Positions 1-64,000 of a DNA stretch of 64,000 nucleotides are shown in pieces. The notes beneath the pieces were generated by a model. It had not been told where the DNA came from, ran no database searches, and saw nothing but the letters and a program-made list of their open reading frames with translations. The DNA comes from Achromobacter insuavis (lineage in GTDB: Bacteria; Pseudomonadota; Gammaproteobacteria; Burkholderiales; Burkholderiaceae_B). The stretch spans positions 39,878 to 103,877 of the forward strand of contig NZ_CADIJR010000014.1 of NCBI RefSeq assembly GCF_902859645.1, given 5' to 3'. Within the stretch, counting starts at the first letter, position 1, and each line of letters opens with the position of its first letter. A program made the position numbers and the translations under genes.

Positions 1-124
1 GCGGCCTGAAATGGATGTCCGTTTTAGGCCGACGCAGGTCTGGAGACGGCCTCGCCCGGGAGCCGGGGCAGGCACACAATACGCAACGTACCTCCTGAAA
101 TCCCACGGCACGGAGCCCGCCGCC

Positions 125-694
125 ATGAAACAAGCATTGATCGTCATCGACGTCCAGGATTCCTTCCGCCAGCGTCCGTTTTGGGACGAATCGGAATACC
201 CGGCATTCGTCTCGCAACTGCAGGGCCTGATCGACGCCGCCCGCGCCCGCGACATCCCGGTGCTGCAGGTGTTCCACATCAGCGCCGCCAACGACCCGGC
301 CAATCCGTTTTCGCTGGCCTCCGGCCACGTCAAGACGCTGAAGGAACTGCGCATCGCCCCCGACGCCGTGTTCCACAAGACCGTGCATTCCTCGCTCTAC
401 GCCAAGGACGCCGACGGCGCCACGCTGCAGGAATGGCTGCGCAAGCACGGCATCGAAGGCGTCATCGTCAGCGGCATCCGCACCGAACAGTGCTGCGAAA
501 CCACCACCCGCCACGCCAGCGACGACGGCTTCAAGGTGGTGTTCCCGACCGACGCCACGCTGACCTTCGCGATGCAGAGCCCGTCCGGCAAGCACTACAC
601 GCCGGCCGAGATCCGCGACGCCACCGAGCTGGTGCTGCAGGGCCGCTTCGCCCGCATCGCCCGCGCCGCCGACGTCTTCGCGGACGCGCAATAA
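125..694 (+). CDS. Cysteine hydrolase, isochorismatase family
   Basis: A 189-residue cytoplasmic hydrolase of the isochorismatase-like fold. The expected Asp-Lys-Cys triad is visible as D9 in the LIVIDVQDSF strand, K85, and C123 in the GIRTEQCC segment. I chose the ATG at 125 because the hydrolase fold begins immediately after it; the frame is open further upstream, but that stretch has no family resemblance. It ends 11 nt before a GlxA-type regulator on the same strand, so the two are probably co-transcribed and the regulator may control it. Family members hydrolyse amides, carbamoyl compounds or isochorismate; nothing here identifies the substrate. Confidence 0.85.
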   Translation: MKQALIVIDVQDSFRQRPFWDESEYPAFVSQLQGLIDAARARDIPVLQVFHISAANDPANPFSLASGHVKTLKELRIAPDAVFHKTVHSSLYAKDADGATLQEWLRKHGIEGVIVSGIRTEQCCETTTRHASDDGFKVVFPTDATLTFAMQSPSGKHYTPAEIRDATELVLQGRFARIARAADVFADAQ

Positions 695-705
695 GGCGAC
701 CAGCC

Positions 706-1665
706 ATGATTCCCGTGCACTTCGTATTGCCCAGGGGAATCGTGCTGCTCGACGTGGCCGGGCCGGCCGAGGCCTTCCGGGTCGCCAACAAGCTGTGCCC
801 GGACGCCTTCTCGCAGCATTTCTGCGGCCCGTCGACCGAAGTCGAAAGCGGCATTCCCGGCCTGCACCTGGCCCGGATCCAGCCGCTGCCCGAGAAACTG
901 CCGCCCGAGGCGCTGGTGATCGTGTCCGGCGTGGTCGGCAAGCACATCCGCCTGGATGAGCCCGAGGCCCGCGTCATCATCGACTGGCTGGCGGCGCGCC
1001 ATCCGGCCGACGGCTTCACCCTGATGACCGTCTGCGCCGGCGCCCTGTTCGCCGCCGCGGCAGGCCTGACGCGCCAGCGCGACTGCACCACGCACCACAG
1101 CTGCCTGGCGCAGCTGGCCGACCTGGATCCCAGCGCCCGGCTGCACGACAACCGCATCTTCGTGGAAGACGGCAACCTAGTCAGCAGCGCCGGCATCACC
1201 GCCGGCATCGACCTGGCGCTGCACATGGTGGCGCGCCATTGCGGCCCGCGCGTGGCCAGCGAAGTGGCGCGCGACATGGTGGTGTACCAGCGCCGCGCCG
1301 GCACCGACTCGGCGCTGTCACCCTGGCTGGAGCACCGCAACCACATGCATCCGGGCGTGCACCGGGTGCAGGACGCGGTGGTGCGCAACCCCGCGGCGCC
1401 CTGGTCGGCGCAATCGCTGGCCGAGCAGGCCCACACCAGCGCCCGCCACCTGACGCGGCTGTTCCGCGAGCATGCCGGCTGCACGCCGATGGACTACCTG
1501 TATCAGATACGCGTGGCGCTGGCGCGCGACATGCTGCGCGAGACCCGCTTGAACCTGGAGTTGGTGGCGGAGAAATCCGGCTTCGGCTCGGCCCAGCATC
1601 TGCGCCGCGTGTGGCGCCGGTTCCAGCCGCAGACGCCCAGCATGGCGCGGACGGTGGCGCTTTAA
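706..1665 (+). CDS. GlxA-family transcriptional regulator (DJ-1/PfpI domain plus AraC HTH)
   Basis: A 319-residue two-domain regulator. Residues 1-170 resemble the DJ-1/PfpI class I amidotransferase fold, with the conserved cysteine at C110 in TVCAGALFAAA. Residues about 215-310 form an AraC-type double helix-turn-helix (SLAEQAHTSARHLTRLFREH, then the LELVAEKSGFGSAQHLRRVWRR helix region). The N-terminal domain usually serves as a ligand sensor in this family. The gene follows the cysteine hydrolase by 11 nt and is probably its regulator, though the inducer cannot be read from sequence. The ATG at 706 is the only start that fits the domain boundary; upstream codons in this frame overlap the hydrolase gene. 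Confidence 0.87.
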   Translation: MIPVHFVLPRGIVLLDVAGPAEAFRVANKLCPDAFSQHFCGPSTEVESGIPGLHLARIQPLPEKLPPEALVIVSGVVGKHIRLDEPEARVIIDWLAARHPADGFTLMTVCAGALFAAAAGLTRQRDCTTHHSCLAQLADLDPSARLHDNRIFVEDGNLVSSAGITAGIDLALHMVARHCGPRVASEVARDMVVYQRRAGTDSALSPWLEHRNHMHPGVHRVQDAVVRNPAAPWSAQSLAEQAHTSARHLTRLFREHAGCTPMDYLYQIRVALARDMLRETRLNLELVAEKSGFGSAQHLRRVWRRFQPQTPSMARTVAL

Positions 1666-1687
1666 CGCGCCGGGCCGTGCCGCGGCC

Positions 1688-2167
1688 TCATTCCTTGCGC
1701 AGCTTGCCGGGCAGCACCGGTCCCTGCATCTCGCGGATCGCCTCGACGAATTCGCCGATGTCCTCGAAGCTCTTGTAGACCGAGGCGAAGCGCACGTAGG
1801 CCACCTTGTCGAGCTTGCGCAGTTCGTTCATGACCAGCTCGCCGATGTGCCCGGAAGCCACTTCGCGCAGGCCGCTGGCCAGCAGTTGTTCCTCGATGCG
1901 GGCCACGGCCGCGTCCACGTCCTCGGTGCTGACCGGGCGCTTGCGCAGCGCCAGGCTCAGGCTGGCGCGCAGCTTGGCGGGATCGTAGTCGCTGCGGCTG
2001 CCGTTGCGCTTGACCACGGAAGGCAGCGCCAGCTCCACCCGCTCGTAGGTGGTGAAGCGCTTGTCACAGGACTGGCAGCGACGCCGGCGGCGGATCGCAT
2101 CGCCCTCTTCCGAGACACGGCTGTCGACGACCTGCGTTTCGGAATTGCCGCAAAATGGACACCGCAT
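1688..2167 (-). CDS. nrdR: Transcriptional repressor NrdR
   Basis: A 159-residue protein with an N-terminal zinc ribbon (C3, C6, C31, C34, in [12 protein letters not shown] and [15 protein letters not shown]), followed by the ATP-cone domain that reads the ATP/dATP ratio. It represses ribonucleotide reductase genes by binding tandem NrdR boxes. Such boxes are visible in this window at 41045-41091, upstream of nrdAB, so its main target is very likely there. The frame extends 24 codons upstream, but the zinc ribbon starts exactly at the ATG at 2167 and the family length is 150-160 residues. It lies between the GlxA gene and a fimbrial adhesin; nrdR is commonly found near glyA. Confidence 0.97.
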
Positions 2168-2317
2168 GTGTGATCCCTGAAAACACGGAAAGCAATAATT
2201 CAGCGATATTGTAACGATGTGGCAGTGTATCGGTGTCAAGAGGGGCCAAATTCGTCCCTGCGCACGCGACGGACATTTTCTCCGCAGCGCCGCGGCACAT
2301 CGGAACGGAGCGCCCCC

Positions 2318-3460
2318 TCATTCAAACCGTACGTTCACCATGACCTGGGTGGTGAACTTGCCGAGTTTCATGCCATCGGCGCTACCCGTTGGCGACAATT
2401 CGGCGGCGTAGGTATTACGCAATGACAAGATGCTGCCATGCAACGCGCCGAAGTTGCCTTTCGGGGGAACGACGGCCTGGTTCAGGATGACCGGCTGGCC
2501 AGCGGGATCGGTGATCTGCATTTGCAGGCCGTTTTCCTGGCCTTCCTCGTTGCGCAGGAAGATGAAGCGCCCATCGCTGGAGAGACGCTCCGTGCCCATC
2601 GGCGTGAATGTCGCCGTGAGCGGCATGTAGAACTCTTGATCGGGTCCCTCCCCCGGTCTGACCGTCGTGAGGCTGCCGGTCGAGCAGGAGGGATTGATCC
2701 GCGCGGTGACATTGAAGGGCCGCTGCTGCGGCAAGGTTCCCATATAGCCGGCGGTCGCGACCACGCGGTCGAACTGAACCAGATTGTCCACGCCGACGTC
2801 GCCGATGCAGGTATCGGGGATGTACTGTAGCCGCGTGGGGCTGGTGGTCAGGAAGATGCCCGGGTTGCCTGTGCCGGTGAAGTCGGAGATCAGCTTGATC
2901 ACCGTGGTTCCGGGCACCGGGTAGCGCCCCGGAGTGACCTTCCTGCTTTTCACGCTCAGCTGTATGACGATTGTGGCGTGCTGCGGCCGTTGCTGATCGG
3001 CGGGCAGGGTTCTGTCAAACGGGACGCCGATCGGAAAGAATTCGGGGAAGACCTGTGCGACGGACTCCAATGCCTTGGGAGACCAGGGCTTGGCCTCATT
3101 GCCGTCGACGATGATATCCAGGGCCAGGCCGGAATCCCTCAAGGCGTTTCTCAGCGGGGTAAAGTCCCCAAGCGTCGTGAGCATGGGCTGATTCTTGGCC
3201 GGGCCTGACGTGTAGGTGCATAAGTAATCCACGACGTAGGGTTGGCTTCGATAGAGGACCGCGCCTTCCGGGGGGACTTGGCTCAAGGCGAAACCCACCG
3301 AGGGCGGCAGATGGAATTGCACGGTGGCGGCAGACCCCATGACGGAATGACATTCATCGCCTAGCGCTGTCGCCGGGATCAGCAACGCGCAGGCGATGAG
3401 CAGCCCTGCCATCAGCGCGCCCGAGCTGCCTCGGCGCGCAAATCGTGTCCGTTCAGTCAT
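2318..3460 (-). CDS. Fimbrial tip adhesin-like protein (two-domain pilin fold)
   Basis: A 380-residue secreted protein starting MTERTRFARR. A hydrophobic signal segment (about residues 15-35) ends near ATALGDEC. The N-terminal half would be the receptor-binding domain. The C-terminal 150 residues look like a chaperone-usher pilin domain: NVTARINPSC, FMPLTATFTP, and a final strand TTQVMVNVRFE typical of FimA/FimD-type subunits. The length fits a two-domain adhesin such as Bordetella FimD. No chaperone, usher or major pilin lies nearby, so it is an orphan that must use assembly proteins encoded elsewhere, or is a remnant of a lost operon. The assignment rests on pattern, not on a recognised name. 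Confidence 0.7.
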   Translation of the reverse strand: MTERTRFARRGSSGALMAGLLIACALLIPATALGDECHSVMGSAATVQFHLPPSVGFALSQVPPEGAVLYRSQPYVVDYLCTYTSGPAKNQPMLTTLGDFTPLRNALRDSGLALDIIVDGNEAKPWSPKALESVAQVFPEFFPIGVPFDRTLPADQQRPQHATIVIQLSVKSRKVTPGRYPVPGTTVIKLISDFTGTGNPGIFLTTSPTRLQYIPDTCIGDVGVDNLVQFDRVVATAGYMGTLPQQRPFNVTARINPSCSTGSLTTVRPGEGPDQEFYMPLTATFTPMGTERLSSDGRFIFLRNEEGQENGLQMQITDPAGQPVILNQAVVPPKGNFGALHGSILSLRNTYAAELSPTGSADGMKLGKFTTQVMVNVRFE

Positions 3461-3786
3461 GCCGTCTTCTCGGGAACATGGCCGTTGCCCGATAGGTTGG
3501 AGGTTCGTTGCCATTTCAAGAAAAGGGGCGTTGCATGCCGTGGCGAGGACTGCGGGCAAGGCAACCGACACGACCCCTGATCCAGGGCCGTGTCGGTTGG
3601 CAGCGTCGGACGGCGCTCGGTGGAGGCGGAAAATGGATCGAGCGATGGCGCCCGAAGCGACTCTGAATATAGGTCGGCCGAGCCCGGCTTTTGCCGTTCA
3701 GCCATAGGAGGGATTACCACATCGGGGTGGTAATGAAGGCCTGAACGGGGGTGCGAAACGGCGCCGGCGGGGGCACCGGCCCGGAA
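3461..3786. other. Intergenic region upstream of the fimbrial adhesin gene
   Basis: Together with the adjacent terminator this leaves about 390 nt between the adhesin and glyA without a convincing gene. The longest frame (87 codons, minus strand) has a composition unlike a protein and shows no usher or pilin similarity. The adhesin promoter is expected here, but no clear -35/-10 pair or homopolymer tract of the kind found at Bordetella fim promoters was seen. Confidence 0.5.
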
Positions 3787-3820
3787 AACAAAAGGACGGC
3801 CCCTTGCGGAGCCGTCCGTG
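3787..3820 (-). terminator. Rho-independent terminator of glyA
   Basis: A GGACGGC ... GCCGTCC stem (3794-3817) is preceded on the plus strand by an A-rich run, which becomes a U-rich tract in the minus-strand transcript. It lies about 35 nt past the glyA stop codon. Confidence 0.8.
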
Positions 3821-3852
3821 TCACATGCGGGCGGAAAAAATCCGCCGTCGCA

Positions 3853-5103
3853 TTACTTCTTGCCGTACACCGGCAGGCGCGAGGTCAGTTCGTTGACCTT
3901 GGCGCGCACGGCGGCGATGTTGGCTTCGTCGCGCGGGTTGTCCAGCACGTCGGCGATCAGGTTGGCGGTCAGCTCGGCCTCGGCTTCGGTGAAGCCGCGG
4001 GTGGTCATGGCCGGGGTGCCCAGGCGGATGCCGCTGGTCACGAAGGGCTTTTCCGGATCGTTCGGGATGGCGTTCTTGTTGACCGTGATGTGGGCCTGGC
4101 CCAGCACGGCTTCGGCTTCCTTGCCCGTGATGCCCTTGGAGCGCAGGTCCACCAGCATGACGTGGCTTTCGGTGCGGCCCGAGACGATGCGCAGGCCACG
4201 CTTGACCAGCGTGTCGGCCAGCACCTTGGCGTTCTTGACCACTTGCTGCGCGTAGGTCTTGAATTCGGGTTCCAGCGCTTCCTTGAAAGCCACCGCCTTG
4301 CCGGCGATGACGTGCATCAGCGGACCGCCCTGGATGCCGGGGAAGATGGCCGAATTGACGATCTTCTCGTACTCGGCCTTCATCATGATGACGCCGCCGC
4401 GCGGGCCGCGCAGCGACTTGTGCGTGGTCGAGGTGACGAAGTCGGCGTGCGGCACCGGGTTGGGGTAGGCGCCGCCGGCCACCAGGCCGGCGTAGTGGGC
4501 GATGTCGACCATGAACAGCGCGCCGTTGTCGTGGGCGATGCGGGCCATGCGCTCGAAGTCGATGTGCAGGGCGTAGGCCGAGGCGCCGGCGACGATCAGC
4601 TTGGGCTTGTGTTCCTTGGCCAGCTGTTCGACCTGGGCGTAGTTCAGGACTTCGTTTTCGTCCAGGCCGTACGAGATGAAGTTGTACAGCTTGCCCGAGG
4701 CGTTGACCGACGCGCCGTGCGTCAGGTGGCCGCCTTCGGCCAGGCTCATGCCCAGCACGGTGTCGCCCGGCTTCAGGACGGCCATGTACACGCCCTGGTT
4801 GGCCTGCGAACCCGAGTTGGGCTGCACGTTGGCGGCTTCGGCGCCGAAGATCTGCTTCAGGCGGTCGATGGCCAGCTGCTCGACCACGTCGACGTATTCG
4901 CAACCGCCGTAGTAGCGCTTGCCCGGGTAGCCTTCGGCGTACTTGTTCGTGAGCTGCGTGCCCTGGGCTTCCATGACGGCCGGGCTGGCGTAGTTCTCCG
5001 AAGCGATCAGCTCGATGTGCTGTTCCTGGCGAACGTCTTCCTTCTGGATGGCGGCCCAGACGTCCGGGTCAGCCTTGGAGAGGGTGAGGTTGCGGTCAAA
5101 CAT
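3853..5103 (-). CDS. glyA: Serine hydroxymethyltransferase
   Basis: A 416-residue cytoplasmic PLP enzyme that interconverts serine plus tetrahydrofolate with glycine plus 5,10-methylene-THF, the main source of one-carbon units. The PLP-binding lysine is K229 in [15 protein letters not shown]. Other family blocks are visible: [10 protein letters not shown] near residue 31, the [12 protein letters not shown] segment near 59, and [10 protein letters not shown]. The length matches the family. It is monocistronic: a terminator follows, and the next gene upstream (LysE family) is divergent. A start at 5103 gives the normal N-terminus [13 protein letters not shown]. GlyA commonly sits near nrdR in betaproteobacteria, and here only the adhesin gene separates them. 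Confidence 0.98.
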
Positions 5104-5308
5104 GACGGGGGGTTCCTGAGGCGGTAAGAGAGGAGGAAACTGCGCCCGGGTGGGTAAACCCGGATAATGACGAATAGTTTACCGCGTACCGCCGCTTCCC
5201 CTGTCGCCAAAATGCCCCGAATGGCGGCAAAATTCCCGCCAAGGGCGCGAAAATTCCGGCATCCGTCCATGGCTGGAAAACGCGCTCAACCCGACTTGAG
5301 AAACTTTC

Positions 5309-5947
5309 ATGCAAACCCAGACTTTGGTCGCGTACACCCTGGTCGCCGCCGTCAGCGTCGTCACCCCCGGCCCCGCCAGCATCCTGGCCATGCGCAACGG
5401 CGCCGCCGGCGGCCTGCGCGCGGTGCTGCCATCGTCGCTGGGCAATGTCACCGGCCTGTTCCTGCTGTCCGCCGCCGCCATGCTGGGCCTGGGCGTGGTG
5501 CTGCAATCGTCCGCCCTGCTGTTCGCCGCGCTCAAGATCGCCGGCGCCGCCTACCTGATCTACCTGGGCCTGCGCCACCTGCTGGGCCGCAGCAGCGTGG
5601 CCGCGCCGCCGCCCGACAGCGCCGGCCGCCCGCCGCGCGGCGCGCTGGCGCTGTATCTCGAAGCGACCTTCGTGGCCGGCCTGAATCCCAAGCCCATCCT
5701 GTTCTTCACCGCGCTGTTCCCGCAGTTCCTGAACGCGGCCGAACCGCTGCTGCCGCAGTTCTTCATCCTGACGGGCATCTTCATGGGCCTGTCGCTGCCC
5801 TCGCTGCTGGCCTACGGCCTGCTGGCGCGCCGTGCCCGCCGCCTGTTCCAGCAGCCGCGCGCGGTGCGCTGGATCAACCGGGCCGTGGGTTCGGTGTTCG
5901 TCGCCTTCGGCGTGGCATTGTTGCGCCTGAAGCGCGCCGGCGTCTGA
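5309..5947 (+). CDS. LysE/RhtB-family amino acid exporter
   Basis: A 212-residue inner-membrane protein with about six hydrophobic segments. It carries the family's N-terminal signature, VVTPGPASILAMRNGAAGG, near residues 17-36, and a second block, GLNPKPILFFTALFPQF, near 129-145. LysE/RhtB proteins export amino acids or homoserine lactone-like compounds; the substrate cannot be deduced. It is divergent from glyA across 205 nt and ends at a bidirectional terminator shared with the convergent YbhB-type gene. It appears to be a single-gene unit, with no adjacent Lrp or LysR regulator. Confidence 0.88.
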   Translation: MQTQTLVAYTLVAAVSVVTPGPASILAMRNGAAGGLRAVLPSSLGNVTGLFLLSAAAMLGLGVVLQSSALLFAALKIAGAAYLIYLGLRHLLGRSSVAAPPPDSAGRPPRGALALYLEATFVAGLNPKPILFFTALFPQFLNAAEPLLPQFFILTGIFMGLSLPSLLAYGLLARRARRLFQQPRAVRWINRAVGSVFVAFGVALLRLKRAGV

Positions 5948-5981
5948 GGGCGCGGCGCGTCCGGCGAATGCGCCGGAAATA

Positions 5982-6012
5982 AAAAAAGGGCCGCATTGAT
6001 GCGGCCCTTTTT
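5982..6012. terminator. Bidirectional terminator between the lysE-like and ybhB-like genes
   Basis: AAAGGGCCGCA-TTGA-TGCGGCCCTTT forms a strong stem with A7 before it and T5 after it. It can therefore end transcripts from both convergent genes. Confidence 0.88.
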
Positions 6013-6026
6013 GCTGATCGCGGCGA

Positions 6027-6683
6027 TCAGGACGCGGAGGTCGCGCCGATCTGCTTGGGCGCCAGCGCCGGGTTGAGCGTGTAGGTGCCCGTCAGCGACG
6101 CCTGCGCCAGCACGTGCTTCTGGATGGCGCGCAGCGCGTCTTCGCCAGTGAACGCCCCTTGCAGGTTCAACGTGTGGACGTCCAGCGCGTACAGCGTGAA
6201 CACGTAACGGTGCACCAGCGCGTCGTTCCAGGGCGGGCACGGGCCGTCGTAGCCGAAATAGTCGCCGCTCATGTCGTGGTCGTTGGCGAACCAGGACGAG
6301 TACGAGTTGATGCCCTGGCGGGCATCCAGCGGCGCCAGCGGGCCGCCCTTGCCGCGCGGCGTGATGCCGCTGGAAAAGGCGCCTTCGTCGATCTCGCGCA
6401 TGTCGGCGGCCAGATCCACCAGCACCCAGTGGAAGAAATCCACCCGCGGCAGGTCGGCCGGGACTTCGCGGCCCTCCTGGTTGACGTCGTCGGGCTTGGA
6501 CGGAACGTCCGGGTCGTGGCAGATCAAGGCGAACGACTGCGTGCCCGCCGGGACGTCGTCCCAGGAAAACTGCGGGTTGAAGTTGTCAGCCAGCGCGACG
6601 TGCGATTGCGCATCGATCTTGCCGAAGGCGTAGCGCTCCGGAATCGACTCGTGATCGGAAAAAGACAAACTCGAAAGTTTCAT
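6027..6683 (-). CDS. YbhB/YbcL family (PEBP, Raf kinase inhibitor-like) protein
   Basis: A 218-residue protein of the phosphatidylethanolamine-binding protein fold. The family's ligand-pocket motif is present as LICHDPDVPSKPDDVN, followed by DYFGYDGPCPPWNDALVHRYVFTLYALDV, which matches the conserved Y-x-G-P-C-P-P and H-R-Y-x-F-x-L-Y-A-L blocks. No signal peptide is obvious. I placed the start at 6683 because an AAGGAG ribosome site lies 7 nt upstream; a frame-compatible ATG 10 codons earlier lacks one. The biochemical role of bacterial members is not well established. It is convergent with the LysE-type gene and downstream of tyrS on the same strand, 72 nt away. Confidence 0.9.
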   Translation of the reverse strand: MKLSSLSFSDHESIPERYAFGKIDAQSHVALADNFNPQFSWDDVPAGTQSFALICHDPDVPSKPDDVNQEGREVPADLPRVDFFHWVLVDLAADMREIDEGAFSSGITPRGKGGPLAPLDARQGINSYSSWFANDHDMSGDYFGYDGPCPPWNDALVHRYVFTLYALDVHTLNLQGAFTGEDALRAIQKHVLAQASLTGTYTLNPALAPKQIGATSAS

Positions 6684-6755
6684 GTCGTGCTCCTTGAAGT
6701 GCTGCGAAGGCATTCCAGCCTTGAACGTCCCTCCAGCGTATCAAAATCTTCGCGA

Positions 6756-7985
6756 TTATGGGTTCAACTTAACACGCGCGAACTTGCGCTTGCCCACCTG
6801 GACGACGTAAGTCCCGGCAGGCAGTTGCAACGATTTGTCTTCGACCCGGTCGCCATTGACGCGCACCCCGCCCTGCTCGACGTTGCGCTGGGCCTCGGAA
6901 CCCGATGCGACCAGCCCGGCCTCGCGCAGCAGCTTGAGGATGCCGACCGGCGCGCCGCCGATGCTGACCTCGGGCATGTCCTCCGGAATCGCGCCGTCGC
7001 GGAAACGCGCTTCGAAAGCGGCCAGCGCGTCGTCGGCCGCCTTGGCCGAGTGGAAACGCGCAATGATTTCCTGGGCCAGCATGACCTTGGCGTCGCGCGG
7101 ATTGCGGCCGCCCTCGATCTCCTGGCGGAGCGCGGCGATGTCTTCCAGCGAGCGGAACGACAGCAGCTCGAAGTAGCGCCACATCAGTGTGTCGGAAATC
7201 GACATCAGCTTGCCGAACATCGAATCGGGCGACTCCGAAATGCCGATGTAGTTGCCCTTGGACTTGGACATCTTCTCGACGCCGTCGGTGCCGACCAGCA
7301 GCGGCATCGTCAGGATGCACTGCGGCTCCTGTCCATACTCCTTCTGCAGCTCGCGGCCGACCAGCAGGTTGAACTTCTGATCGGTGCCCCCCAGCTCCAG
7401 ATCGGACTTCAGCGCCACCGAGTCGTAACCCTGCATCAGCGGGTACAGGAATTCATGCACCGAAATCGGGATGCCGCCCTTGAAGCGCTTGGTGAAATCC
7501 TCGCGTTCCATCATGCGCGCCACGGTATAGCGCGACGCCAGCTGGATCATGCCGCGCGCGCCGAGCGGGTCGCACCACTCGGAGTTGTAACGGATCTCGG
7601 TGCGGGCCGGATCCAGCACCAGGCTGGCCTGCGCATAGTAGGTCTTGGCGTTGGCCTCGATCTGCTCGCGCGTCAGCGGCGGGCGGGTGCTGTTGCGGCC
7701 GCTGGGATCGCCGATGGTCGAGGTGAAGTCACCGATCAGGAAGATGACCTCGTGGCCCAGGTCCTGCAACTGGCGCATCTTGTTGAGCACCACGGTGTGG
7801 CCCAGGTGGATGTCCGGCGCGGTCGGATCCAGCCCCAGCTTGATCCGCAACGGCACGCCGGTGGCGCGGCTGCGGGCCAGCTTGCGGGCGAATTCGGCTT
7901 CGACCAGCAGTTCATCGCATCCGCGCTTGGCAATACGCAGATCGGCTTCGACTTCGGGGGTGATGGGGGCTTCTGAGGGTGACAT
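6756..7985 (-). CDS. tyrS: Tyrosyl-tRNA synthetase
   Basis: A 409-residue class I aminoacyl-tRNA synthetase that charges tRNA-Tyr. The HIGH-type motif is HLGH at residues 60-63 ([10 protein letters not shown]) and the KMSKS motif is at 238-242 ([10 protein letters not shown]). The C-terminal 60 residues form an S4 RNA-binding domain ([29 protein letters not shown]). The spacing of the motifs and the [14 protein letters not shown] block suggest the TyrZ-like subgroup common in proteobacteria. It is divergent from the M23 peptidase gene; the shared intergenic region carries a palindrome at 8089-8115. This tyrS / M23 / anmK order is familiar in Burkholderiales. Confidence 0.97.
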
Positions 7986-8088
7986 TTTTAGGGGGGCCGC
8001 GACGGCTTCAGCCGATAAAAAGGTGTAAAAAGTGACGAAAACTATCGAAAATTCTAGCCGAATCAGCTAGGATACCGCCCTAATCATA

Positions 8089-8115
8089 CGCAACTGTCAT
8101 ATATACGCAGTTGCG
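8089..8115. promoter_or_regulatory. Palindrome in the tyrS/M23 divergent promoter region
   Basis: CGCAACTG and CAGTTGCG form perfect 8-bp arms around an 11-bp AT-rich spacer. The element sits near the middle of the 259-bp divergent region. It could be an operator or a transcript hairpin; no U-tract follows, so a terminator is unlikely. Confidence 0.5.
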
Positions 8116-8244
8116 CGTCCGGTTACCACCCGTTGTTCACAAGTTGCGCCCCGCGCCAGCCCTTGCCCCGGAAAACGTGGCGCGCGGGGGCCGTTCGTGT
8201 CACGCACCCTGCGAGCTCATGCCACCTGAGAGGGTATCTTCACG

Positions 8245-9657
8245 ATGAATCGTGGCCTCCACGACCTGGCGAGTAGCATCAAGCGCAAAGTTGCTGCCGT
8301 GTTTGCGCCCGTCGAGCCCAAGCCCCATCGCTCGGGACTTCTCCGTCGCACTCTTCTCGTCACCGCCATGGGTCTGTTTGCCGGCGCCGCCGCCTTGGGC
8401 ATGGTGCAGCAACCCGACCGCAGCGAAATCCCCCCCACCCGCATCATCCAGAGCATCCTGCCGCTGACCACCGAACAGGTCGAAGTCAGCACGCCCAGCG
8501 CCGCGCCGTACATCAGCGAAACCCGCATCCGCGCGGGCGACACGCTGGCCGCCGTGCTGCAGCGCCTGGAACTGGATTCCCCGGATCTGCAGACCTTCCT
8601 CACCCACGACGCCAGCGCGCGCAGCATCTACAAGCTGTACCCGGGTCGTTCGGTGCAGGCCGCGACCGACGCGGAAGGCAACCTGATCTGGCTGCGCTAC
8701 ATCCACACCCCCGGCAACGAGGCTGACGGCCAGGTCGTCACCCGCATGCTGCACGTGGCGCGCACCGACAACGGCTACAAGGCCGAGGAAATCACCGAGA
8801 GCACCGATCGCCAGACCCGCGTCGCCGTGGGCACGATCCGCTCCTCGCTGTTCGGCGCCACCGATGCCGCCGGCATCCCGGATTCGGTCACCATGCAGAT
8901 GGCCGACATCCTCAGCGCCAAGATCGACTTCCTGCGCGACCTGCGCCAGGGCGACCAGTTCCGCGTGGTCTACGAAGTGCGCTCGCACGACGGCCGCTAC
9001 GCCGGCGCCGGCCGTGTGCTGGCCCTGGAGTTCATCAACGGCGGCAAGACCTACTCCGCCGTCTGGTTCAGCGCCGACAACAACAAGACCGGCTCGTACT
9101 ACGACTTCGATGGCACCAGCCTGCGCGGCGCGTTCCTGCGCACCGCCCTGAAGTTCAGCCGCATCAGCTCCACGTTCGGCATGCGCATGCATCCGATCCA
9201 CAAGACCTGGACCGGCCACAAGGGCGTGGACTACGCCGCGCCCTCGGGCACGCCGATCCACTCCACGGCCGATGGCACGGTGGAGTTCTCGGGCTGGCAG
9301 AACGGCTACGGCAACGTGGTCATCATCAAGCACCACGGCAAGTACTCGACGCTGTACGCCCACCAGAGCCGCATCGCCGAAGGCATCACCAAGGGCAGCA
9401 AGATCTCGCAGGGCCAACTGATCGGCTACGTCGGCGCCACCGGCTGGGCCACCGGTCCGCACCTGCACTACGAGTTCCGCGTCGACAACCAGCCGATCGA
9501 CCCGCTGTCGGTCGACCTGCCCGTCGCCCGCGCCCTGGAGCCCGCCGAGATCCGCGCCTTCAACCAGGCCGTGGCGCCGTACAAGCAGCAGATCCAGCTG
9601 CTGACCGAATTCCAGCAGACTCTTCCCGACGCGCTGACCAACGTGGCCAGCCGCTAA
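8245..9657 (+). CDS. M23-family (LytM-type) peptidoglycan endopeptidase
   Basis: A 470-residue membrane-anchored periplasmic protein. One hydrophobic segment (about residues 35-52) follows a basic N-terminus. An OapA/LysM-like region lies at about 85-150 ([18 protein letters not shown]). The M23 catalytic domain lies at about 305-415, with zinc ligands in [11 protein letters not shown] (H and D) and [11 protein letters not shown] (HxH). This arrangement matches MepM/YebA-like enzymes that cut D-Ala-mDAP cross-links. A terminator follows at 9685, yet anmK starts only 80 nt downstream; both genes deal with cell-wall turnover. The start at 8245 is preceded by a GAG-rich ribosome site. Confidence 0.93.
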
Positions 9658-9684
9658 GGCGGACCTGCATGACGCACCCGCAAG

Positions 9685-9720
9685 GCGGCCCGCGCATCTC
9701 GATGCCGGGCCGCTTTTTTT
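9685..9720 (+). terminator. Rho-independent terminator after the M23 gene
   Basis: GCGGCCCG pairs with CGGGCCGC around a 12-nt loop and is followed by T7. It lies 28 nt past the stop codon and upstream of anmK, so anmK may depend on read-through or on its own promoter. Confidence 0.85.
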
Positions 9721-9736
9721 CCAGGCGGCACCCGAC

Positions 9737-10846
9737 ATGACCACCCCCCAGCATTTCATCGGCCTGATGTCCGGCACCAGCGTGGATGGCGTCGACGGCG
9801 TCCTGGCGCGCCTGCGCGACGGCCAGCCGCCGCAGGTGCTGGCCAGCGCCAGCCTGTCGATGCCGGCCGCGCTGCGCGCCGAATTCCTGGCGCTGAACCA
9901 GGCCGGCGACGACGAGCTGGCCCGCGCCGCGCTGGCCGCCAACGAACTGGCCCGCCTGTACGCGCAGGTGACCGCCGACCTGCTGGTCGGCGCCCGCCTG
10001 CGGGCGCAGGACATCGCCGCCATCGGCGCCCATGGCCAGACGGTGCGCCACCGTCCCGACAGCGGATACACCGTGCAATTGAACGCGCCCGCCCTGCTGG
10101 CGGAGCTGACCGGCATCGACGTGGTGGCCGACTTCCGCAGCCGCGACGTGGCCGCCGGCGGCCAGGGCGCGCCGCTGGTGCCGCCCTTCCACGCGGCCGT
10201 GTTCGGCGCGCCGCAGGGCCGCGCCGTGCTCAACCTGGGCGGCATCGCCAACGTCACCCTGCTGGCGCCGGGCCAGGCGCCGCGCGGCTTCGACACCGGC
10301 CCGGCCAACGTCTTCCTGGACGGCTGGTGCCAGCGGCACCTGGGCCAGCCCTACGATGCCGACGGCCGCTGGGCCGACAGCGGCCAGGTGCTGGCGCCGC
10401 TGCTGGAACAACTGATCGCGAGCGAACCCTGGTTCGCGCTGCCGCCGCCCAAGTCGACCGGCCGCGACCTCTTCAACATGCGCTGGCTGGACGACCGACT
10501 GGCCGCCTTCGACGGCGCCAGGCCGGCCCCTCAGGACGTGCAGGCCACCTTGCAGCGCCTGACGGCCCGCACCGTGGCCAACGCCATCGACGCAGCCGGC
10601 GACGACGTGCGCGAGCTCTACGTGTGCGGCGGCGGCGCCCACAACCCGGGGCTGATGCGCGAGCTGGCGTATTGCCTGCAGCGCCCGGTGCATGCCACCG
10701 ACGCGCTGGGTGTTCCAGCGCAGCAGGTCGAGGCGCTGGCCTTCGCCTGGCTGGCGCAGGCCTTCCTGGCGCGCCAGCCAGCCGGCCTGCCCAGCGTCAC
10801 CGGCGCCCGCGGCCCGCGCATCCTGGGCGCGCTGTACCCCGCCTGA
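9737..10846 (+). CDS. anmK: Anhydro-N-acetylmuramic acid kinase
   Basis: A 369-residue cytoplasmic kinase that converts 1,6-anhydro-MurNAc from murein recycling to MurNAc-6-phosphate. Family features include the N-terminal [18 protein letters not shown] phosphate-binding loop, [36 protein letters not shown] and the C-terminal [12 protein letters not shown]. The start at 9737 gives the usual N-terminus. It follows the M23 endopeptidase, consistent with coupled wall turnover and recycling. It is convergent with erpA and shares a terminator with it. Confidence 0.97.
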
Positions 10847-10865
10847 CGCGCGGCGCGCGCCCAGC

Positions 10866-10898
10866 AAAAAGCCCTTCGGAAAACCGAAGGGCTTTTTT
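10866..10898. terminator. Bidirectional terminator between anmK and erpA
   Basis: AAAAAGCCCTTCGG and CCGAAGGGCTTTTTT form a 14-bp stem with an AAAA loop. A-runs and T-runs on either side make it usable from both strands. Confidence 0.93.
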
Positions 10899-10933
10899 GT
10901 CGGGCGGACGATCGGCGCGAGGCCGCGCGCGGA

Positions 10934-11305
10934 TTACACCGAGAACGACGAACCGCAGCCGCAGGTGGTGCTGGCGTTGGGATTGCGGATGACGAACTGC
11001 GCGCCTTCCAGGTCTTCCTTGTAGTCGATCTCGGCGCCGACCAGGTACTGGAAGCTCATGGGGTCCACCAGCAGTTGCACGCCAGCCTTGTCCAGCACGG
11101 TGTCGTCTTCGTTGACGACCTCATCGAACGTGAAACCGTACTGGAAACCCGAACAGCCGCCGCCTTGCACGAACACGCGCAGCTTCAGCTCGGGGTTGCC
11201 TTCCTCGGCCAGCAGGTCCTTGACCTTGGCGGCTGCCGAGTCGGTGAACACCAGGGGAGCAGGCGGGGCGGCCTGCAGGTCGACGGTTTCGGTCACTGCA
11301 TTCAT
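10934..11305 (-). CDS. erpA: Iron-sulfur cluster insertion protein ErpA (A-type carrier)
   Basis: A 123-residue A-type Fe-S carrier. The three conserved cysteines are C51 ([12 protein letters not shown]) and C115/C117 in the C-terminal [11 protein letters not shown]. The A-type carrier delivers clusters to apo-enzymes in the cytoplasm. The length and the [15 protein letters not shown] block favour ErpA over IscA. It lies 86 nt downstream of the DUF6776-like gene and is probably part of a transcription unit beginning at argC. In other Burkholderiales I recall a bactofilin gene at this junction; none is present here. Confidence 0.95.
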
Positions 11306-11391
11306 GATTCACTCCTGGCCGCTGGGGCCGTATTCCGATGAGCGGCTGCGCCACTCGCATGTAGTCACTATAGCGCAGGCGCCGCCCGGAC

Positions 11392-12180
11392 TCAAAGTTC
11401 GAGCTTGACACTGCGGGAGGCACGGACCACATCGCCCTCCAGGATGCTGATGGTGACGCTTTCGGGGACAAATCCCTCGGGCACTGCCAGGACGCCCTGG
11501 CTGCGCTGGTACTGGTCGAACTGCAAGGCCAGCGATGCCGCTGTCGTGGTTTCACCGGTGGCGGGCACCGGCCCGCTTTCCGCCTTGACCTGCATCGGCG
11601 CCAGGTCGACGGTGACGGTTTCGCCCTTGAGCGTGCCGGTGGCCTGGAACCGCAGCGTGCCGGCGAACGGGGCCGCGCCATTGCGGCCGCTGCGCATCAG
11701 CAGCACCTTGTAGCGCAGGCCCCCGCCTTCGCGATCGATCTGGGCGCCGCGGATGTCCACGGTGCCTTCCGGCCCCGGCGGCAGCAATTGCTCATAGAAC
11801 GCCAGCTGATCGCGCACCCGGCCAACCTCGGCCTGCGCCGCATGCAGCTGGGTTTCGAGCTCCTGGCGCGCCGAGCGCTCGATCACGAGCTCGCCGTCGG
11901 CGGTGTCGAGCTGGCCGCGCGTATAGCGCAGCTGGACCGCCTGCTGACGCATCGCCTCGTCGCGCGCCTCGGCCTGGTCGGCGCTGAGGACCACCGCGTC
12001 CTTGGGCTGGTAGACGCCGCGGGCGTAGTAATAGCCGGCCGCGCCACCCGCCAGTACGCCCGCCAGCACGCCGGCGGCGACCCGCAGGCCGAGGCCGGGG
12101 CGGGAGGTTCGAGGTGTCGCGGAGGAATCGTTGGACATGAAAAGCGGGCCGGCGGGCTTGCCGCCGACCCGGCGCGGCAT
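11392..12180 (-). CDS. DUF6776-like membrane protein with coiled coil
   Basis: A 262-residue protein not tied to a known function. One transmembrane helix (about residues 32-50, LRVAAGVLAGVLAGGAAGYYYA) is followed by a heptad-like coiled coil (about 65-125, rich in A, E, Q and R), and then a beta-rich periplasmic C-terminal domain. The ATG at 12180 overlaps the argC stop codon (TGATG), suggesting translational coupling; a second in-frame ATG at 12138 would remove 14 residues and is a possible start. Its place between argC and erpA matches a conserved hypothetical gene of Burkholderiales. The family name is from memory of that gene order. Confidence 0.75.
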   Translation of the reverse strand: MPRRVGGKPAGPLFMSNDSSATPRTSRPGLGLRVAAGVLAGVLAGGAAGYYYARGVYQPKDAVVLSADQAEARDEAMRQQAVQLRYTRGQLDTADGELVIERSARQELETQLHAAQAEVGRVRDQLAFYEQLLPPGPEGTVDIRGAQIDREGGGLRYKVLLMRSGRNGAAPFAGTLRFQATGTLKGETVTVDLAPMQVKAESGPVPATGETTTAASLALQFDQYQRSQGVLAVPEGFVPESVTISILEGDVVRASRSVKLEL

Positions 12181-13244
12181 CAGGGCAGGATCGCGACCTG
12201 GTCGAGACCGACGGTCTCGGGGAAGCCGAACATCAGGTTCATGTTCTGCACGGCCTGGCCGGCCGCGCCCTTCACCAGGTTGTCCTGCACCACCATGATG
12301 ATGAGCTGGTCGCCGCCGCCCGGACGCGACAGGGCGATGCGCAGGTTGTTCGAGGCGCGCACCGAGCGCGTCTCGGGCAGGCTGCCGGCGGGCATGACGT
12401 CGACGAACGCTTCGTCGGCGTAGCGCTGCTCGAACAGGGCCTGGAAGTCGGTGTCGCGCGCCTCGGGCTTGATGCGGGCGTAGATGGTCGAGTACATGCC
12501 CCGGATCATCGGCACCAGATGCGGCACGAAGGTCAGGCCGACCTTGCCGCCGGCGATCTTCTCGAGCTGGGCGACGATTTCGGGATGGTGGCGGTGGCCG
12601 GCCACGCCGTAGGCCTTGAAGTTGTCCGAGGCCTCGGAGAACAGCGAGCCGACTTCGGCCTTGCGGCCGGCGCCCGACACGCCCGACTTGCAGTCGGCGA
12701 TCAGGGTCTGCGCATCGACCAGCTGCTTGCCGCCTTCGAGCAGCGGGGCCAAGCCCAGCAGCACGGTGGTCGGGTAGCAGCCCGGGTTGCCGATGACGCG
12801 CGCCTTGGAGATGGCTTCGCGGTTCAGCTCGACCAGGCCGTACTGGGATTCAGCCAGGATGTCCGGGCAGGTATGGGGAATCTTGTACCAGCGTTCGAAG
12901 GTGGGCACGTCCTGCAGGCGGAAGTCCGCGGCCAGGTCGATGACCTTGGTGCCGGCGGCGATCAGTTCCTGGGCCTGGGCCATGGCCACGCCGTGGGGCG
13001 TGGCGAAGAACACCACGTCGCAGTCGGTCAGCGTGGCCTTTTCCGGCGAGGAAAAAGCGATCCGCACGCGGCCGCGCAGGTTCGGGTACATGTCGGCCAC
13101 CGGCAGCCCGTCTTCCTTGCGGGACGTGATGGCGGTCAATTCCACATGGGGATGCTGCGACAGCAAGCGCAGCAGTTCGACGCCGGTGTAACCGGTGCCG
13201 CCGACGATACCAACCTTGATACGGGAGTTCGATGCTTGGGCCAT
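12180..13244 (-). CDS. argC: N-acetyl-gamma-glutamyl-phosphate reductase
   Basis: A 354-residue NADPH-dependent enzyme for the third step of arginine biosynthesis. The Rossmann loop is [18 protein letters not shown] (residues 11-28). The catalytic cysteine is C156 in [22 protein letters not shown] and the [16 protein letters not shown] block are also typical of type 1 ArgC. I chose the ATG at 13244 because the Rossmann fold starts right after it; 55 upstream codons are open but lie in the rpsI terminator region. The stop overlaps the start of the downstream membrane-protein gene. Confidence 0.97.
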
Positions 13245-13393
13245 GATGTGTGCTCTTCGTAGAACGAGGCTCGATTGTATCGCTCGGACAACCGGCCTTG
13301 CCGCCACGCTTGAAAGCGCGCGGCGACCGCTGTCCGACCGGACGAAGCCCGCGGAGTTCCGCGGGCCTGGACGGGGCCTGGGCCCCGGGATGT

Positions 13394-13425
13394 AAAAAAA
13401 AGCCCGCACGAGGCGGGCTTTTTTC
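13394..13425 (-). terminator. Terminator of the rplM-rpsI operon
   Basis: AAGCCCGC-ACGA-GGCGGGCTT is flanked by A8 on the left and T6 on the right. It lies 8 nt beyond the rpsI stop codon on the minus strand. Confidence 0.92.
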
Positions 13426-13432
13426 GCAGCGA

Positions 13433-13825
13433 TTAACGCTTGCTGAACTGCTTGCGACGGCGCGCCTTGCGGAAGCCGACCTTCTTGCGTTCGACTTCGC
13501 GGGCATCGCGGGTCACAAAACCAGCTTGCGACAGTGCGGGCTTCAGGGTCGCGTCGTAGTCGATCAGGGCACGCGTGATGCCGTGACGGACTGCGCCGGC
13601 CTGGCCGGTTTCACCGCCGCCGTGCACGTTGACCTTGATGTCGAACGATTCCAGGTGGCCGGTCAGTTCCAGCGGCTGGCGCACGACCATGCGGCCGGTT
13701 TCACGAGCGAAGAACTCGTCGACGGGCTTGCCGTTGACGACGATCTTGCCGGTGCCCTTCTTGATGAAAACGCGAGCCACCGAAGTTTTGCGACGGCCGG
13801 TTCCGTAGTTCCAGTTACCGATCAT
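13433..13825 (-). CDS. rpsI: 30S ribosomal protein S9
   Basis: A 130-residue ribosomal protein. The N-terminal [25 protein letters not shown] block and the basic C-terminal tail ending [14 protein letters not shown], which reaches the P-site tRNA, are both intact. It follows rplM by 9 nt in the universal L13-S9 operon and is closed by a strong terminator. Confidence 0.99.
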
Positions 13826-13834
13826 GGCGTTTCC

Positions 13835-14263
13835 TTAGATATCCAGCGTCTTGGGCTGCTGGGCGGTGTGCGGGTGCTCGGCACCGGCATAGACCTTCAG
13901 CTTCTTGATCATGGCGTAGCCCAGAGGACCCTTGGGCAGCATGCCCTTGACGGCCTTCTGGATGGCGCGACCGGGAAAACGCTCTTGCATCTTCTCGAAG
14001 TTCGTTTCGCGGATACCGCCCGGGTACGTGGTGTGGCGGAAGTACTTCTTGTCCTTCGCCTTGGTACCGGTAACGACGATATCGGAAGCGTTGATGATGA
14101 CGATGTAATCGCCGGTATCAACGTGCGGCGTGAATTCAGGTTTGTGCTTGCCACGCAGACGACGTGCGACTTCGCTGGCCACACGACCGAGGACTTTGCC
14201 CTTGGCGTCGATCACAAACCAGTCACGTTGGACTTCATGCGGCTTGGCCACAAAGGTCTTCAT
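13835..14263 (-). CDS. rplM: 50S ribosomal protein L13
   Basis: A 142-residue ribosomal protein, exactly the usual length, starting [22 protein letters not shown]. The [18 protein letters not shown] and [12 protein letters not shown] blocks are diagnostic. The frame extends upstream, but the standard start is the ATG at 14263. In E. coli, L13 represses its own operon through the leader. Here the leader contains a CTGGA-N3-TCCAG hairpin (14296-14308) and, further up, tandem 15-nt repeats. Confidence 0.99.
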
Positions 14264-14659
14264 GATGGTTCCTAGATATGAAAAATGGTCTCTGACTGGA
14301 CGATCCAGCCAGGCTTTTTCCCTCAACTAGACAATGGAGCCGGCATCTTTCCAGCAACTGGGTTTCAGTGCCGGGTTTCAGCCGATCGGGTTTAAGCCGA
14401 TCGGGTTTAAGCCGATCCTTTGTCCCTATCGACGTCCCGCCTAAGCGTTATTACCCGCCCGTGCAATGGTCAAAATGAGGGAAAGCCTGAAATTCTACCA
14501 CGGATGCTCAAAAAATGGGCAGCCGTGGCCGAATCCAGGCGAATGGACAGCCGTTTCCGGGGGAACGACTGTCGCATTTTTAAAAGGGACGCAAGCGCGC
14601 GCTGCCGGCAACCCTGCCCGCGCGCTCCTGCCCCCCCCGTCCGTGCCGGGCGGCGCGGA
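14264..14659 (-). promoter_or_regulatory. rplM leader/promoter region with a hairpin and tandem repeats
   Basis: About 400 nt without a gene lie between rplM and the livF-like gene. A 13-nt hairpin at 14296-14308 lies 33 nt upstream of the L13 start. At 14381-14417 the unit GCCGATCGGGTTTAA is repeated twice, followed by a partial third copy (GCCGATC); a degenerate copy precedes it. The rplM promoter must lie in this region, but no unambiguous -35/-10 pair was identified. The part nearest livF is GC-rich and shows nothing recognisable. Confidence 0.5.
14381..14417. repeat. 15-nt tandem repeat upstream of rplM
   Basis: GCCGATCGGGTTTAA occurs at 14381-14395 and 14396-14410, then GCCGATC at 14411-14417. 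The related GCCGGGTTTCA lies immediately upstream. Confidence 0.9.
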
Positions 14660-15370
14660 TCAGGCGCCCAGGTAGGCTTCCAGCACCCGCGGATGGCCGA
14701 GCAGGCCGCGGCCGGTGCCCGACAGCGCCATGGCGCCGTTCTCCAGCACGTAGCCGTGCTGGGCGATCTTGAGCGCCTGGCGCACGTTCTGCTCCACCAG
14801 GAACAGGGTCAGGCCGTCGGCATTGATCGCCCGCAGCGAGCGGAAGATCTCCTGCACCACGATCGGCGCCAGGCCCATCGACGGCTCGTCCAGCAGCAGC
14901 AGGCGCGGCTTGGCCATCAGGGCGCGGCCGATCGCCAGCATCTGCTGTTCGCCGCCGGAGAGGTTGCCGGCGATGCCGGTGATCCGCTCTTTCAGGCGCG
15001 GGAACAGGTTGAAGACGTATTCCAGGTCCGAATCGACGTTCTTCAGGCCGCGGCGGTAGGCGCCCAGCTCGAGGTTTTCGAGCACGGTCATGGTGGTGAG
15101 GATGGCCCGGCCTTCCGGCACCTGGACGATGCCGCGCGCCACCAGCTGGTGCGGCGCCAGGTTGGTGACGTCCTCGCCTTCGAACAGGATCTTGCCGCGC
15201 GCCTTGGGCAGCAGGCCCGACAGCGCCAGCAGCGTGGTCGACTTGCCGGCGCCGTTGGCGCCGACCAGGGCGGTGATTTCCTTGGCTTCCAGGTCCAGGT
15301 CGATGCCGCGGACGGCTTCGATGTGGCCGTAGTTGACCTCGAGTCCGCGGACTTCCAGCATTGCGCTCAT
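14660..15370 (-). CDS. livF: Branched-chain amino acid ABC transporter, ATP-binding protein LivF
   Basis: A 236-residue ABC ATPase and the last gene of the liv operon. Walker A is VGANGAGKSTTLLALSG (residues 36-52), the signature is NLSGGEQQMLAIGRALM, and Walker B is PRLLLLDEPSMGLAP. The LFLVEQNVRQAL and VLENGAMALSGTG blocks are typical of LivF. The start codon overlaps the livG stop as ATGA (15367-15370). It pairs with LivG to energise uptake through LivHM. The substrate is likely a branched-chain or related amino acid, judged only from the family. Confidence 0.93.
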   Translation of the reverse strand: MSAMLEVRGLEVNYGHIEAVRGIDLDLEAKEITALVGANGAGKSTTLLALSGLLPKARGKILFEGEDVTNLAPHQLVARGIVQVPEGRAILTTMTVLENLELGAYRRGLKNVDSDLEYVFNLFPRLKERITGIAGNLSGGEQQMLAIGRALMAKPRLLLLDEPSMGLAPIVVQEIFRSLRAINADGLTLFLVEQNVRQALKIAQHGYVLENGAMALSGTGRGLLGHPRVLEAYLGA

Positions 15371-16155
15371 TGTGCGGCCTCCGCGTTTTCGATGTCGTCG
15401 TCGTCCTCGCGGCCCAGGTAGGCCTCGATGACCTGCTCGTTGTTGCGGATCTCTTCAGGCCCGCCGCAAGCGATGATCTTGCCGAAGTTCAGCACCGCGA
15501 TGCGTTCGCACAGCCCCATCACGAAGCGCATGTCGTGCTCGATCATGAGGATGGTGTAGCCGCGGTCGCGGATCGCCAGGATCTCGCGCATCAACTCGGC
15601 GCGTTCGCCGGTGTTCATGCCGGCGACCGGCTCGTCCAGCAGCAGCAGCTTGGGCTCGGTGGCCAGCGCGCGCGCCAGCTCCAGGCGGCGCTGTTCGCCG
15701 TACGACAGGTTGTCGGCCAGGTCGTTGGCCTTGTGGTCCAGGCGCATCCACGTCAGCAGCTCGTGGGCGCGCTCGCGGGCGCGCTGCTCGTGCTCGCGGT
15801 AGCCCGGCAGGCCCAGCAACAGGCTGGGGAAGCCATAGTTCATGTGGCGGTAGGCGCCCACCACCACGTTCTCCAGCAGCGTCATCTCCTTGAAGAGGCG
15901 GATGTTCTGGAAGGTGCGGGCGATGCCCATGCGGGTGATGGCGTGCGGCTTCCTGCGCAGCAGGCTTTCGCCCTGGAAGGCGATGCCGCCGCCGCTGGGC
16001 GGCAGCAGGCCGGTGATCAGGTTGAACACCGTGGTCTTGCCGGCGCCGTTGGGGCCGATCAGGCCGAAGATCGCGCCTTCGGGCACCGACAGGCTGACGT
16101 CATGCAGCACGTGCAGGCCGCCGAAGCTCTTGGAAACGGAGGTCAGCTCAAGCAT
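15367..16155 (-). CDS. livG: Branched-chain amino acid ABC transporter, ATP-binding protein LivG
   Basis: A 262-residue ABC ATPase. Walker A is LIGPNGAGKTTVFNLITG, the signature is NLSYGEQRRLELARALA, and Walker B is PKLLLLDEPVAGMN. The ITRMGIARTFQNIRLF and TILMIEHDMRFVMGL blocks identify LivG rather than LivF. The ATG at 16155 lies inside the end of livM (8-nt overlap), and the longer frame upstream is only an extension into livM. Confidence 0.93.
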   Translation of the reverse strand: MLELTSVSKSFGGLHVLHDVSLSVPEGAIFGLIGPNGAGKTTVFNLITGLLPPSGGGIAFQGESLLRRKPHAITRMGIARTFQNIRLFKEMTLLENVVVGAYRHMNYGFPSLLLGLPGYREHEQRARERAHELLTWMRLDHKANDLADNLSYGEQRRLELARALATEPKLLLLDEPVAGMNTGERAELMREILAIRDRGYTILMIEHDMRFVMGLCERIAVLNFGKIIACGGPEEIRNNEQVIEAYLGREDDDDIENAEAAQ

Positions 16156-17020
16156 GGCGCTTGCCTCCTTGACGCATCCAGCGCTTGAAGCGCGCCGGAT
16201 CCCAGATGCCTTGCGGCAGGAACAGCACAATCACCACCAGGATCACTCCGTTGATGACCAGGCGGAAATCCGCGAAGCCGCGCAGCATCTCGGGCAGCAC
16301 GGTGATGATGAAACTGCCCAGCACGGGGCCGGCCAGGCCGCCGATACCGCCCAGGATGGCCATCGTCAGGATTTCAACGCCGCGGTCGAAGCCGTATTCG
16401 TTGGGGCCGATGAAGAAGGTCAGGTGCGCGTTGAGGGCGCCAGCCAGGCCGGCGATCATCGCGCCCGCCACGAAGGCCAGCATCTTGTTGGCGCGCACGT
16501 CGATGCCCATCAGGCCGGCCGCGGTCTCGTCGCCACGGATGGCCTCGAAGGCCCGTCCGATCTTCGAGGCGCGCACGCGCCACAGCACGAACAGCACGAT
16601 GACGACCGCCAGGATGACGTGCCACCATTGCGTCAGCTGCGGAATGCCGTTCAGGCCCAGCGCGCCGCCGGTGATCGACTCGGTGTTCAGCACCGTCACC
16701 CGCACCACTTCGCCAAAGCCCAGCGTGGCCATGGCGAGGTAGACCCCTGACAGCCGCAAGGTCGGCAACCCGATCAGCGCCGCCACCAGGGCGGGCGCCG
16801 CCATGCCGCCGGCCAGCGCGACCGGGAACGAGACGTCGTAGTTCATGGTGAGCAACGCCGCCGCGTAGGCGCCGATGCCCATGAAGGCCGCATTGGCCAT
16901 GGCCAGCATGCCGCAGGCAAGCGTCAGCCAGATGGAGAGGGCCAGCAGGGCGTTGGTGCCGAGCGTCAGCACCAGGTTGCCATAGATGGCCCAGAAGTTT
17001 TCGAATCCGCTCATACTCAC
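16148..17020 (-). CDS. livM: Branched-chain amino acid ABC transporter permease LivM
   Basis: A 290-residue inner-membrane permease with about eight to nine hydrophobic segments. It has the LivM block AMANAAFMGIGAYAAALL and the cytoplasmic-loop block FEAIRGDETAAGLMGIDV that contacts the ATPases. A GTG start at 17020 overlaps the livH stop as GTGA; an ATG two codons later (17014) is the alternative and would shorten the protein by two residues. Confidence 0.92.
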   Translation of the reverse strand: MSMSGFENFWAIYGNLVLTLGTNALLALSIWLTLACGMLAMANAAFMGIGAYAAALLTMNYDVSFPVALAGGMAAPALVAALIGLPTLRLSGVYLAMATLGFGEVVRVTVLNTESITGGALGLNGIPQLTQWWHVILAVVIVLFVLWRVRASKIGRAFEAIRGDETAAGLMGIDVRANKMLAFVAGAMIAGLAGALNAHLTFFIGPNEYGFDRGVEILTMAILGGIGGLAGPVLGSFIITVLPEMLRGFADFRLVINGVILVVIVLFLPQGIWDPARFKRWMRQGGKRHA

Positions 17021-17898
17021 GCCTTGCGTTGAACCACTTTGCCGAACAGACCTTGCGGGCGCACCAGCAGGATCAGGAACAGCAGGCCGAATGCCACCGC
17101 GTCGCGCATGGTGGAGCCGATATAGGCCACCGACAGCACTTCAGCGAAGCCCAGGAACAGCCCGCCCAGCATGGCGCCGCGAATGTCGCCCATGCCCCCG
17201 AGAATGATGACCGCGATGCCCTTGTGCAGCATCGGCTGGCCCATCAGCGGGAACAGCGCATTCGAGTACAGGCCGATCAGCACGCCCGCGACCCCGCCCA
17301 GGGCGGCGGCGGCGAACGAGGTGGTGATGAAGAGCTTTTCGACGTTGATGCCCAGCAGCCAGGCGGCCTTGGGCGATTCGGCAATGGCGCGCAGGGCGCG
17401 GCCGAACTGCGTGCGACGCATCACGAACATCAGCAGGGCCATCAGCGCGAACGACAGGAAGATGATGCCCAGTTCGATCACGGTCAGGTGCAGGCCGGCG
17501 ATCTCGATGACTTCCTCGGGCACGGTGCCGTGCGGGAAGCGCAGGTTGCTGGCGCCGAAGATGCCTTGCGCGCCATTGTTCAGGATGATGCCCACGCCGA
17601 TCGTGGCGATCATGGGGATCAGGTGGGGTGCATTGCGTTTGCGCAGCGGCTTGAGCACCAGGTAGTCGATGATGACCCCGGTGAAGCCGGCAACGAAAAA
17701 TGCCACCATCAGCGCCGCCCACAGGGGCAGGCCGAAATGCTGCACCACGGAGAGCGCCGCGTAGGCCCCCACCATGAAGACGGCGCCATGCGCGAGGTTG
17801 ATCACCCCGAGCACGCCGAATACCAGCGTGAAGCCCAGCGCGAACAGTGCGTACACACAGCCCAGCGACAAGGCGTTAACGAATTGTTGTTCCAACAT
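17017..17898 (-). CDS. livH: Branched-chain amino acid ABC transporter permease LivH
   Basis: A 293-residue inner-membrane permease with eight or so hydrophobic helices. The LivH N-terminus (NALSLGCVYALFALGFTLVFGVLGVINLAHGAVFMVGAYA) and the RAIAESPKAAWLLGINVEKL loop are conserved. It is the first permease gene of the operon. It lies 249 nt downstream of livK, from which it is separated by a strong hairpin terminator and small repeats, so its expression is probably lower than that of the binding protein. Confidence 0.93.
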   Translation of the reverse strand: MLEQQFVNALSLGCVYALFALGFTLVFGVLGVINLAHGAVFMVGAYAALSVVQHFGLPLWAALMVAFFVAGFTGVIIDYLVLKPLRKRNAPHLIPMIATIGVGIILNNGAQGIFGASNLRFPHGTVPEEVIEIAGLHLTVIELGIIFLSFALMALLMFVMRRTQFGRALRAIAESPKAAWLLGINVEKLFITTSFAAAALGGVAGVLIGLYSNALFPLMGQPMLHKGIAVIILGGMGDIRGAMLGGLFLGFAEVLSVAYIGSTMRDAVAFGLLFLILLVRPQGLFGKVVQRKA

Positions 17899-17930
17899 GA
17901 TGGGACATATTCCAAATCAAAAAAGAGCCC

Positions 17931-18028
17931 CCACGCTGCGCCCCCTGCGTGGACTTGCCGCTCGCCAGGCTCGGCTTCGGGACTCGGGGCAGGCCTGTGT
18001 AAGGCCTTCCACGCCGCGCATTGCGTGG
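17931..18028. repeat. Pair of related small palindromes in the livK-livH spacer
   Basis: CCACGC-N10-GCGTGGACTTGCCGC at 17931-17961 recurs as CCACGC-N8-GCGTGGACCTGCCGC at 18009-18037. The two hairpin units are in direct orientation about 78 nt apart, a REP-like arrangement. Confidence 0.75.
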
Positions 18029-18073
18029 ACCTGCCGCCCTGAGAGAGCCGTTCTATTCCTGGGGAGTCCTACG

Positions 18074-18120
18074 ATAAAAAGCGCCTTGCGGACCGCGGCC
18101 AGCCGCCGTCCGCAAGGCGC
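18074..18120 (-). terminator. Intra-operon terminator after livK
   Basis: GCGCCTTGCGGA (18081-18092) pairs perfectly with TCCGCAAGGCGC (18109-18120). The stem is followed on the minus strand by a U-rich tract (A5 on the plus strand at 18076-18080). It would uncouple livK from livHMGF. Confidence 0.85.
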
Positions 18121-18147
18121 ATCCCCCCGCGCGGGGATGCGGACTGC

Positions 18148-19302
18148 TTACTTCTCGATGACGTACTTGCCGTCCTTGGTCACGCTGACGATCGGCGCCT
18201 GGTCGGCGTCGTAGCCGGCGGGCTTGCCGGCGCGGTCGGTGGCCTGGCGGAACTTGAAGGCGCCGGTGGCGCCGGTCCACTGGACGGCGGGCAGCGCGTC
18301 ACGCAGGGCGGCGCGATCCTTGGCCAGTTCGCCGGAGATCTTGGTGTTCTTCAGGGCCTGGGCGACGATGTACATGGCGTCGTACGACTGCGCGGCGAAC
18401 TGGTCGGGCGCGCCGTTGAACTTGGCCTTGTAGGCGTCGATGAACTTGACGTTCTCGGGGGCCTTGTTCTCGATCGACCACGGGCTGCCGATCCACAGGT
18501 TGTTCGACGCGCCGCCGGGGGCCAGGTCGAAGATCTTGACCGAGTTCATGCCGTTGCCGCCGATGACGGGCACGTTGATGCCCAGTTGGCGGGCCTGCAC
18601 CATGATCGGGGCGCCTTCGGCCAGCAGCGCCGACAGCACGATGGCGTCGGGGTTGGTGCCCTTGATCTTGGTCAGCTGGGCCTTGAAGTCGACGTCGCCC
18701 TTGGCGAACGTTTCGGTCGTGGTGACCGGGATCTTCTGGTCTTCCAGGGCCTTCTTGAAGTTGTCGTAGCCGCTCTTGGTGAAGACGTCGTCGTTGCCGT
18801 ACAGCACGGCCACGTTCTTCAGGCCGGTCTTGGCCTTGACGGTGGAGATGGTGGCCGGCAGCACGTCGGCTTCGGTGACCGAGTTGCGGAACACGTAGTT
18901 GCCGATCGAGGTGATGCCGTCGGCGGTGTTGGAGGTGCCGAAGGCGACCGTCTTGGCGGCCTGGGCGACCGGGTCGGCGGCCTGGGCCGAGTTCGACAGC
19001 GTCGGGCCGAAGACCATCAGGACGTTGTCCTTGAAGATCAGCTTCTTGAAGACGTTGATGGCTTCTTCTTTCTTGCCCTGCTCGTCCTCGACCACCAGCA
19101 CGATCTTGTTGCCATTGATCCCGCCCGCGGCGTTGATCTCGTCGGCCGCCAGCTGGAAACCGTTGCGGATCGACACGCCGTACTGGGCGGCGCCGCCCGA
19201 CAGGGCCTCGGCCACGCCCAGCTTGATGTCGGCCGCATGGGCGGCCGGGACGATACCGGCGGCGATCAGCGCGGCCAGCAGCTTCTTGGTCTTGGATTGC
19301 AT
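18148..19302 (-). CDS. livK: Branched-chain amino acid ABC transporter substrate-binding protein
   Basis: A 384-residue periplasmic protein. A signal peptide (MQSKTKKLLAALIAAGIVPAAHA) ends near residue 23. The mature part is a Peripla_BP_6 fold: IKLGVAEALSGGAAQYG, ADEINAAGGINGNKIVLVVEDEQ, GPTLSNSAQAADPVAQ. The ATG at 19302 directly precedes the signal peptide, while upstream codons in this frame are unrelated. It is the first gene of the liv cluster and is followed by a terminator, the usual way to keep binding protein in excess over the membrane components. The true ligand is unproven. Confidence 0.92.
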   Translation of the reverse strand: MQSKTKKLLAALIAAGIVPAAHAADIKLGVAEALSGGAAQYGVSIRNGFQLAADEINAAGGINGNKIVLVVEDEQGKKEEAINVFKKLIFKDNVLMVFGPTLSNSAQAADPVAQAAKTVAFGTSNTADGITSIGNYVFRNSVTEADVLPATISTVKAKTGLKNVAVLYGNDDVFTKSGYDNFKKALEDQKIPVTTTETFAKGDVDFKAQLTKIKGTNPDAIVLSALLAEGAPIMVQARQLGINVPVIGGNGMNSVKIFDLAPGGASNNLWIGSPWSIENKAPENVKFIDAYKAKFNGAPDQFAAQSYDAMYIVAQALKNTKISGELAKDRAALRDALPAVQWTGATGAFKFRQATDRAGKPAGYDADQAPIVSVTKDGKYVIEK

Positions 19303-19559
19303 GGTTGATACCACCTTAAAGTCTGTCTCGGAATGTTGGTTATCCAGGCCGGGATGTTCCCGCCGGATTGACGTCCAATGGCGCCTGAAGGCGTCACGTT
19401 TGCGCGTCAAGACCCGGGATATTACTCCTTTGTATCAGGCCGAAACTCGAATGCCGTTCAACAAAAGGAGCAAAACCGCCCATTTTTTTGTAAAAAACAC
19501 GGGGTTATCAGCGAAAACCCCACCTCCAACCGAATGCCATTCGGCATCCGGACCTGCCA

Positions 19560-20873
19560 TCAACTGCGCGCCGACAGCGCCACGCCCAGGTACTGGTCGT
19601 AGGCGCCGCTGGTCAGGCGGAACCAGGGCATCGCGCTGTCGCGAAAGCCCATGTAGTTGTCGTGGATCGCCTTGAACTTCGGGTCTTTCTCGCTCAAGTC
19701 CTTGTAGACCTGCAGGGACGCCTCGAACGCGGCGTCCATGACCGAGCGCGGCAAGGCGCGCACCTGCACGCCGGCCGCGACCAGCTGGGCCAGCGCGGCG
19801 GGATTGCGGGCGGCGTAGGCCGCCGTGGTGCGGGTGTGCGCGGCCAGGGCGGCGGCCTCGAGCACGGCCTGGTAGTGCTTGGGCAGCTTGGCCCAGGCCT
19901 CTTCATTGATATAGAGCGACAGCTGTTCGCTGGCGGCCCACCAGCTGGGACCGTAGTAGAACCTGGCGGTCTTGTTCAGGCCCAGCTTGCCGTCGTCGTA
20001 GGCGCCGGCGCCGGCCACGGCGTCCGGGCCCGTCTTGGCGGCGGCCTCGGCGGGCTTGGTCCCTTCGGCGGGCTTGGCCCCTTCGGCAGGTTTGGCCCCT
20101 TCGGCAGGTTTGGCCCCTTCGGCGGGCTTGGCCCCTTCGGCAGGTTTGGCCCCTTCGGCGGGCTTGGCCCCTTCGGCAGGTTTGGCCCCTTCGGCGGGCT
20201 TGGCCTCCTCGGCAGGTTTGGCCCCCTCCGCAGGTTTGGCGGCTTCGGCGCCCTTCCCGTCGCCGGCCTGCGCGGCCGCTCCGGCCTGCTGCGGCGCCAC
20301 GCCCAGCTGCGCCAGCACCTGCGCCGCCAGGCCGTCAACGCGCATCTTCAGGTCTTTCAGGTCGGTGGCGCGCTTGATCTCGCGGTTGGACCACAGGCCC
20401 ATCTGCGGACCGGTGTTGCCCAGCGGGAAGTTGATGATCTTCTGCGCCTTGAACAGTTCGCGCGTCAGGCGCAGGCCGTCGCCTTCGAGCATCCAGGCAT
20501 TCATCTGACCCGCGTCGAGCCCGAACGGCACCGCCGAATCGAAGCAGAAGGCGGGGTTTTTGGCGAAGTAGATGCCTGATGAGACGTGGGCGCACTCGAC
20601 CTTGGCGGCGCCGACCGCGTCCATCAGTTCCGCCGCGGGCGCGATCTCGCCGTCGGCCAGCTGGCGGATGCTGAACTTGCCGCCGGTGGCGTCGGAGACG
20701 AATTTGCGGAAGACCTCGCCGGCGCCGAAGCGCAGGTCCAGCGCGGCCGGGAAGCCGGACGCAAGGCGCCAGCTGATCGAGGGGGAATCCTGCGCCAGGG
20801 CGGGAGCGCTGATCGCCGCCCCCGTCGCCACGGCGCCCAGGCCGGCCTGCTTCAAGAATGAACGTCGTTGCAT
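19560..20873 (-). CDS. TRAP transporter DctP-type solute-binding protein with an internal KPAE repeat
   Basis: A 437-residue exported protein. A twin-arginine signal (QRRSFLK) ends near ALAQ at residue 28. The N-terminal half follows the TakP/DctP family: SWRLASGFPAALD, VSSGIYFAKNPAFCFDSAVPFG, and MRVDGLAAQVLAQLG with the ligand-binding Arg at R178. At residues 212-276, eleven KPAE units interrupt the fold. The C-terminal half resumes with GAYDDGKLGLNKTARFYYGPSWW. Normal relatives carry about 14 residues here plus a Glu-Trp pair just before the G-x-YDD motif; this protein has Ala-Gly instead. No DctQ/DctM permease is adjacent, so it is an orphan. Confidence 0.85.
   Translation of the reverse strand: MQRRSFLKQAGLGAVATGAAISAPALAQDSPSISWRLASGFPAALDLRFGAGEVFRKFVSDATGGKFSIRQLADGEIAPAAELMDAVGAAKVECAHVSSGIYFAKNPAFCFDSAVPFGLDAGQMNAWMLEGDGLRLTRELFKAQKIINFPLGNTGPQMGLWSNREIKRATDLKDLKMRVDGLAAQVLAQLGVAPQQAGAAAQAGDGKGAEAAKPAEGAKPAEEAKPAEGAKPAEGAKPAEGAKPAEGAKPAEGAKPAEGAKPAEGAKPAEGTKPAEAAAKTGPDAVAGAGAYDDGKLGLNKTARFYYGPSWWAASEQLSLYINEEAWAKLPKHYQAVLEAAALAAHTRTTAAYAARNPAALAQLVAAGVQVRALPRSVMDAAFEASLQVYKDLSEKDPKFKAIHDNYMGFRDSAMPWFRLTSGAYDQYLGVALSARS
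20046..20240 (-). repeat. 18-nt tandem repeat encoding (A/T)KPAE(G/E/A), 11 units
   Basis: Read on the plus strand the unit is CCCTTCGGCRGGYTTGGC. Two versions, GCGGGCTTGGC and GCAGGTTTGGC, mostly alternate, which makes a 36-nt higher-order repeat. The edge units are diverged. Unit loss or gain keeps the reading frame. Confidence 0.97.
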
Positions 20874-21103
20874 CTCTTTGCTCCTCTACAGCGATACCAG
20901 TTTGAGCAATACCCGCCGGATATTACACGTTGCAATCGGCCCTGGCGGCTAGAGGAATTCCCGAGCGATAAAGGATTGCAAAGACAGGCGCGGACCGGTT
21001 GCCGCGAGATCCGGCGCGAACGCCGTGGCCGCGCCAATGAAAACGCCCGCCGCCGGCACCCGAAGGTGCCGCGCAGGCGGGCGCAGGGGCGAGAAAACGG
21101 GAC

Positions 21104-22468
21104 TCAGGTGCCCGCGATCGCCATCTGCTCGATCAGGATCGAGCCGGTGGTCTTGGTGCCGCGCGAGATGGTGTCGGCGCCCACCGCGACGATCTGGCGG
21201 AACATGTCCGACAGGTTGCCGGCGATGGTGATCTCCTGCACCGCGTGCTGGATCTGGCCGTTCTCGACCCAGTAGCCGAACGCGCCGCGCGAGTAGTCGC
21301 CGGTGACGTAGTTCACGCCCTGGCCGATCAGCTCGGTGACCAGGAAGCCCGTGCCCATCTTCTTGAGCATGGCCTCGAAATCGTCGCCGCGGCGCGTCAG
21401 GGTGGAACTGAAGACCAGGTTGTGCGAGCCGCCGGCGTTGCCGGTGGTCTGCATGCCAAGCTTGCGCGCGGTGTAGGAGGACAGGAAATAGCCTTCCAGC
21501 ACGCCCGCCGACACCACGCTGCGCTTGCGGGTGCGCACGCCTTCGTCATCGAACGGCGAGCTGCCCATGGCGCCGCGGATGTGCGGATCCTCGGTCAGGT
21601 TGATGTGGTCGGGGAAGATCGGCTTGCCCAGCGCGTCGAGCAGGAAACTGGCCTTGCGGTACAGCGCGCCGCCGTTGGCCGCCTGCGTCAGGGCGCCGAC
21701 CAGGCCGAGCGCCAGCGGGGCCTCGAACAGGACCGGGAACTTGCCGGTGCGGATGCGGCGCGCCGACAGGCGCGACAGCGTGCGCTCGGCGGCGTAGCGG
21801 CCGACCGCCTCGGGCGTGGCCAGCTTGGCCGGATCGCGCTCGGAGGTGTACCAGTAGTCGCGCTGCATGCCGTTGCCGCGCCCGGCGATGGGCGCCACCG
21901 ACAGGCTGTGGCGCGAATACGGGTAGCCGCCCAGGAAGCCACGGGTGTTGCCCATGACGAACTGGCCTTCGTAGGTGCCGACCGTGGCGCCATCGGTGTT
22001 GGTGATGCGCGCATCGACCTCGCGCGCGGCGCGTTCGGCGCGCAGCGCCAGCTCGGCGGCTTCCTCGGTGGATACCGTCCAGGCGCGATGCAGGTCGAGG
22101 TCGGGGAATTCGGTGGCCAGCTGGTCGGCGTCGGGCAGGCCGGCGGCCGGATCGGCGGCGGTGTGGCGGGCGATGTGCCAGGCGGCTTCGACCGTCTGGC
22201 GCAGCGCGGCTTCGGAGAAGTCGGAGGTCGAGGCGGAACCGCGGCTCTGGCCGGCGTAGACCGTCAGGTCGAGCGAGCGGTCACGGGTCTGTTCGACGGT
22301 CTCGATGTCGTTCTTGCGCACCGATACCGACAGGCCCAGGCTTTCGGAGACTTCGGCCGCGGCGTCCGAGGCGCCGATCTGGCGCGCGTAGGCCAGCGTT
22401 TGCTCGACGAGTTCGGAAAAACGCGCGTGATTGGCCGCCAGCGGCAAGGAGGAGGAGGATTTGACCAT
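21104..22468 (-). CDS. pmbA: Metalloprotease PmbA (TldE)
   Basis: A 454-residue cytoplasmic protein of the TldD/PmbA family, which with TldD processes peptides such as microcins and antitoxins. The C-terminal half shows family blocks: [49 protein letters not shown] and [36 protein letters not shown]. The ATG at 22468 has a purine-rich upstream stretch; the open frame extends 29 codons further but into the divergent darP promoter. No tldD gene is nearby. Divergence from the yjgA/darP gene is a widespread arrangement. Confidence 0.95.
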
Positions 22469-22526
22469 TGCTGTCCAATTTGCAGAGACGGTTATCATAG
22501 CCAAGTCTGTCATTGCGCAGTTTTCC

Positions 22527-23075
22527 ATGAATTCCCATATCGAAGAAGAATCCACCGACGGCTACGACGAGAACGGCTACGATCGTCCCAGCAAGTCCCA
22601 GGTCAAGCGCGACATGCACGCGCTGCTGGACCTGGGCAAGCAGCTGATCGAACTGTCCCCCGAACGCCTCAAGCAGTTGCCCCTGGCCGAACGCCTCTAC
22701 GAGGCGATCCGCGAGGCGCAACGCACCACCAGCCGCGAAGGCCGGCGCCGCCAGACCCACTTCGTGGGCAAGCTGATGCGCGACGCGCCCGCCGACGAGA
22801 TCCGCGCCCAGCTCGACGTCTGGGAAAACGGTTCGCGCGAGGAAACCGCGGCCATGCACCGCCTGGAAACCCTGCGCGACCGCCTGCTCGACGACGACGA
22901 AGCCCTGACCAAGCTGCTGAACGACAATCCGCAGGCGGATGTGCAGCAGCTGCGCGCGGTGATCCGCGCCGCCCGCAAGGAAAAGCTGGCCAACGCCGCG
23001 TTGCTGCAGGGCCAGGAACCGCAGAAAAAGCACTACCGCGCGCTGTTCCAGACCCTCAAGACCCTCACCCACTGA
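22527..23075 (+). CDS. darP: Ribosome biogenesis factor DarP/YjgA (DUF615)
   Basis: A 182-residue charged, all-helical protein. It carries the DUF615 blocks [45 protein letters not shown] and [17 protein letters not shown]. DarP takes part in late 50S subunit maturation. I placed the start at the ATG at 22527 ([25 protein letters not shown]), since upstream codons overlap the divergent pmbA start. It is followed after 15 nt by a carboxylesterase gene, so the two may be co-transcribed. Confidence 0.93.
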
Positions 23076-23090
23076 TCGCGCCCGCCGTCC

Positions 23091-23768
23091 ATGAACGCCC
23101 CGACCGACCTGCTCGATTGCATCGAGATCGAAACCGCCCCCAACCCCACGCACGCCGTGATCTGGCTGCACGGCCTGGGCGCCGACGGCAACGACTTCGC
23201 GCCCATCGTGCCGGAGCTGGACCTGCCGGCCGGCCTGGGCGTGCGCTTCGTCTTCCCCAATGCCCCGGTGCAGCGCGTCACCATCAACAATGGCATGGCG
23301 ATGCGCTCCTGGTACGACATCCTGGTGATGGACCTGGTGCGGGTGGAAGACGCCAAGGGCATTCGCGCCTCGGAAGCCGCGATCCACAAGCTGATCGCGC
23401 GCGAGAACGCGCGCGGCATCCCGACCTCGAACATCGTGCTGGCGGGCTTCTCGCAAGGCTGCGCCATGACCCTGCACACGGGCCTGCGCCTGCGGGACAA
23501 GCTGGCCGGCATGATGGGCCTGTCGGGCTACCTGCCGCTGCTGGCCAGCGCCGAGGCCGAGCGCGCGCCGGCCAACCAGCGCACCCCGATCTTCCTGGCC
23601 CACGGCCTGTATGACCCGGTGGTGTCGCTGCCGCGCGCCGAGGCCTCGCGAGCCGAGCTGGAACGCCTGGGCTACGACGTGCGCTGGCACACCTACCCCA
23701 TGCCGCACTCGGTCTGCGCCGAGGAAGTGGCCGACATCTCGCGCTTTCTGAACCAGGTCCTGGCCTGA
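23091..23768 (+). CDS. Alpha/beta-hydrolase, carboxylesterase/phospholipase family
   Basis: A 225-residue cytoplasmic serine hydrolase of the carboxylesterase type II (acyl-protein thioesterase-like) family. The oxyanion region is VIWLHGLGADGNDF (residues 23-36), the nucleophile lies in GFSQGCAM, the acid in HGLYDPVVS, and the catalytic His in TYPMPHSVCAEEV. The length is normal for the family. It starts 15 nt after darP. The physiological substrate is unknown. Confidence 0.9.
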   Translation: MNAPTDLLDCIEIETAPNPTHAVIWLHGLGADGNDFAPIVPELDLPAGLGVRFVFPNAPVQRVTINNGMAMRSWYDILVMDLVRVEDAKGIRASEAAIHKLIARENARGIPTSNIVLAGFSQGCAMTLHTGLRLRDKLAGMMGLSGYLPLLASAEAERAPANQRTPIFLAHGLYDPVVSLPRAEASRAELERLGYDVRWHTYPMPHSVCAEEVADISRFLNQVLA

Positions 23769-24080
23769 CGCGGGCGGCGCGCGCCGCCGCCCTCCCCCCG
23801 GGCCCGGATTCTCCGGGCCATTCCAACGGGGGACTCCCCTGCTTTGTATACCAAGTGGTATTCCAGCTCCGGATTTTCCGGCGCTGCCTGATGCTCGCCC
23901 CTAGAGAAAACGCCAATATCAAAACGCTTGTGGGCCGCGATTGTTGAATATAGTATTCAATCACGCCGTATCGGCCCGGGCGAGAAAGTGTTCGGGCTTC
24001 CCTGTTGTTGCAGTCGATCCATCCCATTGGCCGTGTCGCGCCGGGTTTCGGCGAGGCATTCAGACGCAGGAGAAAGTCCC
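23769..24080. promoter_or_regulatory. Control region of the NitT/TauT-like ABC operon
   Basis: This 312-nt gene-free stretch is more AT-rich than its surroundings. It holds two different near-perfect palindromes: ATACCA-AG-TGGTAT at 23848-23861 and TTGAATA-TAG-TATTCAA at 23944-23960. Their size and composition resemble GntR/FCD-type operators, but no regulator gene is adjacent. The operon start codon, GTG at 24081, has an AGGAGA ribosome site (24067-24072). Confidence 0.6.
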
Positions 24081-25097
24081 GTGAAGCCCTTGCCATCGCC
24101 CCGCCCGGCAGCCGTGGCGCTGCTTGCCGCGTGCGCCGCCGCGCTCGCCCCCTTCGCCAGCCAAGGCGAAGCCCTGAATCCCCCCGTGAAAGTGCGCTAC
24201 GAAGAGGTGGTCCGCTCCATCCTCTACGTGCCCAAGTATGTCGCCCTGTCGCAGGGCTACTTCAAGGACGCCGGGCTGGACGTGTCCATGAAGACCTCGC
24301 AGGGCACCGACAAGGGCATGACCGCCCTGCTGTCCGGCAGCGCCGACATCGTCCTGATCGGGCCCGAGGCCTCGATCTACGTGCAGAACAGCGAATCGCC
24401 AGTCAAGCCGAAGATCTTCGCCGGACTGACCGCCACCGACGGCTTCTTCCTGCTGGCGCGCAAGCCGGTCGAGAAGTTCGACTGGAGCATGCTCAAGGGC
24501 AAGGAGGTGATCGGCTTCCGGCCCGGGTCGAACCCCATCGTGTTCCTGGAGACCGCGCTGCGCAAGCACGGCCTGGACCCGCAGAAGGACGTCAAGCTGC
24601 TCAACAACATCGGCATCCCCGCGCGCGCCGGCGCCTGGATGGCCGGCCAGGGCGAGTACGGCATCTTCCTGGAACCCGAGGCCGGCGAACTGGTGCGCAA
24701 CGGCAAGGGCTACATCGTGGCCTCGGTCGGCCATGAGGTCGGCCAGGTGGACTACACGGTCTTCACCGCCACCGACAAGTACATCCGCGACAACCCCAAG
24801 GTGATCCAGGCCTGGACCAATGTGGTGGCGCGCGCCGAGAAATACGTCAAGGACACGCCGGCGGCCACGCTGGCGCCGCAGATCATGACCTACTTCCCCG
24901 GCATGGACGCGGCCGCGGTGACCGACGCCATCGAACGCTACAAGCAGTACCAGATCTGGAAGACCACGCCGCTGGTGACGGCCGAGGCCATGAACCAGCT
25001 GCAGGACATGCTGATCGCCAGCGCGGTGATGAAGGACGGCGCCCGCGTCAAATACGAAGACGTGGTGGTGGCCGACTTCGCCAGGAAGGTGCCGTGA
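24081..25097 (+). CDS. NitT/TauT-like ABC transporter substrate-binding protein (NMT1 type)
   Basis: A 338-residue periplasmic protein. A signal peptide (about residues 1-30, PAAVALLAACAAALAPFASQGEA) precedes an NMT1/THI5-like fold: VRYEEVVRSILYVPKYVALSQGYFKDAGLDVSM, DKGMTALLSGSADIVLIGPE, and FYLLARK-like strands. I chose the GTG at 24081 because of its AGGAGA ribosome site and because the signal peptide begins there; no ATG fits. Its stop overlaps the ATPase start (TGATG). Members bind sulfonates, nitrate or pyrimidines; the linked cysteine hydrolase suggests a nitrogen compound. Confidence 0.88.
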   Translation: MKPLPSPRPAAVALLAACAAALAPFASQGEALNPPVKVRYEEVVRSILYVPKYVALSQGYFKDAGLDVSMKTSQGTDKGMTALLSGSADIVLIGPEASIYVQNSESPVKPKIFAGLTATDGFFLLARKPVEKFDWSMLKGKEVIGFRPGSNPIVFLETALRKHGLDPQKDVKLLNNIGIPARAGAWMAGQGEYGIFLEPEAGELVRNGKGYIVASVGHEVGQVDYTVFTATDKYIRDNPKVIQAWTNVVARAEKYVKDTPAATLAPQIMTYFPGMDAAAVTDAIERYKQYQIWKTTPLVTAEAMNQLQDMLIASAVMKDGARVKYEDVVVADFARKVP

Positions 25098-25909
25098 TGA
25101 GCGCCGTCGTCCACAACCTCAAGCCGGACCCGGCCACCTCCAAGATCGAACTGCGCGATGTCTGCCTGAGCTATTTCACGCCGGAGGGCGAGACCGAAGC
25201 GCTGTCGCAGGTGTCGTTCGCGCTGGCGCCGGGCGAATTCGTCAGCCTGATCGGCCAGAGCGGCTGTGGCAAGAGCACGCTGCTGTCGCTGATCGCCGGC
25301 CTGCACGCGCCGACCTCGGGCACGGTGATGATCGACGGTCAGGCGGTCACCGAACCCAATCCGCGCATCGGCTACATGCTGCAGCAGGACTACCTTTTCG
25401 AGTGGCGCACCATTCTCGACAACGTCATGCTGGGCGCCGAGATCCAGGGCCGGCGCGATGCGCGCAGCGAGGCCCGGGCCGTGCACCTGCTGGAAAAGTG
25501 CGGGCTGGGCGCGTTCCTGTCGCACACGCCGCGCCAGCTGTCGGGCGGCATGCGCCAGCGCGCGGCGCTGGCGCGCACGCTGGTGACCGAGCCCGACGTG
25601 ATCCTGCTGGATGAGCCGTTCTCGGCGCTCGATTCGCAGACCCGGCTGGCGATCTCCGACGAGGTCGTCGACATCCTGCGGCGCGAAGGCAAGACGGTGG
25701 TGCTGGTGACCCACGATATCGGCGAGGCCATCGCCATGACCGACCGCGTCATCGTGCTGTCGCGCCGGCCCGGCCGGCTCAAGAGCCAATACCGCATCCA
25801 TTATGGCGACGGCGCGCGGCCGACGCCGTTCCAGGCCCGCTCGCGGCCGGAATTCAATGCCTACTTCAAGCAGCTCTGGGACGAGCTGGACGTCCATGTG
25901 GAGGGTTGA
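25097..25909 (+). CDS. NitT/TauT-like ABC transporter ATP-binding protein
   Basis: A 270-residue ABC ATPase. Walker A is LIGQSGCGKSTLLSLIAG, the signature is LSGGMRQRAALARTL, and Walker B is DVILLDEPFSALDSQTR, followed by the H-loop VLVTHDIGEAI. The sequence resembles SsuB/TauB/ThiZ-type ATPases. The ATG at 25097 overlaps the stop of the binding-protein gene, so the genes are translationally coupled. The permease gene begins 4 nt after its stop. Confidence 0.94.
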   Translation: MSAVVHNLKPDPATSKIELRDVCLSYFTPEGETEALSQVSFALAPGEFVSLIGQSGCGKSTLLSLIAGLHAPTSGTVMIDGQAVTEPNPRIGYMLQQDYLFEWRTILDNVMLGAEIQGRRDARSEARAVHLLEKCGLGAFLSHTPRQLSGGMRQRAALARTLVTEPDVILLDEPFSALDSQTRLAISDEVVDILRREGKTVVLVTHDIGEAIAMTDRVIVLSRRPGRLKSQYRIHYGDGARPTPFQARSRPEFNAYFKQLWDELDVHVEG

Positions 25910-25912
25910 GCC

Positions 25913-26749
25913 GTGAACGCACCGATTGCCAACACCGTGCCGCTGCGCGCCGTGCCCGCGCCCAGCCAGAAGTACCAGGACTACCTGCGGCGCGACCGCG
26001 CCCGCCGCCGCAACATCCGCATCGCCCAGGCGCTGCTGCTGGTGGTGTTCCTGTGCGCCTGGGAGATCCTGCCGCGCATGCACATCCTGAACCCGCTGCT
26101 GACCAGCTATCCGAGCGCGCTGTGGCCGACCTTCCTGGAGCTGTGGAGCCAGGGCAACCTGGCGCACCACATCCTCACCACGCTGTCGGCCACGCTGGTC
26201 GGCTTCACGCTCAGCATGGTGATCGGCATCATCGTCGCCGCTGCGCTGTGGTGGTCGGACTTCCTGTACAAGGTGCTCGATCCGTTCCTGGTGGTGGCCA
26301 ACGCCATGCCCAAGATCGCCTTCGTGCCGATCTTCTACCTGTGGCTGGGCTCGGACTACGCGGTCTACGGCATGGCCGTGGCGATCGCGGTGTTCGTGAC
26401 CATCATGGTGGTGTACGCCGGCTTTCGCGCCATCGACCTGAACAAGGTCAAGCTGGCCCGCACCTTCGGCGCCAGCCGCTGGCAGGTGCTGACCAAGGTG
26501 GTGCTGCCCGGCAGCGTGCCGACCCTGATCGCCGCGGTGAAGATGAACATCGGCCTGGCGCTGGTGGGCGTCATCGTCGGCGAATTCCAGTCGGCCGACT
26601 CGGGCCTGGGCTTTCTCATCATGAACGGCAGCCAGGTCTTCAAGCTGAACATCGTCATGACCGCCATCGCCATGCTGGCGCTGATCTCCAGCGTCATGTA
26701 CCTGGTGGTGTACCGCATCGAAGCCGCCGTGGCGCGGCGCTACGGATAA
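25913..26749 (+). CDS. NitT/TauT-like ABC transporter permease
   Basis: A 278-residue inner-membrane protein with about six hydrophobic segments. The EAA-type loop is visible as KVKLARTFGASRWQVLTKVVLPGSVPTLIAAVKMNIGLALVGVIVGEF. It starts with GTG at 25913, 4 nt after the ATPase stop. Only one permease gene is present, so it presumably forms a homodimer, as in the SsuC/TauC systems. It is followed after 9 nt by the cysteine hydrolase. Confidence 0.93.
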   Translation: MNAPIANTVPLRAVPAPSQKYQDYLRRDRARRRNIRIAQALLLVVFLCAWEILPRMHILNPLLTSYPSALWPTFLELWSQGNLAHHILTTLSATLVGFTLSMVIGIIVAAALWWSDFLYKVLDPFLVVANAMPKIAFVPIFYLWLGSDYAVYGMAVAIAVFVTIMVVYAGFRAIDLNKVKLARTFGASRWQVLTKVVLPGSVPTLIAAVKMNIGLALVGVIVGEFQSADSGLGFLIMNGSQVFKLNIVMTAIAMLALISSVMYLVVYRIEAAVARRYG

Positions 26750-26758
26750 GGAACCGCC

Positions 26759-27451
26759 ATGCAGATTCCGCAATGGGTCCAGGACCGCGTCATCGCCCGC
26801 CAGGGCTGCCTGCATCCCTACGACAGCCTGCCCGGCGCCCGCACCGCGGTAGTGGTGATCGACATGCAGCAGTACTTCACGCTGCCTGGCTATCAGGGCG
26901 AATGCGCCGCGGCGCGCGACATCATCGCGCCGGTCAACCGCCTGTGCGACGCGGTGCGCGCGGCCGGCGGCACGGTGGTCTGGGTGCAGACCGCGTCCGA
27001 CAACGCCGACGCCTTCTGGTCGCACCACCATGGCGTAATGCTGACGCCGGAGCGCAGCGCGCGGCGCCTGGAAACCCTGCGCCGCGATGCGCCGGGTTTC
27101 GCCCTGCATCCGGACCTGCGGCCGGCCGACAGCGACCTGTGCGTGACCAAGCGCTTCTACAGCGCCATGGCCACGGGCTCGTCGGAACTGGAGCCGCTGC
27201 TGCGCGGACGCGGCGTGGACACGCTGCTGATCGCCGGCACGGTCACCAACGTCTGCTGCGAATCGACGGCGCGCGACGCGATGATGCGCGACTTCCGCAC
27301 CATCATGGTGGACGACGCGCTGGCCGCGGTGACGCCCGCCGAGCACGAAAACGCCCTGCATGGCTGGCTGCTTTTCTTCGGCGACGTGCTGTCGGTGGAT
27401 GAGGTGTCGACGCGGCTGCGGCCGGCGCAGGCCGCGCGCAAGACGGCCTGA
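26759..27451 (+). CDS. Cysteine hydrolase (isochorismatase family) of the ABC operon
   Basis: A 230-residue hydrolase. The catalytic triad is D35 (VVVIDMQQYF), K131 (LCVTKRFYSAM) and C166 (GTVTNVCCESTARDAM). The long N-terminal extension and the T-N-V-C motif resemble N-carbamoyl or ureido amidohydrolases such as biuret or ureidoacrylate hydrolases, but this is inference. As the fourth gene of the operon it probably acts on the imported compound, releasing ammonia or carbamate. It is only distantly similar to the first hydrolase of the window at 125. Confidence 0.88.
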   Translation: MQIPQWVQDRVIARQGCLHPYDSLPGARTAVVVIDMQQYFTLPGYQGECAAARDIIAPVNRLCDAVRAAGGTVVWVQTASDNADAFWSHHHGVMLTPERSARRLETLRRDAPGFALHPDLRPADSDLCVTKRFYSAMATGSSELEPLLRGRGVDTLLIAGTVTNVCCESTARDAMMRDFRTIMVDDALAAVTPAEHENALHGWLLFFGDVLSVDEVSTRLRPAQAARKTA

Positions 27452-27536
27452 TTTGGCCTGATATCAGGCGGGAGATGCCGCCGCGGACAGGGCGCGGTCC
27501 GCCAGGGATACGGCGCCGGCACCGGCCGGCGCCGGC

Positions 27537-29978
27537 TCAGTCCAGGTCCAGCCAGACCCGCCGCATGGTCGGGTCCTCCGGATCCGGATCGTTGGTGAAC
27601 CCCAGGCTGGTCATCAGCGACAGCATCGGCCGGTTGGTCGACAGCACCAGGCCGTCGATGTATTCCAGCCCCTGCTCGCGCGCCGCGTCGATCAGCGCCG
27701 TCATCAGCTGGCGGCCCAGGCCGCGCCGCTGCCAATCGTCGCCGATCACCAGCGCGTATTCCGCGCCGCGCCCGTCGGGGTTGCGCAGGTAGTGCGCGAA
27801 ACCGACCAGCACTTCGTGCGGATGGCCGCGGTTGGCCGGGTTGGGCACCTGGGTGGCGGCCACCAGCGCCAGCTCGCGGTGGTAGTCCACCTGGGTGTAG
27901 CGCGACACCATGCGCGGCGTCAGCTCGCGCATCATCGACACGAAGCGCATGTAGCGCGAACGCTCCGACAGGCCGCGGATGAAGTCCTGCAGCGGCTGGC
28001 CGTCCTCGGGGCGGATCGGCCGCAGCACCCACGGGATGCCGTCGGCGAAGCGGCGCACCTGCACCAGGCGCGCCGGGTACGGGTGGATCGCCATGTGTGG
28101 ATAACCGGCGGTCTGCGGCGTCTCGCAGCCCGGCGTCTCGGCCAGCATCATGCGCAGGCCGCCGGCGCGCAGATGGGTTTCGCCGGCATAGAGCGGATCG
28201 ATGTCGAGCGTCTCGATGTCCGGCAGCTCCGACACCATCTCCGAGACCAGCACCAGCGCCTGCTGCAGCGCCTCGGCGGCCAGGTGACCGACGCGCGGCG
28301 CCAGCACCCGGCGCCACAGGCGGCTGCGCTCGATCATCTGGCGCGCCAGGAAGCCGTTGAGGGGCGGCAGGTCGATGCCGCGATCGGATTGCGACAACAC
28401 CGCGTCCGGGCCGCCGGCGCCGAAGCGGATGACCGGCCCGAACTGCGGATCGCGCCGCACCCGGATCGCCATGGGGCGGGACTCCGGCTCGGCGGCCGCC
28501 ACGTCCACCGGCATGTCGCGCAGCGGCACGTAGAACAGCGCCAGCAGCGCGCGGATCTCCGCGGTGTTCAGTTCGCGCCGGCAATCGGCCCGCACCCGCG
28601 CCAGGATCTCGCGGGCGGCGCCCAGGTCGGGCACGTGGGTGGCCGGCTCGGGCGGCTGGGTCTGCAGCAGCAGTTGCTGGTTGTAGTGGTGCGTGGCCAG
28701 CACGCCGAAGGCGTCGGCCGCGGATTCGGGCGTGCGGAACGCCGAGGTGCCGGCATCGTCCAGCATGCGCCGCAACGGCCGCATGCCGGCATCGCCCATG
28801 AAGCAGGTGACCACCGGTTTCTTGGCCTTGGGCGCGATCAGCGCCAGCTCGCGCGCCACCGCCGGCATGTCGGCCAGCGCGTCGGGCGCCAGCAGCACCA
28901 GCACGCCGTCCACGCCGGTGTCGTCCAGCACCACGTCGAGAATGGCGCGGATGCGTTCCGGCGTCAGCGGCACGTAGGTGATGACCGGATTGGTGCTAGC
29001 CGCGTCCGGCTCCAGCATCGCCGCCAGCGCGCGCTGCGTGGCCGGCGCCAGGTCGGCCCGCAGCACCGCGGCGTCCGGGCCGATCAGGTCCATGGCCAGT
29101 TGGGGAGGCCCGCTGCCGTTGGAGATCAGCGCCACGCGCCGGCCCTTGGGACGGCGCGTGTAGCCCAGCACCTTGACCGCCGAGAACAGCTGCACGAAGT
29201 AGCGCACCCGCACCGCGCCGGCGCGCCGCAGGGCGGCATCGAAGATGGCGTCCGCGCTGTCGGTGTCGGCGCGGCCGGCCTTGAGCACGATGACCGGCTT
29301 GACGCTGGCCGCGGCCCGCAGCGTGCTCATGAATTCGCGCGCCGGGCCCACGTCTTCCAGGTACAGCACGATGCTGTCGGTGCGCGGGTCGCTGGCCAGG
29401 TAGTCCAGCACCTTGGACAGGCCCACCACCGCCTCGTCGCCCAACGACACGGCGGTGGAAAAGCCGATGTGCACGTCCTCGGCCCAGTCCATGACGGCCG
29501 CCATGATGGAGCGCGACTGCGCCAGCAGCGCCACGCGGCCGGCGCGCGCCAGCACCGGGTGCTGGCTCAGGTTCAGGCCGGCATGCGGCCGCTGGGCGCC
29601 GAACGAGCGCGGCCCCAGCAGTTCGCAGCGGTTTTCCTCGGCCCAGGCGCGGCACAGCGCCAGCGTGCCGCGCGGATACGGATCGGGCAGCTCGTGCGGC
29701 AGCAGGATGACCGCGCGCGGCGCCAGCGGCGCCAGCCGGCGCAGGGTCTCGGGCAGCACGGCGGGCGAGACGCAAACCAGGGCCAGATCGGGCCGCTCGC
29801 CGGCGGCCAGGCCCTGGAGCGCGGCCGGCAGGTCGGGCGCGGCGCCGGTTTCGCAGGCTACCACCGTGGTTTTCGCCTTGAGCGCGGGCGACAGGGAGCC
29901 CGCCGCCGGCAGCGGCCGATCGGCGACGATCACCAGCGAACCGGGTTCGAACATCGGGGCAAGAGCGTGTCGCAGCAT
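27537..29978 (-). CDS. Pat-like protein: degenerate NDP-forming acyl-CoA synthetase fused to a GNAT acetyltransferase
   Basis: An 813-residue multidomain protein. The order is CoA-binding domain (about 1-110), succinyl-CoA synthetase-like domains (about 130-430), an ATP-grasp-like region (about 450-620) and a C-terminal GNAT domain (about 650-810, with the acetyl-CoA loop DDWQRRGLGRQLM). This matches the Pat/YfiQ lysine acetyltransferases that regulate acetyl-CoA synthetase. The SHTGAL phospho-histidine segment of active synthetases is absent after VIVLKAGRADTDSADAIFDAAL, as in other Pat proteins. I chose the ATG at 29978; a GTG at 29993 or a TTG at 30026 are alternatives. It is divergent from gltX. 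Confidence 0.85.
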   Translation of the reverse strand: MLRHALAPMFEPGSLVIVADRPLPAAGSLSPALKAKTTVVACETGAAPDLPAALQGLAAGERPDLALVCVSPAVLPETLRRLAPLAPRAVILLPHELPDPYPRGTLALCRAWAEENRCELLGPRSFGAQRPHAGLNLSQHPVLARAGRVALLAQSRSIMAAVMDWAEDVHIGFSTAVSLGDEAVVGLSKVLDYLASDPRTDSIVLYLEDVGPAREFMSTLRAAASVKPVIVLKAGRADTDSADAIFDAALRRAGAVRVRYFVQLFSAVKVLGYTRRPKGRRVALISNGSGPPQLAMDLIGPDAAVLRADLAPATQRALAAMLEPDAASTNPVITYVPLTPERIRAILDVVLDDTGVDGVLVLLAPDALADMPAVARELALIAPKAKKPVVTCFMGDAGMRPLRRMLDDAGTSAFRTPESAADAFGVLATHHYNQQLLLQTQPPEPATHVPDLGAAREILARVRADCRRELNTAEIRALLALFYVPLRDMPVDVAAAEPESRPMAIRVRRDPQFGPVIRFGAGGPDAVLSQSDRGIDLPPLNGFLARQMIERSRLWRRVLAPRVGHLAAEALQQALVLVSEMVSELPDIETLDIDPLYAGETHLRAGGLRMMLAETPGCETPQTAGYPHMAIHPYPARLVQVRRFADGIPWVLRPIRPEDGQPLQDFIRGLSERSRYMRFVSMMRELTPRMVSRYTQVDYHRELALVAATQVPNPANRGHPHEVLVGFAHYLRNPDGRGAEYALVIGDDWQRRGLGRQLMTALIDAAREQGLEYIDGLVLSTNRPMLSLMTSLGFTNDPDPEDPTMRRVWLDLD

Positions 29979-30098
29979 GGCGGGAACAGGCACTAATCTA
30001 AAATAGCGTTCATCGTAACAAGACAACCCCCACGTCCGCTTGATCCAGGCCGGGTCCGCCGCCGCTTCGTGGCGCCGCTGCCGCTATCATTGGTTCCT

Positions 30099-31505
30099 AT
30101 GACTTCCAACGCCTCCTCCCCCATCCGTACCCGCTTCGCGCCTTCGCCCACGGGCTTCCTGCACCTGGGCGGCGCCCGCACCGCGCTGTTCTCCTGGGCC
30201 TTCGCGCGCCACCACAAGGGCACATTCGTGCTGCGCATCGAAGACACGGACGTCGAACGCTCCACGCCGGAAGCGGTGCAGGCCATCCTGGACAGCATGG
30301 ACTGGCTCGGCATGCAGCCGGACGAAGGCCCGTTCTACCAGATGCAGCGCATGGACCGCTACCGCGAAGTGGTGGCGCAGATGCTGACCGCCGGCACCGC
30401 CTACCACTGCTACAGCTCGCCCGAGGAAGTCGAGGCCATGCGCGAGGCGGCCCGCGCCCGCGGCGACAAGCCGCGCTACGACGGCACCTGGCGCCCTGAG
30501 GCCGGCAAGACCCTGCCGCCGGTGCCCGAAGGCCGCAAGCCCGTGGTGCGCTTCAAGAATCCCCAGGACGGCGCCACCGCCTGGAACGACATGGTCAAGG
30601 GCCCCATCAGTTTCGACAACACCGAGCTGGACGACCTGATCATCGCGCGCCCGGACGGCACCCCCACCTACAACTTCTGCGTGGTGGTGGACGACTGGGA
30701 CATGGGCATCACCCACGTGCTGCGCGGCGACGACCACGTCAACAACACCCCGCGCCAGATCAACATCCTGCGCGCGCTGGGCGCCACCCTGCCCGAATAC
30801 GGCCACGTGCCCATGATCCTCGGCCCGGACGGCGAAAAGCTGTCCAAGCGCCACGGCGCGGTCAACGTCATGGAATACGACAACGAGGGCTACCTGCCCG
30901 AGGCCATGATCAACTACCTGGCGCGCCTGGGCTGGAGCCACGGCGACGACGAACTCTTCAGCCGCGACCAGCTGGTGGAATGGTTCGACACCCGCCACCT
31001 GTCCAAGTCGGCCTCGCAGTGGGACCCGAAGAAGCTGAACTGGGTCAACGCCCACTACATCAAGCAGATGGACAACGCCGAACTGGCCGAACGCGTGGCG
31101 CCGCGCGTCGCCCATCGCGGCGGCTATCCGGAAAAGATCGACCTGCCGGGCGTGATGGGCCTGCTCAAGGACCGCGCCGAGACCCTGGAACAGCTGGCCG
31201 ACGGCGCCATGCTGTTCTGCGGTGAATTCAAGCCGGCCGCGCCGGAGCTGGTCGAACATCACCTGACCGCCGCCGCGCGCGAGGCGCTGGCCGACTTCGC
31301 CCAGCGCGCCCAGGGCGCCGACTGGACCCGCGAGGCCATCTCGGCGCTGATCAAGGCGGTGCTGGCCGACCGCGGCCTGAAGATGCCGCAACTGGCGATC
31401 CCGCTGCGCGTGGCCGTCACCGGCCAGACCCAGACGCCCGCCGTCGACGCGGTGCTGGCCCTGCTGGGCAAGGACGTCGTGATCAAGCGCCTGGCCGCCA
31501 TCTGA
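30099..31505 (+). CDS. gltX: Glutamyl-tRNA synthetase
   Basis: A 468-residue class I synthetase that charges tRNA-Glu. The HIGH-type motif is [20 protein letters not shown] (HLGG at 22-25) and the KMSKS-type motif is KLSKR at 247-251. The [33 protein letters not shown] block is diagnostic. The first ATG of the homologous region, at 30099, was chosen; the preceding open codons overlap the promoter of the divergent Pat-like gene. A strong terminator follows. Confidence 0.98.
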
Positions 31506-31523
31506 TCGGACTTCCCGTCCACG

Positions 31524-31560
31524 AAAAAGCCCCGTCCGGCCTGGCCGTTCGGGGCTTTTC
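31524..31560 (+). terminator. Terminator after gltX
   Basis: AAAAGCCCCG pairs with CGGGGCTTTT around a 14-nt loop. The flanking A- and T-runs could also serve the convergent MFS gene. Confidence 0.88.
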
Positions 31561-31599
31561 TTTGGCCTCGCGGGCCGGCGCCGCGCGGCTGCCGTCGCC

Positions 31600-32793
31600 C
31601 TAGGCGGCCTTGGGCCGCGTCTTCAATGCCCGCGAGAAGAACGCGCCCAGCAACGGCAGCAGCACGGCCGAACCGCCGAACAGCACCGCCGCGCCGGCCT
31701 CGTCCACCACCGAGCCGGCCAGCGCCACGCCCGCCGCCTGCCCCATGAACAGGCAGGACGCGAACCAGGCCACCGCCGTGCCGCGCGCCGACGGCACCAT
31801 CTGGGTGGCATTGGTCTGCAGCGTCGCGTGCAGCAGGTAGTAGCCAAAGCCCGCCAGCACGCTGGCCAGCAGGCTCCACAGCCATACCGGCCCCAACAGG
31901 TACGACAGGAAGGCCACCCCCAGCACCAGCCCGCCCGCCACCGCCAGGCCGCGTTCGCCCAGCCGCTTGAGGATGCGGCCCGCCACCACCGTGTACAGCA
32001 GCCCGCCCACCGCGTAGACCGCCACCAGCGCGCCGGCCGCGGTCAGCGAAATATCGAAGCGTTCATGCAGGTAGGACGGCGCGAACGCCAGGGCGCCGAA
32101 CACCAGCAGGCCCTCGATGAACACCGTGGCCAGCACCACCCGCGCCCAGGGCGTGCCCAGCACCAGCCGCGCCTGCGCCACGAAACCCTGGCGCGGCGCG
32201 TTCGGATCGACCACGCCCAGCCCCAGCGCGCGCTGGCGCCGCACTTCCCGATGCAGCAGCGCGCCCACCACCAGGTAGCCGCCCACCAGCGCCGCGAAGG
32301 CCCAGCGCCAGCCCAGCGTGTCGGCGAACAGGCCGCCGGCCAGCTGGCCGGCCGCCATGCCCAGGATGGTGCCGGTCAGGAACCGCGCCAGCGTCGCCTG
32401 GCGGCGCTCGTAGGGCACGGTGTCGCCGATCCAGGCCATCGACAGCGGCACGATGCCGGCGCCAGCGGCCCCCGAGAGCGCGCGGCACAACACCAGCGCG
32501 TCCAGCGTCTCGGCCGCGAAGGCGCCGGCGCTGCCCAGCGCGCAGGCGAAGGTCGCCACGCTGACGACGCGGTACTTGCCGTAGCGGTCGCCGACCGGGC
32601 CGAAGAACATCTGCAGCACGCCGTAGGCCACCGCGAACGCGGTCACCGCGCGCGCGGCCTGGCCGGTGGAGGCGCCAAACTCGGCGGCCAGCTGCGGCAG
32701 CATGGGATCACAGATACGGAAGGCGCTGGCGCTGACGAAAGCGGCCAGGGCAAGCAGCGCAATGGCGCGCGCTTCGGAAGAGAGGGCGGGCAT
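31600..32793 (-). CDS. MFS transporter (drug/metabolite exporter type)
   Basis: A 397-residue inner-membrane protein with about twelve hydrophobic segments. The motif A region is FFGPVGDRYGKYRVV and motif C-like glycines lie in GAAGAGIVPLSMAWIGD. It resembles the DHA1/YnfM group of proton antiporters. I chose the ATG at 32793 (MPALSSEARAIALLALAAF) because it directly precedes the first transmembrane helix. It is convergent with gltX. No regulator is adjacent, so the substrate is open. Confidence 0.88.
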   Translation of the reverse strand: MPALSSEARAIALLALAAFVSASAFRICDPMLPQLAAEFGASTGQAARAVTAFAVAYGVLQMFFGPVGDRYGKYRVVSVATFACALGSAGAFAAETLDALVLCRALSGAAGAGIVPLSMAWIGDTVPYERRQATLARFLTGTILGMAAGQLAGGLFADTLGWRWAFAALVGGYLVVGALLHREVRRQRALGLGVVDPNAPRQGFVAQARLVLGTPWARVVLATVFIEGLLVFGALAFAPSYLHERFDISLTAAGALVAVYAVGGLLYTVVAGRILKRLGERGLAVAGGLVLGVAFLSYLLGPVWLWSLLASVLAGFGYYLLHATLQTNATQMVPSARGTAVAWFASCLFMGQAAGVALAGSVVDEAGAAVLFGGSAVLLPLLGAFFSRALKTRPKAA

Positions 32794-32920
32794 GGAGGGC
32801 CGGCGGCGGATGGAGGACGAAGTCCGCACCTTACCGCAGCCCCGGGCGCTTGGCGACGCCGGCGGCGCGATTGCGTCCGCCCGGCGTTACGTCCGGCCAG
32901 CGGCCGGACGGCCCCGGGGA

Positions 32921-33427
32921 TCAATACGGCAGGCGGTAGCCCTGCGGCATGCGGCGGGCGGTCACGACCTGGCCACCGCTCCTGAGCTCGCGCAGCGTCA
33001 GCTTGGCCTGTTCGACCTTCTCGACGCGGTAGCGGTTGATGTAGATCGGATCGCCGGCATCGACGAGCTCGCCGTTCGATTGCGTGGTCTGCATCGTGTA
33101 GACGCCGTCCACCACGCTCCAGCAACCCGTCTCGCGCAGCGCCGGCCGGGTCTTGCGGCCGATCTTCAGCTGCGTCTCATAGGCCATGCGGCCGTCGGGA
33201 TACAGCACCGTGAGCGCCTGCAGGTCGCCGCTGACGCCCTTTGGCTTGGAATTCGAATACCAGGTGCCGACCATGGGTTCACCGCTCTTGGCGGGCACGC
33301 ACGCGATCGGCTTGGGCGGCCCTTCCGGCTGGGCCTCGGTAATGGCGGCGGGCTTGCGGGTGACGCAACCGGCCAGGATCAGAAGGGCGCAAGCCACGCC
33401 CGCCGAACGCAAATACACACTGCTCAT
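32921..33427 (-). CDS. Predicted outer-membrane or periplasmic lipoprotein, unknown function
   Basis: A 168-residue protein with a clear lipoprotein signal: basic start, hydrophobic core and lipobox LILAGC (lipidated Cys near residue 21). The residue after the Cys is Val, so outer-membrane sorting is likely. The mature part includes MVGTWYSNSKPKGVSGDLQAL and PDGRMAYETQLK, reminiscent of lipocalin-like or DUF-type wall-associated domains, but I do not recognise the family. It stands alone between the MFS gene and the LysR gene. Confidence 0.8.
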   Translation of the reverse strand: MSSVYLRSAGVACALLILAGCVTRKPAAITEAQPEGPPKPIACVPAKSGEPMVGTWYSNSKPKGVSGDLQALTVLYPDGRMAYETQLKIGRKTRPALRETGCWSVVDGVYTMQTTQSNGELVDAGDPIYINRYRVEKVEQAKLTLRELRSGGQVVTARRMPQGYRLPY

Positions 33428-33616
33428 GACTTCCTCAACACGTCTGTCGACGCGCCGCGCCGTTCAGATCGGCACGCCCCTCGCGCAGCAAACATCACGC
33501 ACTCTAAAGACGCGCCACGGAAGAATCAACGACGATCCGCGCCGTGTGCAATTGCGCAACAGTCCCCGCCGCAAAGCCCGTGTTTTAAGGCCTCAACGCG
33601 CAAAAATGCGTTGGTT

Positions 33617-34516
33617 TCAAGCGACACTGCGGCCGCCGCGGGCGGCCTTGGCGCGCAGCATTTCCTCCATCCGCGCGGCGGCCGGCGACAAGCTGCGGCC
33701 GGCCAGCCGCGTGATGCCGAGCTCGCGCTCGATGCGCGGCCGGGCCAGCGGCACGAAAACCAGACCGGGAGAATCCGGCGGCACGCCCAGCCGCGCCAGC
33801 ACCGTCACGCCCACGCCGCGCTCCAGCATCGCCAGCAGCGACATCATGTTGGACACGAACACCTGGCGCTCCATCATGAACGCGGCCTGCGGATAGTCCG
33901 CCAGTTGCCGGTGCGCCACCGTGCCCACCAGCGGCAGCCCGGCGATCTCGCGCCACGTCACGGACTTGCGGCCGGCCAGCGGATGCCCCCGGTGGCAGAC
34001 CAGGCCGAAGGCATCGCGCAGCAGCGGCTCGAACGCCAGCCGGCGGTCGCGCAGCACCGGGCTGCACACGCCCAGCTCGACCTCGCCCGCCAGCACCATG
34101 CGCTCCACGCCCTCCGAGTTGTCGTCGAACAGGCGCAGCGCCACCGCCGGAAACCGCTCGCGGTAGGCCGCCACCAGCTCGGGCAGCCAATGCGTCGCGA
34201 CCGTCGCCACCGAGGCCATCGTCAGGGTGCCGGCCTCGTTGCTGGCCAGCCCCGCCAGCGTGCCCGCCACGCGGTCATGGTGCTCGACCAGTTCGCGCGC
34301 CAGCGGCAGGCAGTCCTGGCCGAAGCGCGTCAGCGCGTTGCCGTTGCCGCGCTCGAACAGCGGCTGGCCCAGGCGCTGCTCCATTTCACGGATCGACAGC
34401 GACAGCGCCGGCTGCGAACGGAACGCGCGCGCGGCGGCGGCGCGGAAGCTGCGCAATTCGGCCACCAGCAGGAAGTGCCGGTAGTGCGCAATGGAGAGTT
34501 CGGGCAAGGCGGGCAT
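33617..34516 (-). CDS. LysR-family transcriptional regulator
   Basis: A 299-residue regulator. The N-terminal winged helix-turn-helix (residues about 6-65) contains AELRSFRAAAARAFRSQPALSLSIREMEQRLGQPLFERGN. The remaining 200 residues form the periplasmic-binding-like effector domain. It is divergent from an alpha/beta-hydrolase gene. The 74-bp gap carries a 7-8-7 inverted repeat at 34527-34548, a good candidate for its own binding site. It probably controls the hydrolase and the following Bug-type gene. Confidence 0.93.
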   Translation of the reverse strand: MPALPELSIAHYRHFLLVAELRSFRAAAARAFRSQPALSLSIREMEQRLGQPLFERGNGNALTRFGQDCLPLARELVEHHDRVAGTLAGLASNEAGTLTMASVATVATHWLPELVAAYRERFPAVALRLFDDNSEGVERMVLAGEVELGVCSPVLRDRRLAFEPLLRDAFGLVCHRGHPLAGRKSVTWREIAGLPLVGTVAHRQLADYPQAAFMMERQVFVSNMMSLLAMLERGVGVTVLARLGVPPDSPGLVFVPLARPRIERELGITRLAGRSLSPAAARMEEMLRAKAARGGRSVA

Positions 34517-34526
34517 CGTGGCACCT

Positions 34527-34548
34527 GATTTGAGGAACTTATCAAATC
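34527..34548. promoter_or_regulatory. Candidate LysR operator
   Basis: GATTTGA-N8-TCAAATC is a perfect 7-bp inverted repeat that includes a T-N11-A core. A second small dyad, GAAAA-N5-TTTTC, follows at 34553-34567. Both sit between divergent promoters. Confidence 0.7.
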
Positions 34549-34590
34549 ATAGGAAAAATAAAGTTTTCTCATCATAGGGCGGCACTTAAC

Positions 34591-35442
34591 ATGGCCGCAA
34601 TGACTACCGCGACCCTTTCCCCCGCCGCCGCCCGCGCCGTCGACCCGCTCGACTTCAGCCTGGCCGACCGGCTGCCCGTCCGCCCCGCCGGCCAGGGCCG
34701 GCTGCTGACCGCCGCCGCGCCCAACGGCAGGCCCGGCCTGCTGCTCGTGCCCGGGGCCTATCACGGCGCCTGGTGCTACGCCCATTACCTGGACCATTTC
34801 GCCCGCGCCGGCCTGGCCTGCGCCGCCATCGACGTGCGCGGCCACGGCCCCTTGCCGCAGGCGCCCGGCTTCATCGACGCCGACATCGCCGACCTGGCCG
34901 CCGACGTCGTCAGCGCGCTCGACCTGCTGGATGCGCCCACCGTCGTGGTGGGTCACAGCATGGGCGCCCTGCCCGCGCTGCTGGCCGCCAGCCAGCGCGC
35001 CGTCGCCGGCGTGGTGCTGATGGCGCCCTCGCCGCCCGCCAACCTGCCCGGCGCGCTGGGCCTGCCGCCCGTGCCGGCGGATACCGTGCGCGCCGTGCCC
35101 GCCGCCAGCGAGATCCGCGCCCGCTTCCTGGCCACCTCGCCGACGCGCGACGTCAGCGCCGTCATGCAACGCCTCAACCCCGAAAGCCCGCGCGTGCTCA
35201 ACGACCGCTACCTGCTGCGCGTGCCCGTCGACCCCGCCGCCGTCACCGCCCCCGGCCTGTGCCTGGAGGCCGGCCTGGACACCCACGACCGCCACCCGCC
35301 CGGCCAGGACCGCGCCATCGCGCAGTTGTTCGGCTTTTCCCACGCCGTCCTCGCCGGACAGCCGCACTGCATGATGTACGGCGACGCATGGCAGGTCAGC
35401 GCGGACGCGATCCTCGACTGGTATCGCCAGCAGTTCGACTGA
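34591..35442 (+). CDS. Alpha/beta-fold hydrolase
   Basis: A 283-residue hydrolase. The nucleophile elbow is VVGHSMGALPALLAAS, and the HG-type oxyanion region is LLLVPGAYHGAWCYAHYLDHF. The catalytic His is probably in GQPHCMMYGDAW near the C-terminus. No signal peptide is seen. The ATG at 34591 is used; a second ATG lies three codons later. It is co-oriented with a Bug-type binding protein and divergent from a LysR regulator, a combination common in Alcaligenaceae for ester or carboxylate use. Confidence 0.87.
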   Translation: MAAMTTATLSPAAARAVDPLDFSLADRLPVRPAGQGRLLTAAAPNGRPGLLLVPGAYHGAWCYAHYLDHFARAGLACAAIDVRGHGPLPQAPGFIDADIADLAADVVSALDLLDAPTVVVGHSMGALPALLAASQRAVAGVVLMAPSPPANLPGALGLPPVPADTVRAVPAASEIRARFLATSPTRDVSAVMQRLNPESPRVLNDRYLLRVPVDPAAVTAPGLCLEAGLDTHDRHPPGQDRAIAQLFGFSHAVLAGQPHCMMYGDAWQVSADAILDWYRQQFD

Positions 35443-35594
35443 GCCGCGACGCCCGCCCACGCCAGACACACACCCAGCCACCGACATCCGCCCACGAACC
35501 CCAGACAGATCCACCCGGCGCGCGTTCAGCGCGCCATGAAACACACCGCAAGCCATAGAACATGACGGCGCCACCGCCGCCCCAGGAGACAAGC

Positions 35595-36575
35595 ATGACC
35601 CTCACCGCCCTCGCGCCCCGCGCATTCCTGCGCCACGCGCTCGCCGCCGCCAGCCTGCTTCTTGCCGGCGCATCCCACGCCGCCGGCTGGCCCGAAAAAC
35701 CCATCACGCTGATCGTCCCGTCCGCCGCCGGCGGCGCCGCCGACCTCACCGCCCGCACCTTCGCCCAGTTCCTGGGCAAGCAGATCGGCCAGACCATCAT
35801 CGTCGAAGACCGCCCCGGCGCCGGCGGCATCGTCGGCACCAATGCCGCCAAGAACGCCCCCGCCGACGGCTACACCTTCCTGCTGTCCACCAACTCCACC
35901 CACGCCGCCAACCAGTTCCTCTACAAGCGCCTGCCCTACGACGCGCAAAAGGACTTCGTGCAGATCGGCATGCTCGGCACCTTCGGCACCGTCGGCATCG
36001 TCGCCCCCGACAGCCCCTATCGCACCGTGCCCGAGCTGGTCGACTACGCCAAGAAGCATCCCGGCGAAGTCTTCTTCGGCTACTACAGCTCGTCCTCGCA
36101 AGTGCCGTCCGAACTCTTCAAGCAACGCGCCGGCATCAACATCGGCGCCGCCGGCTACAAGAACATCACCCAGATCATCACCGACCTGCGCGGCAAGCAG
36201 ATCGGCTTCGCCTTCGTCGACTACCTGACCGCCATGGGCCAGATCGACGGCAAGGGCCTCGCCCCCCTCGCCGTCACCGCCGCCCAGCGCCACCCCGCCT
36301 GGCCCGACGTTCCCACCATGTCGACCTACTACCCCGACTTCATCGTCGCCGGCTGGCTCGGCATCTCCGCCCCCGCCGGCACCCCGCCCGACGTCGTCGC
36401 CAAGATGAACGCCGCCACCCAGGCCGCCGTCAACGACCCCGCCACCGCCGACAAACTCCGCGCCCTGGGCCTCACCCCCGAAGCCATGGACACCGCCCGC
36501 TTCGACACCTTCGTCAAGGAAGACACCGCCCGCTGGAAGGAATGGATAAAAATCTCCGGCATCCAGCCCCAGTAA
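35595..36575 (+). CDS. Bug/TctC-family tripartite tricarboxylate transporter substrate-binding protein
   Basis: A 326-residue periplasmic protein. The signal peptide ends near ASHAAGWPEKP. The mature start WPEKPITLIVPSAAGGAADLTARTFAQFL and the GFAFVDYLTAMGQI, HPAWPDVPTM and ISAPAGTPPDVVAKMNAATQAAV blocks are typical Bug features. An AGGAGA ribosome site precedes the ATG at 35595. No TctA/TctB membrane genes are nearby; Bug proteins are hugely expanded and mostly orphan in Bordetella and Achromobacter. The ligand is probably a carboxylate, perhaps linked to the upstream hydrolase. Confidence 0.93.
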   Translation: MTLTALAPRAFLRHALAAASLLLAGASHAAGWPEKPITLIVPSAAGGAADLTARTFAQFLGKQIGQTIIVEDRPGAGGIVGTNAAKNAPADGYTFLLSTNSTHAANQFLYKRLPYDAQKDFVQIGMLGTFGTVGIVAPDSPYRTVPELVDYAKKHPGEVFFGYYSSSSQVPSELFKQRAGINIGAAGYKNITQIITDLRGKQIGFAFVDYLTAMGQIDGKGLAPLAVTAAQRHPAWPDVPTMSTYYPDFIVAGWLGISAPAGTPPDVVAKMNAATQAAVNDPATADKLRALGLTPEAMDTARFDTFVKEDTARWKEWIKISGIQPQ

Positions 36576-36579
36576 GACA

Positions 36580-36593
36580 CTCTATATATAGAG
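36580..36593. other. Perfect AT palindrome after the Bug gene
   Basis: CTCTATATATAGAG is a 14-nt perfect palindrome 5 nt past the Bug stop codon. It could form a weak cruciform; no terminator-like T-run follows. Confidence 0.6.
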
Positions 36594-36634
36594 ACAATCC
36601 CAAAAGCGCCCATTAAGTCTCATCGTGAGCGAGT

Positions 36635-36783
36635 GACGGGGCAGGCGGGGGATGGCGGGGCGTGTAGATTGCGCCCGAGGGAATCCGAAGGGAGCCGAAG
36701 GCGGACGAGGATGACAACGGGGCAGTCCGGAGCGAAGGCTCCGGACCGCAATCGTAGCCCCGCCATCCCCCGCCTGCCCCGTC
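36635..36783 (-). repeat. Compound palindromic repeat element, copy A
   Basis: Perfect 27-bp inverted arms (36635-36661 and 36757-36783) enclose 95 nt. Inside is a 9-bp stem, GTCCGGAGC (36725-36733) with GCTCCGGAC (36738-36746), around a GAAG loop. The core matches, on the minus strand, those of copy B (63016-63181) and copy C (from 63768). It sits between convergent genes (Bug and Lrp) and could end both transcripts. Confidence 0.88.
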
Positions 36784-36834
36784 GCTCGCGGCTAAAGAAC
36801 CCAATCCGCCGCAAGAACAGATAAAGAAGCCGCC

Positions 36835-37284
36835 CTACAAAGGCAACTTCAATTCATGCTTGATCTCCCGCAACGCCACAATCGTCCGCGTCTGCCGAAT
36901 CCCAGGCATATTGAACAAGAACCGATGCAGGAACCGGTCATAAGCCTCCGGACTCTCCACCAGGATCTTCAGCAGAAAATCCGAATCCCCGGTCACCGCA
37001 TAGCATTCGAGAATCTCCGGCGCATCCCGCACCGACCGCTCGAAGTTCTCCACCGTATTCGCCGAATGCCGCTCCAGGCTGATCTGCGCGAACATACAGC
37101 CCAGCCCCACCTTGCTGCGATCCACCTGCGCGCTGTAGCCCTGGATCACGCCGCTGGCCTCCAGCGCCTTCACCCGCCGCCACACCGGCGCCGCCGATAG
37201 CCCTACCTTGTCCGAAAGCTGCTGCGCCGAGGCCCGGCCATCCTCCTGCAGGGCCTTGAGGATGCCGATATCGGTCTTGTCCAT
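36835..37284 (-). CDS. Lrp/AsnC-family transcriptional regulator
   Basis: A 149-residue regulator. The N-terminal helix-turn-helix (MDKTDIGILKALQEDGRASAQQLSDKVGLSAAPVWRRVKALEASGVI) is followed by a RAM ligand-binding domain with the CYAVTGDSDFLLKILVES block. It is divergent from the indolepyruvate ferredoxin oxidoreductase gene, and the 135-bp intergenic region is locally AT-rich, as Lrp sites are. It likely senses an aromatic or other amino acid and controls that enzyme, by analogy with the frequent Lrp-IOR pairing. Confidence 0.93.
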   Translation of the reverse strand: MDKTDIGILKALQEDGRASAQQLSDKVGLSAAPVWRRVKALEASGVIQGYSAQVDRSKVGLGCMFAQISLERHSANTVENFERSVRDAPEILECYAVTGDSDFLLKILVESPEAYDRFLHRFLFNMPGIRQTRTIVALREIKHELKLPL

Positions 37285-37419
37285 CGTTTTGTCTCCTGTT
37301 TGGGTCGAAATTCCGCGAACACGAAATATTCATTGCGAATTATAGGGATAGCACGATCCGAAAACGCAATAAACCCGATGCCGCGCGAACCTATCATGGT
37401 GCCGACTACAGGAGCATTC

Positions 37420-40400
37420 ATGATGGACGGCACTCCCGCCCCCGAGCCCACGCTGGACCTCGACTACCAGCTCGCCGACAACCTCACCCGCGAGACCGGC
37501 CGCATCTTCCTCACCGGCACGCAGGCGCTGGTCCGCATCATGCTGACCCAGCGCCGCGTCGACCGCGAGCGCGGCCTGAACACCGCCGGCTTCGTCTCCG
37601 GCTACCGCGGCTCGCCGCTGGGCGGCGTCGACATGGCGATGTGGAAGGCGCAGAAGGCGCTCGACGCCAACCAGATCTCGTTCCTGCCCGGCATCAACGA
37701 AGACATGGCCGCCACCGCCGTCATGGGCACCCAGCAGGCCGGCGTGCGCGCCGACCGCAACGTCGATGGCGTCTTCGCCATGTGGTACGGCAAGGGCCCC
37801 GGCGTGGACCGCGCCGGCGACGCCCTGCACCACGGCAACGCCGCCGGCGCCTCGCGCCACGGCGGCGTACTGGTGGTGGTGGGCGATGACCACACCGCCG
37901 TCTCCTCCTCGATCCCGCACGCCAGCGAGGCCTCGCTGATCGGCTGGCAGATGCCCATCGTGCACCCGGCCTCGATCGACGAATACGAAACCTTCGCCCT
38001 GTGGGGCTGGGCCCTGTCGCGCCATTCCGGCACCTGGGTCGCCTTCAAGGCCGTGTCCGAAACCATCGAAAGCGGCCACTCCTTCACCCCCGCGCCGGTG
38101 CGCAACTACGACATGCCGGCGGACCCGGACCTGCCGCCGGAAGCGCTGGAATACTCCGCCCGCGACTTCCTGTCGCTGGCGGTCGAAACCCGCATGAACC
38201 TGCGCATGAAGGCGGTCGCCGCCTTCGCCCGCCGCCACAGCATCGACCGCCTCACCTGTCCGGCGCCCAAGGCCACCGTCGGCATCGTCACCGTCGGCAA
38301 GGCCCACCTGGACGCCATGGAAGCGCTGTCGCGCCTGGGCGTGGACACCGTCACCGCCAACGCGCCGGTGCGCATCTACAAGCCCGGCCTGACCTGGCCG
38401 CTGGACGCCGAGCGCATGCTCGATTTCGCGCGCGGCCTCTCGCACATCCTCGTGATCGAGGAAAAAGGCGCCGTCGTCGAGACCCAGCTCAAGGACCTGC
38501 TGTTCAACCTGCCCGAGCGCGCCACCGTGGTCGGCAAGAAGGGTTTCGACGGCGAAGCGCTGGTGCCGTCCGCCGGCCAGTTGCGCCCGTCGCTGCTGGC
38601 GCGGCCGCTGGCCCAGTGGCTGTCGCGCGCCGCCGGCCTGCAGCCCGGCATCGACCTGGCCACCTTCGACTGCCAGGACATGCTGTCCAACGACGCCGAC
38701 GGCATGCGCCGCCGCCCCTACTTCTGTTCCGGCTGTCCGCACAGCACCTCGACCAAGGTGCCGGAAGGCAGCCAGGCGCTGTCGGGCGTGGGCTGCCACT
38801 ACATGGCCGCCTGGATGGACCGCGACACCGGCGGCCTGACCCAGATGGGCGGCGAAGGGGTCGACTGGATCGGCCTGTCGCGCTACACCAAGATGCCGCA
38901 CATCTTCCAGAACATGGGGGAAGGCACCTACTACCACTCCGGCTACCTGGCGATCCGCCAGGCCGTGGCCGCCAAGGCCAACATCACCTACAAGATCCTG
39001 TTCAACGACGCCGTCGCCATGACCGGCGGCCAGCCGGTGGATGGTCCGATATCGGTGCCGCAGATCTGCCAGCAGCTGCGCGGCGAGAACGTTGCCCGCA
39101 TCGTCGTCACCAGCGACGAGCCCGAGAAATACCAGGGCGTGGACCTGGGCGCCGGCATCAAGGTGCACCACCGCCGCGAGCTCGACGCCCTGCAGCGCGA
39201 ACTGCGCGAAATCCCCGGCGTCACCGTGCTGATCCACGACCAGACCTGCGCCGCCGAAAAGCGCCGCCGCCGCAAGAAGAACCAGTTCCCCGACCCGGCC
39301 CGCCGCATGCTGATCAACAGCGCCGTGTGCGAAGGCTGCGGCGACTGCGGCGTGAAATCGAACTGCCTGTCGGTGGTGCCGCTGGAAACGCCCTACGGCC
39401 GCAAGCGCGCCATCGATCAGTCCAGCTGCAACAAGGACTACTCCTGCGCCGAAGGCTTCTGCCCCAGCTTCGTCTCGGTCATGGGCGGCAAGCCCAGGAA
39501 GAGCGCCGCGCCCAAGGCCGACCAGGAACGCCTGCAGCGCCTGATCCAGCAACTGCCGCTGCCGCAGGCGCCGGCGCTGGATCGTCCCTACCGCCTGCTG
39601 GTGGCGGGCATGGGCGGCACCGGCGTCATCACCATCGGCGCCATCGTCTCGATGGCCGCGCACCTGGAAGGCCTGTCGGCCGCGGTGCTGGACCTGACCG
39701 GCCTGGCGCAGAAGGGCGGCACGGTGGTCAGCCACATCCGCCTGGCGCCCGCGGGCGCCGCCGCCGGCCCGGTGCGCCTGGACTGGCAGCAGGCCGACGC
39801 CGCCATCCTGTGCGACCCGGTCGCCGCCGTCGCGCCCGATTCGCTCGGCGCGCTGCGGCGCGGCCACACCCGGGTCACCGTCAACACCTACGTCGCGCCG
39901 GTGTCTGATTTCACCCGCAATCCTGACGCCGCCATGCGGCCGGAGGCGCTGCTGGCCAAGATCCGCCATGCCGCGGGCGACGATCACACCGCCGCCATCG
40001 ACGCGCACGAAGCCGCGCTGGCCCTGTTCGGCGACAGCATCCTGTCGAACATGTTCATGCTGGGCTACGCATGGCAGCGCGGCGGCGTGCCGCTGTCGCA
40101 GGCCGCCATCAACCGCGCCATCGAACTGAACGGCGTCGCCGTGGCCGCCAACCGCGCCGCGTTCGACAGCGGCCGCCTGGCCGCGCACCAGCCCGACGCG
40201 CTGGACGGCGCGCTGCGCCCGCGCGCCCAGGTGGTGCAACTGCATGTGCCGGAGAGCTTCGAACGCGCCGTGGCGCGCCGCGTCGACGACCTGACCGCCT
40301 ACCAGGACGCCGCCTACGCGCAGGCCTACCGCGACGTGGTCGAGCGCGTCGCCGCGCGCGAACGCGAGCTGGCGCCCGACGCCAAGACACCGCGCCTGGC

Positions 40401-40929
40401 CATGGCGGTGGCGCGCGGCCTGTTCAAGCTGATGGCCTACAAGGACGAATACGAAGTCGCCCGCCTCTACACCGGCGAAGCCTTCCAGGCCCAGCTCAAG
40501 GGCCAGTTCGAAGGCGACTACAGCCTGCGCTTCCACATGGCGCCGCCGATCTTCGCGCGCAAGGACCCGCGCACCGGCGTGCCGCGCAAGGTGACGCTGG
40601 GCCCGCGCACCATGACCGCGCTCAGGCTGTTGACCCGCTTCAAGCGCCTGCGCGGCACCTGGTTCGATCCGTTCGGCCACACCGCCGAGCGCAAGATGGA
40701 ACGCGCGCTGGTGGGCGAGTACCGCCAGACCATAGACCAGTTGCTCGCAGGGTTGAATCGCGACAACCTGGCGCAAGCAGCTACAATCGCCGCCCTTGCA
40801 GAAACCATCCGCGGCTTCGGCCACGTGAAGGCCGCGAACGTCGAGAAGTACAGGACGGAGCTGGCCCGCTCGATGCAGAGCTATACGGCGCCTGCCCCGC
40901 GCGATGTACCCCTGCGGAAAACCGCATAA
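37420..40929 (+). CDS. Indolepyruvate ferredoxin oxidoreductase (fused alpha-gamma type)
   Basis: A 1169-residue cytoplasmic enzyme that oxidatively decarboxylates indolepyruvate and other aryl-pyruvates to acyl-CoA. The order is a pyrimidine-binding and transketolase-like N-terminus (about 1-400), the TPP-binding domain (about 480-600, with GEGTYYHSGYLAIRQAV and ITYKILFNDAVAMTGGQ), a cysteine-rich Fe-S region (about 625-690, VCEGCGDCGVKSNC and SSCNKDYSCAEGFC), and a C-terminal gamma domain (AGMGGTGVITIGAIV). I chose the ATG at 37420 for its AGGAG ribosome site (37410-37414). It supports aromatic amino acid catabolism. Confidence 0.93.
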   Translation: MMDGTPAPEPTLDLDYQLADNLTRETGRIFLTGTQALVRIMLTQRRVDRERGLNTAGFVSGYRGSPLGGVDMAMWKAQKALDANQISFLPGINEDMAATAVMGTQQAGVRADRNVDGVFAMWYGKGPGVDRAGDALHHGNAAGASRHGGVLVVVGDDHTAVSSSIPHASEASLIGWQMPIVHPASIDEYETFALWGWALSRHSGTWVAFKAVSETIESGHSFTPAPVRNYDMPADPDLPPEALEYSARDFLSLAVETRMNLRMKAVAAFARRHSIDRLTCPAPKATVGIVTVGKAHLDAMEALSRLGVDTVTANAPVRIYKPGLTWPLDAERMLDFARGLSHILVIEEKGAVVETQLKDLLFNLPERATVVGKKGFDGEALVPSAGQLRPSLLARPLAQWLSRAAGLQPGIDLATFDCQDMLSNDADGMRRRPYFCSGCPHSTSTKVPEGSQALSGVGCHYMAAWMDRDTGGLTQMGGEGVDWIGLSRYTKMPHIFQNMGEGTYYHSGYLAIRQAVAAKANITYKILFNDAVAMTGGQPVDGPISVPQICQQLRGENVARIVVTSDEPEKYQGVDLGAGIKVHHRRELDALQRELREIPGVTVLIHDQTCAAEKRRRRKKNQFPDPARRMLINSAVCEGCGDCGVKSNCLSVVPLETPYGRKRAIDQSSCNKDYSCAEGFCPSFVSVMGGKPRKSAAPKADQERLQRLIQQLPLPQAPALDRPYRLLVAGMGGTGVITIGAIVSMAAHLEGLSAAVLDLTGLAQKGGTVVSHIRLAPAGAAAGPVRLDWQQADAAILCDPVAAVAPDSLGALRRGHTRVTVNTYVAPVSDFTRNPDAAMRPEALLAKIRHAAGDDHTAAIDAHEAALALFGDSILSNMFMLGYAWQRGGVPLSQAAINRAIELNGVAVAANRAAFDSGRLAAHQPDALDGALRPRAQVVQLHVPESFERAVARRVDDLTAYQDAAYAQAYRDVVERVAARERELAPDAKTPRLAMAVARGLFKLMAYKDEYEVARLYTGEAFQAQLKGQFEGDYSLRFHMAPPIFARKDPRTGVPRKVTLGPRTMTALRLLTRFKRLRGTWFDPFGHTAERKMERALVGEYRQTIDQLLAGLNRDNLAQAATIAALAETIRGFGHVKAANVEKYRTELARSMQSYTAPAPRDVPLRKTA

Positions 40930-40953
40930 ACACTCGCGCTGAGCGGCATTCTC

Positions 40954-40981
40954 CTGGGCGCGCCTTGCTAGGCGCGCCCAG
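40954..40981 (+). terminator. Stem-loop after the indolepyruvate oxidoreductase gene
   Basis: CTGGGCGCGCC-TTGCTA-GGCGCGCCCAG is a perfect 11-bp stem 24 nt past the stop codon. It has no T-run, so it may be a weak terminator or an mRNA 3'-end stabiliser. Confidence 0.6.
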
Positions 40982-41044
40982 TGCATTTAGTAACAATGTT
41001 TTGGGAACCTGATCCTATCTTCTTCTTGTAGCTGTCGTACTCGA

Positions 41045-41091
41045 TCACTAGAATTAGTGTCCAACGAGGGGTGCTACACTACATGTTGTGG
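41045..41091 (+). promoter_or_regulatory. Tandem NrdR boxes upstream of nrdAB
   Basis: Box 1, TCACTAGAATTAGTGT, is at 41045-41060. Box 2, ACACTACATGTTGTGG, is at 41076-41091. Both are 16-nt dyads with the CACTA...TAGTG-like core. Their starts are 31 nt apart, about three helical turns, the spacing expected for NrdR. They lie about 140 nt upstream of nrdA within the 303-nt gene-free gap. The rest of the gap shows the stem-loop at 40954 and no other clear signal. Confidence 0.9.
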
Positions 41092-41232
41092 TCGCCTAAC
41101 CGCTGATACTCGTCGGCCACGCCATACGGATTCGTCCGTCCAAGCGTTGCGACCCCCTCAATAAGATCCAATTTCGTACCTGACATGACGTCGTCATGTC
41201 GCTATCTACGCGCTTTTCGCACAGGAGCTTCC

Positions 41233-44163
<2,931 letters not shown>

Positions 44164-44184
44164 ACCGCCTCCGGAGAATGAATC

Positions 44185-45384
44185 ATGATTAATTGGGAAG
44201 ACGACACCCTCGCCACGCAACCTGCACAAGCCCCCGCGCCCGCGGCGGGCGGGCAGGCTGCGCCCGAAGTCCGGGCGGCGACCGGCGTGTTCGGCGACAC
44301 CGCCATGCCGACCCCGGCCGCGCCGCAGCATGCGGCCGGCCTGACGGCCAGCGGCAGCGCCACCTCGCAACGCGTGAAGGTTGCCGACAAGCGCATCATC
44401 AATGGCGAGACCGACGTCAACCAGCTGGTGCCGTTCAAGTACAAGTGGGCATGGGAGAAATACCTGGCCACGTGCGCGAACCACTGGATGCCGCAGGAAA
44501 TCAACATGTCGCGCGACATCGCCCTCTGGAAGAACCCGAACGGGCTCACCGAGGACGAGCGCCGCATCGTCAAGCGCAACCTGGGTTTCTTCGTCACGGC
44601 CGACTCGCTGGCCGCGAACAACATCGTGCTGGGCACCTACCGCCACATCACGGCGCCCGAATGCCGCCAGTTCCTGCTGCGCCAGGCCTTCGAAGAAGCG
44701 ATCCACACGCACGCCTATCAATACATCGTCGAAAGCCTGGACCTGGACGAAGCGGAGATCTTCAACGCTTACAACGAAGTGCCGTCCATCCGCGCCAAGG
44801 ACGAGTTCCTGATCCCGTTCATCGACGCGATCGCGGACCCCAACTTCAAGACGGGCACGCCCGAGGCCGACCAGACGCTGCTGAAGTCGCTGATCGTCTT
44901 CGCTTGCCTGATGGAAGGCCTGTTCTTCTACGTTGGCTTCACGCAGATCCTGGCGCTCGGTCGCCAGAACAAGATGACCGGCGCCGCCGAGCAGTACATG
45001 TACATCCTGCGCGATGAATCCATGCACTGCAATTTCGGCATCGACCTGATCAACACCGTCAAACTGGAAAATCCGCATCTGTGGACGCCGGAATTCCGCG
45101 AAGAAATTCGAGAACTCTTCCGCAAAGCGGTCGAACTCGAATACGCTTACGCCGAAGACACGATGCCGCGCGGCGTGTTGGGCTTGAACGCTCCCATGTT
45201 CAAATCCTACCTGCGCTTCATCGCCAACCGTCGTTGCCAGCAAATCGGTATCGAACCGCTGTACCCGCAGGAAGAGAATCCCTTCCCGTGGATGGCGGAG
45301 ATGATCGATCTTAAGAAGGAACGCAACTTTTTTGAAACTCGCGTGATCGAATACCAAACCGGTGGCACGCTGAGCTGGGAGTAA
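44185..45384 (+). CDS. nrdB: Ribonucleoside-diphosphate reductase, class Ia, beta subunit
   Basis: A 399-residue radical-generating subunit. Diiron ligands and the radical region are visible in [24 protein letters not shown] and [20 protein letters not shown] 60-residue Pro/Ala-rich N-terminal extension precedes the conserved core ([30 protein letters not shown]). An ATG at 44185 with CGGAGAATGA upstream gives this start. It forms the nrdAB operon with the preceding gene, under NrdR control. Confidence 0.97.
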
Positions 45385-45729
45385 CGTAGTTCGCCTTCGG
45401 GCCCGGCGCGGGCACGCTCTGCCAAAGAGCGTCGCGTTCGCGCCAGGCTCGAGGACGATCTCCCAGGTCAGGGTGTTTTCGAACACGTAGAACAAGCGGT
45501 AGGCGGTCTGTGATCAGACTGCCCACCGGCGCCATTTGAAATGGCTCGCGCCAAAGGAGCGGGGGCCATATCAAATGGCTGTGCCGAATTCATTAGCGCA
45601 AACCGTAGTAGCTGTTGCTCGCACAGAACAGCGGCATGCGCCGATGAATAGCCCGGGCACGGTTCGCCTTGTTGGCGGATCGGGGCACGGGTTTAAGTTC
45701 TGGGACCCCTGAACCTAAGGAGCATGACC
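45385..45729. promoter_or_regulatory. nrdB-histone intergenic region with twin palindromes
   Basis: A 345-nt gene-free stretch. GCCATTTGAAATGGC at 45531-45545 is a perfect dyad. GCCATATCAAATGGC at 45565-45579 is, in reverse complement, the same sequence with one change. Their centres are 34 nt apart. They lie about 150-185 nt upstream of the histone start and could be paired operators or leader hairpins. No clear terminator for nrdB was seen. Confidence 0.6.
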
Positions 45730-46383
45730 ATGGCAACAGCCAAGAAAGCCGTAAAGAAAGCGGTGAAGAAGCCCGCCGCCAAGAAGGCAGTAGCGAAGAA
45801 GGCCGCTCCGGCCAAGAAAGCTGCCGTCAAGAAGGTAGCCGTCAAGAAGGTCGCCGCCAAGAAGCCGGCGGTGAAGAAGGTTGCCGCCAAGAAGCCGGCC
45901 GCCAAGAAGGTCGCGAAGAAAGCGGTAGCCAAGAAGGCCGTCGCCAAGAAAGTCGCGGCCAAGAAGCCGGTAGCCAAGAAGGCAGCGGCCAAGAAGGTCG
46001 TCGCCAAGAAAGCGGTTGCCAAGAAGGCCGTCGCCAAGAAAGCGGTAGCCAAGAAGGTCGTCGCCAAGAAAGCGGTAGCCAAGAAGGCCGTCGCCAAGAA
46101 GGCGGTTGCCAAGAAGGCCCCCGCCAAGAAGGCGGTTGCCAAGAAAGTCGTAGCCAAGAAGGCCCCGGCTGCCAAGAAGCCCGCTGCCAAGCCTGCCGCG
46201 AAGCCCGCTGCCAAGCCGGCCGCCAAGCCTGCTGCGAAGCCCGCCGCTGCCAAGAAGCCCGCTGCGAAGAAAGCCGCTCCGAAGAAGCCCGCCACGCCGC
46301 CGTCCACGGCTGCTGCCCCGGGCGCGAAGACCGCGCTGAACCCCGCCGCGTCGTGGCCGTTCCCGACGGGTGGCCGTCCGTAA
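45730..46383 (+). CDS. Histone H1-like DNA-binding protein (BpH1 type)
   Basis: A 217-residue protein made almost entirely of Lys, Ala, Val and Pro. Repeats of the [12 protein letters not shown] type fill residues 1-145, and [12 protein letters not shown]-type repeats fill about 145-180. A short conserved end, [12 protein letters not shown], closes it. It resembles the Bordetella BpH1 nucleoid protein, which binds DNA like the eukaryotic H1 tail and varies in repeat number between strains. I chose the ATG at 45730 because AAGGAG (45717-45722) is 7 nt away; the ATG at 45724 is too close. A terminator follows. Confidence 0.93.
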
Positions 46384-46414
46384 TCGGACCGGTCACAACG
46401 GTAGCAGTACCTCA

Positions 46415-46443
46415 AACCGCCTGGCCCCGGCCAGGCGGTTTTT
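46415..46443 (+). terminator. Terminator after the histone gene
   Basis: AACCGCCTGGCC and GGCCAGGCGGTT form a 12-bp stem followed by T5. It is 32 nt past the stop codon. Confidence 0.93.
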
Positions 46444-46550
46444 ATTTGTCCCCAGCCCGAAGAAAGAAGCGTGTCCCCGCGCCCTGGGCGCTACCGTTGC
46501 CGCAATGCCGTGAGACAATAAAAGCCGTCATCATTAGGTAGATAGCGTCC

Positions 46551-47111
46551 ATGCTCGGTGAAATCCTTCGCTTCCTGCTCGAAATCGCGTTCACGCTGTT
46601 CGGCGCCGCACTCATCGCCCGCGCCTGGATGCATGCGATACGGCTGCATCCCTTCAATCCGCTGGCGCGCGTCATCTACCAGGCCACCAACTGGCTGGTG
46701 CTGCCCCTGCGCAAGATCATTCCCGCCGGCAACAAGATCGACTGGACCAGCCTGGTCGCCACCTGGCTGGCCGCGCTGGTCTATCTGCTGCTGATCTGGC
46801 TGATCGCCATCGGCGCGCTGATCCCGGCCGCGCTGCTGCCCTCGGCCATGCTGTCGGCGCTGCTGATGGCGCTCAAATGGGCGTTGAACCTGGTGGTGTG
46901 GCTGACGCTGATCCAGGCGGTGCTGTCGTGGGTCAACCCGATGGCGCCCATGATGCCGATGCTGCAGGCGCTGACCGCGCCGATGCTCGATCCCATCCGC
47001 CGGCTGCTGCCGCGCACCTCGATCGACTTTTCGCCGCTGGTGCTGCTGATCGTGGCCCAGGTCCTGCTGATGGTGCTGGCGCGCCTGAGCTACAGCATGA
47101 TGGGCGTCTGA
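46551..47111 (+). CDS. YggT-family integral membrane protein
   Basis: A 186-residue inner-membrane protein with two YggT repeats. The first (residues about 1-95) contains RVIYQATNWLVLPLRKIIPAGNKIDW, and the second (about 105-186) contains LSWVNPMAPMMPMLQALTAPMLDPIRRLLPRTSIDFSPLV. Each repeat has two hydrophobic helices around the conserved P-x-R-x-(L/I)-(I/L)-P motif. The molecular role is not firmly known, though some links to potassium or osmotic homeostasis and division exist. It stands alone between the histone gene and the convergent dlt operon. Confidence 0.9.
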   Translation: MLGEILRFLLEIAFTLFGAALIARAWMHAIRLHPFNPLARVIYQATNWLVLPLRKIIPAGNKIDWTSLVATWLAALVYLLLIWLIAIGALIPAALLPSAMLSALLMALKWALNLVVWLTLIQAVLSWVNPMAPMMPMLQALTAPMLDPIRRLLPRTSIDFSPLVLLIVAQVLLMVLARLSYSMMGV

Positions 47112-47117
47112 AACGGC

Positions 47118-47145
47118 AACGGCCCGGCGAACTGCCCGGGCCGTC
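47118..47145. terminator. Stem-loop between the YggT gene and dltA
   Basis: ACGGCCCGG and CCGGGCCGT form a strong stem in the 59-nt gap between convergent genes. No long T-run follows, so efficiency is uncertain. Confidence 0.6.
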
Positions 47146-47170
47146 TCTGGCGCACGCCGCGGGCGGCGCG

Positions 47171-48619
47171 TTACGCCGGAATCGCGGCGTAGATATCGAT
47201 CAGCTTCTTGCGATCGATCTTGTGGTTGTTCGACATCGGCAGCGCGGCGCAGGCCACCAGCTCGGACGGCACCATATAGGGCGGCAGGCGCTGCCCCAGC
47301 TTATCCTTCCACCCCGTCAACGCATCCTGCGCCAGCAGGCTGGCTTCGGCCTGCTCGGCCGCCACGCCGGCGACAAAGCCGATCAGGCGCACCGCGGTGC
47401 CGTCCGGCCGCCGCAGCACCGCGCAGGCGCCGCCCTCGACGCCCGGCAGGCCATGCAGGGCCTCGTCGATCTCGGCCAGCTCGATGCGATAACCGTTCAG
47501 CTTGATCTGGTCGTCCATGCGGCCGCGGCAGAACAGCAGGCCGTCCGCGTCCAGCTGCCCCAGGTCGCCGGTGCGAAAGCCGCGGCGGCCGTCCTCGGCC
47601 ATGAACAGCTTGACCTCGTTCAGGTCCTGGCGGTTCAGGTAACCGCGCATGACGTGGTCGCCGATGATGCAGATCTCGCCGTCCTCGATGCGCAGTTCGC
47701 AATCGGGCTTGGCGTGGCCGACGGGCAGCGGATCGTGCGCCGCCAGCACCGCGTCGGTGATGGCGATCCAGGTCGTGGCCACGGTGGCCTCGGTCGGACC
47801 GTAGGTATTCAGGATCACCGCGTCCGGAAAACGCTGGCGCAGCTTCTTGGCCAGCGCCGCCGGCAGGGGCTCGCCGCAGAACAGGAAGGTGCGCAGCGTC
47901 GGCAGCGTAGCCGGCGAGAAGTCGCGGTTGGCCAGTTGCTGGTGGGCGAACGACGGCGTCGAGACCCAGGCCGTCACGCCGTTCTGCGCCAGCCGGCTCA
48001 TCCAGGTCGCGGCCGCGCCGATCTGCTCGCGCGAGTTCAGCACGCAGGTGCCGCCGGCGGCCAGCGTGGCGAACACCTCGTACATCGACAGGTCGAAGCT
48101 GAACGGCGCCTGGTTCATGAACACCGGCGCCTCGCCCAGACCGAAGCTGCCGAGCATCCAGTCGCCCAGCAGGCCGACGCTTTCGCGGCCGATCTGCACG
48201 CCCTTGGGGTCGCCGGTGCTGCCGGACGTGAACATGACGTAGGCCAGGCCGCGCTCGGCCAGCTCGGCGCCCTCGCCCGGCTCGAAGCCGCGGGCCGCGG
48301 CGTCATAGACGGCGGCGGCGCGCACGATCTCGACGATGCGGCGCAGGCGCTCGGGCGGATAGATGGTGTCGACCGGCACGAACGGCGCGCCGATCAGCAG
48401 CGCCCCCACCATGGCGACGAAGAACGAGGCTTCCTTGTGGCCATAGATGGCGACCGGCACATCCGGCGCCGCGCCATGCGCGCGCGCCTCGTCGGCCCAG
48501 GCCGTGGCTTCGTCGCGCAGTTGCGCCCAGGTCAGGCTGCGGTCGGCGCCGACCACCGCGAGCGCGTCGGGCGCGCGCGCGGAGTCAACGAACTGGAAAG
48601 TCTTCAGGTCGAAACGCAT
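47171..48619 (-). CDS. dltA: D-alanine--carrier protein ligase DltA
   Basis: A 482-residue adenylation enzyme that activates D-Ala and loads it on DltC. AMP-binding motifs are clear: YVMFTSGSTGDPKGVQIG, FSFDLSMYEVFATLAAGG, LNTYGPTEATVATTW, GFRTGDLGQLDADGLLFCRGRMDDQIKLNGYRIEL, and the terminal catalytic Lys in PMSNNHKIDRKKL. It is the last gene of the dlt operon, 16 nt after dltB. In Bordetella the homologous dra locus adds D-Ala to an outer-membrane component and raises resistance to antimicrobial peptides; that role is inferred here. Confidence 0.93.
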   Translation of the reverse strand: MRFDLKTFQFVDSARAPDALAVVGADRSLTWAQLRDEATAWADEARAHGAAPDVPVAIYGHKEASFFVAMVGALLIGAPFVPVDTIYPPERLRRIVEIVRAAAVYDAAARGFEPGEGAELAERGLAYVMFTSGSTGDPKGVQIGRESVGLLGDWMLGSFGLGEAPVFMNQAPFSFDLSMYEVFATLAAGGTCVLNSREQIGAAATWMSRLAQNGVTAWVSTPSFAHQQLANRDFSPATLPTLRTFLFCGEPLPAALAKKLRQRFPDAVILNTYGPTEATVATTWIAITDAVLAAHDPLPVGHAKPDCELRIEDGEICIIGDHVMRGYLNRQDLNEVKLFMAEDGRRGFRTGDLGQLDADGLLFCRGRMDDQIKLNGYRIELAEIDEALHGLPGVEGGACAVLRRPDGTAVRLIGFVAGVAAEQAEASLLAQDALTGWKDKLGQRLPPYMVPSELVACAALPMSNNHKIDRKKLIDIYAAIPA

Positions 48620-48635
48620 GCCGAAACTCCGGGCG

Positions 48636-49763
48636 TCAGATGGGGCTGCGACCGCTGAACACGTAGAGCGCCAGGGCAGCCAGAATCAGGGTGAGGACGC
48701 GCCCGAGAAAGCGCATGACGGGCCGCGCCAGCGTGGCCTGCAGGGCCGGCCGGGTGCGCGCGGCGTTGATCAGCAGGTTGTGGCCCACCGAGTACGCGCC
48801 GAACATCAGGCCGCTGACGATGTAGTGCACCGACAGGCCGTTCCACACGCCCATCGCCAGCAGCGTGGCGAAGATGCCGATGTTCTGCGCCGCCATCCGG
48901 TGGCGCGAGAAGAACGCGGTCTTGCTCAGCGCCTTGTAGATCGGCATGAACACCACGTCGCGCAGCCATTCGGACAGGCTGATGTGCCAACGGCGCCAGA
49001 AGTCCTGCGGATTGAGCGTCGCCAGCGGGTTGCGGAAGTTGATCGGCAGGGTGAATCCGAACAGCATGCCGATGCCGATGGCCATGGTGGAATAGCCGGC
49101 GAAATCGAAGAACAGGTAGGCGCTGTAGAGCGAGGCGTTCAGCGCCACGCCGGTGAACGAGTAGTCGTGCGCGTCCAGCGTCGACAGGCCGTAGCGCCAG
49201 ATCAGTTCGGCCAGGCCGAACTTCTGGATCACGCCCAGCATGATCAGTTCCAGGCCCGCCAGCCAGGTGTTCAGGTTCACGCCTTCGTAGCCGCGCTTGA
49301 GGTCGGCCTGGAAGCTGCGCCAGCGGTACATCGGACCGGCCAGCAGCGTCAGCGGGAAGAACAGGTAGATGAAGTAGTCCAGCGGCGACACGCGCTCGTT
49401 GCGCGGCGCGAACAGCAGCACGTCGATGGCGCGGAAGGTGGCGAACGACAGGCCCAGCATCGCGCCCAGGTGCGACACGCCGGTCTTCACCAGCAGCAGC
49501 GGCGTCATGGTGATGATGACGGCCAGCCAGGTCGGGATGTAGTTGCGGCGCATGGCCCACAGCGCGCTGCCCGAAATGGCCAGCAGCGCGATCGGCTGGT
49601 AGGGCCGCGCCCAGAACACCGCCATCCACACGCCCAGGCAGATCACGCCGATGATGTGGCGATAGCCGATGCGCAGGGGCATGCCGAACGAACGGTACGC
49701 CAACAGACCCAGCCCGCCGAACAGGGCGCCGCCGAAGAAGCTCAAGCTTGCGAACAATTCCAT
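48636..49763 (-). CDS. dltB: MBOAT acyltransferase DltB
   Basis: A 375-residue inner-membrane protein with about ten hydrophobic segments. MBOAT signatures include LNPQDFWRRWHISLSEWLRDVVFMPIYK and the catalytic His, H313, in MGVWNGLSVHYIVSG. FFDFAGYSTMAIGIGMLFG is also typical of DltB. It moves D-Ala from DltC across the membrane. It starts 7 nt after dltX and is followed after 16 nt by dltA. Confidence 0.95.
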   Translation of the reverse strand: MELFASLSFFGGALFGGLGLLAYRSFGMPLRIGYRHIIGVICLGVWMAVFWARPYQPIALLAISGSALWAMRRNYIPTWLAVIITMTPLLLVKTGVSHLGAMLGLSFATFRAIDVLLFAPRNERVSPLDYFIYLFFPLTLLAGPMYRWRSFQADLKRGYEGVNLNTWLAGLELIMLGVIQKFGLAELIWRYGLSTLDAHDYSFTGVALNASLYSAYLFFDFAGYSTMAIGIGMLFGFTLPINFRNPLATLNPQDFWRRWHISLSEWLRDVVFMPIYKALSKTAFFSRHRMAAQNIGIFATLLAMGVWNGLSVHYIVSGLMFGAYSVGHNLLINAARTRPALQATLARPVMRFLGRVLTLILAALALYVFSGRSPI

Positions 49764-49770
49764 GCTGCGG

Positions 49771-49977
49771 TCAGAACTGTTGATATTGGAATTCGACCTT
49801 GATAGGTCCGCCGCTACCCGTGGTGGGCTGCGCCTGCAGCACGAACACCAGGATCACCCCGATATACAGGCAGAGATGCCAGAAGAAGCGGCGCCCCCAG
49901 GCCTTGGCCGCCTTGCGGGCGTCCGGCCCCTGGGCGGCGCCGTCCGGCGTCGCATCGGTTTTCTGTGAGGGGTTCAT
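49771..49977 (-). CDS. dltX: DltX-like small membrane protein
   Basis: A 68-residue protein. A soluble Ala/Asp-rich N-terminus (1-25) is followed by one transmembrane helix (about 30-49, RFFWHLCLYIGVILVFVLQA) and a short periplasmic tail ending KVEFQYQQF. That tail has the F-x-Y-x-x-F motif of Gram-positive DltX, where the Tyr is reported to carry the D-Ala intermediate. The ATG at 49977 overlaps the dltD stop as ATGA. A longer open frame upstream lies inside dltD. Its operon place between dltD and dltB fits this identity. Confidence 0.88.
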   Translation of the reverse strand: MNPSQKTDATPDGAAQGPDARKAAKAWGRRFFWHLCLYIGVILVFVLQAQPTTGSGGPIKVEFQYQQF

Positions 49978-51152
49978 CGGGAAAAGTACTCCGCAATGCC
50001 TTGGTCCGCCATCGCCCAACCGAGCTCGGCCAGATGCATGTCATCACGCACCATGCCCGGTTCGAAGGGAATGCTGTACATATCGAGGCAACCCATCTGG
50101 TAGCGCTGGCACATGCCGGTGATGGCGGCCACCACCGGGTCGAAACGCTCGACGTCCAGGATGAGCTTGGGATTGAACGGCTGGATCACGAAGTAGGCCT
50201 TGACCTTGCGCCGTTGCAGCAAGGCCATGACACGCGACAGGTCGCCCAGTTCGGTGCGGGTGAGCGGATCGACGTTGGCGAATTCATTGCGCGCCGGCGA
50301 ATACAGCGGCGCCAGGTACTGCTTGTAGTAGTCGTCGCGCACGTCGTAGGGGTTGTTGCTGCCCAGCTGGTGCTCGACTTCGCGCGCCTCGTGCGTCAGG
50401 CGCGACCATTGGCCGGCATTGAGCTTGGCCGACGAGGGCCACGAGACGAAACGGTGCGCGGGCACCGACAGCTTGCTGCGCGGACGGTCGGGCGCGGGTT
50501 CCTTGCGCGCGTTCCACCACAGCGACAGCTTGTCCTTGAGCTCGGCGACCTGGCCATTGGCGATCAGCCACAGAAGGCCCCAGTTGGCGTTGTCGCTGAT
50601 CCAGGTCTGCATCTGTTCGCGCGTGCTGGGTTTGTCCCAGAGGCGTTCCCAGACCGGGCCGGTCACGTGCTCGGCGAACGCGCTGCGCGGCAGCTGGCCG
50701 CCCGAGGCGAACCAGGCCGGCGACACCATGATCACCAACCGCGTATTCGGCGTCAGCGAATCCGCCACCGACTCGAGCACGCTGACGATGCCGTACGACT
50801 GGAACATGGCGTGGCCGTAGGCCAGCGTCGGCACCTTCAGTTCTTCGGGGAAGAAGCGGTAAGGCACGAAACGCAGGTCATGGCTGGACAACTCGGACGA
50901 ACCGAGCACCACCAGCGTGCCGTCGCTGAGCGCATTGCCCAGCCGGTTCAGGTTGACGTGCTGCGTGCCCCAATCCGGCCCCAGATTGGGCAGGTAGTTG
51001 CTCTTGGACGCCGCCACCGTGGAAACCGGATGGACGATGTTGGACAACACGTCGTCCGCGCCACAAAAGGCCCCATACGCCAGCACCACCGCGGTGGCGG
51101 CTGCTGCAACATGGGACAACAGGCGGGTATTGCTAAATATTGGCAGCGACAT
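49974..51152 (-). CDS. dltD: D-alanyl transfer protein DltD
   Basis: A 392-residue membrane-anchored SGNH-like hydrolase. A hydrophobic N-terminal helix (about 14-32) precedes the catalytic domain. The nucleophile is in LVVLGSSELSSHDLRF (Ser at 85/86), and the acid-base pair is in VRDDMHLAELGW near the C-terminus. FFVIQPFNPKL-like and PYDVRDDYYKQYLAPLY blocks also match DltD. I chose the ATG at 51152, which overlaps the end of dltC by 20 nt. DltD is thought to make the final D-Ala transfer to the acceptor outside the membrane. Confidence 0.93.
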   Translation of the reverse strand: MSLPIFSNTRLLSHVAAAATAVVLAYGAFCGADDVLSNIVHPVSTVAASKSNYLPNLGPDWGTQHVNLNRLGNALSDGTLVVLGSSELSSHDLRFVPYRFFPEELKVPTLAYGHAMFQSYGIVSVLESVADSLTPNTRLVIMVSPAWFASGGQLPRSAFAEHVTGPVWERLWDKPSTREQMQTWISDNANWGLLWLIANGQVAELKDKLSLWWNARKEPAPDRPRSKLSVPAHRFVSWPSSAKLNAGQWSRLTHEAREVEHQLGSNNPYDVRDDYYKQYLAPLYSPARNEFANVDPLTRTELGDLSRVMALLQRRKVKAYFVIQPFNPKLILDVERFDPVVAAITGMCQRYQMGCLDMYSIPFEPGMVRDDMHLAELGWAMADQGIAEYFSR

Positions 51153-51369
51153 AGCCGGCGAGCTTGCGGACCGACTGCAGGTGCTCCGCGATCTCGGGAG
51201 CCGGAATGCTGCAGCCGTACTCCGCCTCGACCGCCAGCGTGATATCCACGGCGGCGAGCGAGTCGACCAGGCCAGTGGCAATCAGTTGCGTATCGGGAGT
51301 GACTTTCTTCATGACGATCGACTCGACGATAGAGCCGATCTTGGTGTGGAGTTCTTGCTCGGTATGCAT
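51133..51369 (-). CDS. dltC: D-alanyl carrier protein DltC
   Basis: A 78-residue acyl-carrier-like protein. The phosphopantetheine attachment Ser is S37 in IATGLVDSLAAVDITLAVE. The ATG at 51369 gives a normal carrier N-terminus (MHTEQELHTKIGSIVESIVMKK); the frame continues 11 codons upstream without function. It is the first gene of the dlt operon. The stop lies inside the dltD start region (20-nt overlap), so translation is likely coupled. Confidence 0.92.
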   Translation of the reverse strand: MHTEQELHTKIGSIVESIVMKKVTPDTQLIATGLVDSLAAVDITLAVEAEYGCSIPAPEIAEHLQSVRKLAGYVAANI

Positions 51370-51734
51370 AGAGAGTGCGGCGTTACATTGCCTCGTCGGC
51401 AAAATATTCCCCGCCCCGAGATACAGGACGGCGAGTATACAAAAAATCGCTGAAAATCGACTGACATTTACAGCATCCTGGAGCGGCCCGTCGATGCACT
51501 TGGTTACATCAAAGTCAGGCGGCGAGATCGCTCACGGATGCAATCATGGCACTACAACCGTCGAATCGCCATGAAACTTACAGACCAAATCGCTATAAAA
51601 AGCGCGTAAACGTAACGCCTGCGGGTAAATACCGGGTGCTGCGTTGCAGCGGAGCGACAGATTTTCCGGCGGCATCCGTCCCCTGCCTCCCTTGAGCGCC
51701 CCAAAGCGGTCCGTCATCGCGGCCTCCCAAAACA
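51370..51734 (-). promoter_or_regulatory. dlt promoter region
   Basis: A gene-free stretch upstream of dltC that is locally AT-rich at 51420-51480 and 51540-51610. The dlt promoter must lie here, but no clear -35/-10 pair or palindromic operator was identified. The rest holds nothing recognisable. Confidence 0.5.
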
Positions 51735-51763
51735 GAAAAGCCCGCTTTCGCGGGCTTTTCTGT
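51735..51763 (-). terminator. Terminator of the glycine-zipper lipoprotein gene
   Basis: AGAAAAGCCCGC and GCGGGCTTTTCT form a 12-bp stem around TTTC. Its A/T flanks work on the minus strand, 18 nt beyond the lipoprotein stop codon. Confidence 0.9.
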
Positions 51764-51780
51764 TGGCTGGCGCCGACCGT

Positions 51781-52284
51781 TTACATCGGCGTGACGCGCG
51801 TGGGACCGGCGCCGCTGATGACCTGCACGCGCTGGCCGACGCTGATCGGCACGTCGGCTTCCTGGGCCACGACGCGGGTTTCGCCGTTATCCAGGCGAAC
51901 CGTGATTTCGTAGCCGGAATTCTTGCCGACCTGGTTTTCCACCGCGTTGCCCGCCAGGGCGCCGAGGATGGCGCCGCCGACAGTGGCAATGGTGCGACCC
52001 GTGCCGCCGCCGATGGCGTTGCCCGCCACGCCGCCCAGCGCGCCGCCGGCCAGCATGCCGACGCCGCTGGACTTGTCGTTCTGGATGACGATGGGGCGCA
52101 CGCCCGTTACCGTGCCCGTGCGGACGATCTGCTCGCGCTGGGCCTGATCATAGCTATACACACCGCTGGATGCGCTGCGATTGGCACAACCGCCCAGGAC
52201 CGCCATCGAAGTCACGACGGCAGCCACAGCCAACCACCGGCCAGTACGCGGCGTCAACAGGGAAAAGGTTTTGCTTTGGTTCAT
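51781..52284 (-). CDS. Glycine-zipper 2TM outer-membrane lipoprotein (SlyB/Pcp-like)
   Basis: A 167-residue lipoprotein. The signal ends at the lipobox VLGGC (lipidated Cys near 33). Residues about 70-120 form a glycine zipper, GMLAGGALGGVAGNAIGGGTGRTIATVGGAILGALAGNAVE. A beta-rich C-terminal domain (YEITVRLDNGETRVVAQEADVPISVGQRVQVI) follows. This is the SlyB/Pcp (rickettsia 17 kDa antigen) architecture, linked to outer-membrane integrity in Gram-negative bacteria. It is a single-gene unit with its own terminator. Confidence 0.9.
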   Translation of the reverse strand: MNQSKTFSLLTPRTGRWLAVAAVVTSMAVLGGCANRSASSGVYSYDQAQREQIVRTGTVTGVRPIVIQNDKSSGVGMLAGGALGGVAGNAIGGGTGRTIATVGGAILGALAGNAVENQVGKNSGYEITVRLDNGETRVVAQEADVPISVGQRVQVISGAGPTRVTPM

Positions 52285-52397
52285 TTGGACTCCTCAATCG
52301 GGCACTGCCGACGATCTGATCATACCCTGCCCAGCCACAGCGGCAGTCTAACGTGCAACACACTGAAACTCACCGCCATGGGCGGAAAATCGATTTG

Positions 52398-52435
52398 CAA
52401 ACCGGCCGCGGCGTTCCCACGCCGCGGCCGGTTTT
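52398..52435. terminator. Stem-loop after the PfkB kinase gene
   Basis: AACCGGCCGCGGCG and CGCCGCGGCCGGTT form a 14-bp stem with a short loop, followed by T4 on the plus strand. On the minus strand the tract is weaker, so its direction is uncertain. Confidence 0.65.
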
Positions 52436-52504
52436 CTTGACCGTGGTTGGACCATCTGCGCGGTTTCAGGTTCCCGCAACGATCCGAACCCGCCAGGAAC
52501 GCGT

Positions 52505-53446
52505 TCAGACCGGCAGATGGATGCCGTAGGTGGCGTGCAGCACGGCGTCGATCTCGGCGCGTGAAGGCGCGTGGTTCTGCGGACCGCGCGACGCGATCTT
52601 GATGGCGCCCATGACGTTGCCCAGGCGGCAGCTGTCTTCCCAGCTCCAGCCGCTGGTCAGGCCGTAGAGCAGGCCGCCGCGCTGCGCGTCGCCGCAACCG
52701 GTGGGATCGACCACCTGGGTGGCGCGCACCGGCGCGATCTGGATCGTCTTGCCTTCGGTCAGCAGCGTGGCGCCTTCGGCGCCGCGCGTGACGACCACGG
52801 CCTGCAGCTTGGTGGCGATGTCGGCCATGCTGCGGCCGGTGCGTTGTTCCACCACGCCGGCTTCATAGTCATTCACCGTCAGGGCCTGCGCCAGGCCGAG
52901 CATGCGTTCCAGGTCGGCGCCGTCGAACAGCGGCATGGCCTGGCCCAGATCGAAGATGAAGGGGATGCCCTGCTTATGCAGGCGCTCGGCGTGGGCGAAC
53001 ATGCCTTCCTTGGCATCCGGGGCGACGATGCCCCAGGTGGCCTTGGCGTCGCTCAGGTCGTTGCTGGCGGAGAAGGACATGGCGCCCGGGTGGAACGCGG
53101 TGATCTGGTTGTCGTCCAGGTCGGTGGTGATGAAGCACTGCGCGGTGAAGGTGCCGGGCACGACCTTGACGCGGCTCGTGTCGATGCCGAGGCCGTCCAG
53201 GCGTTCGAGGTATTCACCGGCGTCTTCGCCCACCGTGGCCACCGGCACGGGTTTGCCGCCCAGCAGATTCATGTTGTAGGCGATGTTGCCGGAGCAGCCG
53301 CCGTATTCCTTGCGCATGCTGGGCACCAGGAACGACACGCTCAGGGATTGGATGCGGTCGGCCAGGATGTGCTCCTTGAAGCGACCTTCGAACACCGCGA
53401 TGGTGTCGAACGCCATCGAACCGCAGACTAGAACAGGGGTTGCCAT
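52505..53446 (-). CDS. PfkB-family carbohydrate/adenosine kinase
   Basis: A 313-residue ribokinase-fold enzyme. PfkB signatures include MRKEYGGCSGNIAYNMNLLG (substrate binding) and the anion-hole motif VVDPTGCGDAQRGGLLYGL with its catalytic Asp. Adenosine kinase-like features (FHPGAMSF, DLSDA) make adenosine or ribose-type substrates plausible. I chose the ATG at 53446 because GAAGG lies 9 nt upstream; the ATG at 53455 is too close to that site. It follows the DUF3426 gene by 12 nt on the same strand and is probably in one transcript with it and prmA. Confidence 0.88.
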   Translation of the reverse strand: MATPVLVCGSMAFDTIAVFEGRFKEHILADRIQSLSVSFLVPSMRKEYGGCSGNIAYNMNLLGGKPVPVATVGEDAGEYLERLDGLGIDTSRVKVVPGTFTAQCFITTDLDDNQITAFHPGAMSFSASNDLSDAKATWGIVAPDAKEGMFAHAERLHKQGIPFIFDLGQAMPLFDGADLERMLGLAQALTVNDYEAGVVEQRTGRSMADIATKLQAVVVTRGAEGATLLTEGKTIQIAPVRATQVVDPTGCGDAQRGGLLYGLTSGWSWEDSCRLGNVMGAIKIASRGPQNHAPSRAEIDAVLHATYGIHLPV

Positions 53447-53458
53447 GAATGTCATCCT

Positions 53459-54853
53459 TCAGGGAAAGAACTTGTCGAGTTGGTAGCCGTTGACTTGGAC
53501 ACCCGTCACTTCAATCGGCACGGAAATCTTCAGTTCGCCTGCCGGTCCGAAAGGACCGCGCAACTGCTCGGGCGTCAGGTAATTCTCGGGCATCAGCACC
53601 CGGCGCACCACCACGGTATCGGACAAATCAGTCAGGTCCAGCACCAGCGCGGGCCAGTGCTGCGGCTTGTCGTAGCGGTTGCGCAGGACCAGGTTCAACA
53701 CCAGTCGGGTGCGGCCGTCGTCGATGGCGGCGGCGCCCGTGGGCGGCTGCAGCGACGACGAGGAAATCGCGATCCGCTCCAGGCGGCGCGCGTAGCCGAC
53801 CGTGCAGCCGAGCGGCTTGCAGACGGTCTCGAGCGCGGGCCGCAGCACCGGCACGGAGTTGGCGATGTCGATGCGGTACACGTACAGCAGCTGCAATCCC
53901 AGCGCGATCAGGCCGAGCAGGCAGGCGTAGCCCCACAGCTTGCGCAGCAGGCCGCGGCGCTCCTGGCGGTCCTGGTCGAGGAATTCGGGCGGCGCGCGGC
54001 CGACGTCGGTGGCGCTGGAGTAGCGCGTGCGCGTGTCGCCAAGGATCGGTTCCGGCGAGTCCGCGTCGCGCTCGGCATCGACGTCGTCGTGGTCTCTGTC
54101 GAAATCGTCGTCGAGATCCCTGTCGCGGTCATCCTCGTCATCGTCGTGGCGCGAATCGGCGGCGTCGTCACGCACCACGAACACCGGCTCGGCCGGCCGG
54201 GTGGCGCGCGGCGCGTCCCAGCGCGCGCTGTCGCGCACCGCCACGATGGGCTCGTCGCGCGGCGCGGCGGGTTCCTGCCAGCGCGGCTGCCGGGCCAGGC
54301 GCGGCTCGTCGTCGTAGCGATCGAGGTCTTCGTTCTCGTCTTCGTCGTCATCGCCCTCTTCCGCCAGCGCGGCGTCGGGTTCGATGCGGCGGCGGATATC
54401 CTCGCGGCCGCGCAGCACCGCGGGCGGTATGGCGGGCGACACTGCGGGCGGCGGCGTGACGGGCCGGATCGCCGCTTCGGGCGGCGGCGCCAGGAAAGGT
54501 TCGTCGGGCAGGTCATCCCAGGGCGCAACGGGGGGTTGCTCGGCGGACGGCCGCCGCACCAGGGGCGGAGGTTCGTCGGCCGGTTGGGCGGGTGGCGCCA
54601 GGACCGGCGCGGCGATCACCGGCGACGCAATGGGCGCGGCGGGCGGGATCGAGGCGGGCGGCGGAACCGCAGCCGGTACGCCCGACGCCGGTACGCCCGA
54701 TGCCGGTACGCCCGCCTCAGGCAGCAGGCAGGCGCGGCCGTCGAACACGGTCGCGCAGGCGCCGCAACGCACCAGGCCGTTGCGGACCCGGAGCTGGTCG
54801 GGCACCACCTTGAATGACGTGCCGCATTGCGGGCAGCGGGTGGTCAGGGCCAT
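53459..54853 (-). CDS. Zinc-ribbon, membrane-anchored DUF3426 protein
   Basis: A 464-residue protein. The N-terminal zinc ribbon (C8, C11, C30, C33 in RCPQCGTSF and RCGACATVF) is cytoplasmic. A Pro/Ala-rich section with VPASG repeats (about 45-90) and a highly charged Asp/Glu/Arg tract (about 165-275) follow. One transmembrane helix lies near 305-325 (YACLLGLIALGLQLLYVY), with a DUF3426 domain outside (about 340-464). This is the usual partner of prmA in Burkholderiales. Its function is unknown. It lies 23 nt downstream of prmA. Confidence 0.88.
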   Translation of the reverse strand: MALTTRCPQCGTSFKVVPDQLRVRNGLVRCGACATVFDGRACLLPEAGVPASGVPASGVPAAVPPPASIPPAAPIASPVIAAPVLAPPAQPADEPPPLVRRPSAEQPPVAPWDDLPDEPFLAPPPEAAIRPVTPPPAVSPAIPPAVLRGREDIRRRIEPDAALAEEGDDDEDENEDLDRYDDEPRLARQPRWQEPAAPRDEPIVAVRDSARWDAPRATRPAEPVFVVRDDAADSRHDDDEDDRDRDLDDDFDRDHDDVDAERDADSPEPILGDTRTRYSSATDVGRAPPEFLDQDRQERRGLLRKLWGYACLLGLIALGLQLLYVYRIDIANSVPVLRPALETVCKPLGCTVGYARRLERIAISSSSLQPPTGAAAIDDGRTRLVLNLVLRNRYDKPQHWPALVLDLTDLSDTVVVRRVLMPENYLTPEQLRGPFGPAGELKISVPIEVTGVQVNGYQLDKFFP

Positions 54854-54876
54854 GGCGCGATCCGGCGGAAACGGAC

Positions 54877-55803
54877 TCAGGCCTTCTGGCCGTGCAGGCA
54901 GACCCAGCCGTCACGGGCGCGCCAGACCGACATGGCGATCCAGGGCGCGTAGGCGGCGGCGACTTCCTCGGCCTGCCGTTCCAGCACGCCAGACAGCACC
55001 AGGTGACCGCCGGCGGCGACGCGGCCGGCCAGCATGGGCGCCAGCACCTTCAGCGGGTTGGACAGGATGTTGGCCACCACCACTTCGAACGTGCCGTCGG
55101 CCAGGCCGTCGGGCAACATGGCCTGCAGTTCGACGTGGTTGACCTCGGCGTTGAAGACCGTGCTCTGCACCGCCTGGGCGTCGATGTCGACGGCCTGGGT
55201 CGGACCGGCGCCCAGCTTGCGCGCGGCGATGGCCAGGATGCCCGAGCCGCAGCCGTAGTCCAGCAGGGTCGCGCCCTTGGGCAACTCGGCTTCCAGCCAG
55301 GCCAGGCACAGGTGCGTGGTCGGATGGCTGCCGGTGCCGAAGGCCAGGCCCGGATCGAGTTCGATATGGATGGCGCCGTCCTCGGCCGCGGCCGCTTCCA
55401 GGCCCGGCACGTCCGGGCTGTCGCGGTGCCAGCTGGGCACGATCCAGAGACGCTCGGCGATGTGGATGGGACCGAACTGCGATTGCGTCAGGCGCACCCA
55501 GTCGGCGTCCGGCACGTCGCGCAGGCTCCAGCCGGCGAACAGCGCCGGGTCGAGCTCGCCCGCGGCGGCGGCTTCTTCCATGATCTGCGCGGGATCGGCT
55601 CCGTCCGGCAGCAGGGCCACGACGCGATTGCGTTCCCAGGCCTGCACGTCGGGCTCGGTGCCCGGCTCGCCGAACAGCGGACGCTCGTCGTCGGTGCCCA
55701 GGTCGGCGTCCTCGACGGACACCGACAGCACGCCGGCTTCCAGCAGGGCGTCGGACAGGGCCTCGGCTTGCGCCTCCTGGCAATGGAGCACGAGTTCACG
55801 CAT
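54877..55803 (-). CDS. prmA: Ribosomal protein L11 methyltransferase
   Basis: A 308-residue SAM-dependent enzyme that trimethylates L11. The SAM motif I is [19 protein letters not shown], and the catalytic block [17 protein letters not shown] is typical. An N-terminal substrate-recognition domain occupies about 1-75. The ATG at 55803 has the normal N-terminus MRELVLHC. It is 98 nt downstream of accC, after a terminator, and leads the prmA-DUF3426-PfkB group. Confidence 0.96.
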
Positions 55804-55826
55804 GATGATTCTTCCATCTGGCCAAC

Positions 55827-55892
55827 GGGCCGCGGCAAACGCCGCGGCCCGGTCAGCCGGTTAAGGCAGTAAAAAAGGGGCCAAGGGCCCCT
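55827..55892 (-). terminator. Two stem-loops between accC and prmA
   Basis: AGGGGCC-AAG-GGCCCCT (55876-55892) is followed on the minus strand by a U6 tract, a good terminator for accBC. GGGCCGCGGC-AAAC-GCCGCGGCCC (55827-55850) is a second strong stem, closer to prmA. Confidence 0.85.
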
Positions 55893-55901
55893 ATTTGCTG
55901 G

Positions 55902-57248
55902 TCAGGGGCGCTGGGCCAGCTTGTTTTCCAGATAGTGGATGCTGGTGCCGCCCTCGATGAAGCGGGCATCCTGCAGCAGTTCACGGTGCAGCGGGATGTT
56001 GGTGGAAATGCCTTCCACCACCATTTCCGACAGCGCGGTGCGCATGCGGGCCAGGGCCTGGTCGCGCGTGTCGCCGTAGGTGATGACCTTGGCGATCATC
56101 GAATCATAGTTCGGCGGCACGAAGTAGCCGTTGAACGCGTGCGAATCGATACGCACGCCCGGGCCGCCCGGCGTATGCCAGTTGGTGATGCGGCCGGGGC
56201 TGGGCACGAAGCGGAACGGATCCTCGGCGTTGATGCGGCACTCGAGGGCATGGCCCTTGAAGGTGATGTCGCGCTGGCGCAGCGTGAACTTCTCGCCGGC
56301 GGCGATCAGGATCTGCTGCTGCACCAGATCGATGCCGGTGATCAGCTCGGTGACCGGGTGTTCGACCTGGATGCGGGTGTTCATTTCGATGAAATAGAAC
56401 TCGCCGTTCTCATACAGGAACTCGAACGTGCCGGCGCCACGGTAGCCCATCTTGCGGCAGGCGTCGGCGCAGCGGTCGCCGATGCGCTCGATCAGGCGGC
56501 GCGCGATGCCGGGGGCCGGCGCTTCCTCGATGACCTTCTGGTGGCGGCGCTGCATGGAGCAGTCGCGTTCGCCCAGCCACACGGCGTTGCGACCGCCGTC
56601 GGCCAGCACCTGGATTTCCACATGGCGCGGGTTCTCGAGGAACTTCTCCATATAGACTTCCGGGTTGTTGAACGCGGCGCCCGCTTCCGAACGCGTCATG
56701 GTGACGGCGTTCAGCAGCGCGGCCTCGGTGTACACCACGCGCATGCCGCGGCCACCGCCGCCGCCAGCGGCCTTGATGATGACCGGATAACCGACTTCGC
56801 GCGCAACGCGGATGATTTCCTGCGGATCGTCGGGCAACGCGCCTTCGGAACCGGGCACCACCGGCACGCCGGCTTCGATCATGGCGCGCTTGGCGCTGAC
56901 CTTGTCGCCCATCAGGCGGATGGTGTCGGGGCGCGGGCCGATGAAGACGAAGCCGCTCTTTTCGACGCGATCGGCGAAGTCGGCATTTTCGGACAAGAAC
57001 CCGTAACCCGGGTGGATTGCCTCGGAATCCGTGACTTCGGCCGCCGAAATGATGGCCGGCATGTTGAGGTAGCTTTCACGCGACGGCGCGGGCCCGATGC
57101 ACACGGATTCGTCGGCCAGGCGCACGTACTTGGCTTCGCGGTCCGCTTCGGAGTGCACCACCACGGTCTTGATGCCCAGCTCGCGGCACGCGCGCTGAAT
57201 GCGCAGGGCGATTTCGCCCCGGTTGGCGATCAGGATTTTTTCGAACAT
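55902..57248 (-). CDS. accC: Acetyl-CoA carboxylase, biotin carboxylase subunit
   Basis: A 448-residue ATP-grasp enzyme that carboxylates biotin on AccB, the first step of fatty acid synthesis. The N-terminal [20 protein letters not shown], the glycine-rich [13 protein letters not shown] loop, and the [14 protein letters not shown] block with the catalytic Glu/Arg are intact. The length is normal. It follows accB by 9 nt in the standard accBC operon and ends at a strong terminator. Confidence 0.98.
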
Positions 57249-57257
57249 TTTCAGCTA

Positions 57258-57716
57258 TCAGCCAATGACGAACAGGGGTTGACCGTACTCGACGGGCTCG
57301 CCGTTTTCGACCAGGATTTCTTTGATGACGCCGGACTTGTCGGCTTCGATTTCATTGAGCAGCTTCATGGCTTCAATGATGCACAGCGGATCGCCTTCCT
57401 TGACCGTGGCGCCGACGTCGATGAACGGCGCGGCGCCCGGGTTCGGCGAACGGTAGAAAGTGCCGACCATCGGCGCCTTGACCACGTGGCCCTGGATCAC
57501 CGGGGCGGCTTCGGCCGCGGCGGGGGCAGCGGCGGGCGCGGCGGCGGCCACCGGCGCGGCGGCGACGCCGGCTTCCGGCTGGTGGTAGGCCACCGGCTGC
57601 AGGGTCTGCGAGAACTTGACGATGCGAACCTTGCCTTCGCCTTCGGTGATTTCCAGCTCGGCGATGCCCGATTCAGCCACCAGGTCGATCAGGGTTTTGA
57701 GTTTTCGAAGGTCCAT
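57258..57716 (-). CDS. accB: Acetyl-CoA carboxylase biotin carboxyl carrier protein
   Basis: A 152-residue carrier. The N-terminal part ([30 protein letters not shown]) is followed by an Ala/Pro-rich linker and the biotinyl domain, with the modified Lys in [13 protein letters not shown]. The thumb-bearing end FVIG is normal. I chose the ATG at 57716. It is the first gene of accBC. Confidence 0.97.
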
Positions 57717-57804
57717 AGAAGCTGCTTCCCGAGATAGTGTCGGCAACGTCCCGATCGTCGGGGCCGCGCCATATAAGATGTAAAAGCTGAGAGTTGGTGC
57801 GAGA

Positions 57805-58239
57805 TCAGTGCCGCACTGCGTAACGCAGAGCCGCTTCGTAGCCGTCCGCGCCCAGGCCGCTGATGAGGCCTACCGCCAAGTCGGACAGATATGAGTGATG
57901 CCTGAAGGGCTCTCGCTTATACAGGTTGGACAAATGTACTTCAATAAATGGGATCGCGACCCCGGCCAGCGCATCGCGGATCGCGACGCTGGTGTGCGTA
58001 TATGCCGCCGCGTTGATGATGATGAAATCGGTGCCGTCTTGCCGGGCCGCCTGAATGCGGTCAACCAGCGCGCCTTCGTGATTGCCTTGCCACGCGGTCA
58101 GCGTGGCGCCCAAGTCACCGGCCAGCCGCTCCAGACCCTCGTTGATCTGGGACAGCGTGAGGCTGCCGTAGATGTGAGGTTCCCGGGTGCCGAGCAGGTT
58201 CAGATTCGGGCCATGCAATACCAGTATGTTTTGCGCCAT
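57805..58239 (-). CDS. aroQ: 3-dehydroquinate dehydratase type II
   Basis: A 144-residue shikimate-pathway enzyme. The active-site blocks are [37 protein letters not shown] and [21 protein letters not shown]. The ATG at 58239 gives the usual start [12 protein letters not shown]; the open codons upstream are extra. It lies 88 nt upstream of accB on the same strand, the common aroQ-accB-accC order. Confidence 0.97.
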
Positions 58240-58328
58240 GCGCTTGCCAATGAGTGGATTGCCAATTGTTGGCAAAACAGCCGATAAACCAGCTTTTTAC
58301 GCCAATTCCTACTATTTGTCCAACAGAC

Positions 58329-58865
58329 TTACGCCTTCAAACCGGATAGCGTCTGGTTCAGATCATCAGGCTGAATTTCACCTAATATCTTCCGGTTAAT
58401 GCTGCCATCTGCATTGAAAACAATGGTAAACGGCAGGCCACCGCTGGGATTTCCGAGCTTGCGCAGGGTGTCGATGGCACCGGCGCCGATGACCCACAAC
58501 GGGTAGGAAACCTGTACTTTCTCGACAAATTTTTGCATGTTGGCGGCAGAATCCACGCCGATACCGACAAACTTGATTTGCGGGTATTTTTTCTGCAACG
58601 CGTCGAGCTCGGGCATTTCCTTGACGCATGGCGCGCACCAGGTGGCCCAGAAATTCACCACGATGGGCTGGCCTTTCCAGGCGGCCAGCGACTGGGTCGC
58701 GCCGTTCAGGTCGGGCAGCTGCAACTGCATGAGGGCGGCGACAGGATCCTCGGCGGCGGGCGCCGCGGGTGCCGGCTGCGGCTTGTTGCGCCCCAGCAGG
58801 GTGTAGCCACCCGCGACCGTGGCGGCAACGGCCACGGCGGCGGAAAGGAGTAGGCGTCGATTCAT
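58329..58865 (-). CDS. TlpA-like membrane-anchored thioredoxin
   Basis: A 178-residue protein. An N-terminal anchor or uncleaved signal (LLLSAAVAVAATVAGGYTLLG, about 4-24) leads to a periplasmic thioredoxin domain. The redox motif is WATWCAPCVKEMPELD, and a cis-Pro lies in the GGLPFTIVFN segment. TlpA-type proteins reduce partners in cytochrome c maturation or oxidative stress. It is divergent from mpl; the 98-bp gap holds both promoters. The ATG at 58865 immediately precedes the anchor. Confidence 0.9.
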   Translation of the reverse strand: MNRRLLLSAAVAVAATVAGGYTLLGRNKPQPAPAAPAAEDPVAALMQLQLPDLNGATQSLAAWKGQPIVVNFWATWCAPCVKEMPELDALQKKYPQIKFVGIGVDSAANMQKFVEKVQVSYPLWVIGAGAIDTLRKLGNPSGGLPFTIVFNADGSINRKILGEIQPDDLNQTLSGLKA

Positions 58866-58963
58866 GGCGCGATCATAACCGCTGCGGCCGGTTTGCGCCG
58901 CATCGGCCGCCGCGCCGGCATGACCTGCGCCTATATATACAATGCAGGACAGGAGAGTTTTCA

Positions 58964-60334
58964 ATGCACCTGCACATTCTTGGCATCTGCGGTACGTTCA
59001 TGGGCGGCCTGGCGTTGATCGCGCGCGCCGCCGGCCACAAGGTCACCGGTTGCGATGCGGGCGTCTACCCGCCCATGAGCACCCAGCTGTCCGAACAGGG
59101 GATCGAGCTGATCGAGGGCTTCGGCCCCGAGCAGATGGCCCTCAAGCCGGACCTGTACGTGATCGGCAACGTCGTCAGCCGCGGCAACCCCTTGATGGAA
59201 GCCATTCTGGAATCCGGCGCCCGCTACGTGTCCGGCCCGCAATGGCTGGGCGACAACATCCTGCCCGGCGCGCACGTGCTGGCGGTGGCCGGCACCCATG
59301 GCAAGACCACCACCAGCTCGATGCTGGCCTGGATCCTGGAGGCCGCGGGCCTGGCGCCCAACTTCCTGATCGGCGGCGTGGCCCAGGACCTGCACGTGTC
59401 GGCGCGCTACGACCCGGCGCGCCGCCCCTTCGTGATCGAAGCGGACGAATACGACACGGCGTTCTTCGACAAGCGCTCCAAGTTCGTCCACTACCGCCCG
59501 CGCACCGCGGTGCTGAACAACCTGGAATACGATCACGCCGACATCTTCCCCGATCTGGCCGCCATCGAAACCCAATTCCATCACCTGGTCCGCACCATTC
59601 CGGCGTCCGGCCGCATCATCCGCCCGACGCACTCGGAGGCGCTGGACCGCGTGATTGCGCGCGGATGCTGGTCGGAAACCGTCACGTTCGGCGCCGATGG
59701 CGCCTGGCAGGCGGGCGCGCCCGACGATAGCGGCGCCTTCGAGGTGCGGCGCGACGGCGTCGACATGGGCACCGTGCGCTGGACCCTGGGCGGCGAACAC
59801 AACCGCATGAACGCGCTGGCGGCGCTGGCCGCCGCCGAGCACGCCGGCGTGCCGGCGGCCGAGGGCGTCGAGGCCCTGAGCCGGTTCGGCGGCGTGAAAC
59901 GCCGCATGGAACTGCGCGGCACGGTCAACGGCGTCAAGGTCTATGACGATTTCGCCCATCACCCCACCGCCATCGCCACCACCCTGGAAGGCCTGCGCCG
60001 CCAGGTCGGACCGGCGCGCATCCTGGCCGTGCTGGAGCCGCGCTCCAACACCATGAAGCTGGGAGCCATGGCGGCGCGCCTGCCGGACTCCCTGCGCGAC
60101 GCGGACCTGGTGTTCTGCTTCGGCGCCCGCGCCGGCAAGCACGCTCTGGGCTGGAATCCGGCGGAGGTGCTGGCGCCCCTGGGCGAGCGTGCTTCCAGTT
60201 ACGATGATATCGACGCCCTGGTGGCCGCCGTCACGCATGCCGCGCGACCCGGCGACCAGGTGCTGGTGATGAGCAACGGCGGCTTCGGCGGCATCCACGG
60301 CAAACTGCTGGCCGCCCTGGAGGCGCGCGGCTGA
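58964..60334 (+). CDS. mpl: UDP-MurNAc:L-alanyl-gamma-D-glutamyl-meso-diaminopimelate ligase
   Basis: A 456-residue murein recycling ligase that reattaches the recycled tripeptide to UDP-MurNAc. The start MHLHILGICGTFMGGLALIARAAGHKVTGCD is typical of Mpl. The P-loop is AGTHGKTTTSSML (residues 109-121), and DDFAHHPTAIATTLEGLRR is present near 325. I chose the ATG at 58964 for its AGGAGAG ribosome site and a -10-like TATATATAC 25-30 nt upstream. It heads an apparent mpl-yqiA-rnb series. Confidence 0.96.
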   Translation: MHLHILGICGTFMGGLALIARAAGHKVTGCDAGVYPPMSTQLSEQGIELIEGFGPEQMALKPDLYVIGNVVSRGNPLMEAILESGARYVSGPQWLGDNILPGAHVLAVAGTHGKTTTSSMLAWILEAAGLAPNFLIGGVAQDLHVSARYDPARRPFVIEADEYDTAFFDKRSKFVHYRPRTAVLNNLEYDHADIFPDLAAIETQFHHLVRTIPASGRIIRPTHSEALDRVIARGCWSETVTFGADGAWQAGAPDDSGAFEVRRDGVDMGTVRWTLGGEHNRMNALAALAAAEHAGVPAAEGVEALSRFGGVKRRMELRGTVNGVKVYDDFAHHPTAIATTLEGLRRQVGPARILAVLEPRSNTMKLGAMAARLPDSLRDADLVFCFGARAGKHALGWNPAEVLAPLGERASSYDDIDALVAAVTHAARPGDQVLVMSNGGFGGIHGKLLAALEARG

Positions 60335-60377
60335 GGCCTGGCGCCCCCGCGATCCCGCTCCACCGGAAAGGCACGAG

Positions 60378-60980
60378 ATGATTCTTTACCTGCACGGCTT
60401 CCGTTCCTCGCCGACCTCGTTCAAGGCCCGCCTGATGGCCGACGCCATGGCCGCCCGCGGCCTGGCCGGCGACTGGGCTTGCCCGCAACTGCCGGCCAGC
60501 CCGCGCGAGGCCGTCGCGCTGGCGCTGGGCATCGCCCAGCGCCAACTGGCCGGCGCCGCCGCCCCGCGCGCGCTGACCGTGGTCGGCTCGTCGCTGGGCG
60601 GCTTCTACGCCACCTGGCTGGCCGAACAGCTGGGCTGCAAGGCGGTGCTGCTCAACCCCGCGGTCGAGGCCGCGCGCGACCTGGCGACCCAGGTGGGCGA
60701 GCACCGCATGTATCATTCCGACGCGCCGTTCATGTTCCTGCCGGAGTATGTGGAGGAACTGGCCGCCCTGCACGTCAGCCGGATCACCCAGCCAGAGCGG
60801 TATTTCCTGGTGGCGGCGACGGGCGACGAGGTGCTGGACTGGCGCGAAATGCGCGATCGCTACGCGGATTGCCGCCAGCGCATCGTGCAGGGCAGCGACC
60901 ACGGCCTGTCCGATTTCGCCGACTGGATGCCCGAGGTGCTCGAATTCGCTCTTGGCTCCGCGCCGAATGGCCCCAAATAA
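60378..60980 (+). CDS. YqiA/YcfP-family alpha/beta-hydrolase
   Basis: A 200-residue small esterase. MILYLHGFRSSPTSFKARLM is the typical start. The nucleophile elbow is VVGSSLGGFYATWLAEQLG, and the catalytic Asp/His are in TGDEVLDW and GSDHGLSDF. The substrate is unknown. It lies 43 nt after mpl and 66 nt before the RNB ribonuclease gene. Confidence 0.92.
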   Translation: MILYLHGFRSSPTSFKARLMADAMAARGLAGDWACPQLPASPREAVALALGIAQRQLAGAAAPRALTVVGSSLGGFYATWLAEQLGCKAVLLNPAVEAARDLATQVGEHRMYHSDAPFMFLPEYVEELAALHVSRITQPERYFLVAATGDEVLDWREMRDRYADCRQRIVQGSDHGLSDFADWMPEVLEFALGSAPNGPK

Positions 60981-61046
60981 CACTGACATCAACGATAGAT
61001 AGCTGCGCAAGGCGGCGCATGCGCGCCGCCCAGGACGACCCTCACC

Positions 61047-62954
61047 ATGTATGTGTTTTACGAAGACGACGGCAGCTTCAAGGCCGGCCATATCCTGTCC
61101 GAAACCGACGCCAGCCTGCAGGTGGAGTCGGAATCGGGCAAGCGCAGCAAGATCAAGCGCGCCAACACCCTGTTCAATTTCGCCGCGCCCGAACCGGCCG
61201 CGCTGATGGCCCAGGCGACCGCGCTGGCCGACACCCTGGACCTGCAGTTCCTGTGGGAATGCGCCCCCCAGGAGGAATTCGATTCTCCCGTGCTGGCGGC
61301 CGACTATTTCGGCCACGCCCCCACCCCGGTCGAGCAGGCCGCGCTGCTGATGCGGCTGCACGGCGCGCCCGCCTATTTCCACCGTCGCGGCAAGGGCAGC
61401 TACCGCCCCGCCCCGCCCGACATCCTGGCCGCCGCCCTGGCCGCGCTGGAAAAGAAACAGCGCCAGGCCGAGCAGCAGCAGGAATGGGTGGACGAAATGG
61501 CCGCCGGCCGCCTGCCCGAGCCCATCGCCCAGGCCGCCGAATCGCTGCTGATCCGGCCCGACAAGAATTCGCAGCAATGGAAGGCGCTGGACGCCGCCTG
61601 CGCCAAGCTCGGCAAGAGCCCCGACCGCCTGCTGCTGGAATTGGGCGCCTGGCCGCACGCGCTGGCGCTGCACAAGCGCCGCTTCCTGGCGGTGAACTTC
61701 CCGCGCGGCCTGGCCTTCCCCGAACTGGAACTGCCGCCGGTCGACCGCGACCTGCCGCTGTCGGACGCCGAAATCTATTCGGTCGATGACGTCACCACCA
61801 CCGAGATCGACGATGCCCTGTCGGTCTCCACCCTGCCCGACGGCAACCTGCGCGTGGGCATCCACGTGGCCGCGCCCGGCCTGACCGTGACGCGCGACAG
61901 CGAATTCGACAAGCTGGCGCGCGCGCGCCTGTCGACCGTCTACATGCCGGGCGACAAGATCCCGATGCAGCCCGACAACGTCATCAAGGCGTTCTCGCTG
62001 GACGCGGGCCGCGAGGTGCCGGTGCTGTCGCTGTACGTGACGGCCAACCCGGAAACCGGCGAGGTCATCGAATCCGACACGCGCCTGGAGCGCGTGGTGG
62101 TGCGCGAGAACCTGCGCCACAACATGCTCGACGCCCAAGTCACGGAAGAGAGCCTGAACGACACGTCCACCGACATGCCCTACGGCCACTGGCTGCGCCC
62201 GCTGTGGAAGCTGGCGCAGGCGCTGTCGGCGCAGCGCGAGAACGTGCGCGGCAAGCCCGAGAACAACTCGCGGGTGGAGTACAGCTTCTACCTGGACGGC
62301 GACCCCGACGATCCCGACACCCCGGTGCGCCTGGTGCCGCGCCAGCGCAACGCGCCGCTGGACCGGATGGTGGCCGAGTACATGATCCTGGCCAACAACC
62401 TGTGGGGCGGCCTGCTGAACCAGCACGGCGTGCCCGGCATCTACCGCTCGCAACAGGCCGGCCGCGTGCGCATGAGCACGCAGGCGCTGCCGCACGAGGC
62501 CATCGGCGTGCCGCAATACGCCTGGAGCACGTCGCCGCTGCGCCGCTACGTGGACCTGGTGAACCAGTGGCAGCTGATCGCCGCGGTGGAACACGGCGTC
62601 TCGGCGCGCCTGGTGGCCCCCTTCAAGCCGCGCGACGCGGACCTGTTCGCGATCATCGGCGCGTTCGACGCGCAGTACGCGGCCTGGGCCGAGTTCCAGA
62701 GCGCGATGGAGCGCTACTGGTGCCTGCGCTGGCTGAAGCAGCACCACATCACCCGCACGGTGGCCCACGTGCTGCGCGAAGACCTGGTGCGCTTCGCCAA
62801 CTGCCCGCTCGTCACCCGCATCGGGGGAATGCCCGAGCTGGAGCGCGGGACGGCGGTGGAGGTGGAGATCCTGGGGATGGATGAGTTGTCGCTGGAGCTG
62901 GACTGCCGGTATGTGGGGCAGGTGGGGCCGGCGGCTGAAGAGGCTGCTGCCTAG
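61047..62954 (+). CDS. RNB-domain ribonuclease (RNase II family)
   Basis: A 635-residue exoribonuclease. The N-terminal region (about 1-90) resembles a cold-shock or S1-like RNA-binding fold. The RNB catalytic core contains SVDDVTTTEIDDALSV (metal-binding Asp residues) near 245-260 and YAWSTSPLRRYVDLVNQWQLIAAV. It is most like the betaproteobacterial RNase II/R-related proteins encoded next to mpl. It degrades mRNA 3' to 5'. It is the last gene before the repeat-rich right end. Confidence 0.9.
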   Translation: MYVFYEDDGSFKAGHILSETDASLQVESESGKRSKIKRANTLFNFAAPEPAALMAQATALADTLDLQFLWECAPQEEFDSPVLAADYFGHAPTPVEQAALLMRLHGAPAYFHRRGKGSYRPAPPDILAAALAALEKKQRQAEQQQEWVDEMAAGRLPEPIAQAAESLLIRPDKNSQQWKALDAACAKLGKSPDRLLLELGAWPHALALHKRRFLAVNFPRGLAFPELELPPVDRDLPLSDAEIYSVDDVTTTEIDDALSVSTLPDGNLRVGIHVAAPGLTVTRDSEFDKLARARLSTVYMPGDKIPMQPDNVIKAFSLDAGREVPVLSLYVTANPETGEVIESDTRLERVVVRENLRHNMLDAQVTEESLNDTSTDMPYGHWLRPLWKLAQALSAQRENVRGKPENNSRVEYSFYLDGDPDDPDTPVRLVPRQRNAPLDRMVAEYMILANNLWGGLLNQHGVPGIYRSQQAGRVRMSTQALPHEAIGVPQYAWSTSPLRRYVDLVNQWQLIAAVEHGVSARLVAPFKPRDADLFAIIGAFDAQYAAWAEFQSAMERYWCLRWLKQHHITRTVAHVLREDLVRFANCPLVTRIGGMPELERGTAVEVEILGMDELSLELDCRYVGQVGPAAEEAAA

Positions 62955-63015
62955 GGCGGCATTTGGCTTGTCGTTGGGTTGTTTCTGCTGGCGGCGGGGG
63001 GGGCTTTCTTAGGCC

Positions 63016-63181
63016 GCCCGTCTGGCAGGCGGTCCTGGCGGCGGGCGCCCACGATTGCGGTCCGGAGCGTTCGCTCCGGACTGCCCCATCCTCATCCTCG
63101 TTGCCGCCTGTCGGCGGCTGCCTTCGGATTCCGTCGGGCGCATCGAGGTTGCCCGCCGCCAGGACCGCCTGCCAGACGGGC
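63016..63181 (+). repeat. Compound palindromic repeat element, copy B
   Basis: Perfect 31-bp inverted arms (63016-63046 and 63151-63181) enclose 104 nt. Inside, GTCCGGAGC (63060-63068) and GCTCCGGAC (63073-63081) form a stem with a GTTC loop. A second internal stem, GCCGCC-TGTC-GGCGGC, follows at 63103-63118. The core matches copy A on the minus strand; the arms differ in sequence. Confidence 0.9.
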
Positions 63182-63351
63182 TACGTTTTTCTTGGCCTGT
63201 CGCGCTACTGGAGCGGGGAAACTTCACGAGATTGCTGGTGCCCGTTGCGGGTGGCCGCGCGGGCGGCCGCCCGCAACTTACGCGGTGTCTTGGCTTGGTT
63301 TGATGACGCTGTGCGCGGGTGACGGGTGGCTTGCTGGGGGGCCGTCCGGTC

Positions 63352-63362
63352 GGGGGGGGGGG
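63352..63362. repeat. Homopolymer of 11 G
   Basis: Eleven consecutive G residues (C11 on the minus strand) in a gene-free region. Such tracts are slippage-prone. Confidence 0.95.
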
Positions 63363-63458
63363 AGAGTGGGCGGCGCGCGGTGGAGGGTGGCGTGCGCGTG
63401 ACGGGCTTGGCGCGCCGCCTGATTAGGGAAGAGTGGGTAACGGGGAAGACATAAGGTG

Positions 63459-63560
63459 ATGCATCGCTGATTCTCCCGCGGGGAGCCCCACCCAATGCAT
63501 CCCGGACTCTTCCGCGGGAACACTCCCAATGCATCCCTCCTCCAGGCAGAACACCTCCGG
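63459..63560 (+). repeat. Degenerate tandem repeats headed by ATGCATC
   Basis: ATGCATC starts at 63459, 63495 and 63529, giving units of 36 and 34 nt. Each of the first two continues with a CTCTTCCCGCGGG-like block. GACTCTTCCGC recurs near 63572. Confidence 0.75.
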
Positions 63561-63767
63561 CAATGCCCACAGACTCTTCCGCATCTCGCCCGGCCTCCCC
63601 CCAAATGCCAAAGAAGGCCGCCCGCGCGGCCGGTTTTGGCGGCCCCGCCAAATCTTCCGTCCCGACGCGATCTTCCACCAAAACGCCAAGCACACGATTC
63701 GCCCCCGCGCCGGTGAAGTGATCACGGTGCAGCCCGTGGCGTCGGCGGCCGGTGGGGCGCGGGGCTG

Positions 63768-63830
63768 CGATTGCGGTCCGGAGCGTTCGCTCCGGACTGC
63801 CCCGTCGTCATCCTTGTATGGTGTAGATGC
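63768..63830 (+). repeat. Compound palindromic repeat element, copy C (partial)
   Basis: The core GCGATTGCGGTCCGGAGC and its pairing strand GCTCCGGAC (63789-63797) are identical to copy B. The downstream half diverges after CATCCTTG, and no matching right arm is seen before the window ends. Confidence 0.85.
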
Positions 63831-64000
63831 GCCTTCCGCAGTGGGAGGGTGCTGGGGTAGGGACGTCGTCATCCATCAGCCGGTAGCAGCCGGACTGCCA
63901 CAACGAGAGCATCCCACCCCGCCTCACAGCGTCGATAAGGAATCTAGCGGCCTAGGACCGCCGATTGATCGCAAGGTAACGCCCGAGGCGAGGCTACCCC

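What the first reader, a model, noticed from the sequence alone, without database searches (positions are those of the whole stretch)
63016..63181. Three dispersed copies of a structured intergenic element sharing one core
A block beginning CGATTGCGGTCCGGAGC, with its pairing strand GCTCCGGACTGCCCC, occurs at 36.7 kb (minus strand), 63.1 kb and 63.8 kb. It differs at only one position over about 36 nt and is always outside genes. In copies A and B similarity continues through CATCCTCG, CCTTCGGATTCC and TCGGGCGCA, so each full element has several conserved sub-blocks. It encodes no protein. This looks like a REP/BIME-like or non-coding family of this lineage that I do not recognise.
Basis: seen in the sequence. 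Interest (0 to 1): 0.75.

Follow-up and report, generated by a model that had tools for sequence, protein, structure and literature searches.

The report
Shape-conserved repeat between convergent Achromobacter genes
The three sequences are copies of a folded, non-coding repeat that recurs in nearly every Achromobacter genome searched, often just after the end of a gene; its shape and stem length are kept while the letters of the stem differ from site to site, and we did not find it described in the RNA library or papers that we could search.

Summary
This genome holds 49 matches: 40 complete copies, 7 cut by one IS110-type insertion sequence (the 63.8 kb copy is one) and 2 diverged. The family is in 42 of 43 genomes of the genus and, diverged, in 8 genomes of two related genera.

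Each copy is a stem of about 33 bp closing a three-way junction. The stem is private to its site: near-perfectly self-complementary, fixed in length (31-34 bp in 123 of 146), free in sequence. The core covaries strongly (17 of 28 pairs changed on both sides, in fitted and unfitted alignments). Stem mismatches and folding point to the strand antisense to the upstream gene as the folded one. Many copies start just after a stop codon and face a convergent gene. At orthologous sites the inner hairpin is often swapped while the outer stem stays.

It resembles REP/BIME elements in niche and as an IS110 target, but fails REP criteria on size, tag and transposase. Best reading: a new structured intergenic repeat, probably acting as folded RNA at gene ends. 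Function is inferred, not shown.

The parts
63004..63015 (+). copy B, 5' edge (TTCTTAGG type), about 50 nt after the stop of the upstream gene 61047-62954
   Evidence: sharp 5' edge in the all-against-all comparison
63016..63046 (+). copy B, outer stem P1, 5' arm (private sequence, 31 bp, no mismatch)
63053..63144 (-). copy B, core three-way junction (GAT.GCG/CGC.ATC base, P2 63060-63081, CCC/GGG 63085-63087 with 63136-63138, P3 63091-63133); the minus strand is the one inferred to fold
   Evidence: model R1 hit C14:102928-103021; structure; strand
63151..63181 (+). copy B, outer stem P1, 3' arm
63244..63277 (+). copy B, optional second hairpin P4 around GGCCGC...GCGGCC
36757..36789 (-). copy A, outer stem P1, 5' arm on the minus strand; follows the end (36835) of the Lrp-type gene 36835-37284
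   Evidence: the name Lrp is my reading of the protein, not a search
36667..36755 (-). copy A, core three-way junction (element orientation minus; the strand inferred to fold is then the window's plus strand)
   Evidence: model R1 hit C14:76544-76632; fold
36629..36661 (-). copy A, outer stem P1, 3' arm; shared sequence ends about here, no P4 domain
63732..63765 (+). copy C, 5' arm of P1; the partner arm lies beyond the contig end
   Evidence: by comparison with full copies
63767..63813 (+). copy C, 5' half of the core up to the insertion point GTCATCC
63814..64000 (+). left end of an IS110-type element inserted in P3 of copy C (cut by the contig end); 11 letters of the left target recur in it

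Best explanation
A genus-level family of mobile or once-mobile structured intergenic repeats. SHOWN: one fold (a 31-34 bp outer stem closing a three-way junction of hairpins P2 and P3), heavy covariation, frequent position just after a stop codon and facing a convergent gene, presence or absence at orthologous sites, core orientation kept relative to the outer edge. SUPPORTED: the strand antisense to the upstream gene is the one whose fold is selected. INFERRED: it acts as a folded RNA at gene 3' ends (a boundary or protection element for transcripts of convergent neighbours). In this model the invariant core is read by a protein, the fixed-length stem serves as a spacer, arm-to-arm copying during replication (template switching) together with selection keeps the stem complementary whatever its letters, and exchange between copies shuffles P3.
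For: Copies: 49 in this genome; 42 of 43 genus genomes and 8 genomes of two other genera. Fold: 17 of 28 pairs changed on both sides, 98.6% of 3,023 cells paired against 83.5% when shuffled; in an alignment not fitted to the structure, 96.3% of 3,008 cells, again 17 pairs, 326 double-changed cells against at most 66 when slid by 1-2. Stem: own 5' arm matches own 3' arm at mean score 31.1, other copies' 3' arms at 10.4 (40 copies); 4,633 of 4,835 pairs Watson-Crick in 146 copies; 123 of 146 are 31-34 bp. Orthologous stems, 36 pairs with a conserved stem: 43 positions changed on both sides and still Watson-Crick, 24 on one side, 2 on both sides but unpaired, 1,107 unchanged, gaps in the arm alignment of 8 pairs; indels in both arms together seen. 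Strand: distinct mismatch contexts, named on the plus strand, C.A 70 against G.T 12 and C.T 39 against G.A 6; neighbouring sequence shows no such strand bias; consensus P3 pairs in the best fold of 130 of 135 minus-strand cores and 86 of 135 plus-strand cores, pair probability higher on minus in 135 of 135. Context. Presence/absence: core in 9 of 30 genomes read at site A. P3 exchange.
Against: No transcript was seen, and I recognised no minus-strand promoter (by eye) or terminator (four T within 10 nt after P1 on the minus strand in 0 of 146). At site A the older palindrome, probably a terminator, lies between the convergent gene and the element. G.T is also tolerated in single-stranded DNA, so the strand evidence does not prove RNA. 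P4 has a T run more often on the plus side (35 of 139) than on the minus side (9 of 139), which suits plus-strand transcription. Upstream neighbours were opposite-strand in 47 of 200 copies with my crude gene caller. One-sided stem changes are not rare (24 against 43), so stepwise change plus selection could replace template switching. In the own genome alone RNAalifold's covariation term is small (-1.1 of -27.6 kcal/mol; 3 of 24 pairs double-changed), and one of five measures (further pair types, 33 against 31.9) did not exceed the shuffles. Two of 182 cores are inverted in place.
Confidence: 0.47

Rival explanations
1. A DNA-level element: the hairpin or cruciform on single-stranded DNA is what matters, either as a miniature mobile element moved in trans by an unidentified enzyme, or as a binding site for a nucleoid protein or gyrase where convergent genes build up supercoils.
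For: Very few wobble pairs in the own outer stems (5 on the plus strand, 13 on the minus strand, of 1,330); gain and loss at orthologous sites; inversion between the arms in 2 of 182 copies; stable fold as DNA too (z -10.8); convergent neighbours.
Against: The mismatch asymmetry needs a strand-specific cause. No REP transposase domain in this genome or in 33 of 43 genus genomes. No target-site duplication could be shown, because flanks of the empty sites are too diverged. No match to copy B in the plasmid and phage collections.
Confidence: 0.28
2. A 3' untranslated element of the upstream gene: the plus strand is transcribed with the gene that ends shortly before it and protects that messenger, like a REP hairpin, with P4 as the terminator.
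For: Of 133 same-strand upstream neighbours, 95 stop within 100 nt of the edge; T run after P4 on the plus side in 35 of 139.
Against: Stem mismatches and folding favour the other strand. The P4 tip was found in 139 of 185 copies and not in copy A. P1 is not an intrinsic terminator: T4 within 10 nt in 2 of 146.
Confidence: 0.18
3. A dispersed small-RNA gene family transcribed from its own promoter antisense to the upstream gene's end.
For: Minus-strand fold favoured; orientation kept in at least 167 of 182.
Against: No conserved promoter recognised upstream on the minus strand (by eye only); copy numbers of 3 to at least 70 and site turnover are unusual for such genes.
Confidence: 0.08
4. A by-product of the IS110-type element that sits in some copies.
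For: 7 of the 49 own matches carry it.
Against: The IS end was found in 11 of 43 genus genomes, the repeat in 42 of 43; the repeat is the IS's target, matched by segments of the IS end.
Confidence: 0.02

Closest known systems
REP / BIME elements with GTAG or CGTC tag (PMC3733652; abstract and passages read)
   Same: Intergenic, downstream of genes, between convergent or co-directional genes, often in inverted pairs, folded, plausibly transcribed.
   Different: REPs are 20-40 bp palindromes; this is about 190 nt with a three-way junction and a private outer stem; GTAG edge in 62 of 146; no REP transposase domain found in the host.
BRE of Bordetella and other Betaproteobacteria (PMC3110155; abstract and section 14 read)
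   Same: Repeat of related bacteria, mostly intergenic, GC-rich, with features of mobile elements.
   Different: About 90 bp, in tandem at some loci, some inside genes, also in Comamonadaceae and Rhodocyclaceae. The repeat here had no match in 24 genomes of other families of the order. Sequences could not be compared.
Bor-1 and Bor-2 stem-loop families of Bordetella (PMC2267715; passages read)
   Same: Intergenic stem-loop families of a related genus; Bor-2 has a similar length (167 nt model, 17 sequences in B. bronchiseptica).
   Different: No sequence in the passages read, so identity is neither shown nor excluded; described there as stem-loop based.
ERIC, NEMIS, YPAL (named in passages of PMC2267715 and PMC3110155; structure details recalled)
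   Same: Structured intergenic repeats, some of 100-200 nt.
   Different: As recalled, members share one stem sequence; here each site has its own.
IS110-family elements that target REPs, such as IS621 and ISPpu9 (PMC1525189 and PMC11208160; passages read)
   Same: The IS in copy C is of this family and targets a multi-copy intergenic repeat.
   Different: It is a user of the repeat, not the repeat.

Membership tests
REP / BIME | 20-40 bp palindromic unit | tested here: not met
   Element about 190 nt; outer stem alone 31-34 bp in 123 of 146
REP / BIME | unpaired GTAG or CGTC tag at one end | tested here: not met
   GTAG at the edge in 62 of 146 copies, 14 of 40 own; CGTC not counted, and pairing of the tag not scored
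REP / BIME | REP-associated tyrosine transposase (PF01797) in the genome | tested here: not met
   0 in own genome; in 10 of 43 genus genomes
REP / BIME | intergenic, downstream of genes, convergent regions | tested here: met
   of 200 copies, upstream neighbour same-strand 133, opposite 47; downstream convergent 123, co-directional 21; of 129 with both neighbours called, 76 lie between convergent genes
Known Rfam family | match at the family's gathering score | tested here: not met
   none in the window; best sub-threshold match over copy B 16.7 bits against a cut-off of 50
Intrinsic terminator | stem followed at once by a T run | tested here: not met
   P1: 2 of 146 plus, 0 of 146 minus
Structured RNA family | covarying base pairs above controls | tested here: met
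Structured RNA family | transcribed | not testable with these tools
   no transcriptome at hand
Miniature inverted-repeat transposon | shared terminal inverted repeats and target-site duplication | tested here: inconclusive
   inverted repeats are private to the site; empty sites at A too diverged to judge a duplication
BRE, Bor-1, Bor-2 | sequence similarity to the published repeat | not testable with these tools
   no sequences in the text parts read

The most novel reading that the evidence does not exclude
A new kind of structured genomic repeat with a division of labour: a constant core read as a folded minus-strand RNA by a dedicated protein, and a stem under selection for length and self-complementarity but not for sequence, kept near-perfect by template switching, with an exchangeable inner hairpin (P3) whose alleles are in turn tracked by the guide segments of an IS110-type element.
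Probability: 0.27. Interest if true: 0.8.

Novelty: new variant of a known kind. Interest (0 to 1): 0.6.

Why it matters
Many sites carry their own 33-bp stem, and orthologous stems show changes on both sides. That makes a natural record of how long, nearly perfect stems arise and are kept, the question put for RNA hairpins in PMC8794818 (passages read). It also gives the genus an unannotated structured element, present in 42 of 43 genomes searched, often at gene ends, and a target set with which the re-aiming of IS110-type elements can be followed in nature.

Tried and rejected
Known RNA family: none at cut-off, weak chance-like matches only. REP moved by its usual transposase: domain not found here or in most of the genus. 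Core inserted in the loop of a widespread GTAG hairpin: the exact core-less pattern was found once, in G003, the one genus genome without a core, and in none of the 10 other genomes given, so it looks like a remnant. Composite mobile unit with a gene between inverted pairs: of five pairs fetched I listed ORFs for one (C99) and took none between the copies for a gene (the longest is 210 aa on the minus strand; not searched against families). That convergent genes each followed by a copy explain the pairs is inferred. Strand bias of mutation as the cause of the mismatch asymmetry: not seen in 48 ortholog pairs of neighbouring sequence, unpolarised counts. P4 as a uniform paired stem: only 43 of 139 had 8-9 of 9 Watson-Crick pairs in an ungapped count, so P4 is not used as evidence for the fold. 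Plasmid or phage copies: no match to copy B at E 1e-5. Papers: nine searches of the held library (two returned nothing, and of the longer results only the top 10-15 were listed); I saw no description of this repeat in those listings.

Recounted on aligned arms of the 36 stem-conserved pairs the figure is 43 to 24; on the looser set (84 pairs) 339 to 116.

Caveats on counts: the gene caller is home-made and missed the Lrp-type gene beside copy A. Genus-wide copies (200, 150, 146 after dropping short or unpaired arms) come from the loci fetched, many found by an exact core pattern, so the invariance of the first 30 nt is partly by selection; in this genome a model search found 2 diverged of 49. 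Some unnamed and named genomes may be the same assembly; copies with identical arms were counted once. Of the 37 pairs with a conserved stem one (two places in L155) is a duplication inside one record; it is left out. In one search at most 70 candidates per genome were scored, at most 16. One search read 30 of 43 genomes at each site, and at site B one of them (L298) ends at a contig end. One search was given 97 of the 300 loci held. One search left out cores whose P3 quartet is not Watson-Crick.

Full report
OBSERVATION. The core is exact at three places in the window, and the shared blocks are as described. Genome-wide the core pattern has 46 exact places against 1 and 0 for the reversed control. 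A covariance model built from the 40 complete copies finds 49 matches here: the 40, 7 interrupted by an insertion sequence, and 2 diverged.

ANATOMY. Comparing the copies gives a sharp 5' edge about 52 nt before the core and a variable 3' extent. From outside in: an edge (TTCTTTAG or TTCGTAG types), a long outer stem P1, a short stem GAT.GCG/CGC.ATC, hairpin P2, and hairpin P3 with a CCC/GGG base, together a three-way junction. The tip of a second, optional hairpin P4 was found downstream in 139 of 185 copies; copy A lacks it.

THE OUTER STEM. In 40 own copies the 5' arm matches its own 3' arm at mean score 31.1 and other copies' 3' arms at mean 10.4 (some own copies share a stem by recent duplication). 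Of 1,330 own pairs 1,296 are Watson-Crick; genus-wide 4,633 of 4,835 in 146 copies. The length is 31-34 bp in 123 of 146, and stem start to core is 38-40 nt in 116 of 146. Of 26 copies read from the two other genera 21 align over 41-43 nt (inner pairs included) and 5 over 50 or more. So the stem is fixed in length and pairing, free in letters.

EVOLUTION AT ONE SITE. In 36 ortholog pairs with a conserved stem, 43 stem positions changed on both sides and stayed Watson-Crick, 24 changed on one side, 2 on both sides without pairing, and 1,107 did not change; 8 pairs have a gap in the arm alignment. Indels occur in both arms together (L013 with L080; L108 with L089). Template switching between arms (PMC8794818) would give this; stepwise change under selection could too, and the one-sided changes show that intermediates exist. 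The inner hairpin P3 behaves differently. In 37 ortholog pairs with a conserved stem (flank mean 94.5%, arms 0.95 and 0.94) P3 identity is 0.86, with 5 identical and 18 below 0.85; random own copies give 0.78. Exchange between copies is the simplest reading (inferred).

FOLD. In 127 model matches (114 distinct) including the two other genera, 98.6% of cells pair, against 83.5% when shuffled; 17 of 28 pairs change on both sides; the covariation score is 0.319 against at most 0.053 for slid structures; a fifth measure, further pair types, does not exceed the shuffles (33 against 31.9). That alignment was fitted to the structure, and sliding does not remove this bias. In an alignment of the same 114 made without structure, 96.3% of cells pair, 17 pairs and 326 cells change on both sides, against at most 43%, 7 pairs and 66 cells when slid by 1 or 2; two tip pairs of P3 are mostly gapped there. 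In the own genome alone the signal is modest: 3 of 24 predicted pairs double-changed, covariation term -1.1 kcal/mol.

WHICH STRAND. Three lines agree on the strand antisense to the upstream gene (here 'minus'). (1) Stem mismatches, counted once per distinct context: C.A 70 to G.T 12 (p 4e-11) and C.T 39 to G.A 6 (p 5e-7); read on the minus strand these are G.U and G.A. Neighbouring sequence shows no strand difference in transitions (0.089 per C, 0.081 per G) in 48 ortholog pairs. (2) The consensus P3 pairs are in the best fold of 130 of 135 minus-strand cores and 86 of 135 plus-strand cores, with higher pair probability on minus in all 135. Whole-element folding of copy B hardly separates the strands: -139.5 kcal/mol, z -11.8, minus; -137.7, z -11.7, plus. 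(3) The conserved internal loops of P3 are purine-rich on the minus strand, which suits tandem G.A pairs (recalled motif knowledge, not tested). RNA and single-stranded DNA remain open (DNA fold z -10.8).

PLACE. In 200 copies the upstream neighbour is on the same strand in 133 and opposite in 47, the rest not called or overlapping; of the 133, 95 stop within 100 nt of the edge. The downstream neighbour is convergent in 123 and co-directional in 21. Of 129 copies with both neighbours called, 76 lie between convergent genes (crude gene calls). Tail-to-tail pairs of copies may simply be convergent genes each followed by a copy. Core orientation relative to the edge is forward in 167 of 182, inverted in 2, both edges matched in 1, undecided by the pattern in 12. 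Downstream of the Lrp-type gene beside copy A, 30 of 43 genomes were read: the core is in 9 (one inverted, L245); it was not found within 700 nt in the other 21, where a short AT-rich palindrome follows the gene that this genome also keeps. Downstream of the gene beside copy B, 18 of 30 have it by pattern, one more in mutated form (L296) and one truncated (L274). So the element is gained and lost; how it moves is unknown.

DISTRIBUTION. 42 of 43 genomes of the genus, 7 genomes of one other genus and 1 of another; 50 of 268 in the family overall; none of 24 genomes of other families of the order. That the window is Achromobacter is inferred from these and from 95-97% identical flanks in A. dolens. 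G117 has a contig of 5,287,950 bases, which I recall as the size of Bordetella petrii DSM 12804; that is memory, not a call.

THE INSERTION SEQUENCE. Copy C is cut after GTCATCC by an element whose full relative (L235) encodes a 318-aa protein with IS110-family domains. In 9 of 10 distinct insertions 6-11 letters of the left target recur in the non-coding left end (L220 is the exception), and in 7 of 7 with a right junction 5-7 letters of the right target have their reverse complement there. This is the arrangement of left and right target guides described for bridge RNAs (PMC11208160, passages). IS variants match both P3 alleles, TCATCC and TCAACC. One insertion (L218) is not in the repeat.

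COMPARISON. In niche and IS110 targeting it works like a REP (PMC3733652, PMC1525189), but it fails REP membership on size, tag and transposase. It could not be compared by sequence with Bor-1, Bor-2 (PMC2267715) or BRE (PMC3110155); if Bor-2 proves to be a Bordetella relative, the family is older news in that genus, but the private stem, strand and exchange findings would stand. I saw no description in the listings of nine library searches.

VERDICT. A real, structured repeat family without an Rfam match; unusual in its sequence-free, fixed-length stem. Structure and family: very likely. Minus-strand folding: likely. Function as a gene-end RNA element: a best guess at slightly under even odds.

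Noticed in passing
63814-64000 and L216, L217, L219, L235-L239: IS110-type element whose non-coding left end carries segments matching both sides of its insertion site; variants match the two P3 alleles of the repeat. A natural example of a re-aimed guide.
   Followed up: partly
L245 (G065, site A) and L156: The core is inverted between its own outer-stem arms, as expected from recombination or template switching between inverted repeats.
   Followed up: partly
window about 36583-36598 and L249-L269: A short AT-rich palindrome (CTCTATATATAGAG type) after the Lrp-type gene, seen in the 21 genomes without the element at this site and kept in this genome; looks like an old bidirectional terminator.
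   Followed up: no
own copies L001 (466-), L010, L027, L033; relatives L241, L243, L275: An extra segment of about 14 nt (CCTAGG or CCTCGG, then GCGGCCCC) between P2 and P3; the spelling may differ between species, which could mark exchange within a genome.
   Followed up: no
L284 / L300 (G003): The one genus genome of 43 without a core has a short core-less hairpin with the same edge at site B, probably a remnant after core loss.
   Followed up: partly
L185-L214 (two other genera): Diverged relatives keep much of the P3 motif while P2 and P1 change by compensation.
   Followed up: partly
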